Shown: positions 1 to 64,000 of the stretch, in pieces
How the letters are laid out: every line of letters starts with the position of its first letter
How positions within the stretch are numbered: the stretch's first letter is position 1
Assembly: GCA_904846145.1 (NCBI GenBank)
Contig: CAJGZL010000001.1
Location: forward strand, 930,001 to 994,000
Direction of reading: 5' to 3'
DNA from: Psychrobacter immobilis
Lineage (GTDB): Bacteria > Pseudomonadota > Gammaproteobacteria > Pseudomonadales > Moraxellaceae
Length of the DNA: 64,000 nucleotides
Made by a program: the position numbers and the translations under genes
The notes under the pieces: generated by a model
Databases searched by the model: none
Told to the model about the DNA's origin: nothing
Seen by the model: only the letters and a program-made list of their open reading frames with translations

Positions 1-389
1 TATTGCTGACCCTCAGGAGATACCAGTACTCCACGAAAGGTCATTTGCGCCAGCTCATACTGCTCCAAAGGCTCTTTGACACGAGTGACATCAGGACGTA
101 TACCATCAATAGCCGTAGTAGCACCCTGCACATTAACTAGGCTTGGGGGTAGAAATGGGCTACGTAGCAAGTTAGCGCCATAGACAAAATCCTCAACCAA
201 CTGCGGTGGTGGTGGCGGTTCAATAGGCTGAGACATCTCATTGCGAATATTATCCATCGCTTGCGCAGCCATACCGACACGGTCACTACAACCTGTCATC
301 CCTAACACTATAATGCTTAGCGCGGTCAACATAGGTGCTTGCTTTATACTAGTACAGCATTGCCTAATATCTAGTTGCTTAAGTTTCAT
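1..389 (-). CDS. pilP: Type IV pilus inner-membrane lipoprotein PilP (partial, C-terminus outside window)
   Basis: The reading frame starts at an ATG at 389 that overlaps the pilO stop codon by one base (TAATG) and runs off the left edge. About 129 residues are visible. A hydrophobic segment ends in a lipobox-like VLGMTGC at residues 29-35, consistent with a lipoprotein. A proline-rich linker (EPPPPP) follows, then the PilP-type start of the periplasmic domain (PFLPP and EPLEQYELAQMTFRGVL). PilP binds the PilN/PilO periplasmic dimer and links it to the secretin PilQ. Position directly after pilM-pilN-pilO, with coupled stop/start, supports the call. The rest of the gene, and probably pilQ, lies to the left of the window. 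Confidence 0.9.
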   Translation of the reverse strand, partial: MKLKQLDIRQCCTSIKQAPMLTALSIIVLGMTGCSDRVGMAAQAMDNIRNEMSQPIEPPPPPQLVEDFVYGANLLRSPFLPPSLVNVQGATTAIDGIRPDVTRVKEPLEQYELAQMTFRGVLVSPEGQQ

Positions 390-1102
390 TAGTTGCTCTC
401 CTCAGCCACATCAGCTGGGTCTTTTTCCACTATTTCTTTTGAGCGATAAGTTTTGGTTTGTAGTACTAAGTTTAGCTCAGGAATAGCCTCTAAAGTCGGC
501 TGCGGATTACTAACCTCAAAATCGTGCATCGTAATAATACGGGGCAAAGCGGCAAGTCCACTCAAGAAGCTACCGAACTGATGATACTCACCTAAAGCGG
601 CAATTCGAATCGGCTGTTCAATAAAGAACTCATTTTCAATTTCAGGCTCAACAGAGATATCCTGAAAGCGAATATTACTCCCGACACCCGTCATATTAAT
701 GCCCTCTACTAGCTCTGATACCCGAGTCTCTTTAGGCAGTTGATCTAATAGGGTTTTGAACTCTATCTCCATTTGAGCCACTTGAATTTTATAGGCTTGC
801 AGGTGGCGTGCGCGTGATTCTTTTTTTCGATAACTATCCAGTAATACTTGCTGTTCACTCTCCGACGCTTTAATCTCATCTATTTTATTACTAATAGGTA
901 ATGCCCAAGCTAAGGCTGCAATAAAAGCCACAATAAACACTAACACTGTGACTTTGACAGCAACAGGCCAGCTACCGTAGTTTTCAGTATCTAAGGACTC
1001 AAAGCTACGACGGAAATCTGTAAAATTAAAGCCGGGGCTTACAGGCTTTGCGCCACTATTATTTTGTTTTTTTAATCGTAACTTTTTGCGGGTAAGCTTC
1101 AT
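389..1102 (-). CDS. pilO: Type IV pilus inner-membrane protein PilO
   Basis: A 237-residue protein with one membrane span (about residues 48-68, VAVKVTVLVFIVAFIAALAW), then a coiled coil and a periplasmic ferredoxin-like PilO domain. Motifs such as LLDQLPKETRVSELVEGI and the GEYHQFGSFLSGLAALPRI region are typical of PilO. It dimerises with PilN and joins cytoplasmic PilM to PilP and the secretin. The cytoplasmic N-terminus (about 45 residues) is Lys-rich. The start codon overlaps the end of pilN by 4 bases (ATGA) and the stop overlaps the pilP start, so translation is probably coupled. Confidence 0.95.
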   Translation of the reverse strand: MKLTRKKLRLKKQNNSGAKPVSPGFNFTDFRRSFESLDTENYGSWPVAVKVTVLVFIVAFIAALAWALPISNKIDEIKASESEQQVLLDSYRKKESRARHLQAYKIQVAQMEIEFKTLLDQLPKETRVSELVEGINMTGVGSNIRFQDISVEPEIENEFFIEQPIRIAALGEYHQFGSFLSGLAALPRIITMHDFEVSNPQPTLEAIPELNLVLQTKTYRSKEIVEKDPADVAEESN

Positions 1103-1761
1103 GGGTTACCTCCAGTTTCAGCGGTAACGGTTGCAGTTGAGACTGGTGCAGAGCTTACAGACTGTGCTTGAGTGGTGATCACAAACTGCACATAACTGTC
1201 TTCAGGATAGACAGGTCGAGGCGCCTCGCCGGTCGTCACCGTAGTATTAAGCTCAGGTGTGGGTTGATAAGCGGTGATGTTTTGCTGAATATTACGTACC
1301 GCTGAGTTGCCCATCCAACTGCTACTATCCAAATTACGAATCAAGCTTGATACTACGTTAGGATTATCAGCCAACCCTGTTAAGGTAATCAAATCGCCTT
1401 CGCGTTTTAAATTATTCAGATACAGTGCGGGTGGAATAGCCTTAGCGATATCATCCCATAGGCGTACAGGCACTGGACGACGACCCTGCAAATCCTGAAT
1501 AACCGACATACGCGAAATAATATCCGCGCGGCGTTGCTCCAAACTGTCGATCTCAACTAGAGCGGCATCTAAGCGATTATTCTCTTGGGTGATTAGCGCA
1601 TTAGCATCGCGCTGCTCTTCAAGCTCATTATTGAAATAGCTCCAAGTTGCCAGTGCTGCTATTAAAGCTAATAGCGTGACTGCCGCTACTAAAGTAATGA
1701 ACTCTTTGTTGCGACGCAGGCGCTCCTCAGCACGCCATGGCAATAGATTAATAGTTGGCAT
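1099..1761 (-). CDS. pilN: Type IV pilus inner-membrane protein PilN
   Basis: A 220-residue protein starting with the PilN signature MPTINLLPWRAEERLRR, the cytoplasmic peptide that docks in a groove of PilM. A single membrane helix at about residues 22-43 is followed by a coiled coil and a periplasmic domain with the family element IPPALYLNNLKREGDLITLTG. The C-terminal 50 residues are Thr/Ser/Pro-rich and probably disordered. It overlaps pilM by one base and pilO by four, indicating one pilMNOP(Q) transcript. It takes part in the alignment complex of the type IV pilus machine. Confidence 0.96.
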   Translation of the reverse strand: MPTINLLPWRAEERLRRNKEFITLVAAVTLLALIAALATWSYFNNELEEQRDANALITQENNRLDAALVEIDSLEQRRADIISRMSVIQDLQGRRPVPVRLWDDIAKAIPPALYLNNLKREGDLITLTGLADNPNVVSSLIRNLDSSSWMGNSAVRNIQQNITAYQPTPELNTTVTTGEAPRPVYPEDSYVQFVITTQAQSVSSAPVSTATVTAETGGNP

Positions 1762-2816
1762 CAGTCAAAGCTCCTTAAAGACAGACCACATGCTGCCATC
1801 AAACTTGGAGCATCAACAGCCAGCTGCTCGCTGTCTATAAAGGGATCTATGGTCATATTAATAAAAGGATTGGCAACACTCACGGGTACACCAAGTCTTT
1901 GTTGTACCATGCCATATAACCCAGGAATAGAGCTACTACCCCCTGCAAGCACGACGTGATCTACATTATTATATTGACTAGAAGAGAAGTAAAACTGTAG
2001 CGAACGGTTTATCTGTTGAATAACGTTTTCCATAAATGGCGTTAGAATCTCTAGGTAATAATCATCTGGTAAAGTGTGCTCACGCTTATTGATAGTTGCC
2101 TCTTCAAACGATAAGCCGTAGCGATTTTGAATAGCCTCCGTCAGCTGCATACCACCAAATAACTGCTCACGGCTATAGACAAACTCGCCATTTTTGGCAA
2201 TATATAAAGTCGTCTGATTATGGCCAATATCGATCAGAGCCACCAATTCAGGTATACCTGGTAAGCTGTCTACCATGAGACCAAAAGCCCGCTCTATGGC
2301 ATGCGACTCAATATCCATAATTTTGGTATCAAGACCACCAAAGGCTAGTGCATCAACACGTTGATCAACGTTTTCTGAGCGTGAGGCGGCAAGCAGCACT
2401 TGTACTAATTTGTCATCAACTATTGAGGAACCAAGCACTTCAAAATCTAGATTCACCTCTTCCAAGGGGTAAGGAATATACTGATCAGCATCTAGCCGTA
2501 TTTGTGCTTCACGCTCAACATCGGTAAGCGCGACATCCATATCAATAATCTTAGTAATAACTGCTGAGCCTGCAACAGAGGTTGCAGCCAAACTACCTGC
2601 TACTTGACCACGTTTAACTACTCTAGCAACCGACTCACCTACAATTTCAGTATCAACAATTATTTTATCAACGACTGCGCCCACAGGTAATGCTTCTACT
2701 GCATAAGACTTCAGGTGAAAAAGGCCTTGCTGACGTTGGATATTTACCATCTTTACAGAAGTAGAACTAATGTCCAGTCCTATTAGATGTCGACTCTTAG
2801 AAGAGAATAGCCTCAC
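1761..2816 (-). CDS. pilM: Type IV pilus actin-like ATPase PilM
   Basis: A 351-residue cytoplasmic actin/FtsA-like protein. The N-terminal HLIGLDISSTSVKMV is the phosphate-1 motif, ALIDIGHNQTTLYI the phosphate-2 motif, and HVVLAGGSSSIPGL the adenosine motif of this superfamily. Length is that of standard PilM. It binds the PilN N-terminal peptide and scaffolds the inner-membrane platform. It is the first gene of the minus-strand pil operon and is divergent from mrcA, the arrangement common in Pseudomonas and Moraxellaceae. The 192-base gap to mrcA must hold both promoters. Confidence 0.96.
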   Translation of the reverse strand: MRLFSSKSRHLIGLDISSTSVKMVNIQRQQGLFHLKSYAVEALPVGAVVDKIIVDTEIVGESVARVVKRGQVAGSLAATSVAGSAVITKIIDMDVALTDVEREAQIRLDADQYIPYPLEEVNLDFEVLGSSIVDDKLVQVLLAASRSENVDQRVDALAFGGLDTKIMDIESHAIERAFGLMVDSLPGIPELVALIDIGHNQTTLYIAKNGEFVYSREQLFGGMQLTEAIQNRYGLSFEEATINKREHTLPDDYYLEILTPFMENVIQQINRSLQFYFSSSQYNNVDHVVLAGGSSSIPGLYGMVQQRLGVPVSVANPFINMTIDPFIDSEQLAVDAPSLMAACGLSLRSFD

Positions 2817-3008
2817 AAATTCTACACCTTATATAAAATTTACGTTCTGACAGTTGTTCGTGACATTCGACTACAATACTTTACTTAACTCTTACTATCA
2901 AGCGAATATAGATGGGCGGAAAGTAATTTACACATTTATTATGCCTTAGACATTTTGTTCAAGGTATAATAAAGTATTTATAGCAAAATTTAACCGATAA
3001 GTCTTCTT
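2817..3008. promoter_or_regulatory. Divergent pilM / mrcA promoter region
   Basis: A 192-base AT-rich gap lies between the divergent pilM (minus) and mrcA (plus) start codons. A perfect -10-like TATAAT sits at 2965-2970, 39 bases before the mrcA ATG. No well-spaced -35 is evident, so the promoter call is tentative. No obvious ribosome binding site precedes the mrcA ATG beyond a weak AAGTC. Confidence 0.4.
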
Positions 3009-5681
3009 ATGACCACAAAAAATGCCTCTGCTCGTCTTCTCCGCTTTTTCGTAGGGCTTTTTATTGCCTGTCTTGCGTTAGCGGTCATCTTGACACTGGC
3101 TGTACCTATCGGTTTTTATGGTATGGCAATGTACCTATCGCCCACCCTGCCAAGCTTGCAAGAGATTAAGACAGCCAGCCTAGAGATGCCGTTACAGATC
3201 TATAGTAGCGATGATAAATTAATCGGCCAGTACGGCAATCGTTTATCTTTACCTGTTAAATATGATGAAATTCCAGAAAATCTGACTAATGCTTTTCTAG
3301 CAGCCGAAGACGCTTCGTTTTTTCAACATAGTGGTATCAGTATAAAAGGTCTTGGACGAGCCGTCACCGAAGTGGTCACTGATGATGAAGGTCAAACAGG
3401 TGGTTCTACTATCACTATGCAAGTTGCAAAAAACTACTTTTTAAGCTCTGAGCGTACTTTAAACCGAAAATTGACTGAGCTGTTTTTGGCACGAAAAATG
3501 GAGGATGAGCTCAGTAAGGATGAGATTCTAACCTTATATGTCAACAAAATTTATTTAGGTGAGGGCGCTTACGGCATTCGTGCAGCCGCTAGAAAATACT
3601 ATAGTAAATCTCTAGATAATCTTAATATCGCTGAAATGGCAATGCTAGCAGGCCTGCCAAAAGCGCCATCGAAGTATAATCCAGTAGCGAACCCAAGTCG
3701 AGCACTTACTCGACGCAACTGGATTATTGGTCGGATGTATGAGCTGAACTATATTAATAAAGCTCAACGTGATGAAGCCGTAAGCTCGCCTATTAACCTC
3801 AATCTTTATCAAGAAAAGCTCGATGTCAATATGCCTTATTTGGCAGAGATGACACGGTATGCTTTGGTTAGTCGCTATGGTGAACAGGTTGTTAATGGCG
3901 GGTGGCGGGTGCGTCTTACGGTTGATAGTCAAGCACAAATAGATGCAGAAAAAGCGGTGTTAAAAGGTTTAATTGATTATGATCATCGTCATGGCTGGCG
4001 TGGAGCCGAAGCGAACGATGAACCATTAGAGAACTTCAGTCGTTACAGCAATATGTCGCCTGCTAAAGTTACTAAGGTCAGTTCTCGAAGCTTCGATGCG
4101 CTCATGTTGTCTGGCGAGACTGTCACCGTTAACTGGTCAGGTATGCGCTGGGCACGTAAATACATCTCTGCCGATCGCTTTGGCAATTCGCCAAGCAACG
4201 CGGCGCAAATCGTTAATGAAGACGATATTATTCGTCTGGTTCCAACCGATAGCGGTAATTGGCAATTGGCGCAAATACCTGACGTACAAGGCAGCTTAGT
4301 CTCCTTAGATCCTGAAACAGGTGCGGTTAACGCTCTAGTGGGTGGATTTGATTTTAATCACAGTAAATTCAACCGTGCGGTACAAGGTTGGCGTCAGCCT
4401 GGCTCGACTATTAAGCCTTTAGTCTATACCGCAGCTTTAGAAAAAGGCTACCGTCCTGACAGTATAGTCTCTGATCAACCTATCCAAGTGGGCGATTGGA
4501 AACCCAAAAACTCAGATGGGCGCTTTTTGGGCGATATCACTTTACGCCGTGGGCTTTATTTATCACGCAACTTAGTTTCTATTCGTCTATTGCAAGCTAT
4601 AGGTATCTCAGATGCCCGTAATCTGCTAGATCAATTCGGTTTAGACAAAGAAAAACTACCGACTACTTTGTCGCTCGCGCTTGGTGCAGGTCAAGCCACT
4701 ACTTTGCAGATGGCTACTGCCTACGCCACCTTTGCTAACGGTGGACATCGTGTTCAGCCCTACTTTATTGAGCAGATATATAATTACGATAATAAGCTAC
4801 TGTTTCAAGCCAACCCACAACGAGCTTGTGCCTTATGCTTTAATGAGCAGCTTGAAGAAGCAAACCTTGAACTCGTAGAGAACTATAATAAAACAGATGA
4901 AGAAATAGCTGCCAAAAATGATGGCACAACAGACGAAAATAATTTAGAAGGCACAGAAAGCACAACAGACACAACGACGGAGCCTACAACAGTCAAACCT
5001 ATCGATTTAAGTATTTATAATGCGACTCCTGATGCTGATCGTCTCAAAGCACCAGTAATACAGTATGTTACAGCGACTCAAGCACCACGTATTCTACAAC
5101 CAAGGGTTGCTTTTGAGATGGCGAATATCTTACGTGATGTGGTACAGCGCGGTACTGCGGTTCGAGCTCGCTCTCTCGGCCGTGATGATATCGGCGGTAA
5201 AACAGGTACTACCAATGAAGCTAAAGATGCTTGGTTTGCAGGCTTTCATCCGACCAACGCTACCATTGTATGGATGGGTTTCGATCAGCCATCAACGCTA
5301 GGTCGACGCGAATATGGCGGTGTAGCAGCCCTGCCCGTTTGGGTGGACTTTATGCGCGCGCAACTGAAAGACACCCCTCGTCAATGGGTATCTACCAGCA
5401 ATAAGTCAAAGTCTAAAAAGCAAAAACAGCGTGTTATTGAGATGACTGATGATGGTGTAGTAACCACCAGTGGTGATGAGGAAGAAGGTACTACTAACAC
5501 CTCTACTAAACCAATCAAACCTAAAACCCAACAGCGCAAGCCGCCAGAGCCTGAGATAAATACTGAGGATAGTGAGGTGGCCATAGAAAATAGCGTCCTA
5601 CCTACTCAGCGCTCTGATAGAGCAACGCCAAATCGTTTAGCAGCAACACCAGTATCACAATTGCCTCCTATGCCTGAATAA
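3009..5681 (+). CDS. mrcA: Penicillin-binding protein 1A (bifunctional transglycosylase/transpeptidase)
   Basis: An 890-residue class A PBP that polymerises and cross-links peptidoglycan. It has an N-terminal membrane anchor (about 12-40). The GT51 glycosyltransferase domain carries catalytic Glu100 in AAEDASFFQH and the GGSTITMQVAKN motif. An OB-like insertion follows, as in PBP1A. The transpeptidase carries S466-TIK469, S519-RN and K731-TG. An acidic Thr-rich loop of about 45 residues (roughly 620-665) interrupts the transpeptidase, and the last 110 residues are charged and probably disordered. Divergence from pilMNOPQ is the usual ponA/mrcA context. Confidence 0.96.
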   Translation: MTTKNASARLLRFFVGLFIACLALAVILTLAVPIGFYGMAMYLSPTLPSLQEIKTASLEMPLQIYSSDDKLIGQYGNRLSLPVKYDEIPENLTNAFLAAEDASFFQHSGISIKGLGRAVTEVVTDDEGQTGGSTITMQVAKNYFLSSERTLNRKLTELFLARKMEDELSKDEILTLYVNKIYLGEGAYGIRAAARKYYSKSLDNLNIAEMAMLAGLPKAPSKYNPVANPSRALTRRNWIIGRMYELNYINKAQRDEAVSSPINLNLYQEKLDVNMPYLAEMTRYALVSRYGEQVVNGGWRVRLTVDSQAQIDAEKAVLKGLIDYDHRHGWRGAEANDEPLENFSRYSNMSPAKVTKVSSRSFDALMLSGETVTVNWSGMRWARKYISADRFGNSPSNAAQIVNEDDIIRLVPTDSGNWQLAQIPDVQGSLVSLDPETGAVNALVGGFDFNHSKFNRAVQGWRQPGSTIKPLVYTAALEKGYRPDSIVSDQPIQVGDWKPKNSDGRFLGDITLRRGLYLSRNLVSIRLLQAIGISDARNLLDQFGLDKEKLPTTLSLALGAGQATTLQMATAYATFANGGHRVQPYFIEQIYNYDNKLLFQANPQRACALCFNEQLEEANLELVENYNKTDEEIAAKNDGTTDENNLEGTESTTDTTTEPTTVKPIDLSIYNATPDADRLKAPVIQYVTATQAPRILQPRVAFEMANILRDVVQRGTAVRARSLGRDDIGGKTGTTNEAKDAWFAGFHPTNATIVWMGFDQPSTLGRREYGGVAALPVWVDFMRAQLKDTPRQWVSTSNKSKSKKQKQRVIEMTDDGVVTTSGDEEEGTTNTSTKPIKPKTQQRKPPEPEINTEDSEVAIENSVLPTQRSDRATPNRLAATPVSQLPPMPE

Positions 5682-5699
5682 TAGGGCGTGTTGCTAATA

Positions 5700-5740
5700 A
5701 AAAAGGGTGCACTCATTTAATGAATGCACCCTTTTTTATT
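5700..5740 (+). terminator. Rho-independent terminator after mrcA
   Basis: AAAAGGGTGC ... GCACCCTTTT arms with one mismatch and a T tract on each strand. It lies between the convergent mrcA and the DUF6586-like gene, so it can serve both. Confidence 0.85.
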
Positions 5741-5785
5741 TTAGATAAAGCCCATATAGCCTACTATTGATATATAAATAACCTA

Positions 5786-6313
5786 TTAAAACTCTACCAT
5801 CCCTGCTCGCAGCTGATCAATAAGCACTAAAAACTGCTGACGCCATTCACGAATAGTGGCATCATCAGGTAGCCATTGATTTGATAATGTCACTACGTTT
5901 ACAATCAGATCTCGTGGTTCATTCTCTGTATTAGCGACAGGCTGCGTAGCGAGCTCATCAGGCTGCACTGCATATAGGCAGCGCTGATAAGCACGTTCAA
6001 CATTAGCCAAAAATCCTTGCTGCTGCAATTGTTGTAGACGTTGTATTTCTGGTGAGACTTGTGTGCGCACACTCAGTGCTTGTTCAATATCTATTAAAGC
6101 TGGCTGAGCAATAGTTAGGCCATAAAAGTGACCCAATTCTTGTAAAAAAGCTAAATAAGTCCCGTATAAGTGAAAAATAGCCGTCTCACAATGCGCTTGA
6201 TAAAGCTGCTTATCAACACTATCACCTGCGGCTTGACAGGCCAGCCTACAAAAATATAGCTTTTGATTGGTACGATCTGCTTGATATTTAGCAACACGAG
6301 TTTTGCCTGCCAT
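5786..6313 (-). CDS. DUF6586-like protein of unknown function
   Basis: A 175-residue, probably cytoplasmic, mostly helical protein. The N-terminal RTNQKLYFCRLACQAA pattern resembles DUF6586 proteins of Pseudomonas and Moraxellaceae; this is recalled from memory and not searched. No catalytic motif, signal peptide or membrane span is visible. In the original gene order it followed rpoC on the same strand but was insulated by the rpoC terminator, now disrupted by the IS. It may therefore receive read-through from rpoC or the IS. A conserved gene of unknown function is the safest reading. Confidence 0.6.
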   Translation of the reverse strand: MAGKTRVAKYQADRTNQKLYFCRLACQAAGDSVDKQLYQAHCETAIFHLYGTYLAFLQELGHFYGLTIAQPALIDIEQALSVRTQVSPEIQRLQQLQQQGFLANVERAYQRCLYAVQPDELATQPVANTENEPRDLIVNVVTLSNQWLPDDATIREWRQQFLVLIDQLRAGMVEF

Positions 6314-6430
6314 GGGTTTATTATCCTTATAAGTGATTAGCTATTCTTCTTGGTTATAAAATCGATTACAAATCTTAGTGTACTATTTTTTACTCTACGT
6401 TTCTCGCAAAATACCTCGATTTTGAAAGGT

Positions 6431-6447
6431 AAAAAAGCCAGCTATGT
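6431..6447 (-). terminator. Distal arm of split rpoC terminator plus target-site copy
   Basis: AAAAAAGCCAGCTA (6431-6444) is the exact reverse complement of TAGCTGGCTTTTTT when the latter is assembled across the IS right junction (7873-7890). ATGT at 6444-6447 recurs at 7873-7876 and is the likely target duplication. Removing the IS plus one ATGT restores a near-perfect hairpin with a T tract downstream of rpoC. Confidence 0.8.
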
Positions 6448-6473
6448 GAACTGACCCCCTAAACTTGGACAGT

Positions 6474-7382
6474 TTAAGTTTGAATCAAGGACTGAGTTCT
6501 GTATTGCACAGGACTCAGTCCTTTTAGTTTAAGCTGAATTCTTTCATGATTATAATAATGCATAAATCGGTGAATCTGTTTTTCTAATGCTTCAATAGTT
6601 TTAGGCTTCTCAATGTAGATAGTCTCACACTTTAGCGTCCCAAAGAAGCCTTCCATTAGTGCATTGTCTAAGCAATTCCCTTTTCGGCTCATACTTTGCT
6701 TAATATTATTATCTTTGAGCGTTTTGGCAAACGGTTTCATCTGATAATGCCAGCCTTGATCTGAATGCAGCGTTAGCTCCTCTTTACACTTGCGCTTTGA
6801 TGATATGTTTTTAACCGCGCGCTCAAGCATTTGTTTCACTACATCATATACGGGTCGTCTTGAAACTTGATAACTGATGATCTCATTGTTATAGCAATCG
6901 AGTATCGGTGACAGGTACAGCTTATCCTCGCCTACCTTAAACTCAGTGATATCAGTGAACCATCTGCGATTGGGTGCTTTCGCTCTAAACTTACGCTTGA
7001 CTCTATTCTCAGCTATGACGCCGCATTGTCCTTTATAGGATCGATATTTCTGCCTTCTAATCCTTGCAGTCAATTTAAGCTCACTCATAAGTCTGGCAAT
7101 CAGCTTATGATTGTATTTTAGATCTTCGTTCTTAAGTGCTTGGGTTATGCGCCGATAGCCATATCGGCCTTTGTGGTGATGATAAATATCAGTGATACGC
7201 TGTTTAAGAGTGGCGTACTTATCTTTACTACTAAGACTCGCTCTATGGTAGTAGAAACTACTCCTTGCAAGCTTTGCTATGGTAAGTAGCTCAGATAACG
7301 AGTGCTGATCCCTTAATTCTTCGATGAGCCTTGCTTTGTCGTAGCTTTCTCCCTTTCCCGAAGCAAGGCATCGAGCTTTTTT
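6474..7382 (-). CDS. IS150-group transposase catalytic ORF (orfB, made by -1 frameshift)
   Basis: The frame is open from about 7415 to the stop at 6474. Its productive form is an OrfAB fusion of about 451 residues made by -1 slippage at the heptamer A AAA AAG (A-run 7382-7377, G 7376). The N-terminus contains SFYYHRASL and GRYGYRRIT (HTH_21-like). The rve/DDE integrase core follows with WFTDITEF (first D), LHSDQGWHYQ (second D) and NALMEGFFGTLK (E). The ending NHERIQLKLKGLSPVQYR is typical of IS3-family OrfB. An internal ATG at 7088 would give only 204 residues and lacks the N-terminal part, so it is unlikely to be the real start. Confidence 0.9.
   Translation of the reverse strand, partial: KKARCLASGKGESYDKARLIEELRDQHSLSELLTIAKLARSSFYYHRASLSSKDKYATLKQRITDIYHHHKGRYGYRRITQALKNEDLKYNHKLIARLMSELKLTARIRRQKYRSYKGQCGVIAENRVKRKFRAKAPNRRWFTDITEFKVGEDKLYLSPILDCYNNEIISYQVSRRPVYDVVKQMLERAVKNISSKRKCKEELTLHSDQGWHYQMKPFAKTLKDNNIKQSMSRKGNCLDNALMEGFFGTLKCETIYIEKPKTIEALEKQIHRFMHYYNHERIQLKLKGLSPVQYRTQSLIQT
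6489..6521 (+). terminator. Hairpin at 3' end of orfB, possible antisense terminator
   Basis: GGACTGAGTTCTGT (6489-6502) and ACAGGACTCAGTCC (6508-6521) form a 14-pair stem with one G-T wobble and a 5-base loop. On the plus strand it is followed by CTTTTAG, a weak T tract. It overlaps the last orfB codons. It could stop plus-strand transcription entering the IS from outside. Confidence 0.5.
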
Positions 7383-7828
7383 AAATAAGCATTCTCCGCA
7401 CGCAGATATGCGTTTTCACGTTTGAGCTCTGCTGGGGTCTTTTCATCATCGGGTTTGTCTATGATAGGTGGCTTCATAGCGATACTATCCTTATATTTGG
7501 ATGTGAGTCCAGACATACCGTAGAGCCGATAAGCTTTATACCAGTGGCTAATAAGAGCAGGTGAGCTGATATGAAACTTAAGTGCCGTTTCAGATTGGCT
7601 CAATCCTTCTGCTAACATCACAGTTATTACTTTATTCTTAAAGTCGCTACTGTATTTAGTTTTACGGGTTTTAGGTTTGATGGCGTCTATACCACTATGT
7701 TGATATTGTTCAGTCCATTTACTTACAAACCGTGGATTCACACCAAACTTCTCACCTGTAGCACCTTGGCTATGTCCTTGCTTGTAGTATGCTATGACTT
7801 TGATCTTAAAGTCTAGATCGTAACGCAT
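7313..7828 (-). CDS. IS150-group transposase regulatory/DNA-binding ORF (orfA)
   Basis: A 171-residue OrfA. The frame opens 9 codons earlier at a TTG next to the terminal repeat, but the ATG at 7828 has a GGGGG ribosome-binding-like run 7 bases upstream and gives the family N-terminus MRYDLDFKIKVIAYYKQG. Two helix-turn-helix units (about 1-50 and 57-110) bind the terminal repeats. A C-terminal leucine-zipper-like helix (ELKRENAYLRAENAYLKKL) mediates oligomerisation. The slippery heptamer for producing OrfAB lies within the LKK codons of this zipper. Confidence 0.88.
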   Translation of the reverse strand: MRYDLDFKIKVIAYYKQGHSQGATGEKFGVNPRFVSKWTEQYQHSGIDAIKPKTRKTKYSSDFKNKVITVMLAEGLSQSETALKFHISSPALISHWYKAYRLYGMSGLTSKYKDSIAMKPPIIDKPDDEKTPAELKRENAYLRAENAYLKKLDALLREREKATTKQGSSKN

Positions 7829-7876
7829 AAAATAACCCCCAAAAGTTGTGTCCAACTTATGGGGGTCAGTTCATGT

Positions 7877-7892
7877 AGCTGGCTTTTTTATT
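7877..7892 (-). terminator. Proximal arm of split rpoC terminator
   Basis: AGCTGGCTTTTTTATT lies 28 bases past the rpoC stop (read on minus, AATAAAAAAGCCAGCT). Its partner arm is at 6431-6444, on the far side of the IS. Alone it cannot form the terminator hairpin. Confidence 0.75.
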
Positions 7893-7920
7893 ATTGAAGT
7901 ATTGTAGCTAAAGCAAAATA

Positions 7921-10900
7921 TTAATTATCTTGATTAAGCTCTTGAGCAAAGGCTTCATCAAAGCTGGCAAAGTCTTTATTATCACCTGTCGCAGTATTCA
8001 TATCAAACGCAGCACTATCAAAAGAGGCGTTTAAGTCTTTATCTTGCAGTTTTTGATCGGCTTTATCTTTACGAGCTTTATGATAAGCCAAACCTGTACC
8101 TGCTGGGATCAAACGACCGACTACCACGTTTTCTTTCAAACCGCGTAGCTCATCAACCTTACCTGTTACCGCAGCGGCTGTTAGCACGCGTGTGGTTTCT
8201 TGGAAGGAAGCTGCTGAGATAAAGCTTTCAGTAGCCAAACTCGCTTTGGTGATACCTAGCAATTGACGCTCGTATTGTACTGGGAACTTATCTTCCGCCT
8301 CGAGCTTAGCATTAAGCGCTCTGATATCAACATACTCAACCTGATCGCCTTTAAAGTGACTAGAGTCACCAGCATCGGTAATCTCAACTTTACGCAACAT
8401 CTGACGAATGATGACTTCGATATGCTTATCGTTGATTTTCACACCTTGCAGGCGGTAAACATCTTGCACTTCGTTAACGATATAATCAGCAAGCGCCGTT
8501 TGACCTTTTAGACGTAAGATGTCATGCGGGTTTTGTGGACCATCAGCGATCACTTCACCACGTGCTACCGTCTCGTTCTCAAAGACGTTGATTTGACGCC
8601 ATTTTGGGATCAGCTCTTCATGCACTTCACCATCTTCATTAGTGATAATGAAGCGGTTTTTGCCTTTAGTTTCTTTGCCAAAGCTCACCACACCTGTCAT
8701 CTCTGCCATAATGGCATGATCTTTTGGACGGCGTGCTTCGAATAGATCAGCAACTCGTGGCAAACCACCTGTGATATCTTTAGTACCTGAAGACGCTTGT
8801 GGTACACGGCCTAGGATAGAACCTGCTGCTACTTTTTCGCCATCGCTAACCCGAATAATCGTCTCAGCAGGTAAGAAGTAAACGACTTCTTTGCCAGCAT
8901 CAGTATTCAAGATAATAGCGGGACGCAAGTCTTTGGCATTACTTGAACGATCACGAGTCGCTAGAATTTCAAACGAGCTCATACCAGTGGCATCATCAAC
9001 TTTCACCGTCGCTGTCATACCATCAGTGATATCGCTAAAGCGCGCTTTACCAGCAAATTCTGTGATAATAGGATGCGTATGCGGATCCCACTTAGCGATA
9101 GTCTGACCGCCTTCGACTTGATCTTCGTTTTTGACAAGTACGCTTGAACCATAAGGTACTTTATAGCGCTCACGCTCACGACCTAACTCATCAGTTAAAG
9201 CAATTTCAGCTGAACGAGAGACGATAACTAAGTGACCATCAACGTGCTCAACCGTTTTCATATTCTCAAAATGTACTTGACCACCATTACGTACAGAGAT
9301 GCTATTGTCCACAGAAGCTGAGCTTGCTGCCCCGCCTACGTGGAACGTACGCATGGTTAGCTGAGTACCTGGCTCACCGATAGACTGCGCTGCCATGACA
9401 CCAACTGACTCACCGATGTTGACTTTATGACCACGAGCAAGGTCACGGCCATAACACTGGGCACACACACCATGTGCGATATCACAGGTAATCACTGAAC
9501 GAACCCAGATATCATCGATAGCGTTATCATCAAGCACGTCAACCCAATGCTCATCGATTAAAGTACCCGCTGGAATGAGGATTTTATCAGCATCGTCGTT
9601 ATAGGTGACATCACGTGAAGTGACACGACCTAGTACTAAGTCACCAAGCTTTTCAATGATCTCGCCACCCTGAATGTGCGGGGTCATTAGCAAGCCAACT
9701 TCAGTACCACAATCATCACTAGTGATAACCAAATCTTGTGCCACATCGACTAAACGACGAGTCAAGTAGCCTGAGTTAGCTGTTTTCAATGCGGTATCGG
9801 CTAGACCTTTACGCGCACCGTGAGTCGAGATAAAGTACTGAAGTACGGTCAAGCCTTCACGGAAGTTAGCTTTAATAGGCGTCTCAATAATAGAGCCATC
9901 TGGTTTTGCCATCAAACCACGCATACCAGCCAACTGACGAATCTGCGCGGCACTACCACGAGCACCAGAGTCTGACATGATAAAGATTGAGTTGAAAGAT
10001 TTTTGCTCTTCCTCTTCACCTTTTGAGTTCATGACTTTATCAGTGGCTAAGTTATCCATCATCGCTTTGGCGACTTTATCATTGGTACGTGACCAGATAT
10101 CGACCACTTTGTTATAGCGCTCACCAGCAGTCACAAAACCTTGCTCAAACTGATCTTCGATTTCGCGAACTTCTGCTTCTGCGACACCGATGATTTGTTT
10201 TTTACTTGGCGGAATAACCATATCATCTAGGCAAATAGACACCCCTGATAACGTTGCTTGCGCAAAACCTAAGTACATTAATTGGTCAGCGAACATAACG
10301 CTGTCTTTAACACCTAGGTTACGATAGCAAGAGTTGATCAATTTTGAGATGTTTTTCTTAGTCATCTCTTGATTACACTCTTCAAACGCCATACCTTCAG
10401 GCATGATGTTCCAGATAAGCAAACGGCCTGCAACAGTATCTTTTAAAGATACGGTATAAGTCGCATTACCATCAGCATCAAAAACAGTTTCTTTTACGCG
10501 TACTTTAATTTTTGCATTGACATGTAAGTCATTAGAGCCAATAGCGCGCAGAGCCTCGTTAACCGTCGAGAATATCATGCCCTCGCCTTTGACGTTGACT
10601 GATGAGCGGCTGATATAGTAAAGACCCAATACCACATCTTGTGACGGTACAATAATCGGATCACCGTTAGCAGGTGACAAGATATTATTGGTCGACATCA
10701 TAAGGGCACGCGATTCAAGCTGCGCCTCTAGCGTCAATGGCACGTGAACGGCCATTTGGTCACCATCAAAATCGGCGTTAAACGCGGTACAAACCAATGG
10801 ATGCAACTGAATTGCTTTACCTTCGATTAGTACTGGCTCAAATGCCTGTAGACCCAAACGGTGAAGCGTTGGTGCACGGTTAAGCAGTACTGGATGCTCA

Positions 10901-12156
10901 CGGATAACCATGGCCAGCATATCCCACACTTGTGGCTCTTCACGCTCTACCATCTTTTTGGCAGCTTTAATCGTCGTTGCCAAACCATGAGACAATAGCT
11001 TGTTATAAGTAAATGGCTTGAATAGTTCAAGTGCCATTTTCTTTGGTAGACCACACTGATGTAGACGTAGTGTTGGACCTACAACGATAACCGAACGGCC
11101 AGAGTAATCGACACGCTTACCCAATAAGTTCTGACGGAAACGACCTTGCTTACCTTTGATCATATCAGCCAAAGATTTCAATGGACGCTTGTTACTACCA
11201 GTAATGGCACGACCGCGACGACCGTTATCAAGCAACGCATCAACTGATTCTTGCAACATACGTTTTTCGTTACGTACAATGATATCAGGGGCGCTTAATT
11301 CAAGCAGACGCTTTAGACGGTTGTTACGGTTGATCACGCGGCGATACAAGTCGTTTAGATCTGATGTTGCAAAACGACCCCCTTCTAGTGGTACTAGAGG
11401 ACGCAAATCTGGTGGTAGTACTGGTAAGATGTTCATTACCATCCACTCAGGCTTATTATTAGAATCACGGAATGCTTCTAATAGCTTAAGACGCTTAGAC
11501 ATCTTTTTAAGCTTAGTCTCAGAACCTGTTTGCGGAATCACTTCACGCAGCTCATCAATCTCGATGTCAAGATCGATATCTTTGAGCAAGTCTTGAACCG
11601 CTTCTGCACCCATCTTAGCGACAAACTCATCGCCAAACTCTTCAAGGGCACGATAATAATCTTCATCGTCAAGTAGCTGGTATTTCTCTAAAGAAGTTAA
11701 ACCAGGTTCAGTGACGATATAGCTTTCAAAATAAAGCACACGCTCGATATCGCGAAGCGTCATGTCTAGCAATAGACCGATGCGGCTTGGTAATGATTTT
11801 AAGAACCAAATATGCGCAACAGGACTGGCTAGGTCAATATGACCCATGCGGTCACGACGCACTTTTGCAGTAGTAACTTCGACGCCACATTTTTCACAGA
11901 TAACGCCTTGGAATTTACGGCGCTTGTACTTGCCACAGAGGCATTCAAAATCTTTTACAGGGCCAAAAATTTTGGCACAGAATAGACCATCACGCTCAGG
12001 CTTGAAGGTACGATAGTTAATCGTCTCAGGTTTTTTGACTTCACCATGCGACCATGACTTGATCACGTCAGGCGAGGCTAAAGTAATTTGGATACTGTCA
12101 AACTCATGGTTACCATTGCTGGTAGGGCTTTGCATGATATCGAGTAAATCTTTCAA
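7921..12156 (-). CDS. rpoC: DNA-directed RNA polymerase beta' subunit
   Basis: 1411 residues, full length for a gammaproteobacterial beta' subunit. The N-terminal zinc-binding [11 protein letters not shown] ... CEKCG motif, the catalytic [12 protein letters not shown] triad, the trigger-loop region ([10 protein letters not shown]) and the C-terminal [15 protein letters not shown] segment are all present. The last 50 residues are a variable acidic tail. It forms the active centre of RNA polymerase with beta. It is 178 bases downstream of rpoB on the same strand. Its original terminator has been split by an IS, so its mRNA 3' end is probably altered. Confidence 0.99.
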
Positions 12157-12334
12157 GTTGCTTCTCCGTTATCTCTATAATCATCTATTAGTGTTGTCAC
12201 TATTATGACAGTGGCATTGCTAGATAAATGACTGAAGGCAATGAATAGGGTTGAGATAAATATCTAAAAGCAGCAGCACAATATAATACTGCGGCGTACT
12301 GCTCTTAGTTAACTAATCAATTGTATAAAATCAA

Positions 12335-15300
12335 TTAGTTGGTCTGTTTTAGCTCTATATTGATACCCAAAGATTTGATCTCTTTGGTCAGTACGTTAAA
12401 CGATTCAGGCATACCTGGATCCATGTACTGCTCACCATCAACGATGTTTTTGTACATGCGTGTACGACCTTCAACGTCATCTGATTTCACCGTTAGCATC
12501 TCTTGCAAGGTGTAAGTTGCACCGTAAGCTTCTAGTGCCCATACTTCCATCTCACCAAAGCGCTGACCACCGAACTGTGCTTTACCACCGAGTGGCTGCT
12601 GAGTGACTAGTGAATAAGATCCTGTTGAACGTGCATGCATTTTGTCATCAACCAAATGGTTAAGTTTGAGCATATACATGTAGCCAACGGTCACTTTACG
12701 ATCGAACTTCTGACCAGTACGACCATCATACAAGGTTTGCTGACCATCACGATCCATACCAGCAAGCTCAAGCAAGTCTTTGACTTGATGCTCATGAGCA
12801 CCATCAAACACTGCAGTACCCATAGGCACACCTGCGCGTAAGTTATCAGCTAACGCCATGATATCGTCATCAGTTAGGCTATCAAGATCAACTTGCTCGC
12901 CACCGACTTTGTTATAGATTTGGTCTAAGAAATCGCGCAAATCTTTAATCGCAGCTTGGGCTTTAAGCATACCATCTATCTTCTCGCCTAAGCCTTTAGC
13001 CGCCATACCTAAATGGGTCTCTAGTACCTGTCCGATGTTCATACGCGACGGTACACCCAATGGGTTCAGTACGATATCAACGGTGTTGCCGTGCTCATCA
13101 TAAGGCATATCTTCAACAGGCATGATACGTGATACCACACCTTTGTTACCATGACGACCCGCCATTTTATCACCTGGCTGAATACGACGTTTGACCGCTA
13201 GATACACCTTAACGATTTTTTGTACGCCGTGTTGCAGATCATCACCAGCGGTTAATTTGCGTTTTTTCTCAGCAAACTTACTATCGATATCTTTTTGCTT
13301 ATCGACTAAGAACTCAGCGATTTGGGTAAGACGCTCTGAGATATCCTCTTCTACTGGCTGGATATCAAGTAAGGTCTCCAAATTCATATCTTTCATGTCG
13401 TCAGCTTGCATGATAGTTCCAGCTTTTAGACCAGAACCACCGCTAACTTTTTGACCGTCAAGCAAGCTTGCGATACGACCACGCGCTGCTGCCTCAAAGA
13501 TACGTAGCTCTTCTTTTAAATCTTTGCGATAGCTATCGAGCTGAGACTTTTCGATGGCACGCGCACGTGCATCTTTTTCAACGCCATCACGGGTAAAGAC
13601 TTGTACGTCAATGACCGTACCTTTGCTCGACGTTGGGACACGTAAAGAGGTGTCTTTAACATCAGCCGCTTTTTCACCAAAGATGGCCCGCAGTAGCTTC
13701 TCTTCCGGCGTCAATTGGGTCTCACCTTTTGGCGTGACTTTACCAACTAAGATGTCACCCGCATCAACCTCTGCACCGATATAAACGATACCTGCTTCAT
13801 CAAGACTTGATAAAGCGGCTTCGCCAACGTTTGGAATATCTGCAGTGATTTCCTCTGTTCCCAGCTTGGTATCACGAGCCACACAAGTGAGCTCTTGAAT
13901 ATGAATAGTGGTAAAGCGATCTTCTTTGACGACCTTTTCTGATAACAGAATTGAATCCTCAAAGTTGTAGCCATTCCACGGCATAAAGGCGATACGGATA
14001 TTCTGACCCAATGCCAACTCACCAAGATCCGTTGAAGGACCATCAGCTAAGATGTCGCCTAAAGCAATTTCATCACCTTGGTTGACGATAATACGTTGAT
14101 TGATACAAGTGTTTTGGTTAGAACGGGTGTATTTAACTAAATTATAGATATCAATACCCGCTTCACCTGCGACCATCTCATCTTCGTTAACACGTACTAC
14201 AATGCGTGAGGCATCAACATCTTCAATCACGCCACCACGACGAGCGATCACACAAACACCAGAATCACGTGCAACGTAACGCTCCATACCCGTACCGACT
14301 AACGGCTTATCAGCACGTAATGTAGGCACTGCTTGACGCTGCATGTTCGAGCCCATCAAGGCACGGTTAGCATCATCATGCTCTAGGAACGGAATAAGAC
14401 CCGCTGCAACCGATACTACCTGGCTTGGCGACACATCCATATGCGTCACTTTTTCAGGTGGCATACGCACAAATTCACCATAGCTACGGACACTGACCAT
14501 TTCATCGGAAAGCGCACCATCTTCAGTCATCGGTGAGTCAGCCTGTGCAATGACAGTACCAACCTCTTCAATCGCTGATAAGTACTCAATAACATCAGTC
14601 ACTTTGCCATCGACAACTTGACGATAAGGCGTTTCTAGAAAGCCAAAGCTGTTAGTTTTGGCAAAAGTCGCTAGTGAGTTGATCAAACCAATGTTTGGAC
14701 CCTCTGGAGTCTCAATCGGGCAAACGCGACCATAATGCGTATCATGTACGTCACGTACTTCAAAGCCTGCGCGTTCACGAGTTAGACCACCTGGCCCTAG
14801 TGCTGATACACGGCGTTTATGGGTAACTTCAGACAATGGGTTGTTCTGATCCATAAACTGTGACAACTGGCTTGAGCCAAAGAACTCTTTGACCGCAGCG
14901 GCAACAGGCTTGGAGTTGATCAAATCTTGTGGCGACAAGTTATCTGATTCTGCTGATGATAAACGCTCTTTTACGGCACGCTCAACACGTACTAAACCAA
15001 CACGGAATTGATTTTCTGCCATCTCGCCGACCGAACGAATACGACGGTTCCCTAAATGGTCAATATCATCGACATCACCGCGACCGTTACGAATCTCAAT
15101 CAGCTCTTTGAGCACATTGACGATATCATCATTGGTCAATACACTACGTTCGCGTTGAATCTCTGGATCATCAGTATTATCAAACTCAAGACCCAAACGA
15201 CGGTTAAACTTCATACGACCAACGTTAGATAAATCATAACGATCGGCGTTAAAGAACATGCTTTCAAATAATTTCTCAGCCGTCTCAACGGTTGGTGGCT

Positions 15301-16453
15301 CACCTGGACGCATAACTTTGTAAATTTCGATCAAAGCTTCTTCACGGCTTGAGGTGCTATCAGCGCGTAATGTATCAGCGATATAACTGCCTTGATCGAT
15401 ATCATTAGTGAACAAGATGCTGAACTCTTTGATAGAATCGCTGGCTTCAAATGAGTTTAATTTAACCAATAATTCATGGTCGATTGGCGTATTAGCGCGC
15501 GCAATCACTTCATCGTTCACGATAATATCTTCAGCTAGAATACGCTCATAGAGGTATTCATCAGGTACAGCAATACGCGTCATACCGGCTTCTTCAAGTT
15601 GACGGATACGACGCGCATTGATACGTTTGCCTTGCTCAACGATGACGTCACCATTAGGCGCAACGATATCGAACTGAGCCATCTCACCACGTAAGCGATC
15701 AGCAACTAGATCAATCTCGAACTGCTCTTCACCTTTGTATACAGCGACTTTGTCAAAGAACAGATCTAAAATCTCACCTGTGCTAAGACCTAGCGCGCGT
15801 AAAATAATAGATGCCAGCAATTTACGGCGACGGTCAATACGAGCAAAGACTAAATCTTTTGCATCAAATTCGAAATCTAACCATGAACCGCGGTAAGGAA
15901 TAATACGCGCGTTATAAAGCACCTTACCACTTGAATGTGACTTGCCTTTATCGTGATCAAAGAATACACCAGGTGAACGATGCAGCTGCGACACGATAAC
16001 ACGCTCAGTACCATTAATAATAAAGGTACCGTTAGCGGTCATCAATGGCATCTCGCCCATATAAACACTTTGCTCACGGATATCTTTTACCGCAGCTTTA
16101 CTGTCTTTGTCTTTGCTGTCTTTGTCTTTAATAATCAGACGAATCTTGACGCGCATAGGTGCGGCAAAAGTTGAGCCACGTAGAATACACTCACGCTCAT
16201 CAAATTCAGGCGTGCCTAAATAGTACTCAACAAATTGCAGCTCTGCATTACCAGAGTGACTCTCAATTGGGAAAATAGAGGAGTATGCCGCTTGCAAACC
16301 AGTATTCTCACGAGCTTTTGGCTTTTTGTGCTCTTGCAAAAAGTGCTCATAAGAATCTACTTGGATAGACAATAAATAGGGAATGTCCATCACAGTAGGC
16401 AATTCAGCAAAGCTTTTGCGAATACGCTTTTTTTCAGTATAAGAATATGCCAT
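12335..16453 (-). CDS. rpoB: DNA-directed RNA polymerase beta subunit
   Basis: 1372 residues, about 30 longer than the E. coli protein. Starts [19 protein letters not shown]. The rifampicin-pocket segment [31 protein letters not shown] and the late [16 protein letters not shown] motif are intact, with no classical resistance substitution seen in the rif cluster. A small Lys/Asp tandem ([10 protein letters not shown], about residues 112-121) is inserted in the N-terminal lobe. It is the first RNA-polymerase gene after rplL and is separated from it by two terminator-like hairpins, as expected for partial attenuation. Confidence 0.99.
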
Positions 16454-17021
16454 CGAGAGTCCTTACAGTAACGTGGAAACAAATTAAAAGCGTGACCGAT
16501 ATGCATAAATACCATGCATAGGCCACGTAAACGATAATACTTGTTGCTATTTAACTCGTGCTAAAGAGCTAAAATAAAGATTCATTGAAAAATATACAAT
16601 GGTTAAATCAAATAGTCTTTTGATACAACTTAAAACTTGTACTCTAAAAATTTCATCAATAACAGTTACAGTCAGCTGTATACCTATCAATATTCACAAC
16701 TCAACACTGACAGTAAAATCATGCTAAAGTACTAAATAGTAATAAATCATTCATCATTAGCGATAGCTGGGCTTAACAGCTCAAAAGCGCTTTAAAATAA
16801 ATAAGTTTATTGGAGTAAATAAGGCTATTAGAAAAGTATGCGGGCACGGAAAAATGCCAAACATCCAACGACGTTTAGCCTAATTTAATATAAAAAATAA
16901 AACTACTGTGCTTGCTTGCACTGTGTTTACTTGCATAGCTATCGTGTGTCCTTTTGATGGGTATCCACCGCTGATAAAAGAGCTTTTGGCAGACACAAAA
17001 GGTCAAGCTGGCAATTATAAT
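16454..17021 (-). other. Long rpoB leader / rplL-rpoB intergenic region
   Basis: About 570 bases of AT-rich non-coding DNA lie between the rplL terminator and rpoB. An imperfect hairpin at about 16492-16531 pairs GTGACCGATATGCAT with ATGCATAGGCCAC and sits about 40 bases upstream of the rpoB start. No recognised small RNA was identified. A 64-codon frame at 16875-17069 runs through the terminator and looks spurious. Confidence 0.5.
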
Positions 17022-17060
17022 AAAAAAAAGCTGATAATGCAAGGCATTACCAGCTTTTTT
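17022..17060 (-). terminator. Strong hairpin downstream of rplL (attenuator before rpoB)
   Basis: AAAAAAGCTGATAATGC (17024-17040) pairs with GCATTACCAGCTTTTTT (17044-17060), 16 of 17 positions, with a 3-base loop and T tracts on both strands. Position about 60 bases past the rplL stop suits partial termination before rpoBC. Confidence 0.85.
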
Positions 17061-17109
17061 ATGTATCACATAAAGTAGCTACCTAATAGCAACTACTTAA
17101 CTGTAATCC

Positions 17110-17130
17110 AAAATAAGCTCAGCTTATTTT
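17110..17130 (-). terminator. Palindrome spanning the rplL stop codon
   Basis: AAAATAAGCT C AGCTTATTTT is a perfect 10-base inverted repeat that contains the rplL TAA (17124-17126). It can form a short stem followed by T residues on minus. Whether it terminates is uncertain because ribosomes would cover it. Confidence 0.45.
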
Positions 17131-17495
17131 AGTTCAACAGTAGCGCCAGCTTCTTCAAGTTTCTTTTTCAACTCTTCAGCTTCAACTTTGTTTGCGCCTT
17201 CTTTGATTGGTGCTGGAGCACTTTCAACCAAATCTTTCGCTTCTTTCAAGCCAAGGCCAGTCGCTTCACGTACTGCTTTAATGACGCCAACTTTCTTCTC
17301 GCCAAAGCTGGCAAGAATAACGTCAAATTCGTCTTTTTCTTCAGCAGCAGCAGCAGCAGGACCGGCAGCAGCAGGGGCAGCAGCAACAGCAGCAGTTACG
17401 CCGAATTTTTCTTCCATAGCGCTGATTAATTCAACGATATCCATTACTGACATTTCAGCGATTGCGTTTAACACATCATCTTTAGATAGTGCCAT
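17124..17495 (-). CDS. rplL: 50S ribosomal protein L7/L12
   Basis: A 123-residue protein with the standard plan. The N-terminal dimerisation domain is [24 protein letters not shown]. An Ala-rich hinge follows (about 35-52). The C-terminal factor-binding domain contains [25 protein letters not shown] and ends GATVELK. It forms the flexible stalk, bound to L10, that recruits elongation factors. It lies 124 bases after rplJ in the rplJL unit. A strong hairpin follows it, before rpoB. Confidence 0.99.
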
Positions 17496-17619
17496 GAGAG
17501 ATCTCCGTTATCTGATAAAAATTAATTGATTTTAATAGCGTTGTGATTGCGTGCCACAATTTATAAAAGGCGTGGCTTAAGTACAATCAGCGCTGTAAAA
17601 TTTACGTTAAAACAAGCAA

Positions 17620-18147
17620 TTAAGCAGCTTCTTGTGCGTCTTTGATTGCTGCTACAGTGCGAACCAGCTTACTAGGAACAGCGTTCATAGTTTGGACAAG
17701 CTTAGTCACAGGTGCATTCATAGTAGCCATCAAGATAGAGAGTGCTTCGTCGCGAGTTGGTAGCTTCGATACGCGCTCTAGCTCTTCTGGACCATAAACC
17801 ACACCGCCGACTGATACTAATTTAGCTTCTAAAGCTTTGTTCTCTTTACCAAAGTCGAAAACGACTCTAGCAGCAGATCCCAAATCTTCCATTGAAAAGG
17901 CTAAAAGTAGTGGACCAGTCATGCTGTCGGACATGCACTCAAACTTAGTGCCTTCAAAAGCGCGTTTTGCTAGGGTATTTTTTACCACTTTCAAAACCAC
18001 ACCTTTATCACGGGCTTGTTCGCGCAGCTTAGTAAGCTTTGCAACACCAATACCATGATATTCGGCAGCTACTGCTGAGTAAGCATTAGCAGCAACTTCA
18101 GACACTTCAGCCACAACTTGTTGTTTTTGCTCTAGCGTTAATGCCAT
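17620..18147 (-). CDS. rplJ: 50S ribosomal protein L10
   Basis: 175 residues, starting MALTLEQKQQVVAEVSEVA. The frame is open 8 codons further to a TTG at 18171. The ATG at 18147 is preceded by AAGGAG at 8-base spacing and gives the family N-terminus, so I chose it. L10 anchors L7/L12 dimers on the 23S rRNA and, as the L10-L12 complex, represses its own mRNA through the leader just upstream. C-terminal helix (about 140-175) is the L12-binding part. Confidence 0.98.
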   Translation of the reverse strand: MALTLEQKQQVVAEVSEVAANAYSAVAAEYHGIGVAKLTKLREQARDKGVVLKVVKNTLAKRAFEGTKFECMSDSMTGPLLLAFSMEDLGSAARVVFDFGKENKALEAKLVSVGGVVYGPEELERVSKLPTRDEALSILMATMNAPVTKLVQTMNAVPSKLVRTVAAIKDAQEAA

Positions 18148-18168
18148 AAGTTGACTCCTTAATCTTAC

Positions 18169-18395
18169 CAATCATAGCTTGTAACCTAAGTCACAAGCTA
18201 TGATTGACTTGATACGATACGTTACTTATAAATACTATCGAAATAGCATCTACTCGTAACGACTGATTACGGCACCGTTATCAGAATGACGTCGAATAAC
18301 AGAATAGTATTGATATTAGTATCAATAAAAACACTACCCTATCGGCTCTAGTCTTAAACTGGGTGGGTCACCGTCTGCGTAGGACAATTAAGATT
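18169..18395 (-). promoter_or_regulatory. L10 leader (autoregulatory 5' UTR of rplJL)
   Basis: The 390-base gap between rplA and rplJ contains, on minus, the segment CCTACGCAGACGGTGACCC (about 18365-18384), which resembles the conserved core of gammaproteobacterial L10 leaders (recalled, not searched). A perfect 13-pair hairpin (AATCATAGCTTGT / ACAAGCTATGATT, 18170-18182 with 18193-18205, 10-base loop) sits immediately before the rplJ ribosome binding site. In known systems L10-L7/L12 binding to this leader represses translation. The extent given is approximate. Confidence 0.7.
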
Positions 18396-18477
18396 TTCAT
18401 CTGTCATCGATTAACAAAACCAGCTCAATGCTATCAAAACTAACAGCCTCAAACTGCTCTCTACCTACGGTCTTAGA

Positions 18478-18499
18478 CAGCGTAGCTTTTGCTACGCTG
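18478..18499 (-). other. Perfect 9-pair hairpin after rplA
   Basis: CAGCGTAGC TTTT GCTACGCTG lies about 40 bases past the rplA stop. There is no T tract on minus after it, so it is more likely an mRNA-processing or stability element than a strong terminator. Confidence 0.5.
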
Positions 18500-18537
18500 A
18501 CCTAATTTGAATAAATCTGTTCTATATTAGTAAACTA

Positions 18538-19239
18538 TTATTTAGCCATACGATGTGGAACAGGATCAATACTGATACCTGGGCCCATAGTACTAGATAA
18601 AGAGATCTTTTTGATAAAAGTACCCTTTGAAGTCGCAGGCTTAGCACGCTTTAGATCAGCAAGTAGCGCTTGCGCATTTTGCATGATTTGATCTGCTGTA
18701 AAGCCAACTTGACCGATAGTCGCGTGGATAATACCACCTTTATCGACACGGTACTGAGCTTGACCGGCTTTAGCGTTAGTCACAGCTTCTGCAACGTTTG
18801 GCGTTACGGTACCGACTTTAGGGTTAGGCATTAGACCACGTGGACCTAGGATAGTACCTAACTGACCAACGACACGCATAGCATCAGGAGCTGCAATCAC
18901 AACATCAAAGTCCATGTTACCCGCTTTGATTTGGTCTGCAAGATCATCCATACCGACGATGTCAGCACCAGCTTCTTTAGCGGCTTCAGCAGCAGCGCCT
19001 TGAGCAAATACAGCAACGCGTTTGGTTTTACCAGTACCGGCAGGTAAGTTGGTAGCGCCACGAACGACTTGGTCAGATTTACGTGGATCAACACCCAAGT
19101 TAATCGCAATATCGATAGACTCTTTGAACTTAAGCGTTGGCAAATCATTTAAGATCTGTACGGCTTCTTCAATAGTGTATTGCTTATCGTTATCCACACG
19201 GCTATTGATTTCTTTTTGACGTTTGGTTAGCTTACTCAT
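18538..19239 (-). CDS. rplA: 50S ribosomal protein L1
   Basis: A 233-residue L1 of normal length. It contains the domain II segment KRVAVFAQG and the family signature around [21 protein letters not shown], and ends [12 protein letters not shown]1 forms the mobile stalk at the E site and in related bacteria represses the rplKA mRNA. The ATG is directly adjacent to the rplK stop (no gap), so rplK and rplA are co-transcribed. Confidence 0.99.
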
Positions 19240-19671
19240 TTACACACCCTCCACGGTAATACCCATCGAACGGGCAGTACCAGCAACGGTACGAACAGCA
19301 GCATCTAAATCAGCAGCGGTTAAATCTGCATCTTTAGTCTTTACAATTTCTTCTAACTGAGCACGCGTCACTTTACCGACTTTAGCGGTATTTGGCGTAC
19401 CAGAACCTTTAGCGATGCCTGCCGCTTTACGCAGTAAAAACGCTGCTGGTGGCGACTTCATGATAAAGGTAAAAGACTTATCACTATAAACCGTGATTTC
19501 AGTCGGGATCGGCAAACCTGGCTCTTGGCTTGCGGTCGCAGCGTTAAATTCTTTACAGAACGCCATTATGTTCACGCCTTTTTGACCCAAAGCTGGACCA
19601 ATAGGTGGTGAAGGATTCGCTTTACCTGCTGGGACTTGCAGTTTGATGTAACCATCAATCTTCTTAGCCAT
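19240..19671 (-). CDS. rplK: 50S ribosomal protein L11
   Basis: A 143-residue L11. N-terminal domain with [20 protein letters not shown], the Pro-rich thiostrepton-contact region, and C-terminal RNA-binding domain ending [14 protein letters not shown]. Length and motifs are standard. It is followed without gap by rplA and preceded by nusG. L11 forms the GTPase-associated centre with L10 and the 23S rRNA. Confidence 0.99.
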
Positions 19672-19823
19672 GATTTTCTCCTATATGGGTGATAGCGCCA
19701 GTTTTTCACCATTTCTAGTAACTAGACAATGAAAAACAACAGCTCCCCTGTTAATGTAACTGCTAGAACAACTTAAATTCTATTACTTAAAAACTTACTT
19801 CTTGAAACTCGTTTCTTAACTGT

Positions 19824-20354
19824 TTAATCTATTTTTTCAACTTTACTAAATTCAAGCTCAACCTGAGTCGGTCGATTGAATACGTTTACCGTCAGTTGCA
19901 GTTTAGACTTTTCGTAATCCACTTTTTCGACCATACCTTTAAAGTCAGTAAAGGGACCATCGATGACCAATAGCTCTTCGCCTGGCTCAAATAGAGTCTT
20001 AGGACGCGGATTGGTCTCAGCTTGATTCAGACGATTTAAGATGCGGTCGGCTTCTACTTGGGTGATAGGTGCAGGTGTTTCAGCCGTACCACCAATAAAG
20101 CCCATAATACGCGGGCATTCATTAACAATATGCCAAGTGCTATCGTTCATTTCCATTTGGATCAATACGTATCCTGGAAAAAACTTACGCTCACTCTTAC
20201 GCTTTTTACCATCACGCATCTCGACGACTTCTTCGGTAGGTACTAAGACATCACCAAAAGAATCCGCAAAGTCGCTACGGTTAATACGATCAGTTAATGA
20301 ACGTTGTACTTGTTTTTCATATCCTGAAAACGCTTGGACAATATACCAACGCAT
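19824..20354 (-). CDS. nusG: Transcription termination/antitermination factor NusG
   Basis: 176 residues beginning [20 protein letters not shown], the NGN domain that contacts RNA polymerase, with [14 protein letters not shown] and [10 protein letters not shown]. The C-terminal KOW domain ([20 protein letters not shown]) binds Rho or ribosomal S10. It follows secE at 76 bases, the usual secE-nusG pair. It couples transcription with translation and Rho-dependent termination. Confidence 0.99.
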
Positions 20355-20430
20355 ATCACGCTCCTGATCTTTAAGTTAAAAATAAACCGTTATACTGATA
20401 ACGGTAGTTAAAATAGCTAATACGCTTGCT

Positions 20431-20916
20431 TTAACCAATAAACAAACCAACAAACCAGTTAAAAAAGTTATCTAATAGCCATATGAAAAACCCAACAATC
20501 GCGATCACGACAATGGTTTGCCATGTGTATTGAAAGGTCTCATCTTTGGTCGGCCAAGTGACGCGGCGTAACTCTACCCCAGCGTCTGTCAATAACGTTT
20601 TAAACGCACTACCTTGATGGGTCATTGCCAAACAAATAAGTGCAAATACTGCTAGTGCTACAATAATACCAATACGTACCCAAACATCATTGGCAGGTTG
20701 CCAAACGCCAGGTAAATACTGATTAGCAAAGGTTGCACAAATCAGTGCAACAATAGCCAGTAGCCATAATATAATATCTTTCGCTGACCCTGTCTTCGCC
20801 ACTTCTACAGCTGAGGTATTCGATGCTGAGATGTGCTTTCCTTTAGATAGCATTCCGCCCGCAACGGCCTTGGCGTCAGATAACTTTGTATCGAGGTTAT
20901 CTTGCTCATTGCTCAT
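20431..20916 (-). CDS. secE: Protein translocase subunit SecE
   Basis: 161 residues with three predicted membrane helices (about 47-65, 80-100 and 132-156), the long gammaproteobacterial form. The conserved amphipathic stretch LRRVTWPTKDETFQYTWQTI precedes the last helix and is the SecE signature. A hydrophilic N-terminal tail of about 45 residues is present. SecE stabilises SecY in the translocon. It lies between tRNA-Trp and nusG and is probably transcribed from the tRNA promoter. Confidence 0.97.
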   Translation of the reverse strand: MSNEQDNLDTKLSDAKAVAGGMLSKGKHISASNTSAVEVAKTGSAKDIILWLLAIVALICATFANQYLPGVWQPANDVWVRIGIIVALAVFALICLAMTHQGSAFKTLLTDAGVELRRVTWPTKDETFQYTWQTIVVIAIVGFFIWLLDNFFNWFVGLFIG

Positions 20917-20964
20917 AAAGGACTCGCTTGGGAGATAGCTATAACAAAGATAGGATAAAATAGA

Positions 20965-21040
20965 TGGCAGGCGATGTAGGACTCGAACCTACAACCCTCG
21001 GTTTTGGAGACCGATGCTCTACCAATTGAGCCAATCGCCT
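20965..21040 (-). tRNA. tRNA-Trp (anticodon CCA), 3' CCA encoded
   Basis: On minus the 76-base gene starts AGGCGAT and ends ATCGCCT-G-CCA, a perfect 7-pair acceptor with an encoded CCA. The anticodon arm TCGGT-CTCCAAA-ACCGA gives anticodon CCA. The T arm TGTAGG-TTCGAGT-CCTACA is present. It lies upstream of secE as in many gammaproteobacteria. Confidence 0.98.
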
Positions 21041-21059
21041 ATGGGTGTTAAGGCTGATT

Positions 21060-21087
21060 ATTATACCTATCTTTGATAAGAATGCAA
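21060..21087 (-). promoter_or_regulatory. Promoter of tRNA-Trp-secE-nusG
   Basis: On minus, TTGCAT (21087-21082), a 16-base spacer and TATAAT (21065-21060), followed 19 bases later by the tRNA 5' end. This is a near-consensus sigma-70 promoter at the expected distance. Confidence 0.8.
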
Positions 21088-21181
21088 GTTTTAGCAGGTT
21101 TTTATTTGCTTGGCTTATAAAAAACTCTAAAATTGACAATATTCTTGAATTGCTAAGATTGGCTTTGCTACAAAACTGGGC

Positions 21182-21350
21182 GTAGGGTGCGCCCCGCGCA
21201 CCGATTTTTGATTACAATCTTTTTAATAATACGCACAGCAACTGCGTAGAGTGGCTAATTTATTCAAACTCTTGTAGAGAGTGAGGAAGAGACATAACTT
21301 ACCGTTGAATTATGAACTTGGTGGGTTACGCTTTGGCTAACCCACCCTAC
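21182..21350. repeat. Inverted pair of GTAG-headed REP-like palindromes (left of orphan gene)
   Basis: First copy on plus at 21182: GTAG, then GGTGCGC CCC GCGCACC (after the shared G). Second copy on minus starts at 21350: GTAG, then GGTGGGTTA, a 9-base loop and TAACCCACC (arms 21320-21328 and 21338-21346). The two face each other, like a BIME. The 5' GTAG tetranucleotide followed by a stem-loop is the hallmark of REPs mobilised by RAYT (TnpA_REP) proteins. The second copy supplies the TAG stop of the neighbouring gene. Confidence 0.65.
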
Positions 21351-22000
21351 ACTTGCTTCCAGATTTGCCACCATTTTTTATTTATAACATCATCTTTTCT
21401 AAATTTAAAAAATGCTGAATCAATTACATGGTCATCTACAGTATAGGTATCGAATCCAAGTTTATCATTCATTAATTCATGTAAAATTATTTGTGGTAGT
21501 GAATCTTCAGTATAAAATTCAGTCTCATTATCAGGGTCAAAACAAACCTTTTCATGCTCATAATCTTCATCATTTATATACTCTGTACGTGCGTTTTTCC
21601 ACCTTAACTCAATTTCATCGAGTTCACCTTTATCAATAGTAGTTTCATAAGTGATACTACGAAACCTTCTGACAGTCTGCTTATTGAGCATAAGCGCATA
21701 ACTATAAGTACCTCCACTGTCGTACTCTTCAAAAATAAAAACAAATTCAGGAGTGAAAAATTTCTGAATAATTTCCATATTAACTGATTTTTCATTTTGT
21801 AAAATCTCATCGACAAGCTTAGCATTGGATATTATTAAATACTTATCAGTCTTAGCGACAAAAAAATAGTCCTCGTCTCTACAGTCACAAGATTCCTCAA
21901 TGAGTATGAACTCTTTATCAAATAAATGAATTAAGATAGACATAAAATCCAAGTCTTTTGTATCTGTTTGAATCACAATACCATTGGCTGATGTACCCAT
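21347..22000 (-). CDS. Orphan acidic protein of unknown function
   Basis: Not recognised. 217 residues from the ATG at 22000, which has a weak GGA 5 bases upstream. The frame stays open to a TTG at 22084, but that part encodes a REP palindrome and is unlikely to be translated. The protein is acidic and rich in Asp, Glu, Ile and Phe, with no signal peptide or clear membrane span, ending KKWWQIWKQV. It contains CDCRDEDYFF near residue 38. The gene is clearly more AT-rich than the ribosomal genes around it and interrupts the usual tuf-tRNA-Trp neighbourhood, so it was probably acquired. Its TAG stop lies in the adjacent REP. Confidence 0.6.
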   Translation of the reverse strand: MGTSANGIVIQTDTKDLDFMSILIHLFDKEFILIEESCDCRDEDYFFVAKTDKYLIISNAKLVDEILQNEKSVNMEIIQKFFTPEFVFIFEEYDSGGTYSYALMLNKQTVRRFRSITYETTIDKGELDEIELRWKNARTEYINDEDYEHEKVCFDPDNETEFYTEDSLPQIILHELMNDKLGFDTYTVDDHVIDSAFFKFRKDDVINKKWWQIWKQV

Positions 22001-22050
22001 AATTTTTCCGTTATTTTTTGACAGTACACTTTTATACTGTATAAAAGGCT

Positions 22051-22143
22051 GTAGGTTGGGTGAAGCTTGCGACACCCAACGCAATAAAATAAATCTTCAT
22101 TCACGATTATCATGTTGGGTCTCGTCGCTCGATACCAACCTAC
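22051..22143. repeat. Inverted pair of GTAG-headed REP-like palindromes (right of orphan gene)
   Basis: First copy on plus: GTAG, GTTGGGTG, 10-base loop, CACCCAAC (22051-22080). Second copy on minus from 22143: GTAG, GTTGGTATCG ... CGAGACCCAAC. The outer ends GTAGGTTGG and CCAACCTAC are perfect inverted repeats 93 bases apart end to end. It is the same architecture as the pair at 21182-21350 on the other side of the gene. Confidence 0.65.
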
Positions 22144-22231
22144 TCCACATTTATTATAGTTAACGTTAAAAATATTGTCTTTTAAATAGAATTTGTAAAT
22201 CTTCAACGAACATCTATCTTTACCAACATCC

Positions 22232-22267
22232 AAAAAAAAGCCACCCTCAACTAAGAGAGCGGCTTTT
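22232..22267 (-). terminator. Terminator after tuf
   Basis: On minus, AAAAGCCGCTCTC, a short loop, GAGGGTGGCTTTTTTTT, starting 47 bases past the tuf stop. Strong stem with a run of eight T residues. Confidence 0.9.
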
Positions 22268-22313
22268 GACTAACGGTTTAGCTTAAACTACAGATTGCTC
22301 TGTAAGTTAAAAC

Positions 22314-23504
22314 TTAAACGTTTACGTTAGCAACAACACCAGCGCCTACGGTACGGCCACCTTCACGAATAGCGAAGCGAAGACCTTTGTCCATAGCGAT
22401 TGGGTGGATAAGCTCTACGCCCATCTCAACGTTATCACCAGGCATAACCATTTCAGTACCGTCTTGTAATTGGATTGCGCCAGTTACGTCAGTAGTACGG
22501 AAGTAGAACTGTGGACGATAGCCGTTTAGGAATGGCGTATGACGACCACCCTCTTCTTTGCTTAGTACGTATACTTCAGCGTCAAACTTGGTATGCGGGG
22601 TGATTGAACCTGGCTTAGCAAGTACTTGGCCACGTTGTACGTCTTCACGCTTAGTACCACGTAGGAGTACGCCACAGTTTTCGCCTGCACGACCTTCGTC
22701 AAGCAGTTTACGGAACATCTCTACACCGGTACAGGTGGTTTTTTGAGTGTCACGGATACCGACGATTTCGATTTCGTCACCAACTTTAACGATACCAGAT
22801 TCAACACGGCCAGTTACTACAGTACCACGACCTGAGATTGAGAAGACGTCTTCGATTGGCATTAGGAATGCTTTGTCGATGTCACGCTCAGGCTCTGGGA
22901 TGTAGGTGTCAAGAATGTTTAGTAGTTCAACTACGGCTGGTTGGCCATATTTTTCTTGTGAGCCTTTTAGGGCTTCAGTAGCAGAACCATGGATGATTGG
23001 GGTGTCATCACCTGGGAAGTCGTAATCAGAAAGTAATTCACGTACTTCCATTTCAACTAGCTCAAGTAGTTCTTCGTCATCTACTACGTCACATTTGTTC
23101 ATGAATACGACGATGTACGGTACGCCAACCTGACGTGATAACAAGATGTGTTCACGAGTCTGTGGCATTGGGCCATCAGTCGCTGATACGACTAAGATAG
23201 CGCCATCCATCTGTGCAGCACCGGTGATCATGTTTTTGACATAATCGGCGTGACCTGGGCAATCAACGTGAGCGTAGTGACGAGCGTCAGTGTCATACTC
23301 TACGTGTGAGGTGTTGATGGTGATGCCACGTGCTTTTTCTTCTGGGGCTGAGTCAATAGACGCGTAGTCTTTGGCTTCGCCACCTGAGGTAATAGCAGCA
23401 ACCGTTGCAATAGCTGCTGTCAATGTGGTTTTACCGTGATCAACGTGTCCGATAGTTCCGACGTTGACGTGTGGCTTTTTGCGTTCAAACTTGGCCTTTG
23501 CCAT
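22314..23504 (-). CDS. tuf: Elongation factor Tu
   Basis: 396 residues with all GTPase motifs: [10 protein letters not shown] (P-loop), RGITIN (switch I), DCPGHADYV (G3), NKCD (G4), GSATEAL (G5 region), followed by beta-barrel domains 2 and 3 ending [10 protein letters not shown]. It delivers aminoacyl-tRNA to the ribosome. It is the only tuf copy in the window and occupies both classical positions, after fusA (tufA) and before tRNA-Trp-secE (tufB). It has its own promoter-like sequence upstream and a strong terminator downstream. Confidence 0.99.
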
Positions 23505-23618
23505 GGGTGTTTCCTCTTTTATTGGGGCTCAGCACTTTAGCCGTGTTTATACACTAGCTAGAACAATACTGACCGCATTAAGATAAGTGTTAAAAGTATG
23601 CACATTCGATGTGCAGGT

Positions 23619-23646
23619 ATTATAAGAAAATTAGCGCCAATAACAA
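23619..23646 (-). promoter_or_regulatory. Candidate tuf promoter
   Basis: On minus, TTGTTA (23646-23641), 16-base spacer, TATAAT (23624-23619), 115 bases before the tuf ATG. A hairpin (AATTAGCGCCAATAA / TTATTGGCGTAATT, 23629-23673) overlaps the -35 side and may instead be a weak fusA terminator. Confidence 0.55.
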
Positions 23647-23750
23647 GTCTTTTAACCGATTATTGGCGTAATTGTCGCGGACAAACTAAAGATAAGCTTT
23701 ATTTTGCCCTATCTAGCAGTACTTATTAACAGTACTTGCTTTAACAATAT

Positions 23751-25877
23751 TTACTCGTCTTCATCTTTTGAGTTGAACTTAGCGATGATCTCAGCAGATA
23801 CTGACTTTGGAATCTCAGCGTACTTTTGGAATTCCATAGAGTAAGTAGCACGACCCTGCGACATAGAGCGCATTTGGGTTGCATAACCGAACATCTCTGC
23901 TAATGGTACTTCAGCGCGGATCTGCTTAGTGCCACCAGGTAGATCTTCCATACCCTGAACCATACCACGACGACGGTTAAGATCGCCCATGATATCGCCC
24001 ATGTAATCTTCTGGAGTTTCAACTTCAACTTTCATGATTGGCTCAAGTAGCGCAGGATTTGCCGCTAAGAAACCTTTACGGAAAGCCATAGAACCTGCCA
24101 TTTTGAATGACAATTCATCAGAATCGACATCATGGTAAGAACCATCATATAAAGTCGCTTTTACGTTGACGATTGGGTAACCAGCAAGGACACCATTTTT
24201 CATGCGTTCTTGAATACCTTTATCAACAGCACCATGGAACTCTTTTGGTACCGTACCACCAACAACTTCTTCAGCGAATTCATATTCAACATCGCCCGAT
24301 GGATCAAGTGGCTCAAGACGTAACCAAACGTGACCGAATTTACCACGACCACCGGTTTGACGTACGAATTTGCCTTCTTGTTCAACGGTTTCACGAATGG
24401 TTTCGCGATAAGCAACCTGCGGCGCACCGATGTTGGCTTCAACGTTGAATTCACGTTTCATACGGTCAACAAGAATTTCTAAGTGAAGCTCACCCATACC
24501 ACTGATGATCGTCTGACCAGACTCTTCGTCAGTATGTACACGGAACGATGGATCTTCTTTCGCCAAACGACCTAGAGCAATTGACATTCTTTCCTGATCC
24601 GCTTTAGTCTTAGGCTCAACTGCTAGACTGATAACTGGATCTGGGAATTCCATACGCTCAAGCGTGATAACATTTTGCTCATCACAAAGCGTATCACCAG
24701 TAGTGACGTCTTTCATACCAACTAAGGCTGCGATATCACCAGTACGAATCTCTTGAAGCTCTTGTTGAGCATCTGCCATCATCTGTACGATACGGCCAAC
24801 TCGCTCACGCTTCATCTTAACTGGGTTATAAACGCTGCTACCCTGCTTAAGAACACCTGAGTAAACACGAACGAAGGTTAAGTTACCCACGAACTTGTCA
24901 TTCATGATTTTGAATGCAAGTGCTGAGAACGGTGCTTCATCTGACGCTTCACGGGTGCCTTCAGACTCTTCTTTGTCATCAAGGATACCCTTAATAGCAG
25001 GGACGTCCATAGGTGCTGGAAGATACTGAATAACCGCATCCAACATCTTTTGAACACCTTTGTTTTTAAAGGCAGTACCACAAAGCAATGGAATGATTTC
25101 GTTTTCAATAGTCAATTGACGAATAGCGCTATTGATTTGATCTACAGTCAATTCACCGTTTTCGAGATACTCGTTCATCAGCTCTTCAGTAGCTTCAGCA
25201 GCGCTTTCTACTAGATACTCACGATACTCTTCTGCTTTTTCTTGAAGCTCTGCTGGAATTTCACGTTCTTCGTATTCCATACCTTGAGACGCTTCATCCC
25301 AATAAATAGCTTTCATAGTTACAAGATCAACCACACCTTCGAAGTTGTCTTCTTTACCAATTGGAACAACTAGAGGTACTGGCTTACCACCTAAGCGAGT
25401 TTTAATCTGTTCAACAACGCGATAAAAATCAGCACCAACACGATCCATTTTATTAATGAACGCAAGACGTGGTACTTTGTATTTATTAGCCTGACGCCAT
25501 ACCGTTTCAGACTGTGGCTGTACGCCACCTACTGCACAATAAACCATGCACGCGCCATCAAGAACACGCATAGAACGTTCAACTTCAATCGTGAAATCAA
25601 CGTGACCTGGGGTGTCAATGATATTGATACGATGTTCATCAAACTGCTTAGCCATACCTGACCAAAAGCAAGTGGTTGCAGCTGACGTGATAGTAATACC
25701 ACGTTCTTGTTCCTGCTCCATCCAATCCATGGTGGCTGCGCCATCATGTACTTCGCCAAGTTTGTGGCTAACACCAGTGTAAAACAAAACACGCTCAGTA
25801 GTAGTCGTTTTACCAGCATCAATGTGCGCTGAGATACCAATATTGCGATAGCGCTTTAGGGGAGTTGTACGAGCCAT
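23751..25877 (-). CDS. fusA: Elongation factor G
   Basis: 708 residues, starting [20 protein letters not shown]. GTPase motifs [31 protein letters not shown] and NKMDR are intact; domains II-V follow, including GGVQPQ and the domain IV segment [15 protein letters not shown]. Length and family features are normal. It drives translocation and ribosome recycling. It lies in the str order rpsL-rpsG-fusA-tuf, although with relatively wide gaps (373 bases to rpsG). Confidence 0.99.
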
Positions 25878-26251
25878 AATATTTTCCTAAGGAAATTAGT
25901 GTATATATTTGTGTCGCTACCGCTTAACCTTGGCAAAAGCATTTAGCTCTAGTCTTTTATTAATAACTTCATAAACCTAATACGGTTAAAAAAGTATTCA
26001 ATAGTAAGGATAAAGTGGCATTGAATGTGGAACAAAACAAACATACAAAATCGTGATAATAGATGTTCCCCATTGCTGTCAATTACATACTAAAGTCATT
26101 CAGTACTGCAATTGAGAATGGCGAGAATCAATAAACAATAACGTGGCTAATTGATTATTCAGTTAGCCACGCTTAGCAATTAGATAATCAATGACCGTTA
26201 TTAGCATTAATAATGATTGACTATAAAAGATGCTTATATCTCTAAATAAAT
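25878..26251 (-). other. fusA-rpsG intergenic region
   Basis: A 374-base AT-rich gap, long for the str operon. Apart from the hairpin at 26142-26171 I see no gene. A separate fusA promoter is likely here but no well-spaced pair stood out. Confidence 0.5.
26142..26171 (-). terminator. Candidate terminator/attenuator after rpsG
   Basis: CGTGGCTAA (26142-26150) pairs perfectly with TTAGCCACG (26163-26171), 12-base loop. On minus it is followed by TTATTGTTTATTG, a broken T tract, so termination may be partial. Confidence 0.5.
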
Positions 26252-26725
26252 TTAGAAACGATAATGAGAGAATGCTTTGTTAGCATCTGCCATACGGTGA
26301 ACTTCGTCACGTTTCTTCATAGCATTGCCTTTGCCTTCAGAGGCATCAGACAACTCACCAGCTAGGCGTAAAGCCATAGATTTTTCAGAACGCTTTGCAG
26401 CAGCTTCAGCTATCCAACGCATAGCCAATGCAGTACGACGGGAGGGGCGTACTTCCATTGGTACTTGATAGGTAGCACCACCAACGCGGCGAGCTTTTAC
26501 TTCGACCATTGGGCGCACATTTTCTAGCACTTCTTCAAAGAACGATACTGGATCTTCGATGTTACGCTTTTGCGCTACAGTCTCAAGAGCACCGTAAACG
26601 ATACGCTCAGCAGTAGATTTTTTACCATGGCTCATCACGTGGTTGATGAATTTTGCGATGGTTTGGCTACCAAACTTAGGATCCGGTAGGATCTCACGGG
26701 TAGCTACGACGCGACGTCTTGGCAT
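26252..26725 (-). CDS. rpsG: 30S ribosomal protein S7
   Basis: 157 residues starting [20 protein letters not shown], with the typical [20 protein letters not shown] and [15 protein letters not shown] segments, ending [14 protein letters not shown]7 nucleates the 30S head and contacts mRNA and tRNA at the E site. Second gene of the str cluster, 230 bases after rpsL. Confidence 0.99.
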
Positions 26726-26955
26726 AATAAATTTCCTTGTCTTCAGGAGTGTCTGACATTCACAATCTCGTACTGTTTAATTTACGTAGCAGCGAGTTGT
26801 CAGTCAGCCTTACTGCATGGTGTTATGTCATCTAAGCTCTAATACTAGTAAGACCTAGCATAAAACTTAAAACAACATCGAACCCATGCACAGTTAATGG
26901 GGTGTACTAATCAAGCTAAAACAATACTGTTATATTAGTCTTAAATATATAAGTA

Positions 26956-27330
26956 TTAAGCTTTAGGCTTCTTAGCACCATATTTAGAGCGACCTTGTCT
27001 ACGGTCTTTTACGCCAGCGCAATCGAGTGCACCACGGACAGTGTGATAACGTACACCTGGTAGATCTTTAACACGACCACCACGGATAAGCACAACACTA
27101 TGCTCTTGTAAATTATGACCTTCGCCGCCGATGTAGCTTGCTACTTCATAACCTGAAGTTAAGCGAACACGACATACTTTACGCATGGCAGAGTTAGGTT
27201 TTTTAGGGGTAGTAGTATATACACGAGTACATACACCGCGACGTTGTGGGCACGCTTGCAACGCAGGAACTTTTGACTTTTCCTTGATGGTTTTGCGACC
27301 CTTACGAATTAATTGGTTAGTTGTTGCCAT
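26956..27330 (-). CDS. rpsL: 30S ribosomal protein S12
   Basis: 124 residues from the ATG at 27330 ([13 protein letters not shown]), preceded by AAGGATG-type ribosome binding bases. The frame is open 15 codons upstream, but that part carries the leader and is not conserved in the family. The decoding loop [12 protein letters not shown] has the wild-type Lys associated with streptomycin sensitivity, and [10 protein letters not shown] is also unaltered. S12 governs decoding accuracy. First gene of the str cluster. Confidence 0.99.
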
Positions 27331-27433
27331 AAGGCATCCTTCTCCCGTTGGGTATAAAACAAAAAAATGGGTCAATGCCCAACCATTTGACGTTTGTCTA
27401 AGGTTTTTAGGCTACCCATTTTTAGGACAATGT

Positions 27434-27462
27434 ATTATAAAGATATATTGCTACTATTTCAA
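27434..27462 (-). promoter_or_regulatory. rpsL (str operon) promoter
   Basis: On minus, TTGAAA (27462-27457), 17-base spacer, TATAAT (27439-27434), about 105 bases before the rpsL ATG. Near-consensus sigma-70 promoter with optimal spacing. Confidence 0.8.
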
Positions 27463-27574
27463 CTATTTATCACTAGATACCCTTTACAACATTCAAAAGA
27501 TGTGTATAAAGCCAATTATGAAAGGTATAGGGTAAAAGGTAAAACGTTAATAGATGTGTTGAATTATCTGTAAA

Positions 27575-27647
27575 TGGCGATAATGTATTGTTTTTCAAGT
27601 ACCGTATTTAAAGTAGCTTGTCATAAAACTATTTTACATTGTCGCCA
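27575..27647. repeat. Long-loop inverted repeat between EcsC-family gene and rpsL
   Basis: TGGCGATAATGTA (27575-27587) and TACATTGTCGCCA (27635-27647) match in 12 of 13 positions, with a 47-base AT-rich loop. It begins about 30 bases past the stop of the EcsC-family gene. It could be a processing element or a remnant of a small mobile repeat. No T tract supports classical termination. Confidence 0.5.
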
Positions 27648-27675
27648 TAATTTACGGATAAACCCTCAGCTGCAC

Positions 27676-28884
27676 TTATTTTTTGGCTTCTGCTGGTTGC
27701 TTAGTTTCGCTTTTACTTTCAGCTTTATCAGCAGCTTTGTCGTTTTTAGCCTTATCAGCACCCTTTTCTATCTTGCTGTTGTCATCGGTATCTGTACCAG
27801 CACTTTCTTGTTTGGCACTGTTTTTAGTATCAGACTTAGTGGTGTCAGTTTTGCTATCTGATTTGTCTTCTGTTTTACCAGAATCTTTTTTATCAACGTC
27901 AGTGTTAGCGTCTTTTTTGACCTCAGCTTCACTGCTGCTATCATCGGTAATCGCCCGATTGGCAAGTTTTGCTTCTGGGGCAAAAGTCGCTCTCGCTACT
28001 CCAATGACCTCTTCAATCAGACGACTGTTATAACGCATACCTACGATAACCGCAGTGGCTGGTAAAAAGCGACGAATCCAAGATAGGTTGATCTGATCCA
28101 ACTCAATCCCTACTTGACTGGCGATACTATCGACTTGCTCTGCATAGTAGTTAACGTTTTTGTTTTTGAGACCCAAGTTCTTTAGCTCGCTATGTAGACC
28201 ATTGCCTTGAGCGTTATCAAGTAAGCCTTTACCTACTCCAAGACCTGCTAGCAGTGCTTGCTTCTCTTGCATCTTGCTTAAATCGGCGTTAGCGAGTAGC
28301 TCATAAGCCATCTTAACGCCTTGCTTACCTGTCAGGGGTTGATCATAAACGGCGGCCAACTGATATACTGTACGTAAAGATACTAGCAACAACCACAAGG
28401 TGTCGGCTAATAATCCTGGCAAGCCTGCCAAGCCCGTTAAGCCACCTAAAGTCGCTAATGCTCTATTCTGATTGGCAATATCGGTGGCAAGCGCATAACG
28501 CTGCTCATCATCTAGGCTTGAGATATCAGCAAAGCGATGCTCACTTGGTAAATCAATCTGACTCCAAGTTGACGCCAGTTTTGCCACTTGAGCAAACGCA
28601 CCATCGACTGTTGATTGGAAAAAACTATCAGGTACTATCTTTTTGGCATATTTACCATAAGTTGCAAAACGATTACCCAATAACTGCTGCGTGGCTTTTA
28701 GGGTTTGCTCACGAAATAAATCTTGCTGATAGTCCTCATCACCTAAATTGACAGCTTTGAAGTGTCGAGGCTGACCTGTCTTAGCATTGGCACTATCTAA
28801 TAGTGAGCCGACGCGTTCAAGATTGTCACGGGTAAAATGTCCAACAGTACTAATGCCTTTTGAGAGAATGTCACGCTTTGCCAT
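27676..28884 (-). CDS. EcsC-family protein with charged C-terminal tail
   Basis: 402 residues. Residues about 70-310 match the EcsC family by pattern: helical, with a hydrophobic hairpin around GGLTGLAGLPGLLADTLWLL and the ending RRFLPATAVIVGMRYNSRLI. The family name comes from a Bacillus ABC-transporter-associated protein, and its biochemical role is unclear. The last 90 residues are an almost pure Lys/Asp/Ser/Thr/Glu tail that must be disordered. It is divergent from fabB across a 484-base gap. Upstream of rpsL, it is outside the ribosomal transcript. Confidence 0.75.
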   Translation of the reverse strand: MAKRDILSKGISTVGHFTRDNLERVGSLLDSANAKTGQPRHFKAVNLGDEDYQQDLFREQTLKATQQLLGNRFATYGKYAKKIVPDSFFQSTVDGAFAQVAKLASTWSQIDLPSEHRFADISSLDDEQRYALATDIANQNRALATLGGLTGLAGLPGLLADTLWLLLVSLRTVYQLAAVYDQPLTGKQGVKMAYELLANADLSKMQEKQALLAGLGVGKGLLDNAQGNGLHSELKNLGLKNKNVNYYAEQVDSIASQVGIELDQINLSWIRRFLPATAVIVGMRYNSRLIEEVIGVARATFAPEAKLANRAITDDSSSEAEVKKDANTDVDKKDSGKTEDKSDSKTDTTKSDTKNSAKQESAGTDTDDNSKIEKGADKAKNDKAADKAESKSETKQPAEAKK

Positions 28885-29368
28885 AGTTATATCCTTAAAT
28901 TAATGGTAATGAAATATTTTAGTTTTTGTATTGCTCGCTAATAATAATGTCTAGGCGCGCTAACAGCAACGACATCTAGATTAGATTTAGGGTTTTATAG
29001 TAGCTAAACTTCGGACTCAATGTCAGTGTTAACAATGTTATTAGGATAGTAAAGTTTGTATCTAAAAATATAAATGATTTATTTATAGATATAGTATTTA
29101 ACCTTCTTTTTAAATGTTGATAGCCTCTTACATTGCTTATCAGCACAAAATAATTTCTGCTTTTGATAACTAATTTACTATTAGATAGATATTTTATAGA
29201 GCTGATACGCTATCATAGCTACAAATAGGGTATGCTTGTACACTGAAATTATGTTTCGTCATAAATTTAAGGGTTTTATTATAAAATTAAGGCTCAAGCA
29301 AACACAAAAGTTATTGCTTATCATGTATTTAAGCTGTGATAAGCACTCAATATCATAAGGAACAGACT
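28885..29368. other. Divergent intergenic region EcsC-family gene / fabB
   Basis: 484 bases of AT-rich DNA without a supported gene. It must hold promoters for both genes. An imperfect palindrome AAATTATG-N6-CATAAATTT (29246-29268) lies about 100 bases before fabB and could be an operator, but nothing ties it to a known regulator. Confidence 0.4.
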
Positions 29369-30628
29369 ATGCGTAGAGTGGTTATTACAGGAGCAGGGAT
29401 TGTCTCTTGCATCGGATATGATTTGACGTCCGTTACTGAATCTTTGCAGCAAGGGCAGTCAGGCATTACTTTTAACGAGTCTTATGCTGAGCATGGCTTT
29501 AAGTCGCAGGTCAGTGGTAGTATCGATAAATCACAGCTCGATACTTCTACTATTGATCGTAAGCTTAAACGCTTTTTTAGCGATGCCAGTCTTTATGCTT
29601 ATGTCTGTGCTTTAGATGCTATTAAACAGTCTGGGTTGTCCCTTGATACTATTAGTCAAAACCCAAGAGTTGGCGTCGTAGCAGGTTCAGGTGGTGCCTC
29701 AACAGAAGGTGTTTCTGTTGCAGTAGATGCTATGCGTGAAAAAGGCTTGCGCGGTGTCGGTGCGATGGCAGTACCTAAAACGATGAGTAGCTCGATATCA
29801 GCGGCGCTTGCCACAGGACTAAAAATTCATGGTCCCTCCTACTCTATCAGCTCAGCTTGTGCCACCTCAATGCATTGTATTGGGCATGCTATGGAGCTGA
29901 TTCAATTAGGTAAAGCTGACGTGGTATTAGCAGGTGGTAGCGAAGCTGAGCACTGGACACAGTCTTGCATGTTTGATGCCATGGGTGCGATGAGTACTCA
30001 ATATAATGACACGCCAAAGCAGTCCTCACGTGCTTATGACAAAGACCGCGATGGCTTTGTGATTGCCGCAGGTGGCGCGATGGTCGTGGTTGAAAGCTTA
30101 GAGCATGCCCAAGCTCGCGGTGCCAATATCTTAGCCGAAATCGTCGGTTATGGCGCAACCTCCGACGGCGCTGAAATGGTCGCGCCAAGTGGTGAAGGTG
30201 CGGTGCGCTGTATGCAACAAGCTCTAGATCAGGCTGGATTAAAAACCGTTGATTATATTAATAGTCATGGTACTAGCACGCCACTTGGTGATATCACTGA
30301 GCTTGGCGCTATTGAAAAAGTGTTTGGCAACTCTGGTACTGATGCTAATACTGAGAGCCGCGCTTCTGTACCCCCTATTAGCTCAACCAAATCTATGACC
30401 GGTCATAGTTTAGGAGCAGTTGGCGCACAAGAGCTTATCTACTGCTTACTCATGTTACAAGAGCAATTTATTGCTCCTAGCATCAATGTTGAAAACTTAG
30501 ATCCTGCTATTGAAGGCTTCGATATTGTTACCAAAAAACGCGATGTACAGCTTGATACGCTAATGACCAATAGCTTTGGCTTTGGTGGTACTAACGCAAC
30601 TTTAATTATCAAAAATTTTACTGCTTAA
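29369..30628 (+). CDS. fabB: Beta-ketoacyl-ACP synthase I
   Basis: 419 residues from the ATG at 29369, which has ATAAGGAACAG upstream; an earlier in-frame start at 29336 adds 11 unconserved residues. Catalytic triad Cys164 (SSACATS), His300 (NSHGTSTP) and His346 (MTGHSLGA), and the closing [13 protein letters not shown]. Overall resemblance to E. coli FabB is very close, with about a dozen extra residues before the last His. It elongates acyl chains in type II fatty-acid synthesis, including the unsaturated branch, relevant for membrane fluidity in the cold. pabB starts 3 bases after its stop. Confidence 0.97.
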
Positions 30629-30631
30629 TCT

Positions 30632-32371
30632 ATGATAGTAACAGACAACAATCAACAATCTGACTTTAAAAGTACGCCATCGGTTCTCAATCGATGGCGT
30701 TTTGCTGGCTTGTCAGCAGCAGATCTGTTACCGCGTTTACAGCGTCATCTGACAGCACAAAAACCTACGGCAAACTGGCAACTGGTTTGGCTCAATAATA
30801 ATGGTCAGCCTGTTATAGGCTTGCTACCTAAGATGAGCTGGTCCGTTTATTTTAATGCTAATAAGCCTTGTTCCGTCTCAATAGAAAACCCTAAAAATAA
30901 AAAAAGCTATTACAAAGTTGTCGAGATGTGTCGTGATAAGTCATCGATAATAGCATCCTATTGCAGTTATCTAGAGTGGCAAGAGGAGCTAATCACTTAT
31001 AGTAAGGCTTACGAGGCAGTCGCTACTCATTCAGCTCTACTAGATGAAAAAAATATAATCAATCAAAAACCCAGCTATCAGCACGGTCTTATTGGTTTTA
31101 TTGGTTATGATATGGCAGCTCATGAGCTAAGCCCTATAGCAGATATTCCTCAAGCCGCGCAGCCTTGTGCAGTGCTGGGTCATTACGATATTTATTTATC
31201 GCCAGTCAAAGACAATAGTCAAACCAGCTGGCAGTTGACTACGCCACTGTCTAACCCTTTAGATACTGCTGCTGATCAAGCTATCATTGATGAACTTAAA
31301 AACTATCTACAGCATTTAGATGATGCGTTGAATAATGAGTTGGTCACAAACTCTAATAATATCGCCCTAAAAAATAAAGTACCACTTGCCCCGCTGATGC
31401 TCAAAGCGAAATGGCAAAAAAATGATTACGAGCAAGCTTTTGCAAAAACTCAAGACTATCTACAACGAGGCGACTGTTATCAGATTAACCTCACCCAAGC
31501 ATGGCAGGGATGTCTAAAAGAATCTAACAATAACAGAGCACCGAAACTGCTCGATTATCTCCCTAGCTTACATGCTAATACTAACGCACCATTTGCAGGC
31601 TATTTAGGACTTAATACTTTTGTTAATACTAATTCAAAACCTAGTGATTTAAAAGCTGGCGATCTAAAAGCTAGTAATCCAAAAAAAGAAAGGACACAGA
31701 ATATAGACTTTGAGTTATTAAGCTGTTCACCTGAGCTGTTCTTTACCTTTACTACCGATCAAACAACCAATACTCGTCATATCATTACCAAACCTATCAA
31801 AGGCACTATGCCACGCGGCGAAAGCTCTGAGCAAGATAATGCTCTAAAACAACAGCTAATAACTAGCGACAAAGACCGCAGCGAAAATGTAATGATCGTC
31901 GATTTATTGCGTAATGATTTGGGCAGATATGCCAAGACAGGTAGCGTCAAAGTACCAAAGCTATTTGCGATTGAAAGTTTTAGCAATGTCCATCACATGG
32001 TCAGCACGATTACCGCTGAGCTAAAAGAGCAGGCTCATCCCCTAGCTGTATTATTCGGTAGTCTGCCTGCTGGCTCTATCACGGGTACACCCAAAAAACG
32101 CGCGGTCGAAATCATAGCCGAACTAGAAGGTGCTGCACGAGGGGCGTATTGTGGCACTATGGGCTATATGAACTTCGATGGTAGTGGTCAATGGAACGTG
32201 TTGATTCGCACTTTGCAGGCGAATGAATCTCCAAATGGCACTAGAAAAGTAAGCCTATGGGCAGGCGGTGGCATTACTATTGCATCCAACTGTGCAAGCG
32301 AATATCAGGAGTGTTTGGATAAAGTAGGCAATTTGCTTGGGGTGTTGGCGGATGAAAATGCTGGTAAATAG
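30632..32371 (+). CDS. pabB: Aminodeoxychorismate synthase component I
   Basis: 579 residues, longer than the usual 450-470. Chorismate-binding core motifs: GDCYQINLTQAW, LSCSPELFF, KPIKGTMPRG, RSENVMIVDLLRNDLGR, GSITGTPKKRAVEII and WAGGGITIASNCASEYQEC. With PabA it converts chorismate to aminodeoxychorismate for folate. The TrpE-like N-terminal domain is present. A low-complexity insertion (about residues 331-352, with repeated DLKA) sits just before the SPELFF motif and is absent from family members I know. Start is 3 bases after fabB, so translation is probably coupled. Confidence 0.93.
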   Translation: MIVTDNNQQSDFKSTPSVLNRWRFAGLSAADLLPRLQRHLTAQKPTANWQLVWLNNNGQPVIGLLPKMSWSVYFNANKPCSVSIENPKNKKSYYKVVEMCRDKSSIIASYCSYLEWQEELITYSKAYEAVATHSALLDEKNIINQKPSYQHGLIGFIGYDMAAHELSPIADIPQAAQPCAVLGHYDIYLSPVKDNSQTSWQLTTPLSNPLDTAADQAIIDELKNYLQHLDDALNNELVTNSNNIALKNKVPLAPLMLKAKWQKNDYEQAFAKTQDYLQRGDCYQINLTQAWQGCLKESNNNRAPKLLDYLPSLHANTNAPFAGYLGLNTFVNTNSKPSDLKAGDLKASNPKKERTQNIDFELLSCSPELFFTFTTDQTTNTRHIITKPIKGTMPRGESSEQDNALKQQLITSDKDRSENVMIVDLLRNDLGRYAKTGSVKVPKLFAIESFSNVHHMVSTITAELKEQAHPLAVLFGSLPAGSITGTPKKRAVEIIAELEGAARGAYCGTMGYMNFDGSGQWNVLIRTLQANESPNGTRKVSLWAGGGITIASNCASEYQECLDKVGNLLGVLADENAGK

Positions 32372-32403
32372 TGAATATTTTAGAGTTATAATAAAAAATG
32401 TAA

Positions 32404-32429
32404 TTTGCTAATCACTAGCTAATAGCAAA
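32404..32429 (-). terminator. Candidate terminator at the end of the hisC fusion
   Basis: TTTGCTA (32404-32410) and TAGCAAA (32423-32429) form a 7-pair stem that overlaps the last codons. On minus, TTACATTTTTTATT follows. Weak, but placed between convergent pabB and hisC. Confidence 0.4.
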
Positions 32430-34036
32430 CCAACCTCACCTTCATGATAAACTTGCACACCCATCTCTTGTAGATACTGCGCAGTAATGCCATCGCCTTT
32501 ACGCAGCTTACTACTAAAGCTACCGTCATAGATCAAATCCCGTCCACACGATGGGCTTTTTGACTTAAGTAAAGCACGCGTAATCCTATACTGACGAGCC
32601 AAATCACAAGCTTTCTTAGCCCCCATAATAAAGGCGTCAGTCTCACATTTACCATTGCAATCTATGACCTCAATGCGATCACCTTGCTGTTGAATCTCAG
32701 CAGATGGTCGCGGTGTTGGCAGTCCGCCTAGCAACTCAGGACAGATAGGTATGACGTTGAATTTATTACGCAGTCTTATCAACAGCTCGTTACTACTTAG
32801 CTGTGCATGATTACCATCATAGCGTACAGGCTGGCCTAATAGACAGGCACTAACTAACAGTGGCTCTTTATCATTGACTAGCATTTTATCTACCGATATC
32901 TGAACTGATGACCAATTGCCACTGACAGCATCAGTAGCATGTATCGCCGTCAAGGCTTCAATCAACCGCTCATGCTGCGCTGCCGTGCCTATCGTAATAC
33001 GCAAGTACTCACTGATTCGAGCTTTGTCAAAATGGCGAACGATAATGCCCTGCTCGCGTAATGCATCAGCGACGTCACTGGCATTGCCGTCTTGTGGACG
33101 GGCAAAAACAAAGTTGGCATGTGATGGCAATACTTGATAGCCAAGATCAGTCAGCTTAGAGGTTAATAACTCACGTAAATCAATGACTTTTTGGCAGGTT
33201 TGCTCAAAATAATCATGATCTAATACACTAGCTCTTGCGCCTGCCTGCGCCAACTTATCTAACGGATAGCTATTAAAGCTATTTTTCATTCGCGTTAACG
33301 CTTCGATTAAAGAGGGATTACTAAAGGCCATGCCCACCCGTAAACCCGCTAATGAGCGCGATTTTGAAAAGGTTTGAGTGACTAGCAAGTTATCAAATTC
33401 GTTAATAAGACTTATCGCTGAAACTGACTGACCCTCATCCGTTGATGCAAAGTCAATATAAGCCTCATCGATAACAATCACCGCATTAGAATGTTCATCA
33501 GCCAATTTGCGAATATCATCAAGCCCTAACAGCAGACCAGTCGGTGCATTCGGGTTAGCAATAATAATACCGCTACAAGGTTGGCGATAAGCATCCGGAT
33601 CGATACTAAAATCATTTTCTAAGGCAATCTTGACCAACTCAACACCAAAGGTCTGCGCGTATACAGGATAAAAACTATAGCTGATATCGGGTGCTAATAT
33701 AGGACGCTCTTTCATAAAAAAGCTGGCAAATATCAGGGCTAACACTTCATCCGAACCGTTACCAACAAACACTTGGTTGCTATCAAGATTATGTAACCCT
33801 GCCAATGCGCTACGCAGATCATCAGACTCAGGCGCTGGATATAGACGCAGCTCGCAAGCTTGCTCAGTTAAGAGCTTAGCGATTGCTACAGCTACTGCTG
33901 GCGAGGGAGGAAACGGATTCTCATTAGTGTTTAATTTACATAAATTATCATGCTGTGGCTGCTCACCAGGGACATAAGGTGACAAATGACGAGCTTTGGC
34001 TGACCAAAGTCTATTATCGATTTTTTGCTCACTCAT
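32408..34036 (-). CDS. hisC: Histidinol-phosphate aminotransferase fused to a DUF523/TudS-like domain
   Basis: 542 residues in one uninterrupted frame. Residues 1 to about 368 are a class I/II PLP aminotransferase of the HisC type: NTNENPFPPSP, GNGSDEVLALIF, NPNAPTG, VIDEAYIDFAS, PLP lysine Lys225 in TFSKSRSLAGLRVG, and EYLRITIGT. After a linker of about 20 residues, 390-542 is a complete DUF523 domain: SACLLGQPVRYDG with Cys398, CPELLGGLPTPR with Cys432, and SPSCG with Cys497. These match the three cluster-binding cysteines of TudS, a [4Fe-4S] 2-thiouracil desulfurase. HisC makes histidinol phosphate in histidine synthesis. It is downstream of hisG and hisD. The fusion is unusual. Confidence 0.9.
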   Translation of the reverse strand: MSEQKIDNRLWSAKARHLSPYVPGEQPQHDNLCKLNTNENPFPPSPAVAVAIAKLLTEQACELRLYPAPESDDLRSALAGLHNLDSNQVFVGNGSDEVLALIFASFFMKERPILAPDISYSFYPVYAQTFGVELVKIALENDFSIDPDAYRQPCSGIIIANPNAPTGLLLGLDDIRKLADEHSNAVIVIDEAYIDFASTDEGQSVSAISLINEFDNLLVTQTFSKSRSLAGLRVGMAFSNPSLIEALTRMKNSFNSYPLDKLAQAGARASVLDHDYFEQTCQKVIDLRELLTSKLTDLGYQVLPSHANFVFARPQDGNASDVADALREQGIIVRHFDKARISEYLRITIGTAAQHERLIEALTAIHATDAVSGNWSSVQISVDKMLVNDKEPLLVSACLLGQPVRYDGNHAQLSSNELLIRLRNKFNVIPICPELLGGLPTPRPSAEIQQQGDRIEVIDCNGKCETDAFIMGAKKACDLARQYRITRALLKSKSPSCGRDLIYDGSFSSKLRKGDGITAQYLQEMGVQVYHEGEVGLLLASD

Positions 34037-34081
34037 AAATCATCCTACTCTGCACACTATACGCGGCGTTAATTAATGACT

Positions 34082-34107
34082 ATAAGATTTTAAATACAAA
34101 ATCTTAT
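34082..34107 (-). other. Perfect 10-pair hairpin between hisD and hisC
   Basis: ATAAGATTTT AAATAC AAAATCTTAT. No T tract longer than the stem on minus. It may be a weak terminator or an mRNA stability element between hisD and hisC. Confidence 0.5.
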
Positions 34108-34231
34108 TCAATCTTTACTATCATAGCTGGTTACTGTTCGTTCACGATATTTTATATCTGCTAGTGCGTCCCTGCTTATAGTAAACACTAGCTTATGGGA
34201 AACACTAGCATTTGTCTCATCATCGAGCCGT

Positions 34232-35527
34232 TTATTGATAACGATAGCGAGCCGAGCGCGCATGAGCATCCAAATCCTCACGCTGCGCTAGAATGTCTGC
34301 GGTTTGGGCTAAAGGCTTACTGCCCGACTCGCTACAATAGATAATCGATGATTTCTTTTGGAAGTCATACACGCCAAGTGGTGAAGAGAATCTTGCTGTT
34401 CCAGAAGTTGGCAATACATGATTGGGCCCTGCACAGTAGTCACCGATGGCCTCTGGCGTATGACGACCCATAAATATCGCGCCCGCGTGACGAATATCAT
34501 TTAGCAGAGCATCAGGGTCATCGACAGATAACTCTAAGTGCTCAGGTGCGATACGATTGATCAATGCCATGCCCTCTTCTCGATTCTGCACTAAAATAAG
34601 CGCGCCACGATTTTGCAGAGCATCACGAGCGATATCTGCTTTTGGCAACTCGCTCAATGCTTTTTCAATCTCTATAGCGACTTCTGCTAACTGCTCACGA
34701 CTGGTCGTCACAAAGATAGCTTGAGCGATGCGATCATGCTCAGCTTGCGACAATAAATCCATCGCGAGCCAATCAGCACGATCAGCCGCCTCGCCCTCAG
34801 CATAGACTAGCACCTCAGATGGCCCTGCTATCATGTCGATACCGACTTGCCCAAAGACTGCGCGTTTGGCTGCGGCAACGTATTTATTCCCAGGACCTGT
34901 GATTTTGTCCACTACTGGAATAGTATCAGTGCCATAAGCCAATGCGGCGACGGCTTGTGCACCACCAATAGTAAATACTCTATCGACTTTTGCTAGATGT
35001 GCGGCGGCTAGTACCAATGGGTTAAGCACGCCTTTTGGCGCAGGTACCACCATAATCACTTCAGTGACACCAGCGACTTTGGCAGGGATAGCATTCATTA
35101 GTACTGATGAAGGGTAGGAAGCTAAGCCGCCTGGTACATAGATGCCTACTCGATCCAAAGGCGTGACTTTTTGGCCCAAACGATTACCTAGCGCATCGGT
35201 ATAGTCCCAGCTGTCTTGTACTTGGCGCTCATGAAAGCTCTGTACTCGCGTAGCAGCAGTCGTTAATGCCTGTTTGACCTCGGCGTCAAGCTCAGCAAAG
35301 GCGGTCGCTAAAGACTCTTGTGTTAATTCTAGCTCGCTCATCGTTGTCGCTGGATGCTGATCAAATTGTTGGGTCAAGGCCAATACCGCTTGATCACCCT
35401 GTTGACGAACTCGCATGATAATATCATCAACCGTAGTCAATAACTGCGCATCATTGACGGTCTCAAAAGCTAACAAGGCATCTATTTGCTGTCCAAAGTC
35501 ACTATCTTGGGTACTCAATTGACGCAT
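34232..35527 (-). CDS. hisD: Histidinol dehydrogenase
   Basis: 431 residues, standard length. Family motifs include [49 protein letters not shown], and zinc/catalytic residues in LSQAEHD and the RIAPEHLEL glutamate/histidine pair, then [18 protein letters not shown]. It catalyses the last two oxidations from histidinol to histidine. It lies between hisG and hisC but is separated from each by a gap of about 190 bases with a hairpin. Confidence 0.98.
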
Positions 35528-35626
35528 AAAACCATCCTATACTAATATCAAAAATTCATCAGATCAATAAAGCAAACAGCTTACAAATCAGCTGAGTTAA
35601 ATTTATTATTAAATAACTGAAACAAC

Positions 35627-35675
35627 AAAACCAGTTTACCATGCTAGATATATCTTATAGCGATAAACTGGTTTT
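35627..35675 (-). terminator. Terminator after hisG
   Basis: AAAACCAGTTTA (35627-35638) and TAAACTGGTTTT (35664-35675) form a perfect 12-pair stem with a 25-base loop. On minus the stem is followed by GTTGTTTC after the T run. It probably limits hisG read-through into hisD. Confidence 0.7.
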
Positions 35676-35718
35676 AAGTTTTGTATTCTTAACATTGATA
35701 TTACTAATGTAGTACGAC

Positions 35719-36462
35719 CTAATTATTACTCGCAATACTAGCTTTAAAGCTCTCTAAAATAGGCTCAAGTAGTGCAAATTTACGCTTATAACTCACTTGG
35801 TTAACGATGAGACGGGAGGACACATCACAGATATGATCGCGTGGCTCAAGACCATTAGCGATTAACGTATTACCTGTGTCGACCACATCGACGATTAAGT
35901 CGCCTAAGCCAACTAATGGCGCTAGCTCCATCGAGCCATAAAGCTTGATGACATCGACCTGCTGCCCTTGACTAGCAAAATAAGCGCGAGCGACATTGAC
36001 GTATTTAGTCGCGATACGCAAGCGACGCTTTGGTAACACTAGCCCTTTTACCCCTGCCGTCATCAGCTTGCATTGAGCAATCTGTAAGTCTAATAGCTCA
36101 TAAACATGATTGGCACCGTGCTCAAGCAAGACGTCCTTGCCCGCCACTCCAAAGTCAGCAGCAGCGTGTTCGACATAGGTCGGTACATCGCTGGCACGCA
36201 ATATGAGTACGCGTACATTTGGATTAGTCGTGGGGAAAATAAGCTTACGCGAAGCAGCAGGATCTTCTAATAGCTCAATCCCAGCAGCCTTTAATAAAGG
36301 CATGGTTTCTTCTAGTATGCGCCCTTTAGACAAAGCCAAAGTTAACCCATTAAATTCGTTATCTACTTGGTTTAATAAGGCATCATTTTGCAAAGTTGTT
36401 TGTTCAGTATCGGTTTGTTCAGTCTCATTTTTTTCAGTCATAGCCGCTAAATGTCCATACAC
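35719..36462 (-). CDS. hisG: ATP phosphoribosyltransferase catalytic subunit (short form)
   Basis: 247 residues from a GTG start at 36462, supported by AAGGA 8-9 bases upstream; an internal ATG at 36441 has no such site. The first 33 residues are a Glu/Thr/Gln-rich extension. The core starts [18 protein letters not shown] and contains the PRPP-binding [14 protein letters not shown]. The C-terminal regulatory ACT-like domain of long HisG is absent, so this is the short form that needs HisZ, not seen here. First step of histidine synthesis. Position after murA is as in Pseudomonas and Acinetobacter. Confidence 0.95.
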
Positions 36463-36555
36463 AGTTGTTATCCTTTTACGCTGCTATCTTGTTATAGATA
36501 AGAGTGTCGGTAGCAGCGTAAAGAAGACTCTTTTAATAATTATTATGGCGTGTTA

Positions 36556-37824
36556 TCAGTCGTTGCTATTAATGCGCTCGATAGTGACACCTAGAGCACG
36601 TAGTTTATTTTCGACATCTTCGTAGCCACGATCAATATGATAGATACGATCGATCAGGCTCTCGCCTTCAGCGGCAGCTGCCGCCATCACTAGTGACATT
36701 GAGGCACGTAGATCCGTTGCCATAACAGGTGCTGCTGTAAAGCACTCAACCCCTTTGACCACTGCGGTATGACCATCGACTTGAATGGACGCCCCTAAGC
36801 GATTGAGCTCTGGCACGTGCATATAACGGTTTTCAAAGATGTTTTCGATAAAGGTACTCGTGCCATCAGCAAGACAAGCAATCGCCATCAGCTGGGCTTG
36901 CATATCGGTTGGAAATCCAGGATGCGGCTGAGTACGAATATCGACAGGTAATGGACGCCCAGTTATCTTAGCGCGAATCCAATCATCGCCAGTCGTCACC
37001 GTCGCGCCCATTGACTCAAACTTCTCAAGCACGGGAATCAATAATAAAGACGAGGTGTTGGTGGCTAGAACATCACCGCGAGTCATTAGCGCGCCCGCAA
37101 GGTATGAGCCTGTCTCAATACGATCAGGGACGACCGAATACTCACAGCCATGTAAGCGCTCAACGCCTTCAATGGTCATGGTTGCAGTACCAATGCCGCT
37201 TATTTTCGCGCCCATCGCCACCAGCATATTAGCCAAATCAACGACTTCAGGCTCGCGTGCACAGTTGCCTAGCACTGTAGTACCTTTGGCTAATGCTGCT
37301 GCCATAATGACGTTTTCAGTACCGCCAACAGTGACCATATCGAATGAGAAGTTACAGCCGATAAGCTTGCCACCTTTAGGAGCCTGCGCTTTTACATAGC
37401 CGTTCTCGACACTGATGGTAGCGCCCATCGCTTCAAAAGCTTTTAGATGCTGATCAACAGGACGTGAGCCAATCGCGCAGCCACCAGGCAGAGACACTTC
37501 CGCTTCACCAAAACGCGCCAACAATGGCCCTAATACTAAAATTGAGGCACGCATGGTTTTGACTAGATCATAGGGTGCGTAGAAGTTATCGATACTCGCC
37601 GTATCGCAGGTGACGGTAGATTCTTGCTTTTGAATCTTGATACCCATGCCGCCAATCAGCTTAATCAACGTACGTACATCTTGCAAGGAAGGCACATTAT
37701 GCAAGGTCGTTGGGGTTTCGGCCAATATCATAGCGGCAAGTAAAGGCAAAGCTGCATTTTTGGCGCCTGAAATTTTGACTTCGCCTGCAATACGGCTACT
37801 ACCGGTGATTAAAAACTGATCCAT
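36556..37824 (-). CDS. murA: UDP-N-acetylglucosamine 1-carboxyvinyltransferase
   Basis: 422 residues from the ATG at 37824 ([20 protein letters not shown]), the usual family N-terminus; an ATG 8 codons earlier is possible but adds unconserved residues. Key motifs: [10 protein letters not shown] with the UDP-GlcNAc-binding Lys, the active-site loop [13 protein letters not shown] with catalytic Cys, and [13 protein letters not shown]. It performs the first committed step of peptidoglycan synthesis. The loop Cys is present, so fosfomycin would be expected to bind. Pair ibaG-murA is conserved among gammaproteobacteria. Confidence 0.98.
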
Positions 37825-37962
37825 AAGATACCAACTTGAATGTGACATTTAAATGTGAGTAAGAAGCGTAAACATACAGAATATAAGAGTAACTTACGCT
37901 AGAAAAAGACTAAAAGCAGTCCTATGAGCGACTACTTAGAAAACCAATCCGACTACCCAAAA

Positions 37963-38214
37963 TTAGCTCTGCTGTTGAGTTTCCCATTCAGCGGGCGTCA
38001 GCGCTTGAATATTAAGCGCATGAATATCACCACTGGCGATTTTGTCGTTGACCAGCGCATAAACCGCTTGCTGACGTTGTACGGCACGTTTGCCCTCAAA
38101 ACTCGCATCGACAACGCGCACGTCGAACTTAGTGCCTTGATTGGCCGCTTGAATAAAAGCGTCTGGATAATGCGTCTGTAAAAATGCGATTAAGTCGTCA
38201 GCGTTCATGCTCAT
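37963..38214 (-). CDS. ibaG: BolA-family protein IbaG
   Basis: 83 residues with the BolA fold pattern: DVRVVDASFEGKRAVQRQQAVYALVNDKI contains the conserved F-x-G-K and R-x-x-x-V-Y elements, and SGDIHALNIQALTPAEW is typical of the IbaG/YrbA subfamily. These proteins bind [2Fe-2S] clusters with monothiol glutaredoxin. It precedes murA at 138 bases, the conserved context for ibaG. Confidence 0.9.
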   Translation of the reverse strand: MSMNADDLIAFLQTHYPDAFIQAANQGTKFDVRVVDASFEGKRAVQRQQAVYALVNDKIASGDIHALNIQALTPAEWETQQQS

Positions 38215-38397
38215 AAGATATCCTGTCTTTAATTAGATAATAATTTTTGAATGGCGACATTATAACAAGAGTTTGAGCATCTTACAGCATTGTCTGTGTA
38301 TAAGCGCACATGACATATACACAGACGACATTCACATTACTATAATGATAATAACGACTTTTACGATTATGCAAAAGCGAAGCACTTTATCTTAGCT

Positions 38398-38892
38398 TTA
38401 ACGCATTCTGATTTGCTCGACACGCTTTATGGTGCGACGCTCTATCACTCGATCTGATTGACTGGCTAAGTTAAACTTAACATCAGACTGACGCAGATTC
38501 TCAGGAATAGTAAGCTGTATAACCATAGTCGATTTTGTATCACAAGGTACTGTTATACACCACTGCTGCTCGATGCCTTTTTCGATGATTGGATTCCATT
38601 TAATATCATAATTGTATTTTTTATTGACCCGTTCTAACTTCGGCACGATGACTTTATTCAGATAAGTAGGACGATCGTTCTCTCTTAGCTCATTGTATTG
38701 GCTCATCTCTGAGTCAGTGAAAGGTATATTGGCGATAGGCTGTGAGCTAGGGTCTTTTTTGATAATAATATCAATTCCTGTAATAGGGTCATTGCCACCT
38801 GCTGCCAGTGCTAGTGATGAGAATGCTAGTGACGGTAGTGCTATCGTTAGGCTTAATAGTGAGAGTTTGAGTGGGCGCATAGAGATAGTCAT
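38398..38892 (-). CDS. Exported protein of unknown function
   Basis: Not recognised. 164 residues with a Sec signal peptide (MRPLKLSLLSLTIALPSLAF, probable cleavage after ALA near residue 30, before AGGNDPITG). The mature part has about 134 residues and is soluble and basic, with one Cys pair (Cys-Ile-Thr-Val-Pro-Cys) that could form a periplasmic disulfide. No known domain could be named. It stands alone on minus between ibaG and the hydrolase gene, with 184- and 338-base gaps. Confidence 0.7.
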   Translation of the reverse strand: MTISMRPLKLSLLSLTIALPSLAFSSLALAAGGNDPITGIDIIIKKDPSSQPIANIPFTDSEMSQYNELRENDRPTYLNKVIVPKLERVNKKYNYDIKWNPIIEKGIEQQWCITVPCDTKSTMVIQLTIPENLRQSDVKFNLASQSDRVIERRTIKRVEQIRMR

Positions 38893-39230
38893 AATGATAG
38901 TCCTTTAGATTGAGTTAGCTTTCCATATTTTAATGCTTGGCCATAGAGCTTAATACTTAGATATTAGTTTTATAGCCGTTATTTTTATTGTTTTCATATG
39001 GCTATCGACTAAAGCGATGACGACTCATTCTTTTAACAGAGCTACTCTATAATAGAGCGATATAACATCAAATTGACAGGTTTTTATAAAAAATATTCTG
39101 TTATCTAAATACAAACCTTAAGTTCTTCATTATTTAACTTAAAATGCACAAAAAACCCCCAGCTAGCGCTATGCCAAACTGGGGATTTTTTATATTAAAT
39201 CATTAATTGAGTAAATTTACTCTTATCAAA
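38893..39230 (-). other. Intergenic region upstream of the exported-protein gene
   Basis: 338 bases. Holds the terminator of the hydrolase gene (39150-39191) and presumably the promoter of the exported-protein gene. No further gene seen. Confidence 0.5.
39150..39191 (-). terminator. Terminator after alpha/beta hydrolase gene
   Basis: AAAAACCCCCAG (39151-39162) and CTGGGGATTTTTT (39179-39191) pair, with one mismatch between a 6-pair GC part and the A/T flanks. T run on both strands. Confidence 0.8.
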
Positions 39231-40193
39231 CTATTTCAGCTCTTTATCTAGATAAGTTAGTACTTGCGCGCGCACATCATTGACCCAGCGCAAAGGCTTC
39301 GCCATTGCACCAATGCTAGTGGCGTGGCTTGCGCCTTTGATCTCACCCGTCTCAACCGTTGCGCCAAAATCCTTTAGTGCTTGGGTCATCTTAATCGTGT
39401 TGGTTTCATAAACGATCTTGTCATTCTCTGCGGTTAATAGTAGATACGGCGGCTGAGCGCCCTTTAGCTGACGATCGGGCATCACCTCATCAGGCGTTGC
39501 ATCGCTAGGAAAAGCACTCGCACTATCGAACTTACGAAAATCATAGCTATAAGGCCCTGCGATACCGAGGACCGCACTGATATCACTAGGCTTAACCCCA
39601 TAAGGTGCCAAAAAGTCCGCATTGGATACGGCAGCTACCGCATTAAACGCACCTGCTGAATGACCAACGACTGCTAAACGCTCAGGATTGGCATGGAATT
39701 TTGTAGCATTCTCATAGCTCCAAGCGATAGCTTTGGCCGTATCTTCTACAAAATCAGGATAGACATACTCGGGCGCTTTACGATAGTTAACGACTGCTGT
39801 GACATAGCCTGCTTGGGCAAAGCTCTCCCCAACAAAAGCATAATCCTCTTTACTACCATTCTCCCATGAGCCACCGTAGACGAAAACTACCATCGGATAG
39901 CTATCAGTAATGGCGCTCTGTGCTTGCATGGCTTGTGCTAAGGGCTTGGGATAGTACATATCCAAGTTTTGTAACGGTGCGTCACCGTAGTCGATATCAC
40001 GACTGACACCGACACCGCCACTTGATGAGATACCATTGACAATGCCCAACGCTGATAGCGCTTGTGCTTGCTGAGTGACAAGAGCAATACTCCCTATCGC
40101 CATTAGGGTAGTTAGCCCTACCTTTGCCAGATTAACGATATGGGTTTTATCTACTCGCTCATTGACTGATGTCGGCTTGTTGGTATCTTTCAT
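39231..40193 (-). CDS. Secreted alpha/beta hydrolase (esterase/lipase-like)
   Basis: 320 residues. A long N-region is followed by a hydrophobic segment (LAKVGLTTLMAIGSIALVT) ending QQAQA, a likely signal peptide cleaved before LSALG. The hydrolase domain has the oxyanion element VYGGSWENGS, the nucleophile elbow GHSAGAF and later acid/His candidates in ENDKIV and GASHATS. The DIDYGDAPLQNLDMYYP start resembles the BD-FAE / carboxylesterase group. Substrate cannot be told from sequence. A single-gene unit on minus with its own terminator. Confidence 0.8.
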   Translation of the reverse strand: MKDTNKPTSVNERVDKTHIVNLAKVGLTTLMAIGSIALVTQQAQALSALGIVNGISSSGGVGVSRDIDYGDAPLQNLDMYYPKPLAQAMQAQSAITDSYPMVVFVYGGSWENGSKEDYAFVGESFAQAGYVTAVVNYRKAPEYVYPDFVEDTAKAIAWSYENATKFHANPERLAVVGHSAGAFNAVAAVSNADFLAPYGVKPSDISAVLGIAGPYSYDFRKFDSASAFPSDATPDEVMPDRQLKGAQPPYLLLTAENDKIVYETNTIKMTQALKDFGATVETGEIKGASHATSIGAMAKPLRWVNDVRAQVLTYLDKELK

Positions 40194-40446
40194 GTTTGAT
40201 ATCCCTTTTTATTAAATATGCGCGCAAATTTAGTTTTGACACTTTGTGCGTAGACCCTATTATCTTAGTCGCAACTTTGCTCACGGGCGTATTTTTACTG
40301 TTATCTCTATAAGGGTTATTGTGAAGATAACCTACCTATAGCGAGCACATTATAAAGATAAACAAGAATATCTATTTAGATCAGGGCGCATTCTCATCGA
40401 AAAGGTGTTGTTTTGATTGAGGACACGCCTCAGCACTAGAGGCTGC

Positions 40447-41265
40447 TTACGGTTGGTTTTTATACAGCTCAATATAAGGGCTAGATTCGCTTGGCGCAGC
40501 GGTCGTATCTCTTATGACGGGCGTTGGTGTGGTCGTTAGGCTATTGTTTGGTGCATTAGTAACTATACTAGTAGGAGCCGTGATTGCACCCGTCGTATTG
40601 TCTACATTGCGCTCAAACATAATGTCCTCGTCACCAATAGAGGTACCATTATCATTGACCAGTCTAGTGAGTAGTACCAGCTCAGTCACTCCAGCCGTAT
40701 CATTTGCCACGTCAATTACTAAGCTTTGTTGCGTAGGCGTCATGCGACCCATGACATAAACGACGCCGTTATTAGTAACTGTTTTGACTTGTGAGGATTT
40801 TATATTGTTATTTGTGAGCGCTTTGGCTATCAGCTTTGAATTAATATAATTATCTTGCACTGTAGAGCTATAGCCACGAGCGACGCCGACACTCAGCTCA
40901 TTATAGACATGGCGTACATCTGGCATTGAGCGGATCACTTGCTCCACTTGCGACTTTATCTCTTCGGTTGGCACTTCACCACTGAGTAGCACCTCACTAT
41001 AAAAGCTGTCGATACTCATACGGCTGGTCTCTTGTAGGTTTTGCTTTAGTGCGTAGGCGTTAATCTTTGCGGTATGCTCAATACTACGATCCAGCAGGCG
41101 CTGGGGAATCGTACGCTCAGTCACTGGTACGCCATAAGTACCTTGTGTGCTATTGGTCAGATAGTTAGTGGTACAGCCCGTGCTAATGACAGCGGTCAGG
41201 GCAATAGCGCTCGCCATAGTACAACGCAGCCATAGTGGACTATTAACAGTATGCATCCTTATCAT
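40447..41265 (-). CDS. Two-BON-domain outer-membrane lipoprotein (DolP/YraP-like)
   Basis: 272 residues. The lipobox ISTGC gives a lipoprotein with mature N-terminal Cys near residue 31. Two BON domains follow (about 65-135 and 140-210), the second with VKTVTNNGVVYVMGRMT. The C-terminal 55 residues are Thr/Pro-rich and disordered. E. coli DolP (YraP) has the same plan, supports outer-membrane integrity, and also lies near yraN and rsmI. Start chosen at the first ATG because GAGG lies about 7 bases upstream; a second ATG is 3 codons in. Confidence 0.85.
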   Translation of the reverse strand: MIRMHTVNSPLWLRCTMASAIALTAVISTGCTTNYLTNSTQGTYGVPVTERTIPQRLLDRSIEHTAKINAYALKQNLQETSRMSIDSFYSEVLLSGEVPTEEIKSQVEQVIRSMPDVRHVYNELSVGVARGYSSTVQDNYINSKLIAKALTNNNIKSSQVKTVTNNGVVYVMGRMTPTQQSLVIDVANDTAGVTELVLLTRLVNDNGTSIGDEDIMFERNVDNTTGAITAPTSIVTNAPNNSLTTTPTPVIRDTTAAPSESSPYIELYKNQP

Positions 41266-41450
41266 CTCTTGCCTCGCAAATACGAAATATTGAACTTAGT
41301 AAGTTATAGGAAAAATAACATTTGAAAAGTAACTTTTAAAAGGTAACTTTAGTTTTTATAGCTGGCTTTATAATTTATAGATAGATTTATAATAAGTCAC
41401 CCAAAATTTTATGGCCGGTTATTATGAGCAGTTATAGCGAAAACACAACT

Positions 41451-42116
41451 TTACCAAGCTTGCGCCACAAAAGCACCCTTTAACCACTCAGGTTGATAGC
41501 TGGGTTTTGTCATACTAGGTTTTATCGCATTAGATTTTATCAAACGGCTACTAGCAGACTCTGACTTATCCTTTTCAAGTTTAGCTTTTGCAATATCTGC
41601 TTTATTTATATCGAACTTATTTATATTATAAGCAACCACATCAAATCGACAGTCATAATCGGCATATTCAGGATGCTGCTGCAAAAAATATTGAGCCGCT
41701 TTGATAATTTTGCGCTGCTTAGTACTAGTAACGCTCAGGGCAGCATCGCCAAAACTTGAGCGCTGGCGCTGTCTGACCTCAACGAATACTAGCGTCGACC
41801 ATGCGACGCCTACCTCTATCATCACCAAATCCAGCTCACCTACTTTTGGCTGCTGCCAGTTTTTGGCAATCAGTTGCAAACCTTGCTGCTGTAGATAGTC
41901 GCAGGCGAGCTGCTCAAAATAACTGCCTTGACGCTGAGTTGGTGAAGTGGCTATTAAAGGGCTTCGAGGTTTATGACTTTTACTTTTATTAACATGAGCC
42001 ACATTCGTCTTGGTAGTGCTTGAGTTAGTTTCAGTATTTATATCAACCCTATTAGCCGAATGTTCAGAGTCCGTTAGGTATATAAGGTTATGATTAGCTT
42101 TATCATTATTAGTCAT
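41451..42116 (-). CDS. yraN: UPF0102 (YraN) family putative endonuclease
   Basis: 221 residues, far longer than the usual 115-130. The core (about 63-165) has GSYFEQLACDYLQQQGL, then the nuclease-like signature GELDLVMIE ... LVFVEVRQR (GxxD-(E)-hExK-like) and STKQRKIIKAAQYFL. The first 62 residues (Asn/Ser/Thr-rich) and the last 45 (Lys-rich) are low-complexity additions. No good ribosome binding site decides between the ATG at 42116 and a later start, so the N-terminal extension may be overcalled. Function unknown; proposed Holliday-junction-resolvase-like fold. Divergent from rsmI. Confidence 0.85.
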   Translation of the reverse strand: MTNNDKANHNLIYLTDSEHSANRVDINTETNSSTTKTNVAHVNKSKSHKPRSPLIATSPTQRQGSYFEQLACDYLQQQGLQLIAKNWQQPKVGELDLVMIEVGVAWSTLVFVEVRQRQRSSFGDAALSVTSTKQRKIIKAAQYFLQQHPEYADYDCRFDVVAYNINKFDINKADIAKAKLEKDKSESASSRLIKSNAIKPSMTKPSYQPEWLKGAFVAQAW

Positions 42117-42274
42117 AACCTAAATCCACTGTCGGTGATGCGAAAGCTATATAGCTAAGCCGTTTAGCTAATCCATAAACTTTAGCGGCTATTGCATTTG
42201 TAATTATCATAGCACAACATGGTAAACTAACCGCTTTTGTGTCTCTCTATTTTAACCAACGCTTAAGAGGTCTT

Positions 42275-43255
42275 ATGTCCACCCCAACCAAAATGCCCGC
42301 TTGTCTATATATCGTGGCGACTCCGATTGGTAATCTTGGCGATATGACCACGCGCGCGATAGAGACGCTCAAGCAAGTCGCTATTATCGCTTGTGAAGAT
42401 ACGCGTACCTCAGGGCGACTGCTTGCGCATTTTGGGATCGATACTAAGTCAAGTAAAGACGCTGATTTTAGCACTGATAGCATTGTTAGCCCTGATAGTG
42501 AGGCTAAAACCCATAGCGAGCTTGCAGCTGATGCAGTGCTAAATAATGAGACACCCAAAAAAGGTCATAATAAGTTATGGGCCTATCATGAGCATAATAG
42601 CGCGATCCAAACACCCAAAATAATTGAGATGATTCAACAAGGCTATTCGGTAGCTCTTATTAGTGATGCGGGCACGCCTTTGGTCAGTGATCCAGGGTTC
42701 CAGCTCGTACAAGCCGCTCATGCAGCAGGGGTTACGGTATCGCCGATAGTCGGCGCGTCAGCGGCTATTGCAGCGCTATCAGTAGCAGGCCTACCCTCTG
42801 ATCGCTTTAGCTTTATTGGCTTTTTGCCTGCTAAGACTCATGGTCGCCAAAAGCAACTTACCGCTCTAAAAAGCGCAGCTGAGACCCTCATCTTTTATGA
42901 AGCGCCGCATCGTATTATTGCCAGTCTTGAGGATATGGCAGCGGTATTCGGTGGTGAGCGCCAAGCAACCTTTTGTCGCGAGCTAACTAAGACCTTTGAG
43001 ACCGTGCATAAGAGCACGCTTAGCGACTTAATTGAGTTTGTCAAAGCGGATGACAATCAGCAACGTGGCGAGATGGTGATCGTGGTGGCGGGCTATACTA
43101 TCGTGCAAGATGAAGATGATCTAAGCGCCCACGATGAGCTGCTTAAGCGGCTGTTAGATGACTTATCCGTTAAAAAAGCGGCCGCCCTAGCCGCTGATAT
43201 TACTGGGGTAAAAAAGAATGCGCTTTATCAGCGTTTATTAGCCCTACAAGAGTAA
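42275..43255 (+). CDS. rsmI: 16S rRNA (cytidine(1402)-2'-O)-methyltransferase
   Basis: 326 residues from the ATG at 42275 with AAGAGG 4 bases upstream; a GTG 12 codons earlier lacks a site. Family motifs: LYIVATPIGNLGDMTTRA, CEDTRTSGRLLAHFGI, LISDAGTPLVSDPGF and GFLPAKTHGRQKQL. It methylates C1402 in the P site. After HFGI there is a Ser/Asp/Glu-rich insertion of about 35 residues (roughly 62-97) before WAYHEHN, absent from E. coli RsmI. Divergent from yraN, as in related genomes. Confidence 0.96.
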   Translation: MSTPTKMPACLYIVATPIGNLGDMTTRAIETLKQVAIIACEDTRTSGRLLAHFGIDTKSSKDADFSTDSIVSPDSEAKTHSELAADAVLNNETPKKGHNKLWAYHEHNSAIQTPKIIEMIQQGYSVALISDAGTPLVSDPGFQLVQAAHAAGVTVSPIVGASAAIAALSVAGLPSDRFSFIGFLPAKTHGRQKQLTALKSAAETLIFYEAPHRIIASLEDMAAVFGGERQATFCRELTKTFETVHKSTLSDLIEFVKADDNQQRGEMVIVVAGYTIVQDEDDLSAHDELLKRLLDDLSVKKAAALAADITGVKKNALYQRLLALQE

Positions 43256-43347
43256 AAGACCTTATAGTTATTAGCAGTAGCAGTAATGAACCGAATTGAA
43301 TAATTTTTAGAGCTTTCATTTTAATATTTTAGTCAAGGGAATAAGTT

Positions 43348-44367
43348 ATGTACGATGTAATGGCGATAGGTAATGCGCTGGTTGATCACGAGTATGTGTT
43401 ATCAGATGCCGCCTTAGAAGATACGGGCTTAACCAAAGGTAATATGACTTTGGCAGAGCTTGGCGAGCAGCAAGAATTATTAGCCTTTTTGGCACTGGCC
43501 GAGATTAAATCTGCCAAACAAGCAGGCGGTGGCTCAGCGGCTAATACCATGTTTGCCTATGCCAGCTTAGGTGGCAAACCATTCTATGCTTGCCGTGTGG
43601 GCGATGATAAGCCTGGGCAATTTTATTTGCAGGACTTGCATCAGGCAGGGGTTGCCACCTCGGATAAGTCAATCCATGCTGGCGGTGTGACGGGCACTTG
43701 CGTCGTCGCCATCACTGATGATGGTGAGCGCACGATGCAGACTTATCTTGGCACCTCAAGTGAGATCACCGCTGATAATGTCGATTTCGATGCATTAACA
43801 GAGGCTAATTGGCTATATATCGAGGGGTATCTAGGCATGTCTGCAAGCATTCAACCTGCAATGGCGCAATTGCAACAGCAAGCGGCAGCTAATGACGCCA
43901 AAATCGCGGTAAGCTTTGCTGATCCTGCCGTAGTCAGGTTTGCCAAAGACGGCCTACTTAATATGCTTGGCAATAAGGTTGAGGTGATATTCTGCAATAG
44001 TGAAGAGGCGCGCCTATTTACTGGTGAAGAGCCGATCAAGTCCACAGCGCAAGCTTTACTTGATCATTGCCGAATAGCCGTCGTCACTGATGGGGCAAAC
44101 GGTGCTGTGATTGCGCAAAAATCTGACACTGACGCCCAGGTTAGCTTCTATGAAGTGGCTACGCCTAAGGTCACTGATGTCATCGATACTAATGGCGCAG
44201 GTGATAACTATGCTGGGGCTTTTTTATATGCTTTGGCACAGGGCTATAGCTTGCCTGAATGTGGTCGTCTTGCCTCTGAGGTCGCAGCCCAAATTATTCA
44301 GCAGTTCGGTCCACGCTTAGAGTCGCAAGACTATAAAGATATCGCTCATCGTGTGTTATCGGTTTAG
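43348..44367 (+). CDS. PfkB-family carbohydrate/adenosine kinase
   Basis: 339 residues. The N-terminal MYDVMAIGNALVDHEY and AGGSAANTMFAYASLGG are the substrate-binding signature of the PfkB/ribokinase fold. DTNGAGDNYAGAFLYAL is the second signature with the catalytic Asp. The close family are adenosine-kinase-like sugar kinases; substrate (adenosine, ribose or other) is uncertain. Ribosome binding site AAGGGAATAAGTT precedes the ATG. It is followed by a terminator shared with the convergent sulfhydrylase gene. Confidence 0.85.
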   Translation: MYDVMAIGNALVDHEYVLSDAALEDTGLTKGNMTLAELGEQQELLAFLALAEIKSAKQAGGGSAANTMFAYASLGGKPFYACRVGDDKPGQFYLQDLHQAGVATSDKSIHAGGVTGTCVVAITDDGERTMQTYLGTSSEITADNVDFDALTEANWLYIEGYLGMSASIQPAMAQLQQQAAANDAKIAVSFADPAVVRFAKDGLLNMLGNKVEVIFCNSEEARLFTGEEPIKSTAQALLDHCRIAVVTDGANGAVIAQKSDTDAQVSFYEVATPKVTDVIDTNGAGDNYAGAFLYALAQGYSLPECGRLASEVAAQIIQQFGPRLESQDYKDIAHRVLSV

Positions 44368-44401
44368 ATAAAACGCTATCAACTGTCTATAAGCTATAAG
44401 C

Positions 44402-44441
44402 AAAAAGCCCTTATCACTGTATTTAGCGATAGGGGGGTTTT
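44402..44441. terminator. Bidirectional terminator between PfkB kinase and sulfhydrylase genes
   Basis: AAAAAGCCCTTATC ... GATAGGGGGGTTTT. A-rich left flank and T-rich right flank suit both directions. Confidence 0.7.
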
Positions 44442-44475
44442 GTTGAGTTCATCCGTTATTTTATAAGCTTATTGG

Positions 44476-45798
44476 TTAAGCAGAAGCTAGCGCTTGTGCC
44501 AAATCTGCTTTTATATCATCAATATGTTCAATACCTATCGATAAGCGCACCATATCTTCGCTAACCCCAGCTTGCTCAAGCTCTTGTCCATTGAGCTGAC
44601 GATGAGTGGTAGAAGCTGGATGACAAGCCAAAGATTTGGCGTCGCCGATGTTGACCAGACGAGTGATCAGCTGCAAAGCATCAATAAAGCATGCCCCTGC
44701 CTCGCTGCCGCCTACTACTCCGAAAGTAAGAATGGATGAAGGCGTGCCGTTCATATACTTTTGTGCCAATGCGTGCTCAGGATGATCGGGTAAGCCTGCA
44801 TATTTGACCCATGCCACCTTGTCATGCCCTTGTAGATATTCTGCAACGGCTTGTGCATTCTGAACATGACGCTCCATACGCAGACTCAAGGTTTCTATCC
44901 CTTGCAAAATACCAAAGGCATTGAGCGGACTGAGTGCGGCTCCCGTATTACGCAGTGGTGCGACCCGAGCACGAGCGATAAAGGCAGCGGCCCCGACGTC
45001 TTTGACAAAGTTGACACCATGGTAGCTGGCATCAGGCGTATTGAGCAGCGGGAAACGCTCAGGATGATCGCCCCAAGGGAAAGTACCGCTATCGACGATA
45101 GCACCGCCAATTGAAGTCCCTGTACCGCTCATATATTTGGTCAATGAATGGACAACGATATCCGCGCCATATTCAAACGGGCGACAAAGTGCAGGAGTCG
45201 CCACGGTATTGTCAATGACGACAGGTACACCATACTCATGAGCGATGTCACTGAGCGCTTGAATATCAACGATATTGCCGAGCGGATTACCGATACTCTC
45301 AGCAAATACCATCTTAGTTTTGTCATCGATCAAATCACGAATAGCTTCAGGATTTTTATGATCAAAAAATCGTACTTCTACTCCTTGACGCGGTAAGGTA
45401 TGCGCAAAAAAGTTATACGTTCCACCATACAATGTCGATACCGCAACGATATTATCACCCATCTCACAGATAGTCTGCACGGCATAAGTAATAGCCGCCA
45501 TTCCAGAGGCAACAGCTAGGCCACCTATACCGCCTTCTAATGCGGCTACTCGTTCTTCAAGCACTGCATTAGTCGGGTTCATAATACGCGTATAGATATT
45601 GCCTGCCACTTTTAGATCAAATAGATCTGCGCCATGTTGAGTATTATCAAACGCATAAGAGCTAGTATGATAAATAGGTACAGCGACCGCTTTGGTGGTT
45701 GGCTCGACGCTATAGCCGGCATGAATCGCTAAAGTTTCTAAGCGCTGCTTGTGCTCTGACTGATTGGCCGCTTGCTCATTTGAGTTTTGGTCACTCAT
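44476..45798 (-). CDS. metY: O-acetylhomoserine sulfhydrylase (Cys/Met metabolism PLP enzyme)
   Basis: 440 residues. N-terminal RLETLAIHAGYSVEPTTKAV and PIYHTSSYAFDN are typical of O-acetylhomoserine aminocarboxypropyltransferases. NIYTRIMNPTNAVLEERVAALEGG is the family signature region, and the PLP lysine lies in VVHSLTKYMSGTG. Length near 430-440 distinguishes it from the 390-residue cystathionine synthases. It makes homocysteine from O-acetylhomoserine and sulfide. Single gene on minus with a terminator on its 3' side. Confidence 0.93.
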   Translation of the reverse strand: MSDQNSNEQAANQSEHKQRLETLAIHAGYSVEPTTKAVAVPIYHTSSYAFDNTQHGADLFDLKVAGNIYTRIMNPTNAVLEERVAALEGGIGGLAVASGMAAITYAVQTICEMGDNIVAVSTLYGGTYNFFAHTLPRQGVEVRFFDHKNPEAIRDLIDDKTKMVFAESIGNPLGNIVDIQALSDIAHEYGVPVVIDNTVATPALCRPFEYGADIVVHSLTKYMSGTGTSIGGAIVDSGTFPWGDHPERFPLLNTPDASYHGVNFVKDVGAAAFIARARVAPLRNTGAALSPLNAFGILQGIETLSLRMERHVQNAQAVAEYLQGHDKVAWVKYAGLPDHPEHALAQKYMNGTPSSILTFGVVGGSEAGACFIDALQLITRLVNIGDAKSLACHPASTTHRQLNGQELEQAGVSEDMVRLSIGIEHIDDIKADLAQALASA

Positions 45799-45892
45799 AC
45801 ATCACTCCTTGTTAAGTATTAAAATTAGGTATAAAGATAGATATTAGGATAATAAAAACGGTTGATAAAAACTATTAATAAAACAGATGCCA

Positions 45893-45923
45893 TAAAAAAG
45901 CTAGGTCAATAGTAACCTAGCTT
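45893..45923 (-). terminator. Terminator after nfuA
   Basis: On minus AAGCTAGGT, 8-base loop, ACCTAGCTT followed by a run of T. Perfect 9-pair stem about 110 bases past the nfuA stop. Confidence 0.85.
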
Positions 45924-46036
45924 CGTTATGAATAAAATAGCCATTTTTCATTCGATTAATTAATTTTAAGAATAAACGACTTTTTGAGAACTTCGGAAAT
46001 TCTAACAATTCTACTGGGCCATTTATTTATAGCTGT

Positions 46037-46729
46037 TTATTTATAATAAGCATTTTCGGTGCTGCTATGGTCCGTATCATCAACCACTTGGGTTAGCTCA
46101 GGAATTTGCTGCTTTAGCTGAACTTCAACCCCTTGACGCAAAGTCATATCGACCGCTGAGCAGCCTTGACAGCCACCACCGAATTTTAAGACAGCGGTCA
46201 GGCCAATACCTTCCTCTTCAATGAGCTCAAGCAATTGTACATCACCACCATGTGCAGCAAGGCCGGGGTTAATCTCTGACTGCAATACGTAGTTAATACG
46301 CTCTTCAATACTAGCATCAGCGCCCACTTTTGGCACTTTTGAATTTGGCGCACGGAAGGTCAGCTGACCACCGAAACGGTCTTTATTATAGTCAATTACT
46401 GCATCTTCTAAATAAGGCACAGAAGCGGCTTCGATAAAGGCAGCGAAATTGTCATAGCTGAATTTTAGATCAGCGCTGTCCTCTTCACCTGGCTGATTGT
46501 ACGCCATACAGCACTCGGCACGCGGTGTCCCTGGATGCTCAACGAAGATACGCACACCAATGCCGTCCGTATCTTGCTTAGATAACAAATCTGCTAAATA
46601 GCCTTGCGCGGACTCCGTAATAGTAATATTACTCTTAGTCTCAAGCTGCTCAGTATCTAATGCTGATTCATACTCTGAAGCGTCTGCAAGCTCTGTAGGG
46701 GCAGCGCTGGTTGGATTATTTTCGCTCAT
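46037..46729 (-). CDS. nfuA: Fe/S biogenesis protein NfuA
   Basis: 230 residues. After a variable acidic start of 35 residues there is a degenerate A-type scaffold domain ([38 protein letters not shown]). The C-terminal Nfu domain has [17 protein letters not shown] and the cluster-binding CQGC motif ([18 protein letters not shown]). NfuA carries [4Fe-4S] clusters to targets under stress. A further 13 residues follow the usual C-terminus. The gene stands alone with its own terminator. Confidence 0.96.
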
Positions 46730-47008
46730 AATTACTCCTGATTCATTACTTAGTCATTGTTCTGTAAGATAAGATAGTTACGTTCAAAATGTCTTTTTAA
46801 TAGCATATATTAGGGTCTGTTTGATCTTTTGATCATAGCAATAACAGTGACTATTTTTAACCTTATCTGCGGCAAAAAAGAACACTGTCCACTACTAGCA
46901 TAGCTCTCGTCTTACGGACGAACAAAGCAGTGCTTTACTTATTCCGTCCTCAGCGCAGTTATGAAGGCGATGCGCTTAATTATCAAGTATTCTTTAAATT
47001 GAGTATCG

Positions 47009-47272
47009 CTAATATTTAAAACGTTTGCGAATAACTAACGCTGCTAGTGCGGGCACACCAAACACGGCTAAAAAGAAGGGTATCTCTTCTAACACAGTAT
47101 AACCTGAGCTGATGACACCAATACTGAGATTAATAGCCGCCACAATAAACCACAATCCTATAAACATAACAGCGATGCGACTTGCTCCATGATCACCTTT
47201 GAATAGACGCGCGATAAAGCAAAATGTGGCTAGCAGCACTAGTCCTGCCACAATTAAAATAATAGTGCGCAT
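47009..47272 (-). CDS. Small membrane protein of unknown function
   Basis: 87 residues with three predicted membrane helices (about 3-22, 33-54 and 62-80) and a positively charged end KRFKY. It was not recognised. Ribosome binding bases (AGAGAGCT) precede the ATG. Codon use looks like the surrounding genes. Divergent from the alpha/beta hydrolase at 47436. A conserved small inner-membrane protein is likely, but it could not be matched to a family here. Confidence 0.6.
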   Translation of the reverse strand: MRTIILIVAGLVLLATFCFIARLFKGDHGASRIAVMFIGLWFIVAAINLSIGVISSGYTVLEEIPFFLAVFGVPALAALVIRKRFKY

Positions 47273-47435
47273 AGTAGCTCTCTGTAAAAAGTAGATAGAT
47301 AAAGTTTTAGACTAATTATAAAATAGTGATGGCTGAGATAACTATGACCCATTCGCTGGCCTTTGGCAAACCTGTTTTTGCCTCTTATATACTTGTAATC
47401 AGCAAATAGTTAGCTAATTAAAATGAGTCAAATTT

Positions 47436-48371
47436 ATGATAACCCAAAGCTTACATCGAGTTACAACTTCAGACGGTGAGCAAATCGCGCTTTGGCAAGT
47501 TAGCGATGATCCTGTCGAGCAACAATATTTTGCTGATAAAACTAAAATCAAAGCGCAAAATATACTCATGATTCATGGTACGTTTTCAGACAAAAGAGTC
47601 AACTTAGGTATGGCTGGCTACTTAGCCAAGCTTGGTCATAGGTGCTACATTATGGAGTGGCGCGGCCATGGCGACAGCTCAATTCCCTCCGATAAATTCA
47701 ACTTTGAGACCATCGCCTTTTATGACATTGCAGCGACTTTTCAGTATTTATTCGACGAATTAAAGGTAGACAATCTACATGCAGTGACCCATAGCGGTGG
47801 CGGTATTTGCTTGACGATGTTTTTGACGCAAAACCAGCATTATATCGCTAAAATAAACAGTATCACGATGGTCGCTTGCCAAGCTTATGGCGCAGTGCTC
47901 AACACTCAAAGCTACGCTAAAATAACCTTGCTAAAAACTATGACTCGCCTGCTGGGATATGTTCCTGCTAAAAGGTTTAAACTAGGTCCAATCAATGAGA
48001 GCTACCATACGATGAGTCAGTGGTATAACTGGAATCTAGGTAAACACTTCCAAAGTAGCTTAGCTAAGCATGATAGCGATCATCAAGAAAGCAGCGTGGA
48101 TGAGACCTTCGATTATCGTCAGCTGATGCCGTCTATTACTATTCCTATTTATGCTATCAGCGCCAAAGGTGATCATTTTATCGCGCCACCGAGTGGCTGC
48201 CAGTTATTCCTAAATGACTTTAATAATTCTACTAATGTCTTTTGTGAATTTGCTATCAAAAATGGTCACTTAGAAGATTATAACCATAGTCGCATCATAC
48301 TCAGCAGTAACGCTGCCAAAGAAGTTTGGTCGACGATTGCCGCTTGGGTTAATAGGCATACTAAAGTCTAG
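47436..48371 (+). CDS. Alpha/beta hydrolase of unknown substrate
   Basis: 311 residues, no signal peptide. The hydrolase core has MIHGTFSDKR (oxyanion loop), YIMEWRGHGDSS, and a nucleophile elbow HAVTHSGGGICL (G-x-S-x-G variant T-H-S-G-G). Acid and His candidates lie in AISAKGDHFIAPP and NGHLEDYNHSR. It resembles lysophospholipase-like hydrolases of the PHA depolymerase/AB_hydrolase_1 type, but the substrate is unknown. It precedes the NAD salvage genes on the same strand, 187 bases away. Confidence 0.75.
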   Translation: MITQSLHRVTTSDGEQIALWQVSDDPVEQQYFADKTKIKAQNILMIHGTFSDKRVNLGMAGYLAKLGHRCYIMEWRGHGDSSIPSDKFNFETIAFYDIAATFQYLFDELKVDNLHAVTHSGGGICLTMFLTQNQHYIAKINSITMVACQAYGAVLNTQSYAKITLLKTMTRLLGYVPAKRFKLGPINESYHTMSQWYNWNLGKHFQSSLAKHDSDHQESSVDETFDYRQLMPSITIPIYAISAKGDHFIAPPSGCQLFLNDFNNSTNVFCEFAIKNGHLEDYNHSRIILSSNAAKEVWSTIAAWVNRHTKV

Positions 48372-48558
48372 TCTGAACAGGAAATATACGTTATTCTTTG
48401 TGATAAAAGGTGTAAACCCAATCGCTACTAATCATACCTACGCAAAACATCTTTACACTTGCCAGCTCTTCATAAGCTGTGTCAGTATTAGCGTCATTGA
48501 ATTAACATCAAAAATAATTCTGAATACTTGATAGCTATTCTGTAGGGAGTTGACGTTT

Positions 48559-49644
48559 ATGAGTGAATTATCAGAGCAAGAACAAATGGAAAACCCACTA
48601 GAAGTTAAGGTTGGTCTAGATAATCAAGCCAATAAACATTATAAATATCTAGTATTTATTGGACGTTTTCAGCCCTTTCACAATGGGCATAAAGCGGTGA
48701 TTGATGAGGCGCTTAAGCGTTCTGATGAAGTCATTATACTTATTGGTTCAGCCAACTTACCCCGTAGTTTACGCAATCCCTTTAGCGTCGATGAACGTAC
48801 AGCGATGATTAAAGGCGCTTATCCAAAAGATGAAGCGGCGCGCATTCACTGCGTAGCACTCGATGATGTGCTCTATAATGATACGCGCTGGCTACAATAT
48901 GTACAGGCTAGCGTCAGATCAGTGACTGAGGATTTGCGCTCTGATATCGGTCTGATTGGGCATTCAAAAGACAGCTCATCTTATTATCTGTCATTATTCC
49001 CTCATTGGGCATCTATATCTGTTCCTAGCTATCATAATTTGTCAGCAACTCCTATTCGTGAAAGTTATCTTATGGGTGCGACGCCAACCCCTGAGCGTAC
49101 CCCTGAATCTACTCGCAAAGTATTAGATAAGTTCAAAGCAACAGATGACTATCAGCAGTTGCATATCGAGGCAGGTTTTATCGATAAGTACAAAAAACAA
49201 TGGGCTTCTGTACCTTATCCACCGACCTTTATGACTGCCGATGCACTGGTGGTTCAGTCAGGACATATACTATTGGTCGAGCGTCGTAGCATGCCAGGAC
49301 GCGGACTTTGGGCGCTGCCAGGTGGCTTTGTCGATCCAAAAGAAACTTTGCTTGATGCTTGTATTCGTGAATTGCGTGAAGAGACACGCCTAAAGGTACC
49401 AGAACCTGTACTGCGCGGCTCGCGTCATAGCCAGCATACCTTTGATGATCCGTATCGCTCCGCTCGTGGTCGCACCATTACCCAAGCCTTTTATTTTCAA
49501 CTTAAAAACGATGCCAAAGGCTTACCAAAAGTGAAAGGTGGGGATGATGCGGCACAAGCTTTTTGGTTGCCATTAGCAGAGCTTGATTCCAAAAAGATGT
49601 TTGAAGATCACTATGCGATTATCATGAAGATGGTTGGGTTGTAA
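48559..49644 (+). CDS. nadM: Bifunctional NMN adenylyltransferase / Nudix hydrolase
   Basis: 361 residues from the ATG at 48559, with GGAG 9 bases upstream (a TTG at 48550 is less likely). N-terminal nucleotidyltransferase domain (about 30-195): GRFQPFHNGHKAVI, FSVDERTAMI and the SATPIRES motif. C-terminal Nudix domain (about 225-350) with the Nudix box GGFVDPKETLLDACIRELRE-ET. Such fusions make NAD from NMN and probably hydrolyse ADP-ribose. Followed by nadV, giving a two-step route from nicotinamide to NAD. Confidence 0.93.
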   Translation: MSELSEQEQMENPLEVKVGLDNQANKHYKYLVFIGRFQPFHNGHKAVIDEALKRSDEVIILIGSANLPRSLRNPFSVDERTAMIKGAYPKDEAARIHCVALDDVLYNDTRWLQYVQASVRSVTEDLRSDIGLIGHSKDSSSYYLSLFPHWASISVPSYHNLSATPIRESYLMGATPTPERTPESTRKVLDKFKATDDYQQLHIEAGFIDKYKKQWASVPYPPTFMTADALVVQSGHILLVERRSMPGRGLWALPGGFVDPKETLLDACIRELREETRLKVPEPVLRGSRHSQHTFDDPYRSARGRTITQAFYFQLKNDAKGLPKVKGGDDAAQAFWLPLAELDSKKMFEDHYAIIMKMVGL

Positions 49645-49686
49645 TACTTGCAATTGATATTTGAAACTATACAGCGCTATCAACTT

Positions 49687-49709
49687 ATTTTGACCTTTTA
49701 GGTCATAAT
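49687..49709. promoter_or_regulatory. Candidate operator palindrome upstream of nadV
   Basis: ATT-T-TGACCT-TTT-AGGTCA-T-AAT is a 23-base near-perfect palindrome between nadM and nadV. Its spacing does not fit a promoter hexamer pair on its own. An NAD-responsive regulator is possible but nothing in the window identifies one. Confidence 0.35.
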
Positions 49710-49866
49710 ATAGTCAGTTTCAAGTAAAAATTATCGATATTATTTTATAAGTATTATTTTAATGATTTAAGTTTCACTGCCCGCGCCGATAGACGGCAAA
49801 GGCTTATTTCGTCGCAACTTGTTTAACAAAGCAACCAGCGACATCAAAAAGCAGAGGAGTTCTGTG

Positions 49867-51264
49867 ATGTACACCAGCAATTTTAATAATTTAATCTTAA
49901 ATAGCGATAGCTACAAGACCTCCCATTGGGTGCAATATCCAGCGGGCAGCGAGTATATGTCCAGCTATGTCGAAGCTCGCGGTGGCGACTACGACGTGGT
50001 GTTCTTTGGTTTGCAAGCCTTTATCAAAGAATACCTAAGCACGCCTGTCACGACCCAAGATATCGATGAAGCCGAAGCCGTCATTCAAGCGCATGGTCTC
50101 ACCTTTAACCGCGCTGGTTGGGAGCTTTTAGTCGACAGACATGGCGGGTATCTACCGCTACGAATTGAAGCGGTTCCCGAAGGTACTATCGTACCCGTCT
50201 CTAACGTCGTCTGCCAAATTATCAATACTGACCCTGACTTTTATTGGCTACCCAGCTATATCGAGACCTCCCTTTTACGGGCGATTTGGTATCCTTCAAC
50301 CGTTGCCAGCGTGTCGCGCTATTGCAAAGGTATTATCCGTGATGCGCTAGAGAAATCTGCTGACAATCTTGACTCATTACCGTTTCGCTTACATGACTTT
50401 GGCGCGCGCGGTGCTTCAAGCTTTGAATCGGTTGCGCTTGGTAGCTTGGCACATTTGGTCAACTTTTCAGGTACTGACTCCATGACCGCTTTAGTCGCCG
50501 CCAGCCGCTGGTATGGTATGAATAAAGATATGCCAGCGTTTTCAATCCCCGCCGCTGAACACAGCACGATGACCGCTTGGGGCCCTGATGGCGAAACGGC
50601 TGCTTATGCCAATATGCTGGAGCAGTTCGGCGGTGTAGATAAAGCCTTTTCGGTCGTATCTGACAGCTATGACTTGTGGAATGCTATTGACAATATCTGG
50701 GGCGATAGTCTGAAGGATGACGTCAAAAACATGGGTGGCACGCTGGTTATCCGTCCTGATAGCGGTGAGCCGATCAAAGTGGTTCGGGAAGCATTAGAGC
50801 GTCTAGCGGTCAAATTCGGTACGACTTTTAATAGCAAAGGCTATAAAGTCTTGCCAGATTATGTGCGTATTATCCAAGGCGACGGCATCAGTCCTCAAAG
50901 TCTCGGCAAAATAGCCAATGCAGTCATGGAAGCAGGCTTTAGTGCAGATAACATTACCTTTGGCATGGGCGGTGGTCTATTGCAGCAAGTCAATCGCGAC
51001 ACTATGAGCTGGGCGATGAAAGCCAGTGCAATCTCAATCGATGGTAACTGGAAAGAAATCTATAAAGATCCTATTACTAGCCATTCTAAACGCTCAAAAA
51101 AAGGTCGCTTAGCATTAATAAAAGATAGTCGCGGTCAACTGCAAACCGTTAAAGCTGATGACCTACTTGCCGATAGCGACAACTTATTACGTGAGGTGTT
51201 CGTCGATGGTAAGCTAGTCGTCGAAGACAGTCTAACGACTATTCGGGAGCGTGCCCGATGGTAG
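49867..51264 (+). CDS. nadV: Nicotinamide phosphoribosyltransferase
   Basis: 465 residues from the ATG at 49867, preceded by GAGGAG; an upstream in-frame start at 49819 adds 16 unconserved residues. The N-terminal LNSDSYKTSHWVQYPAGSEYMSSY is typical of NAMPT/NadV. PRPP and nicotinamide site elements include HDFGARG, SDSYDLWN, RPDSGEP, IQGDGIS and FGMGGGLLQ. It converts nicotinamide and PRPP to NMN, which the preceding nadM product adenylates. The stop codon overlaps the next gene by 7 bases. Confidence 0.96.
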   Translation: MYTSNFNNLILNSDSYKTSHWVQYPAGSEYMSSYVEARGGDYDVVFFGLQAFIKEYLSTPVTTQDIDEAEAVIQAHGLTFNRAGWELLVDRHGGYLPLRIEAVPEGTIVPVSNVVCQIINTDPDFYWLPSYIETSLLRAIWYPSTVASVSRYCKGIIRDALEKSADNLDSLPFRLHDFGARGASSFESVALGSLAHLVNFSGTDSMTALVAASRWYGMNKDMPAFSIPAAEHSTMTAWGPDGETAAYANMLEQFGGVDKAFSVVSDSYDLWNAIDNIWGDSLKDDVKNMGGTLVIRPDSGEPIKVVREALERLAVKFGTTFNSKGYKVLPDYVRIIQGDGISPQSLGKIANAVMEAGFSADNITFGMGGGLLQQVNRDTMSWAMKASAISIDGNWKEIYKDPITSHSKRSKKGRLALIKDSRGQLQTVKADDLLADSDNLLREVFVDGKLVVEDSLTTIRERARW

Positions 51265-52148
51265 CGCTCAAATCAGCACCGAACAAAATTAAGAGTGTCG
51301 CCAAAGATATACTATTAGCGCCTATCTACTTGTATCAAGGCCATAAGGTGAAACGCGATACTTTACGTCTGCCTGAACCTGAAGGCATACGCTGCGGGCG
51401 AGTTATGTTAAATGCCGCTGACGATATAAGCACTGATAATACCAATAACCATAAACAAACTCTTAAGCAGCAAACGCTTAGTCTAATGATCGTTGGTGAT
51501 TCAGCGGCGGCTGGGGTCGGTAGTCAGACCCAAGAGCAGGCTCTAGCGGGTAAACTGATACCTGCTTTGCAGCAGCAAGCGTTAACTAACGAAGCATTTG
51601 GTCAGCAATTTGATGAGCTAACTTGGTCAGTACAAGCGACAACGGGGCATACTAGCTTCGATATTCTGCGTCGCCTTTATGTGTTAGCTAAACCTACTCA
51701 TCCGCTCGATGTGATGGTACTAAGTGTTGGGGTCAATGATACTACTGCAAACGTCTCAACGGCTGAGTGGCAACAACAGCTTGAATCAATTATTGCTATT
51801 GCTCAGCGCAAATTCGGTGTCGCTCATTTGATTTTTGCAAGATTGCCGCAAATGGCACAGATGCCAGCACTCCCTGCACCCTTGAGTCACTTTATCGGAG
51901 CAAAAGCGACTAAGCTGGATGATATATTACAGCAAGTTTGTACCGATCATGATGGCGTCACTTATATGGCAACTGACTTTACAAGGATGATGGATGAGCA
52001 CGCTAATGGTGCCGCTATAGATATTTCAGTGATGTTCGCGGACGACGGCTTTCATCCTAGCAGTCTGATGTATGGTTATTGGGCGCAGCAATTAGCAGAG
52101 CTTGTTGTTGAATTACTTGATATCTCTAATGATTCCGCCTTAGAGTAA
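51258..52148 (+). CDS. SGNH/GDSL hydrolase
   Basis: 296 residues. Block I MIVGDSAAAGVGSQ (nucleophile Ser), block III VLSVGVNDTT, and block V DDGFHPSSLMYG with the Asp-x-x-His pair show an SGNH hydrolase. No signal peptide; residues 1-70 form an N-terminal part with a short hydrophobic stretch (DILLAPIYLYQG). The ATG lies inside the end of nadV (ATGGTAG), so translation is coupled. Whether it acts in NAD salvage or lipid/ester turnover is unknown. Confidence 0.85.
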   Translation: MVALKSAPNKIKSVAKDILLAPIYLYQGHKVKRDTLRLPEPEGIRCGRVMLNAADDISTDNTNNHKQTLKQQTLSLMIVGDSAAAGVGSQTQEQALAGKLIPALQQQALTNEAFGQQFDELTWSVQATTGHTSFDILRRLYVLAKPTHPLDVMVLSVGVNDTTANVSTAEWQQQLESIIAIAQRKFGVAHLIFARLPQMAQMPALPAPLSHFIGAKATKLDDILQQVCTDHDGVTYMATDFTRMMDEHANGAAIDISVMFADDGFHPSSLMYGYWAQQLAELVVELLDISNDSALE

Positions 52149-52173
52149 CCACTAAAACTATAGTTTAAAACCC

Positions 52174-52237
52174 AAAAAACCCCTCTAGTCAAACTGTCCA
52201 AGGTTATGGAATCAGTTCATACTTGTAGGGGTTTTTA
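52174..52237 (+). terminator. Terminator of the nadM-nadV-SGNH unit
   Basis: AAAAAACCCCT (52174-52184) and AGGGGTTTTT (52227-52236) with a structured 42-base loop (inner AACTG/CAGTT and TCCA/TGGA pairs). T run follows. Confidence 0.75.
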
Positions 52238-52305
52238 TTGTCTATAGATTGTTGAAGTTTGATTGACTGCTTCAAACTAAGAGCGTGCCTGATGACTACT
52301 CCTCA

Positions 52306-52375
52306 TGCACCGTTTTTGCAACTTTTGGCTGTATATAAATGGTGCATTAAAAAAAAGAAGAATCATTACGGTGCA
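52306..52375 (+). promoter_or_regulatory. Cluster of NtrC-like half-sites upstream of urtA
   Basis: TGCACC at 52306-52311, GGTGCA at 52341-52346 and GGTGCA at 52370-52375. The 17-mer ending at 52346 (TGTATATAAATGGTGCA) agrees in 13 of 17 positions with the E. coli glnA NtrC site as I recall it. Sites lie about 90-155 bases before the probable start point. Confidence 0.45.
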
Positions 52376-52434
52376 AAAAAATCTCGATATCTCTTAATAA
52401 AGACCAGTATTAGTGCAAAATCTTATATTTTAGG

Positions 52435-52451
52435 TTGGCATAAATATTGAT
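52435..52451 (+). promoter_or_regulatory. Weak sigma-54-like promoter for urt operon
   Basis: TTGGCA-TAAATA-TTGAT has the GG at -24 and a GA in place of GC at -12 with correct 10-base spacing. Imperfect, so tentative; supported mainly by the half-sites upstream and by the gene content. Confidence 0.35.
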
Positions 52452-52524
52452 GTATTAATAAAAGTTATGATCGGTTCGTTCACTCGACCTATTAGTCTGC
52501 TATTTTGTCTTTTTGGAGAAATAT

Positions 52525-53874
52525 ATGTCTTTATTGCCTACCCTTATCACTGCTACTCACGTCAATACAAACTATCGTGTGGATTCAAGATTAAAATCGC
52601 GTTTGTCTATATTGGCAATCGCTGTTATAGGCAGTCTAAGCCTCATAGGTTGCCAAAAACCCGCAGAAACTAGTAGCGAAACAACAGTCGAAACAACCGA
52701 AAATACTACTGCATCTACGACAGATAGCGATACGATCAAAGTAGGTATCTTGCACTCACTATCTGGCACGATGGCCATCTCTGAAACATCTCTAAAAGAT
52801 ACGGCACTGATGACCATTAATGAGATCAATGCTAACGGTGGTGTGTTAGGTAAGCAGCTAGAACCTGTTGTGGTTGATCCCGCCTCCGACTGGCCATTAT
52901 TCGCTGAAAAAGCTCGTCAGCTATTAACTCAAGATAAAGTTGATGTGATATTTGGTGGCTGGACATCCGTGTCACGTAAGTCAGTACTGCCAGTGGTTGA
53001 AGAGTTAAACGGCTTGATGTTCTACCCTGTACAGTACGAGGGTCAAGAACAGTCAGAAAACATCTTCTATACTGGGGCGGCTCCCAATCAGCAAGCCATT
53101 CCTGCCGTTGAGTACTTGATGAGTCCAGAGGGCGGTAGTGCAAAACGCTTTGTATTACTTGGCACAGATTATGTCTACCCCCGTACCACCAACCAAATCT
53201 TACGTGCCTTCTTAAAATCTGAGGGCATCGCTGAAGAAGATATTATGGAGGAATACACGCCATTTGGTTTTAGTAATTATCAGACTATCGTAGGTGATAT
53301 CAAAAATTTCTCTACGGGTAAAAAGACAGCCGTTATCTCTACTATTAACGGTGACTCAAACGTGCCTTTTTATCGTGAGCTTGCCAATCAAGGCATTAAA
53401 GCCTCCGACATTCCAGTTATGGCATTCTCAGTAGGTGAAGAGGAGCTACGCGGTATCGATACCAGCTTACTGCAAGGTCATCTGGCCGCATGGAACTACT
53501 TTATGTCCATTAAAAACCCAGAAAATAATGGCTTTACCAAAAGATATAAACAGTACGCACTAGACAATAACCTCCCTAATGCGGACAAAGTTGTGACTAA
53601 CGATCCTATGGAAGCCACCTATGTCGGTATCAATATGTGGAAACAAGCGGTTGAAAAAGCGGGTACAACTGATGTCGATAAAGTACGTATTAGCATGGGT
53701 GGTCAAACGTTTGATGCTCCATCAGGGTACACACTGAAAATGGATGAAGAAAACCATCACTTATGGAAGCCTGTCATGATCGGTCAAATCCGTGCTGATG
53801 GCCAGTTCGATGTGATTAGCAAAACACCAGAAGCTATCCGTGCGCAGCCATGGAGTCAGTACATTCCTAAATAA
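52525..53874 (+). CDS. urtA: Urea ABC transporter substrate-binding lipoprotein
   Basis: 449 residues from the ATG at 52525, with GGAG 6 bases upstream. Signal peptide with lipobox SLIGC (Cys near residue 43), then a Thr/Glu-rich linker and the periplasmic binding domain: IKVGILHSLSGTMAISETSLKD, FGGWTSVSRKSVLPVVEE, NGLMFYPVQYEGQEQSEN, and the C-terminal AIRAQPWSQYIPK. These are UrtA-specific and differ from branched-chain amino-acid LivJ proteins. It binds urea for the UrtBCDE permease. First gene of the cluster. Confidence 0.95.
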   Translation: MSLLPTLITATHVNTNYRVDSRLKSRLSILAIAVIGSLSLIGCQKPAETSSETTVETTENTTASTTDSDTIKVGILHSLSGTMAISETSLKDTALMTINEINANGGVLGKQLEPVVVDPASDWPLFAEKARQLLTQDKVDVIFGGWTSVSRKSVLPVVEELNGLMFYPVQYEGQEQSENIFYTGAAPNQQAIPAVEYLMSPEGGSAKRFVLLGTDYVYPRTTNQILRAFLKSEGIAEEDIMEEYTPFGFSNYQTIVGDIKNFSTGKKTAVISTINGDSNVPFYRELANQGIKASDIPVMAFSVGEEELRGIDTSLLQGHLAAWNYFMSIKNPENNGFTKRYKQYALDNNLPNADKVVTNDPMEATYVGINMWKQAVEKAGTTDVDKVRISMGGQTFDAPSGYTLKMDEENHHLWKPVMIGQIRADGQFDVISKTPEAIRAQPWSQYIPK

Positions 53875-54001
53875 GGTCGTAACCACTTAATTATTCGCCC
53901 CTTATTGGTTCAATACCAGCAATCCTTTTAAACTCTCTACTGATTAAGAACATTTTTCAGTAGAGAGCTGGAGGAGTGTTGACTGTAAAAAAGGAATTAC
54001 C

Positions 54002-55786
54002 ATGGCACATTTTTATGTTTATTCTAAAAGTGACGCGCAAGCCAACTACTCTGATAAGCCCTTTATCATTGGCCTACTCTCTTTATTTGTGTATCTCTTA
54101 ATAACTATCACTGCGCCTGCCTATGCTCACGAGACGCCAGTCGTACACAGCCATGATGAGGCTGTGTCTACCAATACAATGACGGCGACATCTAATGCCA
54201 TAAGTGATCAGACTTTGCTTACTCAAAACGAGCAATCTCTCACCACGCCAGCTGATGCTAGTTTAAGTCAAGGCGATGCCATTGAGCAGTTTGTTGCCGC
54301 AGACTTCGGCAAACGCCAAGCGATGTTAAATAATTGGCCAGCATCTATTGAGAGCCTAGATACTTTAGTGGCGCTCATTAGTAATGATGAGCTATACCAA
54401 GGCAATGGCGGGCAGACGTATCTGCTAAATAGCGACGATCAACTGTTTACCTACCCAAATAAGCAAGAAACCGCGGATTGGCCTAGCGACTTATCACAAG
54501 TGACCTTGACCAATGTGCTCCGCTCGGCGCTAACTTTTGGACAAGCCAAAGTTAAGCTTGAGTCAGAGGATACGGCTCAACGTATTCAAGCCGTTGATAT
54601 TCTCTCAAAAAATATAGACCAAGTAGACCCCACTACTATCTTAGCAGCAGCGGCTACAGAGGATAATAGTAAAGTTAAGGATGCTCTCGCCTATCTACAG
54701 GCACGTATTGAGTTTAGAGATGGTGATCTAGCGACTAAAATAGCCGCTGTGAACTTACTTGCCGATAGTGATAGCCCGCAGGTCTTGGTTGAGCTCAAGC
54801 GAGCATTGACGGCAAGCGATTTAGATCCTGTGCTTAAATCTAGTCTGCTAGATGCTGAGGCGAGTATCGAGCGACGCATTACCTTCAGCACTTGGATGGG
54901 ACATCTTTTTACGGGTATGAGCACTGCTAGTATTTTGTTATTGGCAGCCCTTGGACTTGCGATCACCTTTGGACTCCTTGGGGTCATCAATATGGCTCAT
55001 GGCGAGCTAATTATGATTGGCGCTTATGCCACTTATGTGGTGCAAAACCTTTTTCAAGCGTATTTTCCTGAAATGGCGGGTTGGTATCTGATTGCGGCTA
55101 TACCCGTGGCCTTCTTAGTCAGTGCCATTATCGGCATGATTATCGAACGAATCGTTATTCGCCCTCTTTATGGTCGTGAGCTTGAAACCTTACTAGCCAC
55201 TTTTGGTGTCAGTCTTATTCTTATGCAATTAGTGCGCATGGTCTTTGGTGCACAGAATGTTGAAGTTAGTAATGTCGCTTGGCTAAGCGGCGCTTATCAG
55301 GTGTCCTCAAGCCTAGTACTCCCCTATAACCGCATCGCCATTATCGGCTTTACGATTATAGTTCTTATGCTCCTTGTGTATCTACTCAACAAAACTCGCT
55401 TTGGCTTATTTGTGCGCGCTGTGACCCAAAATCGGCAAATGGCTCGCGCTGTTGGTATTCGCTCTGCGCGTATCGATATGCTGGCATTCGGCCTTGGCTC
55501 TGGTTTAGCTGGTCTTGCTGGCTGCGCGCTTGCACAAGTAGGCAACGTCGGACCTGATCTGGGTCAGACTTATATTATTGATGCGTTTTTGGTCGTTGTC
55601 GTGGGCGGCGTAGGACAAGTATGGGGCGCCGTATTGGCATCCTTAGGTCTTGGTGTCAGTGGTACTGTGCTTGAGATTGGCATTGGTGCGGTGATGGCTA
55701 AGATTGTGTTATTGGTTCTTGTGATTTTGTTTATTCAAAAACGTCCACAAGGTTTATTTGCCCTAAAAGGCCGTTTTGTGGATTAA
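54002..55786 (+). CDS. urtB: Urea ABC transporter permease UrtB
   Basis: 594 residues. Signal-like first helix (about 23-42, ending PAYA), then an N-terminal periplasmic part of about 260 residues typical of proteobacterial UrtB, here with an extra Thr/Ser-rich spacer. The LivH-type permease domain (about 295-590) contains AALGLAITFGLLGVINMAHGELIMIGAYATY and the cytoplasmic loop signature RAVTQNRQMARAVGI. It forms the membrane channel with UrtC. It follows urtA after 127 bases; AAGGAATTACC precedes the ATG. Confidence 0.95.
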   Translation: MAHFYVYSKSDAQANYSDKPFIIGLLSLFVYLLITITAPAYAHETPVVHSHDEAVSTNTMTATSNAISDQTLLTQNEQSLTTPADASLSQGDAIEQFVAADFGKRQAMLNNWPASIESLDTLVALISNDELYQGNGGQTYLLNSDDQLFTYPNKQETADWPSDLSQVTLTNVLRSALTFGQAKVKLESEDTAQRIQAVDILSKNIDQVDPTTILAAAATEDNSKVKDALAYLQARIEFRDGDLATKIAAVNLLADSDSPQVLVELKRALTASDLDPVLKSSLLDAEASIERRITFSTWMGHLFTGMSTASILLLAALGLAITFGLLGVINMAHGELIMIGAYATYVVQNLFQAYFPEMAGWYLIAAIPVAFLVSAIIGMIIERIVIRPLYGRELETLLATFGVSLILMQLVRMVFGAQNVEVSNVAWLSGAYQVSSSLVLPYNRIAIIGFTIIVLMLLVYLLNKTRFGLFVRAVTQNRQMARAVGIRSARIDMLAFGLGSGLAGLAGCALAQVGNVGPDLGQTYIIDAFLVVVVGGVGQVWGAVLASLGLGVSGTVLEIGIGAVMAKIVLLVLVILFIQKRPQGLFALKGRFVD

Positions 55787-55796
55787 GGAGAACCTC

Positions 55797-56867
55797 ATGC
55801 GTTTGACTCAACTGTTATCTGATTCCCCGCGTAACTCTATTTTGATTGGTTTATGCTTTTTGGTACTACTGATTTTACCTTGGCTACACTTGATGCCTGA
55901 GAGCTCAAGTTTTCACTTGTCTGCCTACTGGATAACGCTTATTGGCAAAATCATGGCTTTAGCAATGGTGGCACTGGCACTAGATCTCGTCTGGGGTTAC
56001 GCTGGTATATTAAGCTTAGGTCATGGCCTTTATTTTGCCTTGGGCGGTTATGCCTTTGGTATGTACTTAACGCGCGAAACAGCAGGCAACGCTCTGCCAG
56101 ACTTTATGCGTTTTTTGAGCTGGACTGAAATGCCGTGGTATTGGGCGGGAACGCAGCACTTTTGGTGGGCTATGGCCTTGGTGGTGCTCGTTCCAGGTCT
56201 GGTCGCTTTTATCTTTGGCTATTTTGCTTTTCGCTCAAAAATTAAAGGGGTTTACTTTTCGATTATCACCCAAGCCATGACCTACGCCGCAGCCTTACTG
56301 TTTTTCCGTAACGAAACAGGCTTCGGTGGTAATAATGGCTTCACAGGTTTTACCACGTTGCTCGGGTATGACATCACAGCTTCTTCAACCCGAGCGATGT
56401 TGTGTTTTACCACAGCTTTAGCTCTGCTACTGTCATACATAGGGCTACGCTACTTGATGAACCAGCCTTATGGCCGCGTGCTTGGTGCTATTCGTGATAG
56501 CGAAAATCGTTTGCAATATCTGGGTTATCGCACGCTTTGGTACAAGCTATCCGCTTGGGTGTTGTCCGCTGTGATTGCGGGTATCGCAGGTGCTCTATAT
56601 GTGCCTCAGGTTGGCATCATTAACCCAGGCGAGATGAATCCTGTCAACTCCATCGAGATGGCCGTATGGGTGGCTGCTGGAGGTAGAGGGTCACTTATTG
56701 GTGCTATTGTAGGCGCTGGCGCAGTCAATGCGATTAAGACTTATTTTACTGTAGCTTACCCTGAGTTTTGGCTGCTTATTTTAGGGGGATTATTCGTAGT
56801 CGTTACTATATTTCTACCTAACGGTATCATTGGTGTCCTCGATCGTTTTAAGAAGGAAAAAGAATGA
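55797..56867 (+). CDS. urtC: Urea ABC transporter permease UrtC
   Basis: 356 residues from the ATG at 55797, preceded by AAGGAG at 6-base spacing; an earlier TTG inside the urtB end is not needed. LivM-type permease with about ten membrane helices. Motifs include DLVWGYAGILSLGHGLYFALGGYA, GFGGNNGFTGF and the loop GRVLGAIRDSENRLQYLGY. UrtC pairs with UrtB. The stop overlaps the urtD start (ATGATG). Confidence 0.95.
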   Translation: MRLTQLLSDSPRNSILIGLCFLVLLILPWLHLMPESSSFHLSAYWITLIGKIMALAMVALALDLVWGYAGILSLGHGLYFALGGYAFGMYLTRETAGNALPDFMRFLSWTEMPWYWAGTQHFWWAMALVVLVPGLVAFIFGYFAFRSKIKGVYFSIITQAMTYAAALLFFRNETGFGGNNGFTGFTTLLGYDITASSTRAMLCFTTALALLLSYIGLRYLMNQPYGRVLGAIRDSENRLQYLGYRTLWYKLSAWVLSAVIAGIAGALYVPQVGIINPGEMNPVNSIEMAVWVAAGGRGSLIGAIVGAGAVNAIKTYFTVAYPEFWLLILGGLFVVVTIFLPNGIIGVLDRFKKEKE

Positions 56868-57784
56868 TGTCAAAAGTATCTAACAAGACTGATAGTATGC
56901 GTACTCCAGTAGGGAATAATAAAGCGACTGACCGTATAACGGCTACAGAAAACAGGGCTGCTCGTCCCGTCACTACTTTGGCCGAAGATTATGGCGACAG
57001 TGCTGGTTTAGCACGCCCTACCCCTAAATCAGGTCCAGATATGAGGCATGGTATCGCGCTGTATTTGGAAGACGTTAGCGTATGGTTTGACTCGTTTCGG
57101 GCACTTAATGACTTATCTTTATATATTGAAGAGGGTGAGCTACGCTGTATCATCGGTCCTAATGGCGCGGGCAAGACCACTTTAATGGATGTTATCACTG
57201 GTAAAACACGTCCGACTAAAGGAAGTGCATTTTTTGGTCAAACTCATAATTTAGCCAAGCTGTCTACCGAAGAAATCGCTGAGGCTGGCATTGGCCGTAA
57301 GTTTCAAAAACCAACGGTATTTGAAAAGTTCACCGTGCTCGATAATTTAATGCTAGCCGCGCCCAAAGATAAGCGGGTATCAAAAAGTTGGTTTACCAAA
57401 ATTGATGCGCAAACTCAAGATACGCTTGACTCAACGCTACAGCAAATTCGCTTAAAAGACATGACAAGCAAGCCAGCAGGGTTATTATCTCATGGTCAAA
57501 AACAGTGGCTAGAGATCGGCATGTTACTGATGCAAAGACCAAAACTCATCTTGCTTGATGAGCCTGTGGCAGGTATGACCGATGCCGAAACCGAGCACAC
57601 CGCTGAGCTGTGTCTACGCCTCAAAAAGAATCATACCTTAGTCGTGGTTGAGCATGACATGACCTTTATTGATGCTATTAGTGAGAAAGTAACCGTTTTA
57701 GCAAATGGTGCTATCTTGGCCGAAGGGACTTTGAGTGAAGTGCAAAACGATGAGGCCGTTATTGAGACCTACTTAGGTCGATAA
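56864..57784 (+). CDS. urtD: Urea ABC transporter ATP-binding protein UrtD
   Basis: 306 residues. Walker A GPNGAGKTT, signature LSHGQKQWLEIGM and Walker B LILLDEPVAGM are intact; the G-x-GRKFQKPTVFE region is typical of UrtD/LivG. The first 60 residues form a polar extension beyond the usual start near GIALYLEDVSVWFDSF. An ATGATG gives two adjacent starts at 56864/56867, overlapping the urtC stop. With UrtE it powers uptake. Confidence 0.95.
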   Translation: MMSKVSNKTDSMRTPVGNNKATDRITATENRAARPVTTLAEDYGDSAGLARPTPKSGPDMRHGIALYLEDVSVWFDSFRALNDLSLYIEEGELRCIIGPNGAGKTTLMDVITGKTRPTKGSAFFGQTHNLAKLSTEEIAEAGIGRKFQKPTVFEKFTVLDNLMLAAPKDKRVSKSWFTKIDAQTQDTLDSTLQQIRLKDMTSKPAGLLSHGQKQWLEIGMLLMQRPKLILLDEPVAGMTDAETEHTAELCLRLKKNHTLVVVEHDMTFIDAISEKVTVLANGAILAEGTLSEVQNDEAVIETYLGR

Positions 57785-57785
57785 T

Positions 57786-57841
57786 ACACTTGAGTCGATA
57801 ATAAACTTAACTCGATAATAAACTCAGATCAATAACAAATA
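57786..57841 (+). repeat. Degenerate 17-base tandem repeats after urtD
   Basis: Three units of the form ACT-TRA-xTCGATAATAA follow the urtD stop and resemble its last codons (GGTCGATAATACA). The third unit has diverged. Probably local slippage; no function evident. Confidence 0.55.
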
Positions 57842-57884
57842 ATAGCGCTTAAAACTGAACCTAAAAAAGAATGCAGGTGTTTAT

Positions 57885-58583
57885 ATGTTAGAAGTTAATG
57901 CTATAAATCAATATTACGGTGGTAGTCACATTTTACGGGACGTCACTCTTACCGCGCCTGTAGGTGAATGTAGCGTCGTACTGGGCCGTAATGGGGTCGG
58001 TAAAACTACTTTACTCAAATGCTTGATGGGTATTTTACCTATTAAATCGGGGGAGATTTTATTAGACGGTAAGGATATTAGTAAGATGACGCCTGAACAG
58101 CGCGTGCGCGCAGGACTCGCTTATGTGCCGCAAGGACGCGATATCTTTTCTACCTTAAGCGTTGAAGAAAACATCCTCATTGGCATGGCAAAATTCTCTC
58201 AGGGTAAGGCAAGTAAAGTACCCAAACATTTATACGATATATTTCCGGTACTCGATGAGATGAAGCATCGCCGTGGCGGCGATCTATCAGGCGGTCAGCA
58301 GCAGCAGCTGGCTATTGCAAGAGCACTGGCATCTGAGCCGTCAGTACTAATCTTGGATGAGCCTACTGAGGGTATCCAGCCCTCCATTATCAAAGATATC
58401 GGTAGAGTCATTCGTAGTCTTGCCAATAAAGGCGATATGGCAATTGTTTTGGTTGAGCAATTTTATGAGTTTGCAGAAGAGCTTGCTGATAACTATACTG
58501 TGCTCTCTCGCGGGCAGGTGGTTGCTCAAGGAGCAGGTCACGTCATGGCTGAGAATAACATCCAAGAATTGGTGGCCATATAA
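57885..58583 (+). CDS. urtE: Urea ABC transporter ATP-binding protein UrtE
   Basis: 232 residues, normal length. MLEVNAINQYYGGSHILRDV at the N-terminus, Walker A GRNGVGKTT, AYVPQGRDIFSTLSVEENI, signature LSGGQQQQLAIAR, Walker B VLILDEPTEGIQPSII. The QYYGGSHILRDV start and length are those of UrtE rather than LivF. It is the second ATPase of the urea importer. Ribosome binding bases (GCAGGTG) precede the ATG. Confidence 0.95.
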   Translation: MLEVNAINQYYGGSHILRDVTLTAPVGECSVVLGRNGVGKTTLLKCLMGILPIKSGEILLDGKDISKMTPEQRVRAGLAYVPQGRDIFSTLSVEENILIGMAKFSQGKASKVPKHLYDIFPVLDEMKHRRGGDLSGGQQQQLAIARALASEPSVLILDEPTEGIQPSIIKDIGRVIRSLANKGDMAIVLVEQFYEFAEELADNYTVLSRGQVVAQGAGHVMAENNIQELVAI

Positions 58584-58645
58584 TTAGCAGCCGCAGCCTA
58601 TTCAATTGAGCATTGAGAAGGTAATATATTCTATATTTTTATGAG

Positions 58646-58679
58646 CTGTGATAGTCAAACCTAAGTTTGATTATCACAG
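58646..58679 (+). other. Strong hairpin between urtE and ureD
   Basis: CTGTGATAGTCAAAC and GTTTGATTATCACAG form 15 pairs (one G-T wobble) with a 4-base loop. There is no T tract after it on plus, so it is unlikely to be a simple terminator. It ends 23 bases before the ureD start. Confidence 0.6.
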
Positions 58680-58702
58680 TATAGCCTCAAGGATATTATA
58701 TT

Positions 58703-59632
58703 TTGACTTGGCAATCTTCGCTACAGCTGCATTTTGACTGCGCCTCTCATACGAAAAAAACTCGACTGTTTCATCGTGCTCATACGGGTGCTTTAGTGGT
58801 ACAGCGCGCGCTGTATCCTGAGCCTGATGGCCAAGAGGGGATTTGCCATATTTACGTGTTGTACCCGCCCGCTGGTATTGCCGATGATGACCGCTTAACC
58901 TTAGACTTTACTCTCAAGCCTAATAGTCACGCTGTAATCACGACTCCTGGAGCGGGCAAATGGTATGGTCAAAGAAAGTCTCTACGGCACTATGTATCTT
59001 CTGAATCTTCTGAATCCTCAAAGTTTATTAGCGCAGAACAACATATCGACGCGCGCCTTGCTGACCATGCTATTCTTGAATGGCTCCCTCAAGAAAGCAT
59101 CTATTACGATCACTCTGTCTCTTGCGCCAATAATCGCTTTTATTTAGCTAAGAGCGCCAGTTTGTTAACTTGGGATATTGCTGTGTTCGGGCGTCAAGCG
59201 TATCATGAGGTTTTTGCCAATGGTCATTATGCCAACCGCTTAGAGATATGGCGTGATGATAACTTATTGGTCAGTGAGTACACCTCCCAACAAGCAAATA
59301 CGCGCTGGTTTACCTCACCACTTGGGTTGAACCATCATCATGTGCACGGCTCTTTTTGGGCAATACCCAGCACAGAGGTCATTGCACCAGAGCTACAAGA
59401 TAATCCACTAAAGCTTGGTCAGTATTTAGATACTATTATTGCCGAGATACGTCATCTTATCGATCAGCAGTCGCTACCTATTTACTGTACTCATAACTAT
59501 CAAGGTATTAATTGTCGCTATTTGGGCGCGGAGGTACGGACTTGTTTTGACGCTTTTTATCAAGTTCGCGAGCTGATTAGGTCTAAATGGTACGCGCTTG
59601 AACCCCATCGACCGAGAATTTGGGATACCTAA
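58703..59632 (+). CDS. ureD: Urease accessory protein UreD
   Basis: 309 residues from a TTG start at 58703, with AAGGA about 10 bases upstream; no in-frame ATG exists near the conserved N-terminus. Family features: RTKL-like TRLFHRAHTGALVVQRALYPEPDG, CHIYVLYPPAGIADDD, ITTPGAGKWYGQ and HAILEWLPQESIYYD. UreD recruits the UreF-UreG complex to the apo-urease for nickel delivery. First gene of the ure half of the cluster. Confidence 0.93.
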   Translation: MTWQSSLQLHFDCASHTKKTRLFHRAHTGALVVQRALYPEPDGQEGICHIYVLYPPAGIADDDRLTLDFTLKPNSHAVITTPGAGKWYGQRKSLRHYVSSESSESSKFISAEQHIDARLADHAILEWLPQESIYYDHSVSCANNRFYLAKSASLLTWDIAVFGRQAYHEVFANGHYANRLEIWRDDNLLVSEYTSQQANTRWFTSPLGLNHHHVHGSFWAIPSTEVIAPELQDNPLKLGQYLDTIIAEIRHLIDQQSLPIYCTHNYQGINCRYLGAEVRTCFDAFYQVRELIRSKWYALEPHRPRIWDT

Positions 59633-59766
59633 TATCACCTACTATGCATCTCTATGCATCTCAAGCAATGCGTCACTAAAGCACAATGACACTATTTAGC
59701 ATATCTTTTATAACTATTAAGAACGCTCAATAATTTATAAAGAATGATAATAACCAAGGAGTATCC

Positions 59767-60069
59767 ATGCAATTAAATCCTACAGAAAAAGATAAACTCT
59801 TGCTATTTACAGCAGGCATGGTAGCGGAGCGTCGTAAACATCGCGGCGTCAAGCTGAATTATCCTGAGTCTATCGCTTACATTAGCATGTTACTAATGGA
59901 AGGCGCGCGTGATGGCAAAACCGTGGCTCAGTTAATGAGTGAAGGCGCTACCTACCTATCTGCCGATGATGTCATGGAAGGTATTGCAGAGATGATACAT
60001 GATGTGCAAGTGGAAGCCACTTTTCCCGATGGTACTAAGCTGGTGACGGTACATAACCCCATCGTGTAG
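59767..60069 (+). CDS. ureA: Urease subunit gamma
   Basis: 100 residues starting [23 protein letters not shown], with [14 protein letters not shown] and [13 protein letters not shown], ending [11 protein letters not shown], all standard for UreA. AAGGAG precedes the ATG. It remains a separate gene although beta and alpha are fused downstream. Part of the (UreABC)3 holoenzyme. Confidence 0.98.
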
Positions 60070-60144
60070 CTTGCTTGTTTCAAGCTCGTATGAAACGTTA
60101 TTGAACTAAGCTATAGCCATAGACTATTAAGGATAATTAATATC

Positions 60145-62274
60145 ATGATGAAAGCAGGTGAATATAAAATAAAAGCAGGCAATATGGCCTTAAACGCTGA
60201 GCGCTGCGTTCAAACCATAGCAGTCATCAATACCGGCGACCGCCCTATTCAAATCGGTTCTCACTATCACTTTTATGAAGTCAATTCAGCACTAAGCTTT
60301 GATCGAGAGTTGACGCTCGGCTATCGTTTGAACATCATCTCTGGTACGGCAGTACGCTTTGAGCCAGGACAAACACGGGAAGTTGAGCTGGTTGCTATCG
60401 CAGGTCGTCAGCATATCTATGGTTTTGCGGGCAAAGTTATGGGGCCAGCTGAGGTTAAAAACACGACTGCTACTTCACAAAATTCTATCGACAGACGTAT
60501 TCACGCAGAGCATTTTGGTCCTACTACAGGGGATAAATTACGCTTAGCCGATACTCATTTATGGCTTGAAGTTGAGTATGATTTGACTAGCTTCATGGAT
60601 CAGCGTTCTGATGTTCACAAGGTCAGTGTTGGTGAAGAGGTTAAGTTTGGCGGCGGTAAAGTGATCCGTGATGGTATGGGTCAATCGCAGTTACTGGGCG
60701 ATCAAGTTGCCGATACGATCATTACCAATGCCTTAATCGTCGATTATACGGGTATTTATAAAGCTGATGTTGCTATCAAAGAGGGGCGCATTAGTGGCAT
60801 CGGTAAAGCCGGTAATCCTGATATTCAGCCTAATGTGACGCTACCTATTGGCGCAGCGACAGAGATTATCGCAGGAGAAGGTAAAATTCTGACTGCTGGC
60901 GGTATCGATAGCCATATTCATTTTATTGCGCCGCAGCAATGTGAGACGGCATTGATGTCTGGTCTCACCACAATGCTAGGCGGTGGTACGGGACCCGCTG
61001 AGGGTACGCTTGCCACCACTTGTACGCCTGGCGCTTATCATATTCAGAGTATGCTAAAAGCCACTGACTCTATTGCGATGAATATCGGACTATTAGGCAA
61101 AGGCAATGTCAGCTTACCTGCGCCTATTGTCGAGCAAATTGAAGCAGGTGCTATCGGTCTTAAGCTCCATGAAGACTGGGGCTCTACGCCCAAAGCCATT
61201 GATAACTGCCTTAGCGTGGCTGAAGAATACGATGTACAAGTGGCGATTCACACCGATACACTTAATGAGAGCGGCTATTTGGATAGCACTTTAGGCGCGT
61301 TTAAAGACCGCTGTATTCACACCTTTCATACCGAAGGCGCAGGCGGTGGTCATGCTCCAGATATACTAAAAGCCATTGGGGAGACTAACGTGCTACCCTC
61401 GTCCACTAACCCGACGCGCCCGTTCACTATTAACACCATTGATGAGCATCTAGACATGCTCATGGTTTGTCATCATTTGAGCCCCTCTATCGCTGAAGAT
61501 GTCGCTTTTGCAGAGAGCCGTATTCGTAAAGAAACCATCGCCGCTGAAGATATCTTACAAGATATGGGTGCTATCGCTATGATGAGTAGTGATTCGCAAG
61601 CTATGGGACGTGTGGGAGAAGTCATTATTCGCACGTGGCAAACCGCTGATAAGATGAAAGCTCAGCGCGGCCACCTCGCTCCTGATCAATCGGCTAAAAC
61701 TGAGCAGTCCTCTGAAAATATAACCCTAAGCGATGCTGACGCTGATAGCGGTAACGATAATTTTCGTATCAAACGCTATATTGCAAAATACACTATCAAT
61801 CCTGCGATTACTCATGGTATCAGTGATGAGGTAGGTTCTGTTGAAGTCGGCAAATGGGCAGATTTAGTATTATGGTCACCCGCATTTTTTGGGGTAAAAC
61901 CTGATCGTATCATCAAAGGTGGCTTGATAGCCGCAGCGCCTATGGGTGATCCCAATGCCTCTATCTCTACTCCGCAGCCTGTACACTATCGCAGCATGTT
62001 CGGTAGCTTCCCCAAAACTGTGGCGCAAACTTGTATCACCTTTATGTCCAGTGCCGCTATTGATAAGGGCGTTGATAAGCAATTGGGGTTAGAGAAGGTC
62101 ATAAAAGCCGTCCACAATATCCGTCAGATACGCAAGCAAGACATGAAGTTTAATAGCTACTGCCCTGACATGGAGGTCAATCCTGAGACCTATGAAGTCT
62201 ATGCCGATGGCAAACTATTGACCTGCGAGCCTGCCGAGCATTTGCCAATGGCGCAGCGCTACTTTTTATTCTAG
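60145..62274 (+). CDS. ureC: Fused urease beta-alpha subunit (UreB-UreC)
   Basis: 709 residues in one frame. Residues 1 to about 105 are urease beta ([48 protein letters not shown]). A linker of about 20 residues ([14 protein letters not shown]) replaces the usual stop and start. From about 125 the alpha subunit begins at [17 protein letters not shown]. Nickel and catalytic residues are present: His257 and His259 (SHIHF), carbamylated Lys340 (GLKLHEDWG), His369, His395 and Asp483 (SSDSQAMGR), which correspond to 134, 136, 217, 246, 272 and 360 of the Klebsiella alpha subunit. A Ser/Asp-rich insertion of about 15-20 residues lies near 515-535. It hydrolyses urea to ammonia and carbamate. Confidence 0.95.
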
Positions 62275-62348
62275 TTGTTTTTTTATTTTGTTAGAGATAC
62301 AAATACAAAACTTTAAATAAGCTATTTCAACTGACTGTAGACATCTTT

Positions 62349-62900
62349 ATGATAATTTATACCCAACGTCTCGAGACATCAGCTCTTAGTGCTGAACAGC
62401 GAACCATAATTGACAATCAAAAACAGGTAGGCAACTTTTTATATTTAGACTTTGATACTCGCCAGCGCAGCCGATTCAAAGCACAAACTCAGCAGCAAGA
62501 AACCCTTGGTGTGGATCTACCCCGTACGGAAACCATTAAGAATGGCTGTGTGCTAGCAGACTATCAAGGCAACCTAATACAGATTATGGCTGCCAAGCAA
62601 GCCTTAATCGAAGTGACTGCCGATAATAGCTTTGATCTAATGAAGGGCGCTTATCATTTAGGTAACCGTCATGTGCCATTAATGATTGCACCCAAAGCAC
62701 TTTACTTTGAGCCTGACCATGTTTTAGAGGGGATGCTACAGCAACTTGGCCTACATACCCAAGCAGTCCAAGCGCCGTTCGAACCAGAAACGGGTGCCTA
62801 CAAAGGCGATAACGGCGGGCATGCTCATTCTCATGCTCACTCCCATAGTCATCATAGTCATGGTGATAGTCGTCATGACCACACCCACTCTCATGACTAA
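62349..62900 (+). CDS. ureE: Urease accessory protein UreE (nickel metallochaperone)
   Basis: 183 residues. N-terminal peptide-binding domain (RQRSRFKAQTQQQETLGVDLPRTETIKNG), then the metal-binding domain with KGAYHLGNRHVPLMI and PDHVLEGMLQQLGL. The C-terminal 25 residues are a His-rich tail (HAHSHAHSHSHHSHGD and on) typical of nickel-storing UreE. It hands nickel to UreG. Its last 8 bases overlap the ureF start. Confidence 0.95.
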   Translation: MIIYTQRLETSALSAEQRTIIDNQKQVGNFLYLDFDTRQRSRFKAQTQQQETLGVDLPRTETIKNGCVLADYQGNLIQIMAAKQALIEVTADNSFDLMKGAYHLGNRHVPLMIAPKALYFEPDHVLEGMLQQLGLHTQAVQAPFEPETGAYKGDNGGHAHSHAHSHSHHSHGDSRHDHTHSHD

Positions 62901-63672
62901 TCCTGCCAGTACCGCACACGGTATAAATGATGCAAATTATGATGCAGACATAACTGGACGTTTGCTTATGCTAGCCTCAAGTAACTTGCCTATTGGCAGT
63001 TATACCTACTCCCAAGGTGTAGAGTCCGCTATTGAGTCAGGGCTTATTCATGATGAAAGCAGCTGCTTAGCATTTATGAGTGACTATCTGGAGCTCGCAC
63101 TGTGTCGTTATGAGCTACCGCTATTGGCGCTTATGATTGAAGCCCTGACGGTTGATGACGTAGCGCTTGCTGATGCCTTAGGCAAGGATTATCACGCCAG
63201 CCGTGAGAGTAAAGAGTTCGTCTATGAGTCGAGCCAATTGGCACTATCCTTATCCGCATGGCTTGATGAGGTACTTAAGCTTGATGTACCTGATAGCTTG
63301 CTTGCCCACGGCTTTTTGCCACTGTTTGCCCATATTAGCGCGCATTGGCAATTTAAGCCTGAGCAAGCGATGACCACCTACGCCTTTGGTCAAATAGAAA
63401 ATATGGTACTGGCAGCGGTCAAAACCGTACCGCTTGGGCAAATGGCAGGACAGCGAGTTATTTGGCAATTACAGCAGTTGTTAAGCACGCAAGTATATCC
63501 GCTAGCGACCCGCGTCAAGCAAAGCTTTTTGCACCTTCAGGATACGTCTGTGGAAGTCAACATAAAGCTAAATCTACTTTATCAGCAGCTACATATGTCC
63601 GCGAATTTACCAAATTTAGCGATACTCTCTTGTCAGCATGAAAAGCAATACAGCCGATTATTTCGCTCTTAA
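62893..63672 (+). CDS. ureF: Urease accessory protein UreF
   Basis: 259 residues from the ATG at 62893, which overlaps the ureE stop (ATGACTAA); another ATG at 62875 is possible. The longer open frame back to 62746 lies opposite the ureE His repeat and is not family-like. Motifs: LLMLASSNLPIGSYTYSQGVE, SRESKEFVYES and LAHGFLPLFAHISAHW. UreF bridges UreD and UreG and gates GTP-dependent nickel insertion. Translation is probably coupled to ureE. Confidence 0.92.
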   Translation: MTNPASTAHGINDANYDADITGRLLMLASSNLPIGSYTYSQGVESAIESGLIHDESSCLAFMSDYLELALCRYELPLLALMIEALTVDDVALADALGKDYHASRESKEFVYESSQLALSLSAWLDEVLKLDVPDSLLAHGFLPLFAHISAHWQFKPEQAMTTYAFGQIENMVLAAVKTVPLGQMAGQRVIWQLQQLLSTQVYPLATRVKQSFLHLQDTSVEVNIKLNLLYQQLHMSANLPNLAILSCQHEKQYSRLFRS

Positions 63673-63752
63673 ACACTGACACACCTAACTTCTATTGAAC
63701 AATACTTATTGAACTACCGTTATTTAATAACCCTTATCGAGGATATTTATTT

Positions 63753-64000
63753 ATGGCACTGACACCTAAAGTCGAAAACACTCATTCAGATACGACACTA
63801 TCACCTCTACGCTTAGGTATTGGCGGTCCTGTTGGTTCAGGTAAAACAGCATTAACCCTCAGATTATGTCAGCGCTTACGTGATAGCGTCAATATGGCCG
63901 TAGTGACCAATGATATCTATACCAAAGAGGACTCTGAGTTCTTGACCCGTCATGAGGCGATGCCAGCCGAGCGTATTCGCGGTGTTGAAACAGGGGGCTG
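63753..64000 (+). CDS. ureG: Urease accessory GTPase UreG (partial, continues past window)
   Basis: The frame opens at the ATG at 63753, with GAGGAT upstream, and runs off the right edge with 82 complete codons. Visible features are the P-loop [13 protein letters not shown] (about residues 27-39), [17 protein letters not shown], and [13 protein letters not shown], all highly conserved in UreG. It supplies GTP hydrolysis for nickel loading. A short variable N-terminal extension of about 20 residues precedes LRLGIGG. Confidence 0.95.

Follow-up and report, generated by a model that had tools for sequence, protein, structure and literature searches.

Insertion of an IS3-family element into the loop of the rpoC terminator of Psychrobacter immobilis, and an apparent preference, shared by its relatives, for terminator hairpins

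In the stretch of 64,000 nucleotides of the Psychrobacter immobilis genome analysed here (the window), an insertion sequence lies between the two halves of the hairpin that follows rpoC. The locus bears on an old question, namely where mobile elements land without harm; terminator loops are abundant and fall outside genes, often at points where convergent genes meet. Two more specific questions arise: (i) is this hairpin loop an accidental target, or one of a kind that the element and its relatives favor and (ii) what becomes of termination once the hairpin has been split? The features of the locus are collected in Table 1.

Table 1. Features of the locus and of derivatives of the element; all positions except those of the first and last rows refer to the window
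Feature	Position	Strand	Remark
Window	G000:C1:930001-994000		64,000 nt
rpoC (RNA polymerase beta' subunit)	7921..12156	-	ORF, named from its own sequence; upstream of the split terminator
rpoC terminator, first half	7876..7889	-	A-tract and 5' stem arm in the sense of rpoC transcription
Target duplication, copy 1	7874..7875		TG, 2 bp; from empty-site comparison
IS3-family insertion sequence	6447..7873	-	1,427 bp; ends TGAACTGACC / GGTCAGTTCA
orfA-end inward terminator-like hairpin	7833..7868	-	Tail TTTTATG; -29 kcal/mol with junction, z -7.9
orfA	7313..7828	-	HTH, PF13518/PF01527; probable start ATG 7828-7826
AAAAAAG	7376..7382	-	In the orfA/orfB overlap; probable site of -1 frameshifting, by analogy with the IS3 family
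orfB	6474..7415	-	DDE integrase core; stop-to-stop frame; PF00665, NF033516
orfB-end palindrome	6487..6523	+	Inward, terminator-like, tail TTAGTTTAA; within the coding end of orfB
Target duplication, copy 2	6445..6446		TG, 2 bp; from empty-site comparison
rpoC terminator, second half	6431..6444	-	3' stem arm and T-tract in the rpoC sense
DUF6586 gene	5786..6313	-	PF20227, E 2.5e-10; next gene downstream
Mini-elements and solo ends	L063-L077 (G005); L178, L180, L184, L187-L190 (seven other genomes)

The flanks are as the original prediction described them: AAAAAAGCCAGCTA on the left and TAGCTGGCTTTTTT on the right, the two terminator halves of Table 1, are exact reverse complements. Their pairing exceeds chance, at -27.2 kcal/mol beating all 80 mispaired combinations with the flanks of other elements. 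The same prediction pointed to a repeated ATGT. These four bases do recur at the two junctions (6444-6447 and 7873-7876), yet in each copy one of them is an end base of the inserted DNA, and they are therefore not the target duplication. What was duplicated is TG (CA on the opposite strand), as read from the empty site AAAAAAGCCAGCTACATAGCTGGCTTTTTT in G027, a genome of the same species in which 501 bases of the 3' part of rpoC are 100% identical. G027 has an intact hairpin after rpoC and no element there, and the window flanks, joined after the loss of one TG, reproduce that hairpin exactly. Removal of the element thus rebuilds the terminator as predicted, with a folding energy of -19.1 kcal/mol (z -6.9). 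A terminator-like hairpin after rpoC is kept, with variants, in all 25 genomes of the genus inspected by eye. We also note that a block like AAATAGTACACT between positions 6313 and 6431 (minus strand) recurs in many of these 25 genomes and is perhaps the DUF6586 gene's own promoter.

The inserted DNA has the two overlapping frames (shared segment 7313-7415) of the IS3 family, with an HTH OrfA and a DDE (rve) OrfB, as well as the TG...CA ends typical of that family; the family's target duplication of 3-5 bp is seen at most of the sites compared below. OrfB matches PF00665 over a 204-residue part (6.7e-25) and the IS3 transposase profile NCBIfam NF033516 (E 7.9e-99). Membership of the IS3 family is borne out, and the close relatives are ISEcB1, ISKpn1 and IS150, with OrfB identities to proteins so annotated of 51.9%, 51% and 48.9-49.3%, respectively. 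As claimed, the element points the same way as rpoC: orfA and orfB, like rpoC and the DUF6586 gene, are read from the minus strand. The genome of the window holds five copies and one remnant: three copies are intact, 100% identical and share the boundaries found here (6447/7873), and two are interrupted, with a different rve-type element inside L005 and ~0.8 kb of inserted DNA inside L004. The remnant (L007, 83% identical, G000:C1:996439-996659) lies ~2.4 kb past the window and has a similar counterpart in G027. The empty sites of L002, L003 and L004 in G027 are intact terminators too, making four of the four sites checked among the five copies. That of L004 is identical to the joined flanks, that of L003 differs by one base, and that of L002 has one extra T in the loop and a few differing bases outside the hairpin.

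Matches to the element's DNA, some of only tens of bases, occur in 68 of the 105 genomes of the genus (its own included). Three candidates were scored per genome, and more in five genomes, giving 44 loci, of which L028, L030 and L062 were dropped for want of matching ends; the 41 elements with both flanks come from 19 genomes and include the interrupted L004 and L005 and the internally deleted L054, and those that share a genome should not be taken as wholly independent in the counts below. Target duplications are 3 bp long in 27 of the 41, 4 bp in eight, 5 bp in one and 2 bp in one (the rpoC site), with none in four. The two flanks of one element pair with a mean duplex energy of -19.7 kcal/mol, compared with -11.0 kcal/mol (sd 0.5; minimum -12.6 in 300 permutations) for mispaired flanks. 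Since the mispaired control retains the shared A- and T-tracts, the difference in energy lies in the stems.

Each site was also tested against 400 mononucleotide shuffles of its flanks. At p<0.05, the flanks pair as a hairpin in 39 of 41 elements, as opposed to none among 38 control copies, which come from the same genomes and belong to other rve-type (PF00665) elements, and copies that lack dyad symmetry, which would speak against a preference, are confined to L005 and L079. The rebuilt hairpin has an A- or T-tract in 38 of 41 cases (0/38 controls), and A- and T-tracts flank both sides of 36 of 41 elements (1/38 controls). The control copies belong to eight groups and were retained from 40 fetched (L287 and L303 were dropped); L269 and L274 have identical flanks, so that the 38 copies represent 37 sites, and control OrfB identity is only 19-31% in the four groups measured. 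Their own flanks pair no better than mispaired ones (-7.8 and -8.2 kcal/mol). A run of five or more A residues ends 5-27 nt outside 151 of 190 termini, as against 15 of 190 for an equal stretch farther out; with seven matches that do not belong to this insertion sequence set aside, the count is 149 of 183, the commonest distance being 9, 10 or 14 nt. By crude ORF calls, 28 of 40 scored sites lie between convergent genes, 12 between tandem genes and none between divergent genes, and no element (0/41) interrupts an ORF, compared with 9 of 30 controls used for this count. At the tandem sites the element is co-directional with the upstream gene seven times and opposed five times. The preference for hairpin loops, which had been put forward as an inference, is strongly supported by these comparisons.

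The insertion sequence has also given rise to palindromic mini-elements, 45-46 bp long, and to solo orfA ends, many of them beside A-tracts (Table 1). Among the 46-bp derivatives the flanks are paired in six of 14, and a duplication is absent from 11 of the 14 two-ended ones scored; as further evidence on the target they are weak and were set aside.

Does the preference extend beyond the genus? For elements of the same bacterial family with 48-54% OrfB identity, 18 of 32 sites reach p<0.05 (eight of 40 loci had been dropped, two of them because they repeated 30 bases already present in the set). In one lineage of this outgroup, 11 of the 32 sites lie in a repeated REP-like sequence, a pattern with 9 to 15 occurrences per genome in three genomes, and three of these 11 pass; outside the REP-like set 15 of 21 pass, including L257 and L259, which lie in a longer palindrome that is not terminator-like. 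Named distant relatives with 47-55% OrfB identity, from Pseudomonadota and Bacillota, pass at 39 of 59 sites, 35 of the 39 having an A- or T-tract. The genera that pass include Burkholderia, Caballeronia, Rhizobium, Cellvibrio, Paenibacillus, Bacillus, Neobacillus and Cytobacillus, and none of five Xanthomonas copies passes. The remaining 20 of the 59 are above p 0.05, some through misplaced ends; L324 was left out of this set, 13 of the other 79 named loci gave no resolved element, and several rows are copies from one genome. Among seven near loci that carry a name, five share the flanks of unnamed loci (L308/L024, L311/L018, L312/L023, L313/L019 and L314/L025) and so add little.

In E. coli, seven records were examined among the 15 matches listed of 215. 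They represent four distinct sites (downstream of ssrA, ugd and sseA, and in the interval between yfbM and nuoN), all of which look like terminator loops and pass (all seven loci, p 0.002 to 0.045). None of the six plasmid loci annotated as IS150 (L408-L412 and L416) is in a terminator by eye; L409 and L411, which represent one site next to hok, do have flanks that pair (p 0.010 and 0.027), and the other four are unpaired. Two copies annotated as ISKpn1 fail the pairing test, L407 at p 0.17, although by eye it looked like a palindromic unit (PU), and L417 at p 0.74. L414 (ISEnfa3) and L415 (unnamed) reach p<0.05, and L413 (ISKpn8) does not. As a separate observation, the IS150-annotated copies stand directly upstream of hok-type genes at five loci (L408, L409, L411, L412 and L416), and the ISKpn8 copy L413 is upstream of a DUF5431 gene, a kind that overlaps hok in L412. 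Such insertions beside hok have been described for chromosomal hok loci.

How, then, might elements come to lie within hairpins? That the half-terminators are parts of the element and travel with it is virtually inconceivable, as the flanks vary between sites and complete hairpins stand at the empty sites, which refutes it. If instead insertion occurred anywhere and selection spared only harmless insertions downstream of genes, the lack of sites between divergent genes and within ORFs would be expected. The other rve-type elements, however, live in the same genomes under the same selection and show hairpin sites in 0 of 38 copies. Of 500 intergenic positions drawn at random from the window, 57 reach p<0.05 and eight have both tracts. 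Nor can selection of this kind place an insertion within the few bases of a loop. Survival alone is rejected by the two controls as the cause of the site pattern, and we regard it as very improbable; the transposase itself probably chooses the site. What it recognizes is a closer call. The element may read a double-stranded sequence dyad (an A-tract, a few G/C, a spacer and the mirror image) and not a hairpin structure, a serious possibility that we rank somewhat below recognition of structure. The frequent A runs near the termini agree with such a dyad, as does the statement in the cited portion of PMC1525189 that ascribes the specificity of IS1397 and ISKpn1 to their transposases. On the other side, the stem sequence is not constant among sites, and relatives are found in GC-rich stems or in a REP-like repeat that lacks A-tracts, an argument that is not decisive. 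On balance it is somewhat more likely that the transposase reads structure.

The second question, the fate of termination, leads to the ends of the element. A terminator-like hairpin directed inward is found within the first 100 nt of the orfB end in 30 of 30 distinct elements and within the first 75 nt of the orfA end in 26 of 30. For comparison, such a hairpin is present in 48 of 660 internal 90-nt windows and in three of the 18 ends of nine control elements. One ISEcB1 copy also folds into hairpins at both ends. Covariation at the orfB end was examined in 91 distinct sequences, gathered by protein motif from all loci collected. The palindrome is paired in 93.4% of cells with 154 double changes, whereas protein-preserving resampling of codons gives 85.9% and 84.7 double changes (sd 5.7, maximum 104 in 500), and sliding the partner by 1-3 columns lowers pairing to 17-48%. 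Further pair types number 27, within the range of a plain shuffle (mean 23.4, maximum 28). Of the 91 sequences, 64 combine Leu with Gln and 18 combine Met with His; Met-Gln and Leu-His are absent, and nine sequences have other residues. The orfB-end hairpin thus appears to covary beyond codon choice and to couple L/M with Q/H, and the case is strong, short of formal proof because kinship among the sequences inflates the counts.

Transcription from rpoC enters the element at its orfA end. The original prediction held that read-through from rpoC may drive the transposase, and this finds no support: an entering transcript would meet the orfA-end hairpin of -29 kcal/mol and its U-rich tail just before the orfA start. 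As the element seems to replace the terminator that it splits, such transposase-driving read-through is unlikely. It is a real, though less probable, alternative that the end hairpins do not stop host transcripts and instead hide the orfA ribosome-binding site, mark the ends or stabilize RNA. Indeed, the GGGGG that precedes the orfA start is within the 3' arm of the orfA-end hairpin, four of the 30 distinct elements have no recognized terminator at that end, and a conserved protein motif accounts for part of the orfB-end palindrome. The T-rich tails on the inward side of both hairpins, and covariation in excess of codon choice, argue for termination. The alternative roles and termination are mutually compatible, and we take the end hairpins to be probable terminators of transcription.

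Our model, which we consider very likely as a whole, is that the transposition machinery selects loops of hairpin DNA, in most of the lineages compared here those of intrinsic terminators, and that the inward hairpins at the ends of the element take over termination and shield the transposase. A complex of OrfAB would capture the hairpin or dyad and insert the element between the two stem arms by a normal staggered cut, with the usual 3-4 bp duplication. The T-tailed hairpin at each end would then stop transcripts arriving from either side just inside the element, both restoring the lost termination and protecting the transposase from read-through. If this is so, insertion into terminator loops together with replacement terminators would allow wide transposon spread at low cost. 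The system also provides a straightforward way to ask whether a transposase recognizes the structure or the sequence of its target DNA.

A wider reading, to which we lean only slightly, is that an IS3 clade spanning phyla is specialized on intrinsic terminators and docks in the loop with its own inward terminator pair, by which the split signal is replaced from both sides, the REP-like lineages being offshoots that changed to another hairpin. A quick tree with a weak root places the REP-like lineages among those that use terminators and groups the ISKpn1-annotated OrfB with the E. coli copy L400 (98% SH-aLRT); rows under 250 residues were excluded, as were L268 and L288, for which the extracted control OrfB was the family's own protein. 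If such a clade exists, conservation of its orfB-end terminator would be strong enough to link residue changes in the transposase (L/M with Q/H).

For annotation, copies of the element hide terminators, and unmatched halves can expose rearrangements between copies. In genome G113, the inverted copies L244 (G113:C1:178823-181691) and L265 (G113:C1:194361-197229) have swapped their terminator halves and their 4-bp duplications (ATAT and AGAG). Pairing energies are -15.4 and -8.5 with their own flanks and -12.6 and -18.4 with the flanks swapped. The exchange suggests that the ~16 kb separating the copies has been inverted.

Targeting of palindromes and hairpins is known, and no description of terminator targeting by IS3/IS150-type elements was found in the open-licence literature. 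As far as that literature goes, a clade of the IS3 family devoted to terminator loops, with paired replacement terminators, would apparently be new. Among its nearest relatives, ISEcB1 has a diverged sequence and an E. coli host and is similar in that its copies occupy terminator loops, in the yfbM-nuoN interval and downstream of sseA; the E. coli relatives in the hairpins after ssrA and ugd carry no IS name. IS150 of E. coli, although close in its OrfB, differs in that its six annotated plasmid loci are outside terminators, five of them adjoining hok genes. Examples of its insertion given in the cited portion of PMC11708052 are in dgt and yfcTU. ISKpn1 and IS1397, also of the IS3 family, insert in REP sequences (palindromic units), with the target set by their transposases according to the relevant passages of PMC1525189. 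Unlike these PU/REP targets, the Psychrobacter sites are intrinsic terminators of differing sequence; IS1397 is compared by description alone.

Terminators are targets outside the family as well. Group IIC introns insert at terminators, although these are retroelements whose mechanism and position differ. The closest parallel in target is offered by IS1272 and TnSha1 of Staphylococcus, which, in the parts of PMC4923244 and PMC5678879 that describe them, target stem-loops, several of them transcription terminators, some confirmed. There, part of the hairpin is reported to be deleted and no duplication to be formed. At the four empty sites checked here, by contrast, the hairpin halves are complete, and the element keeps both halves on either side of itself, with a duplication of the target.
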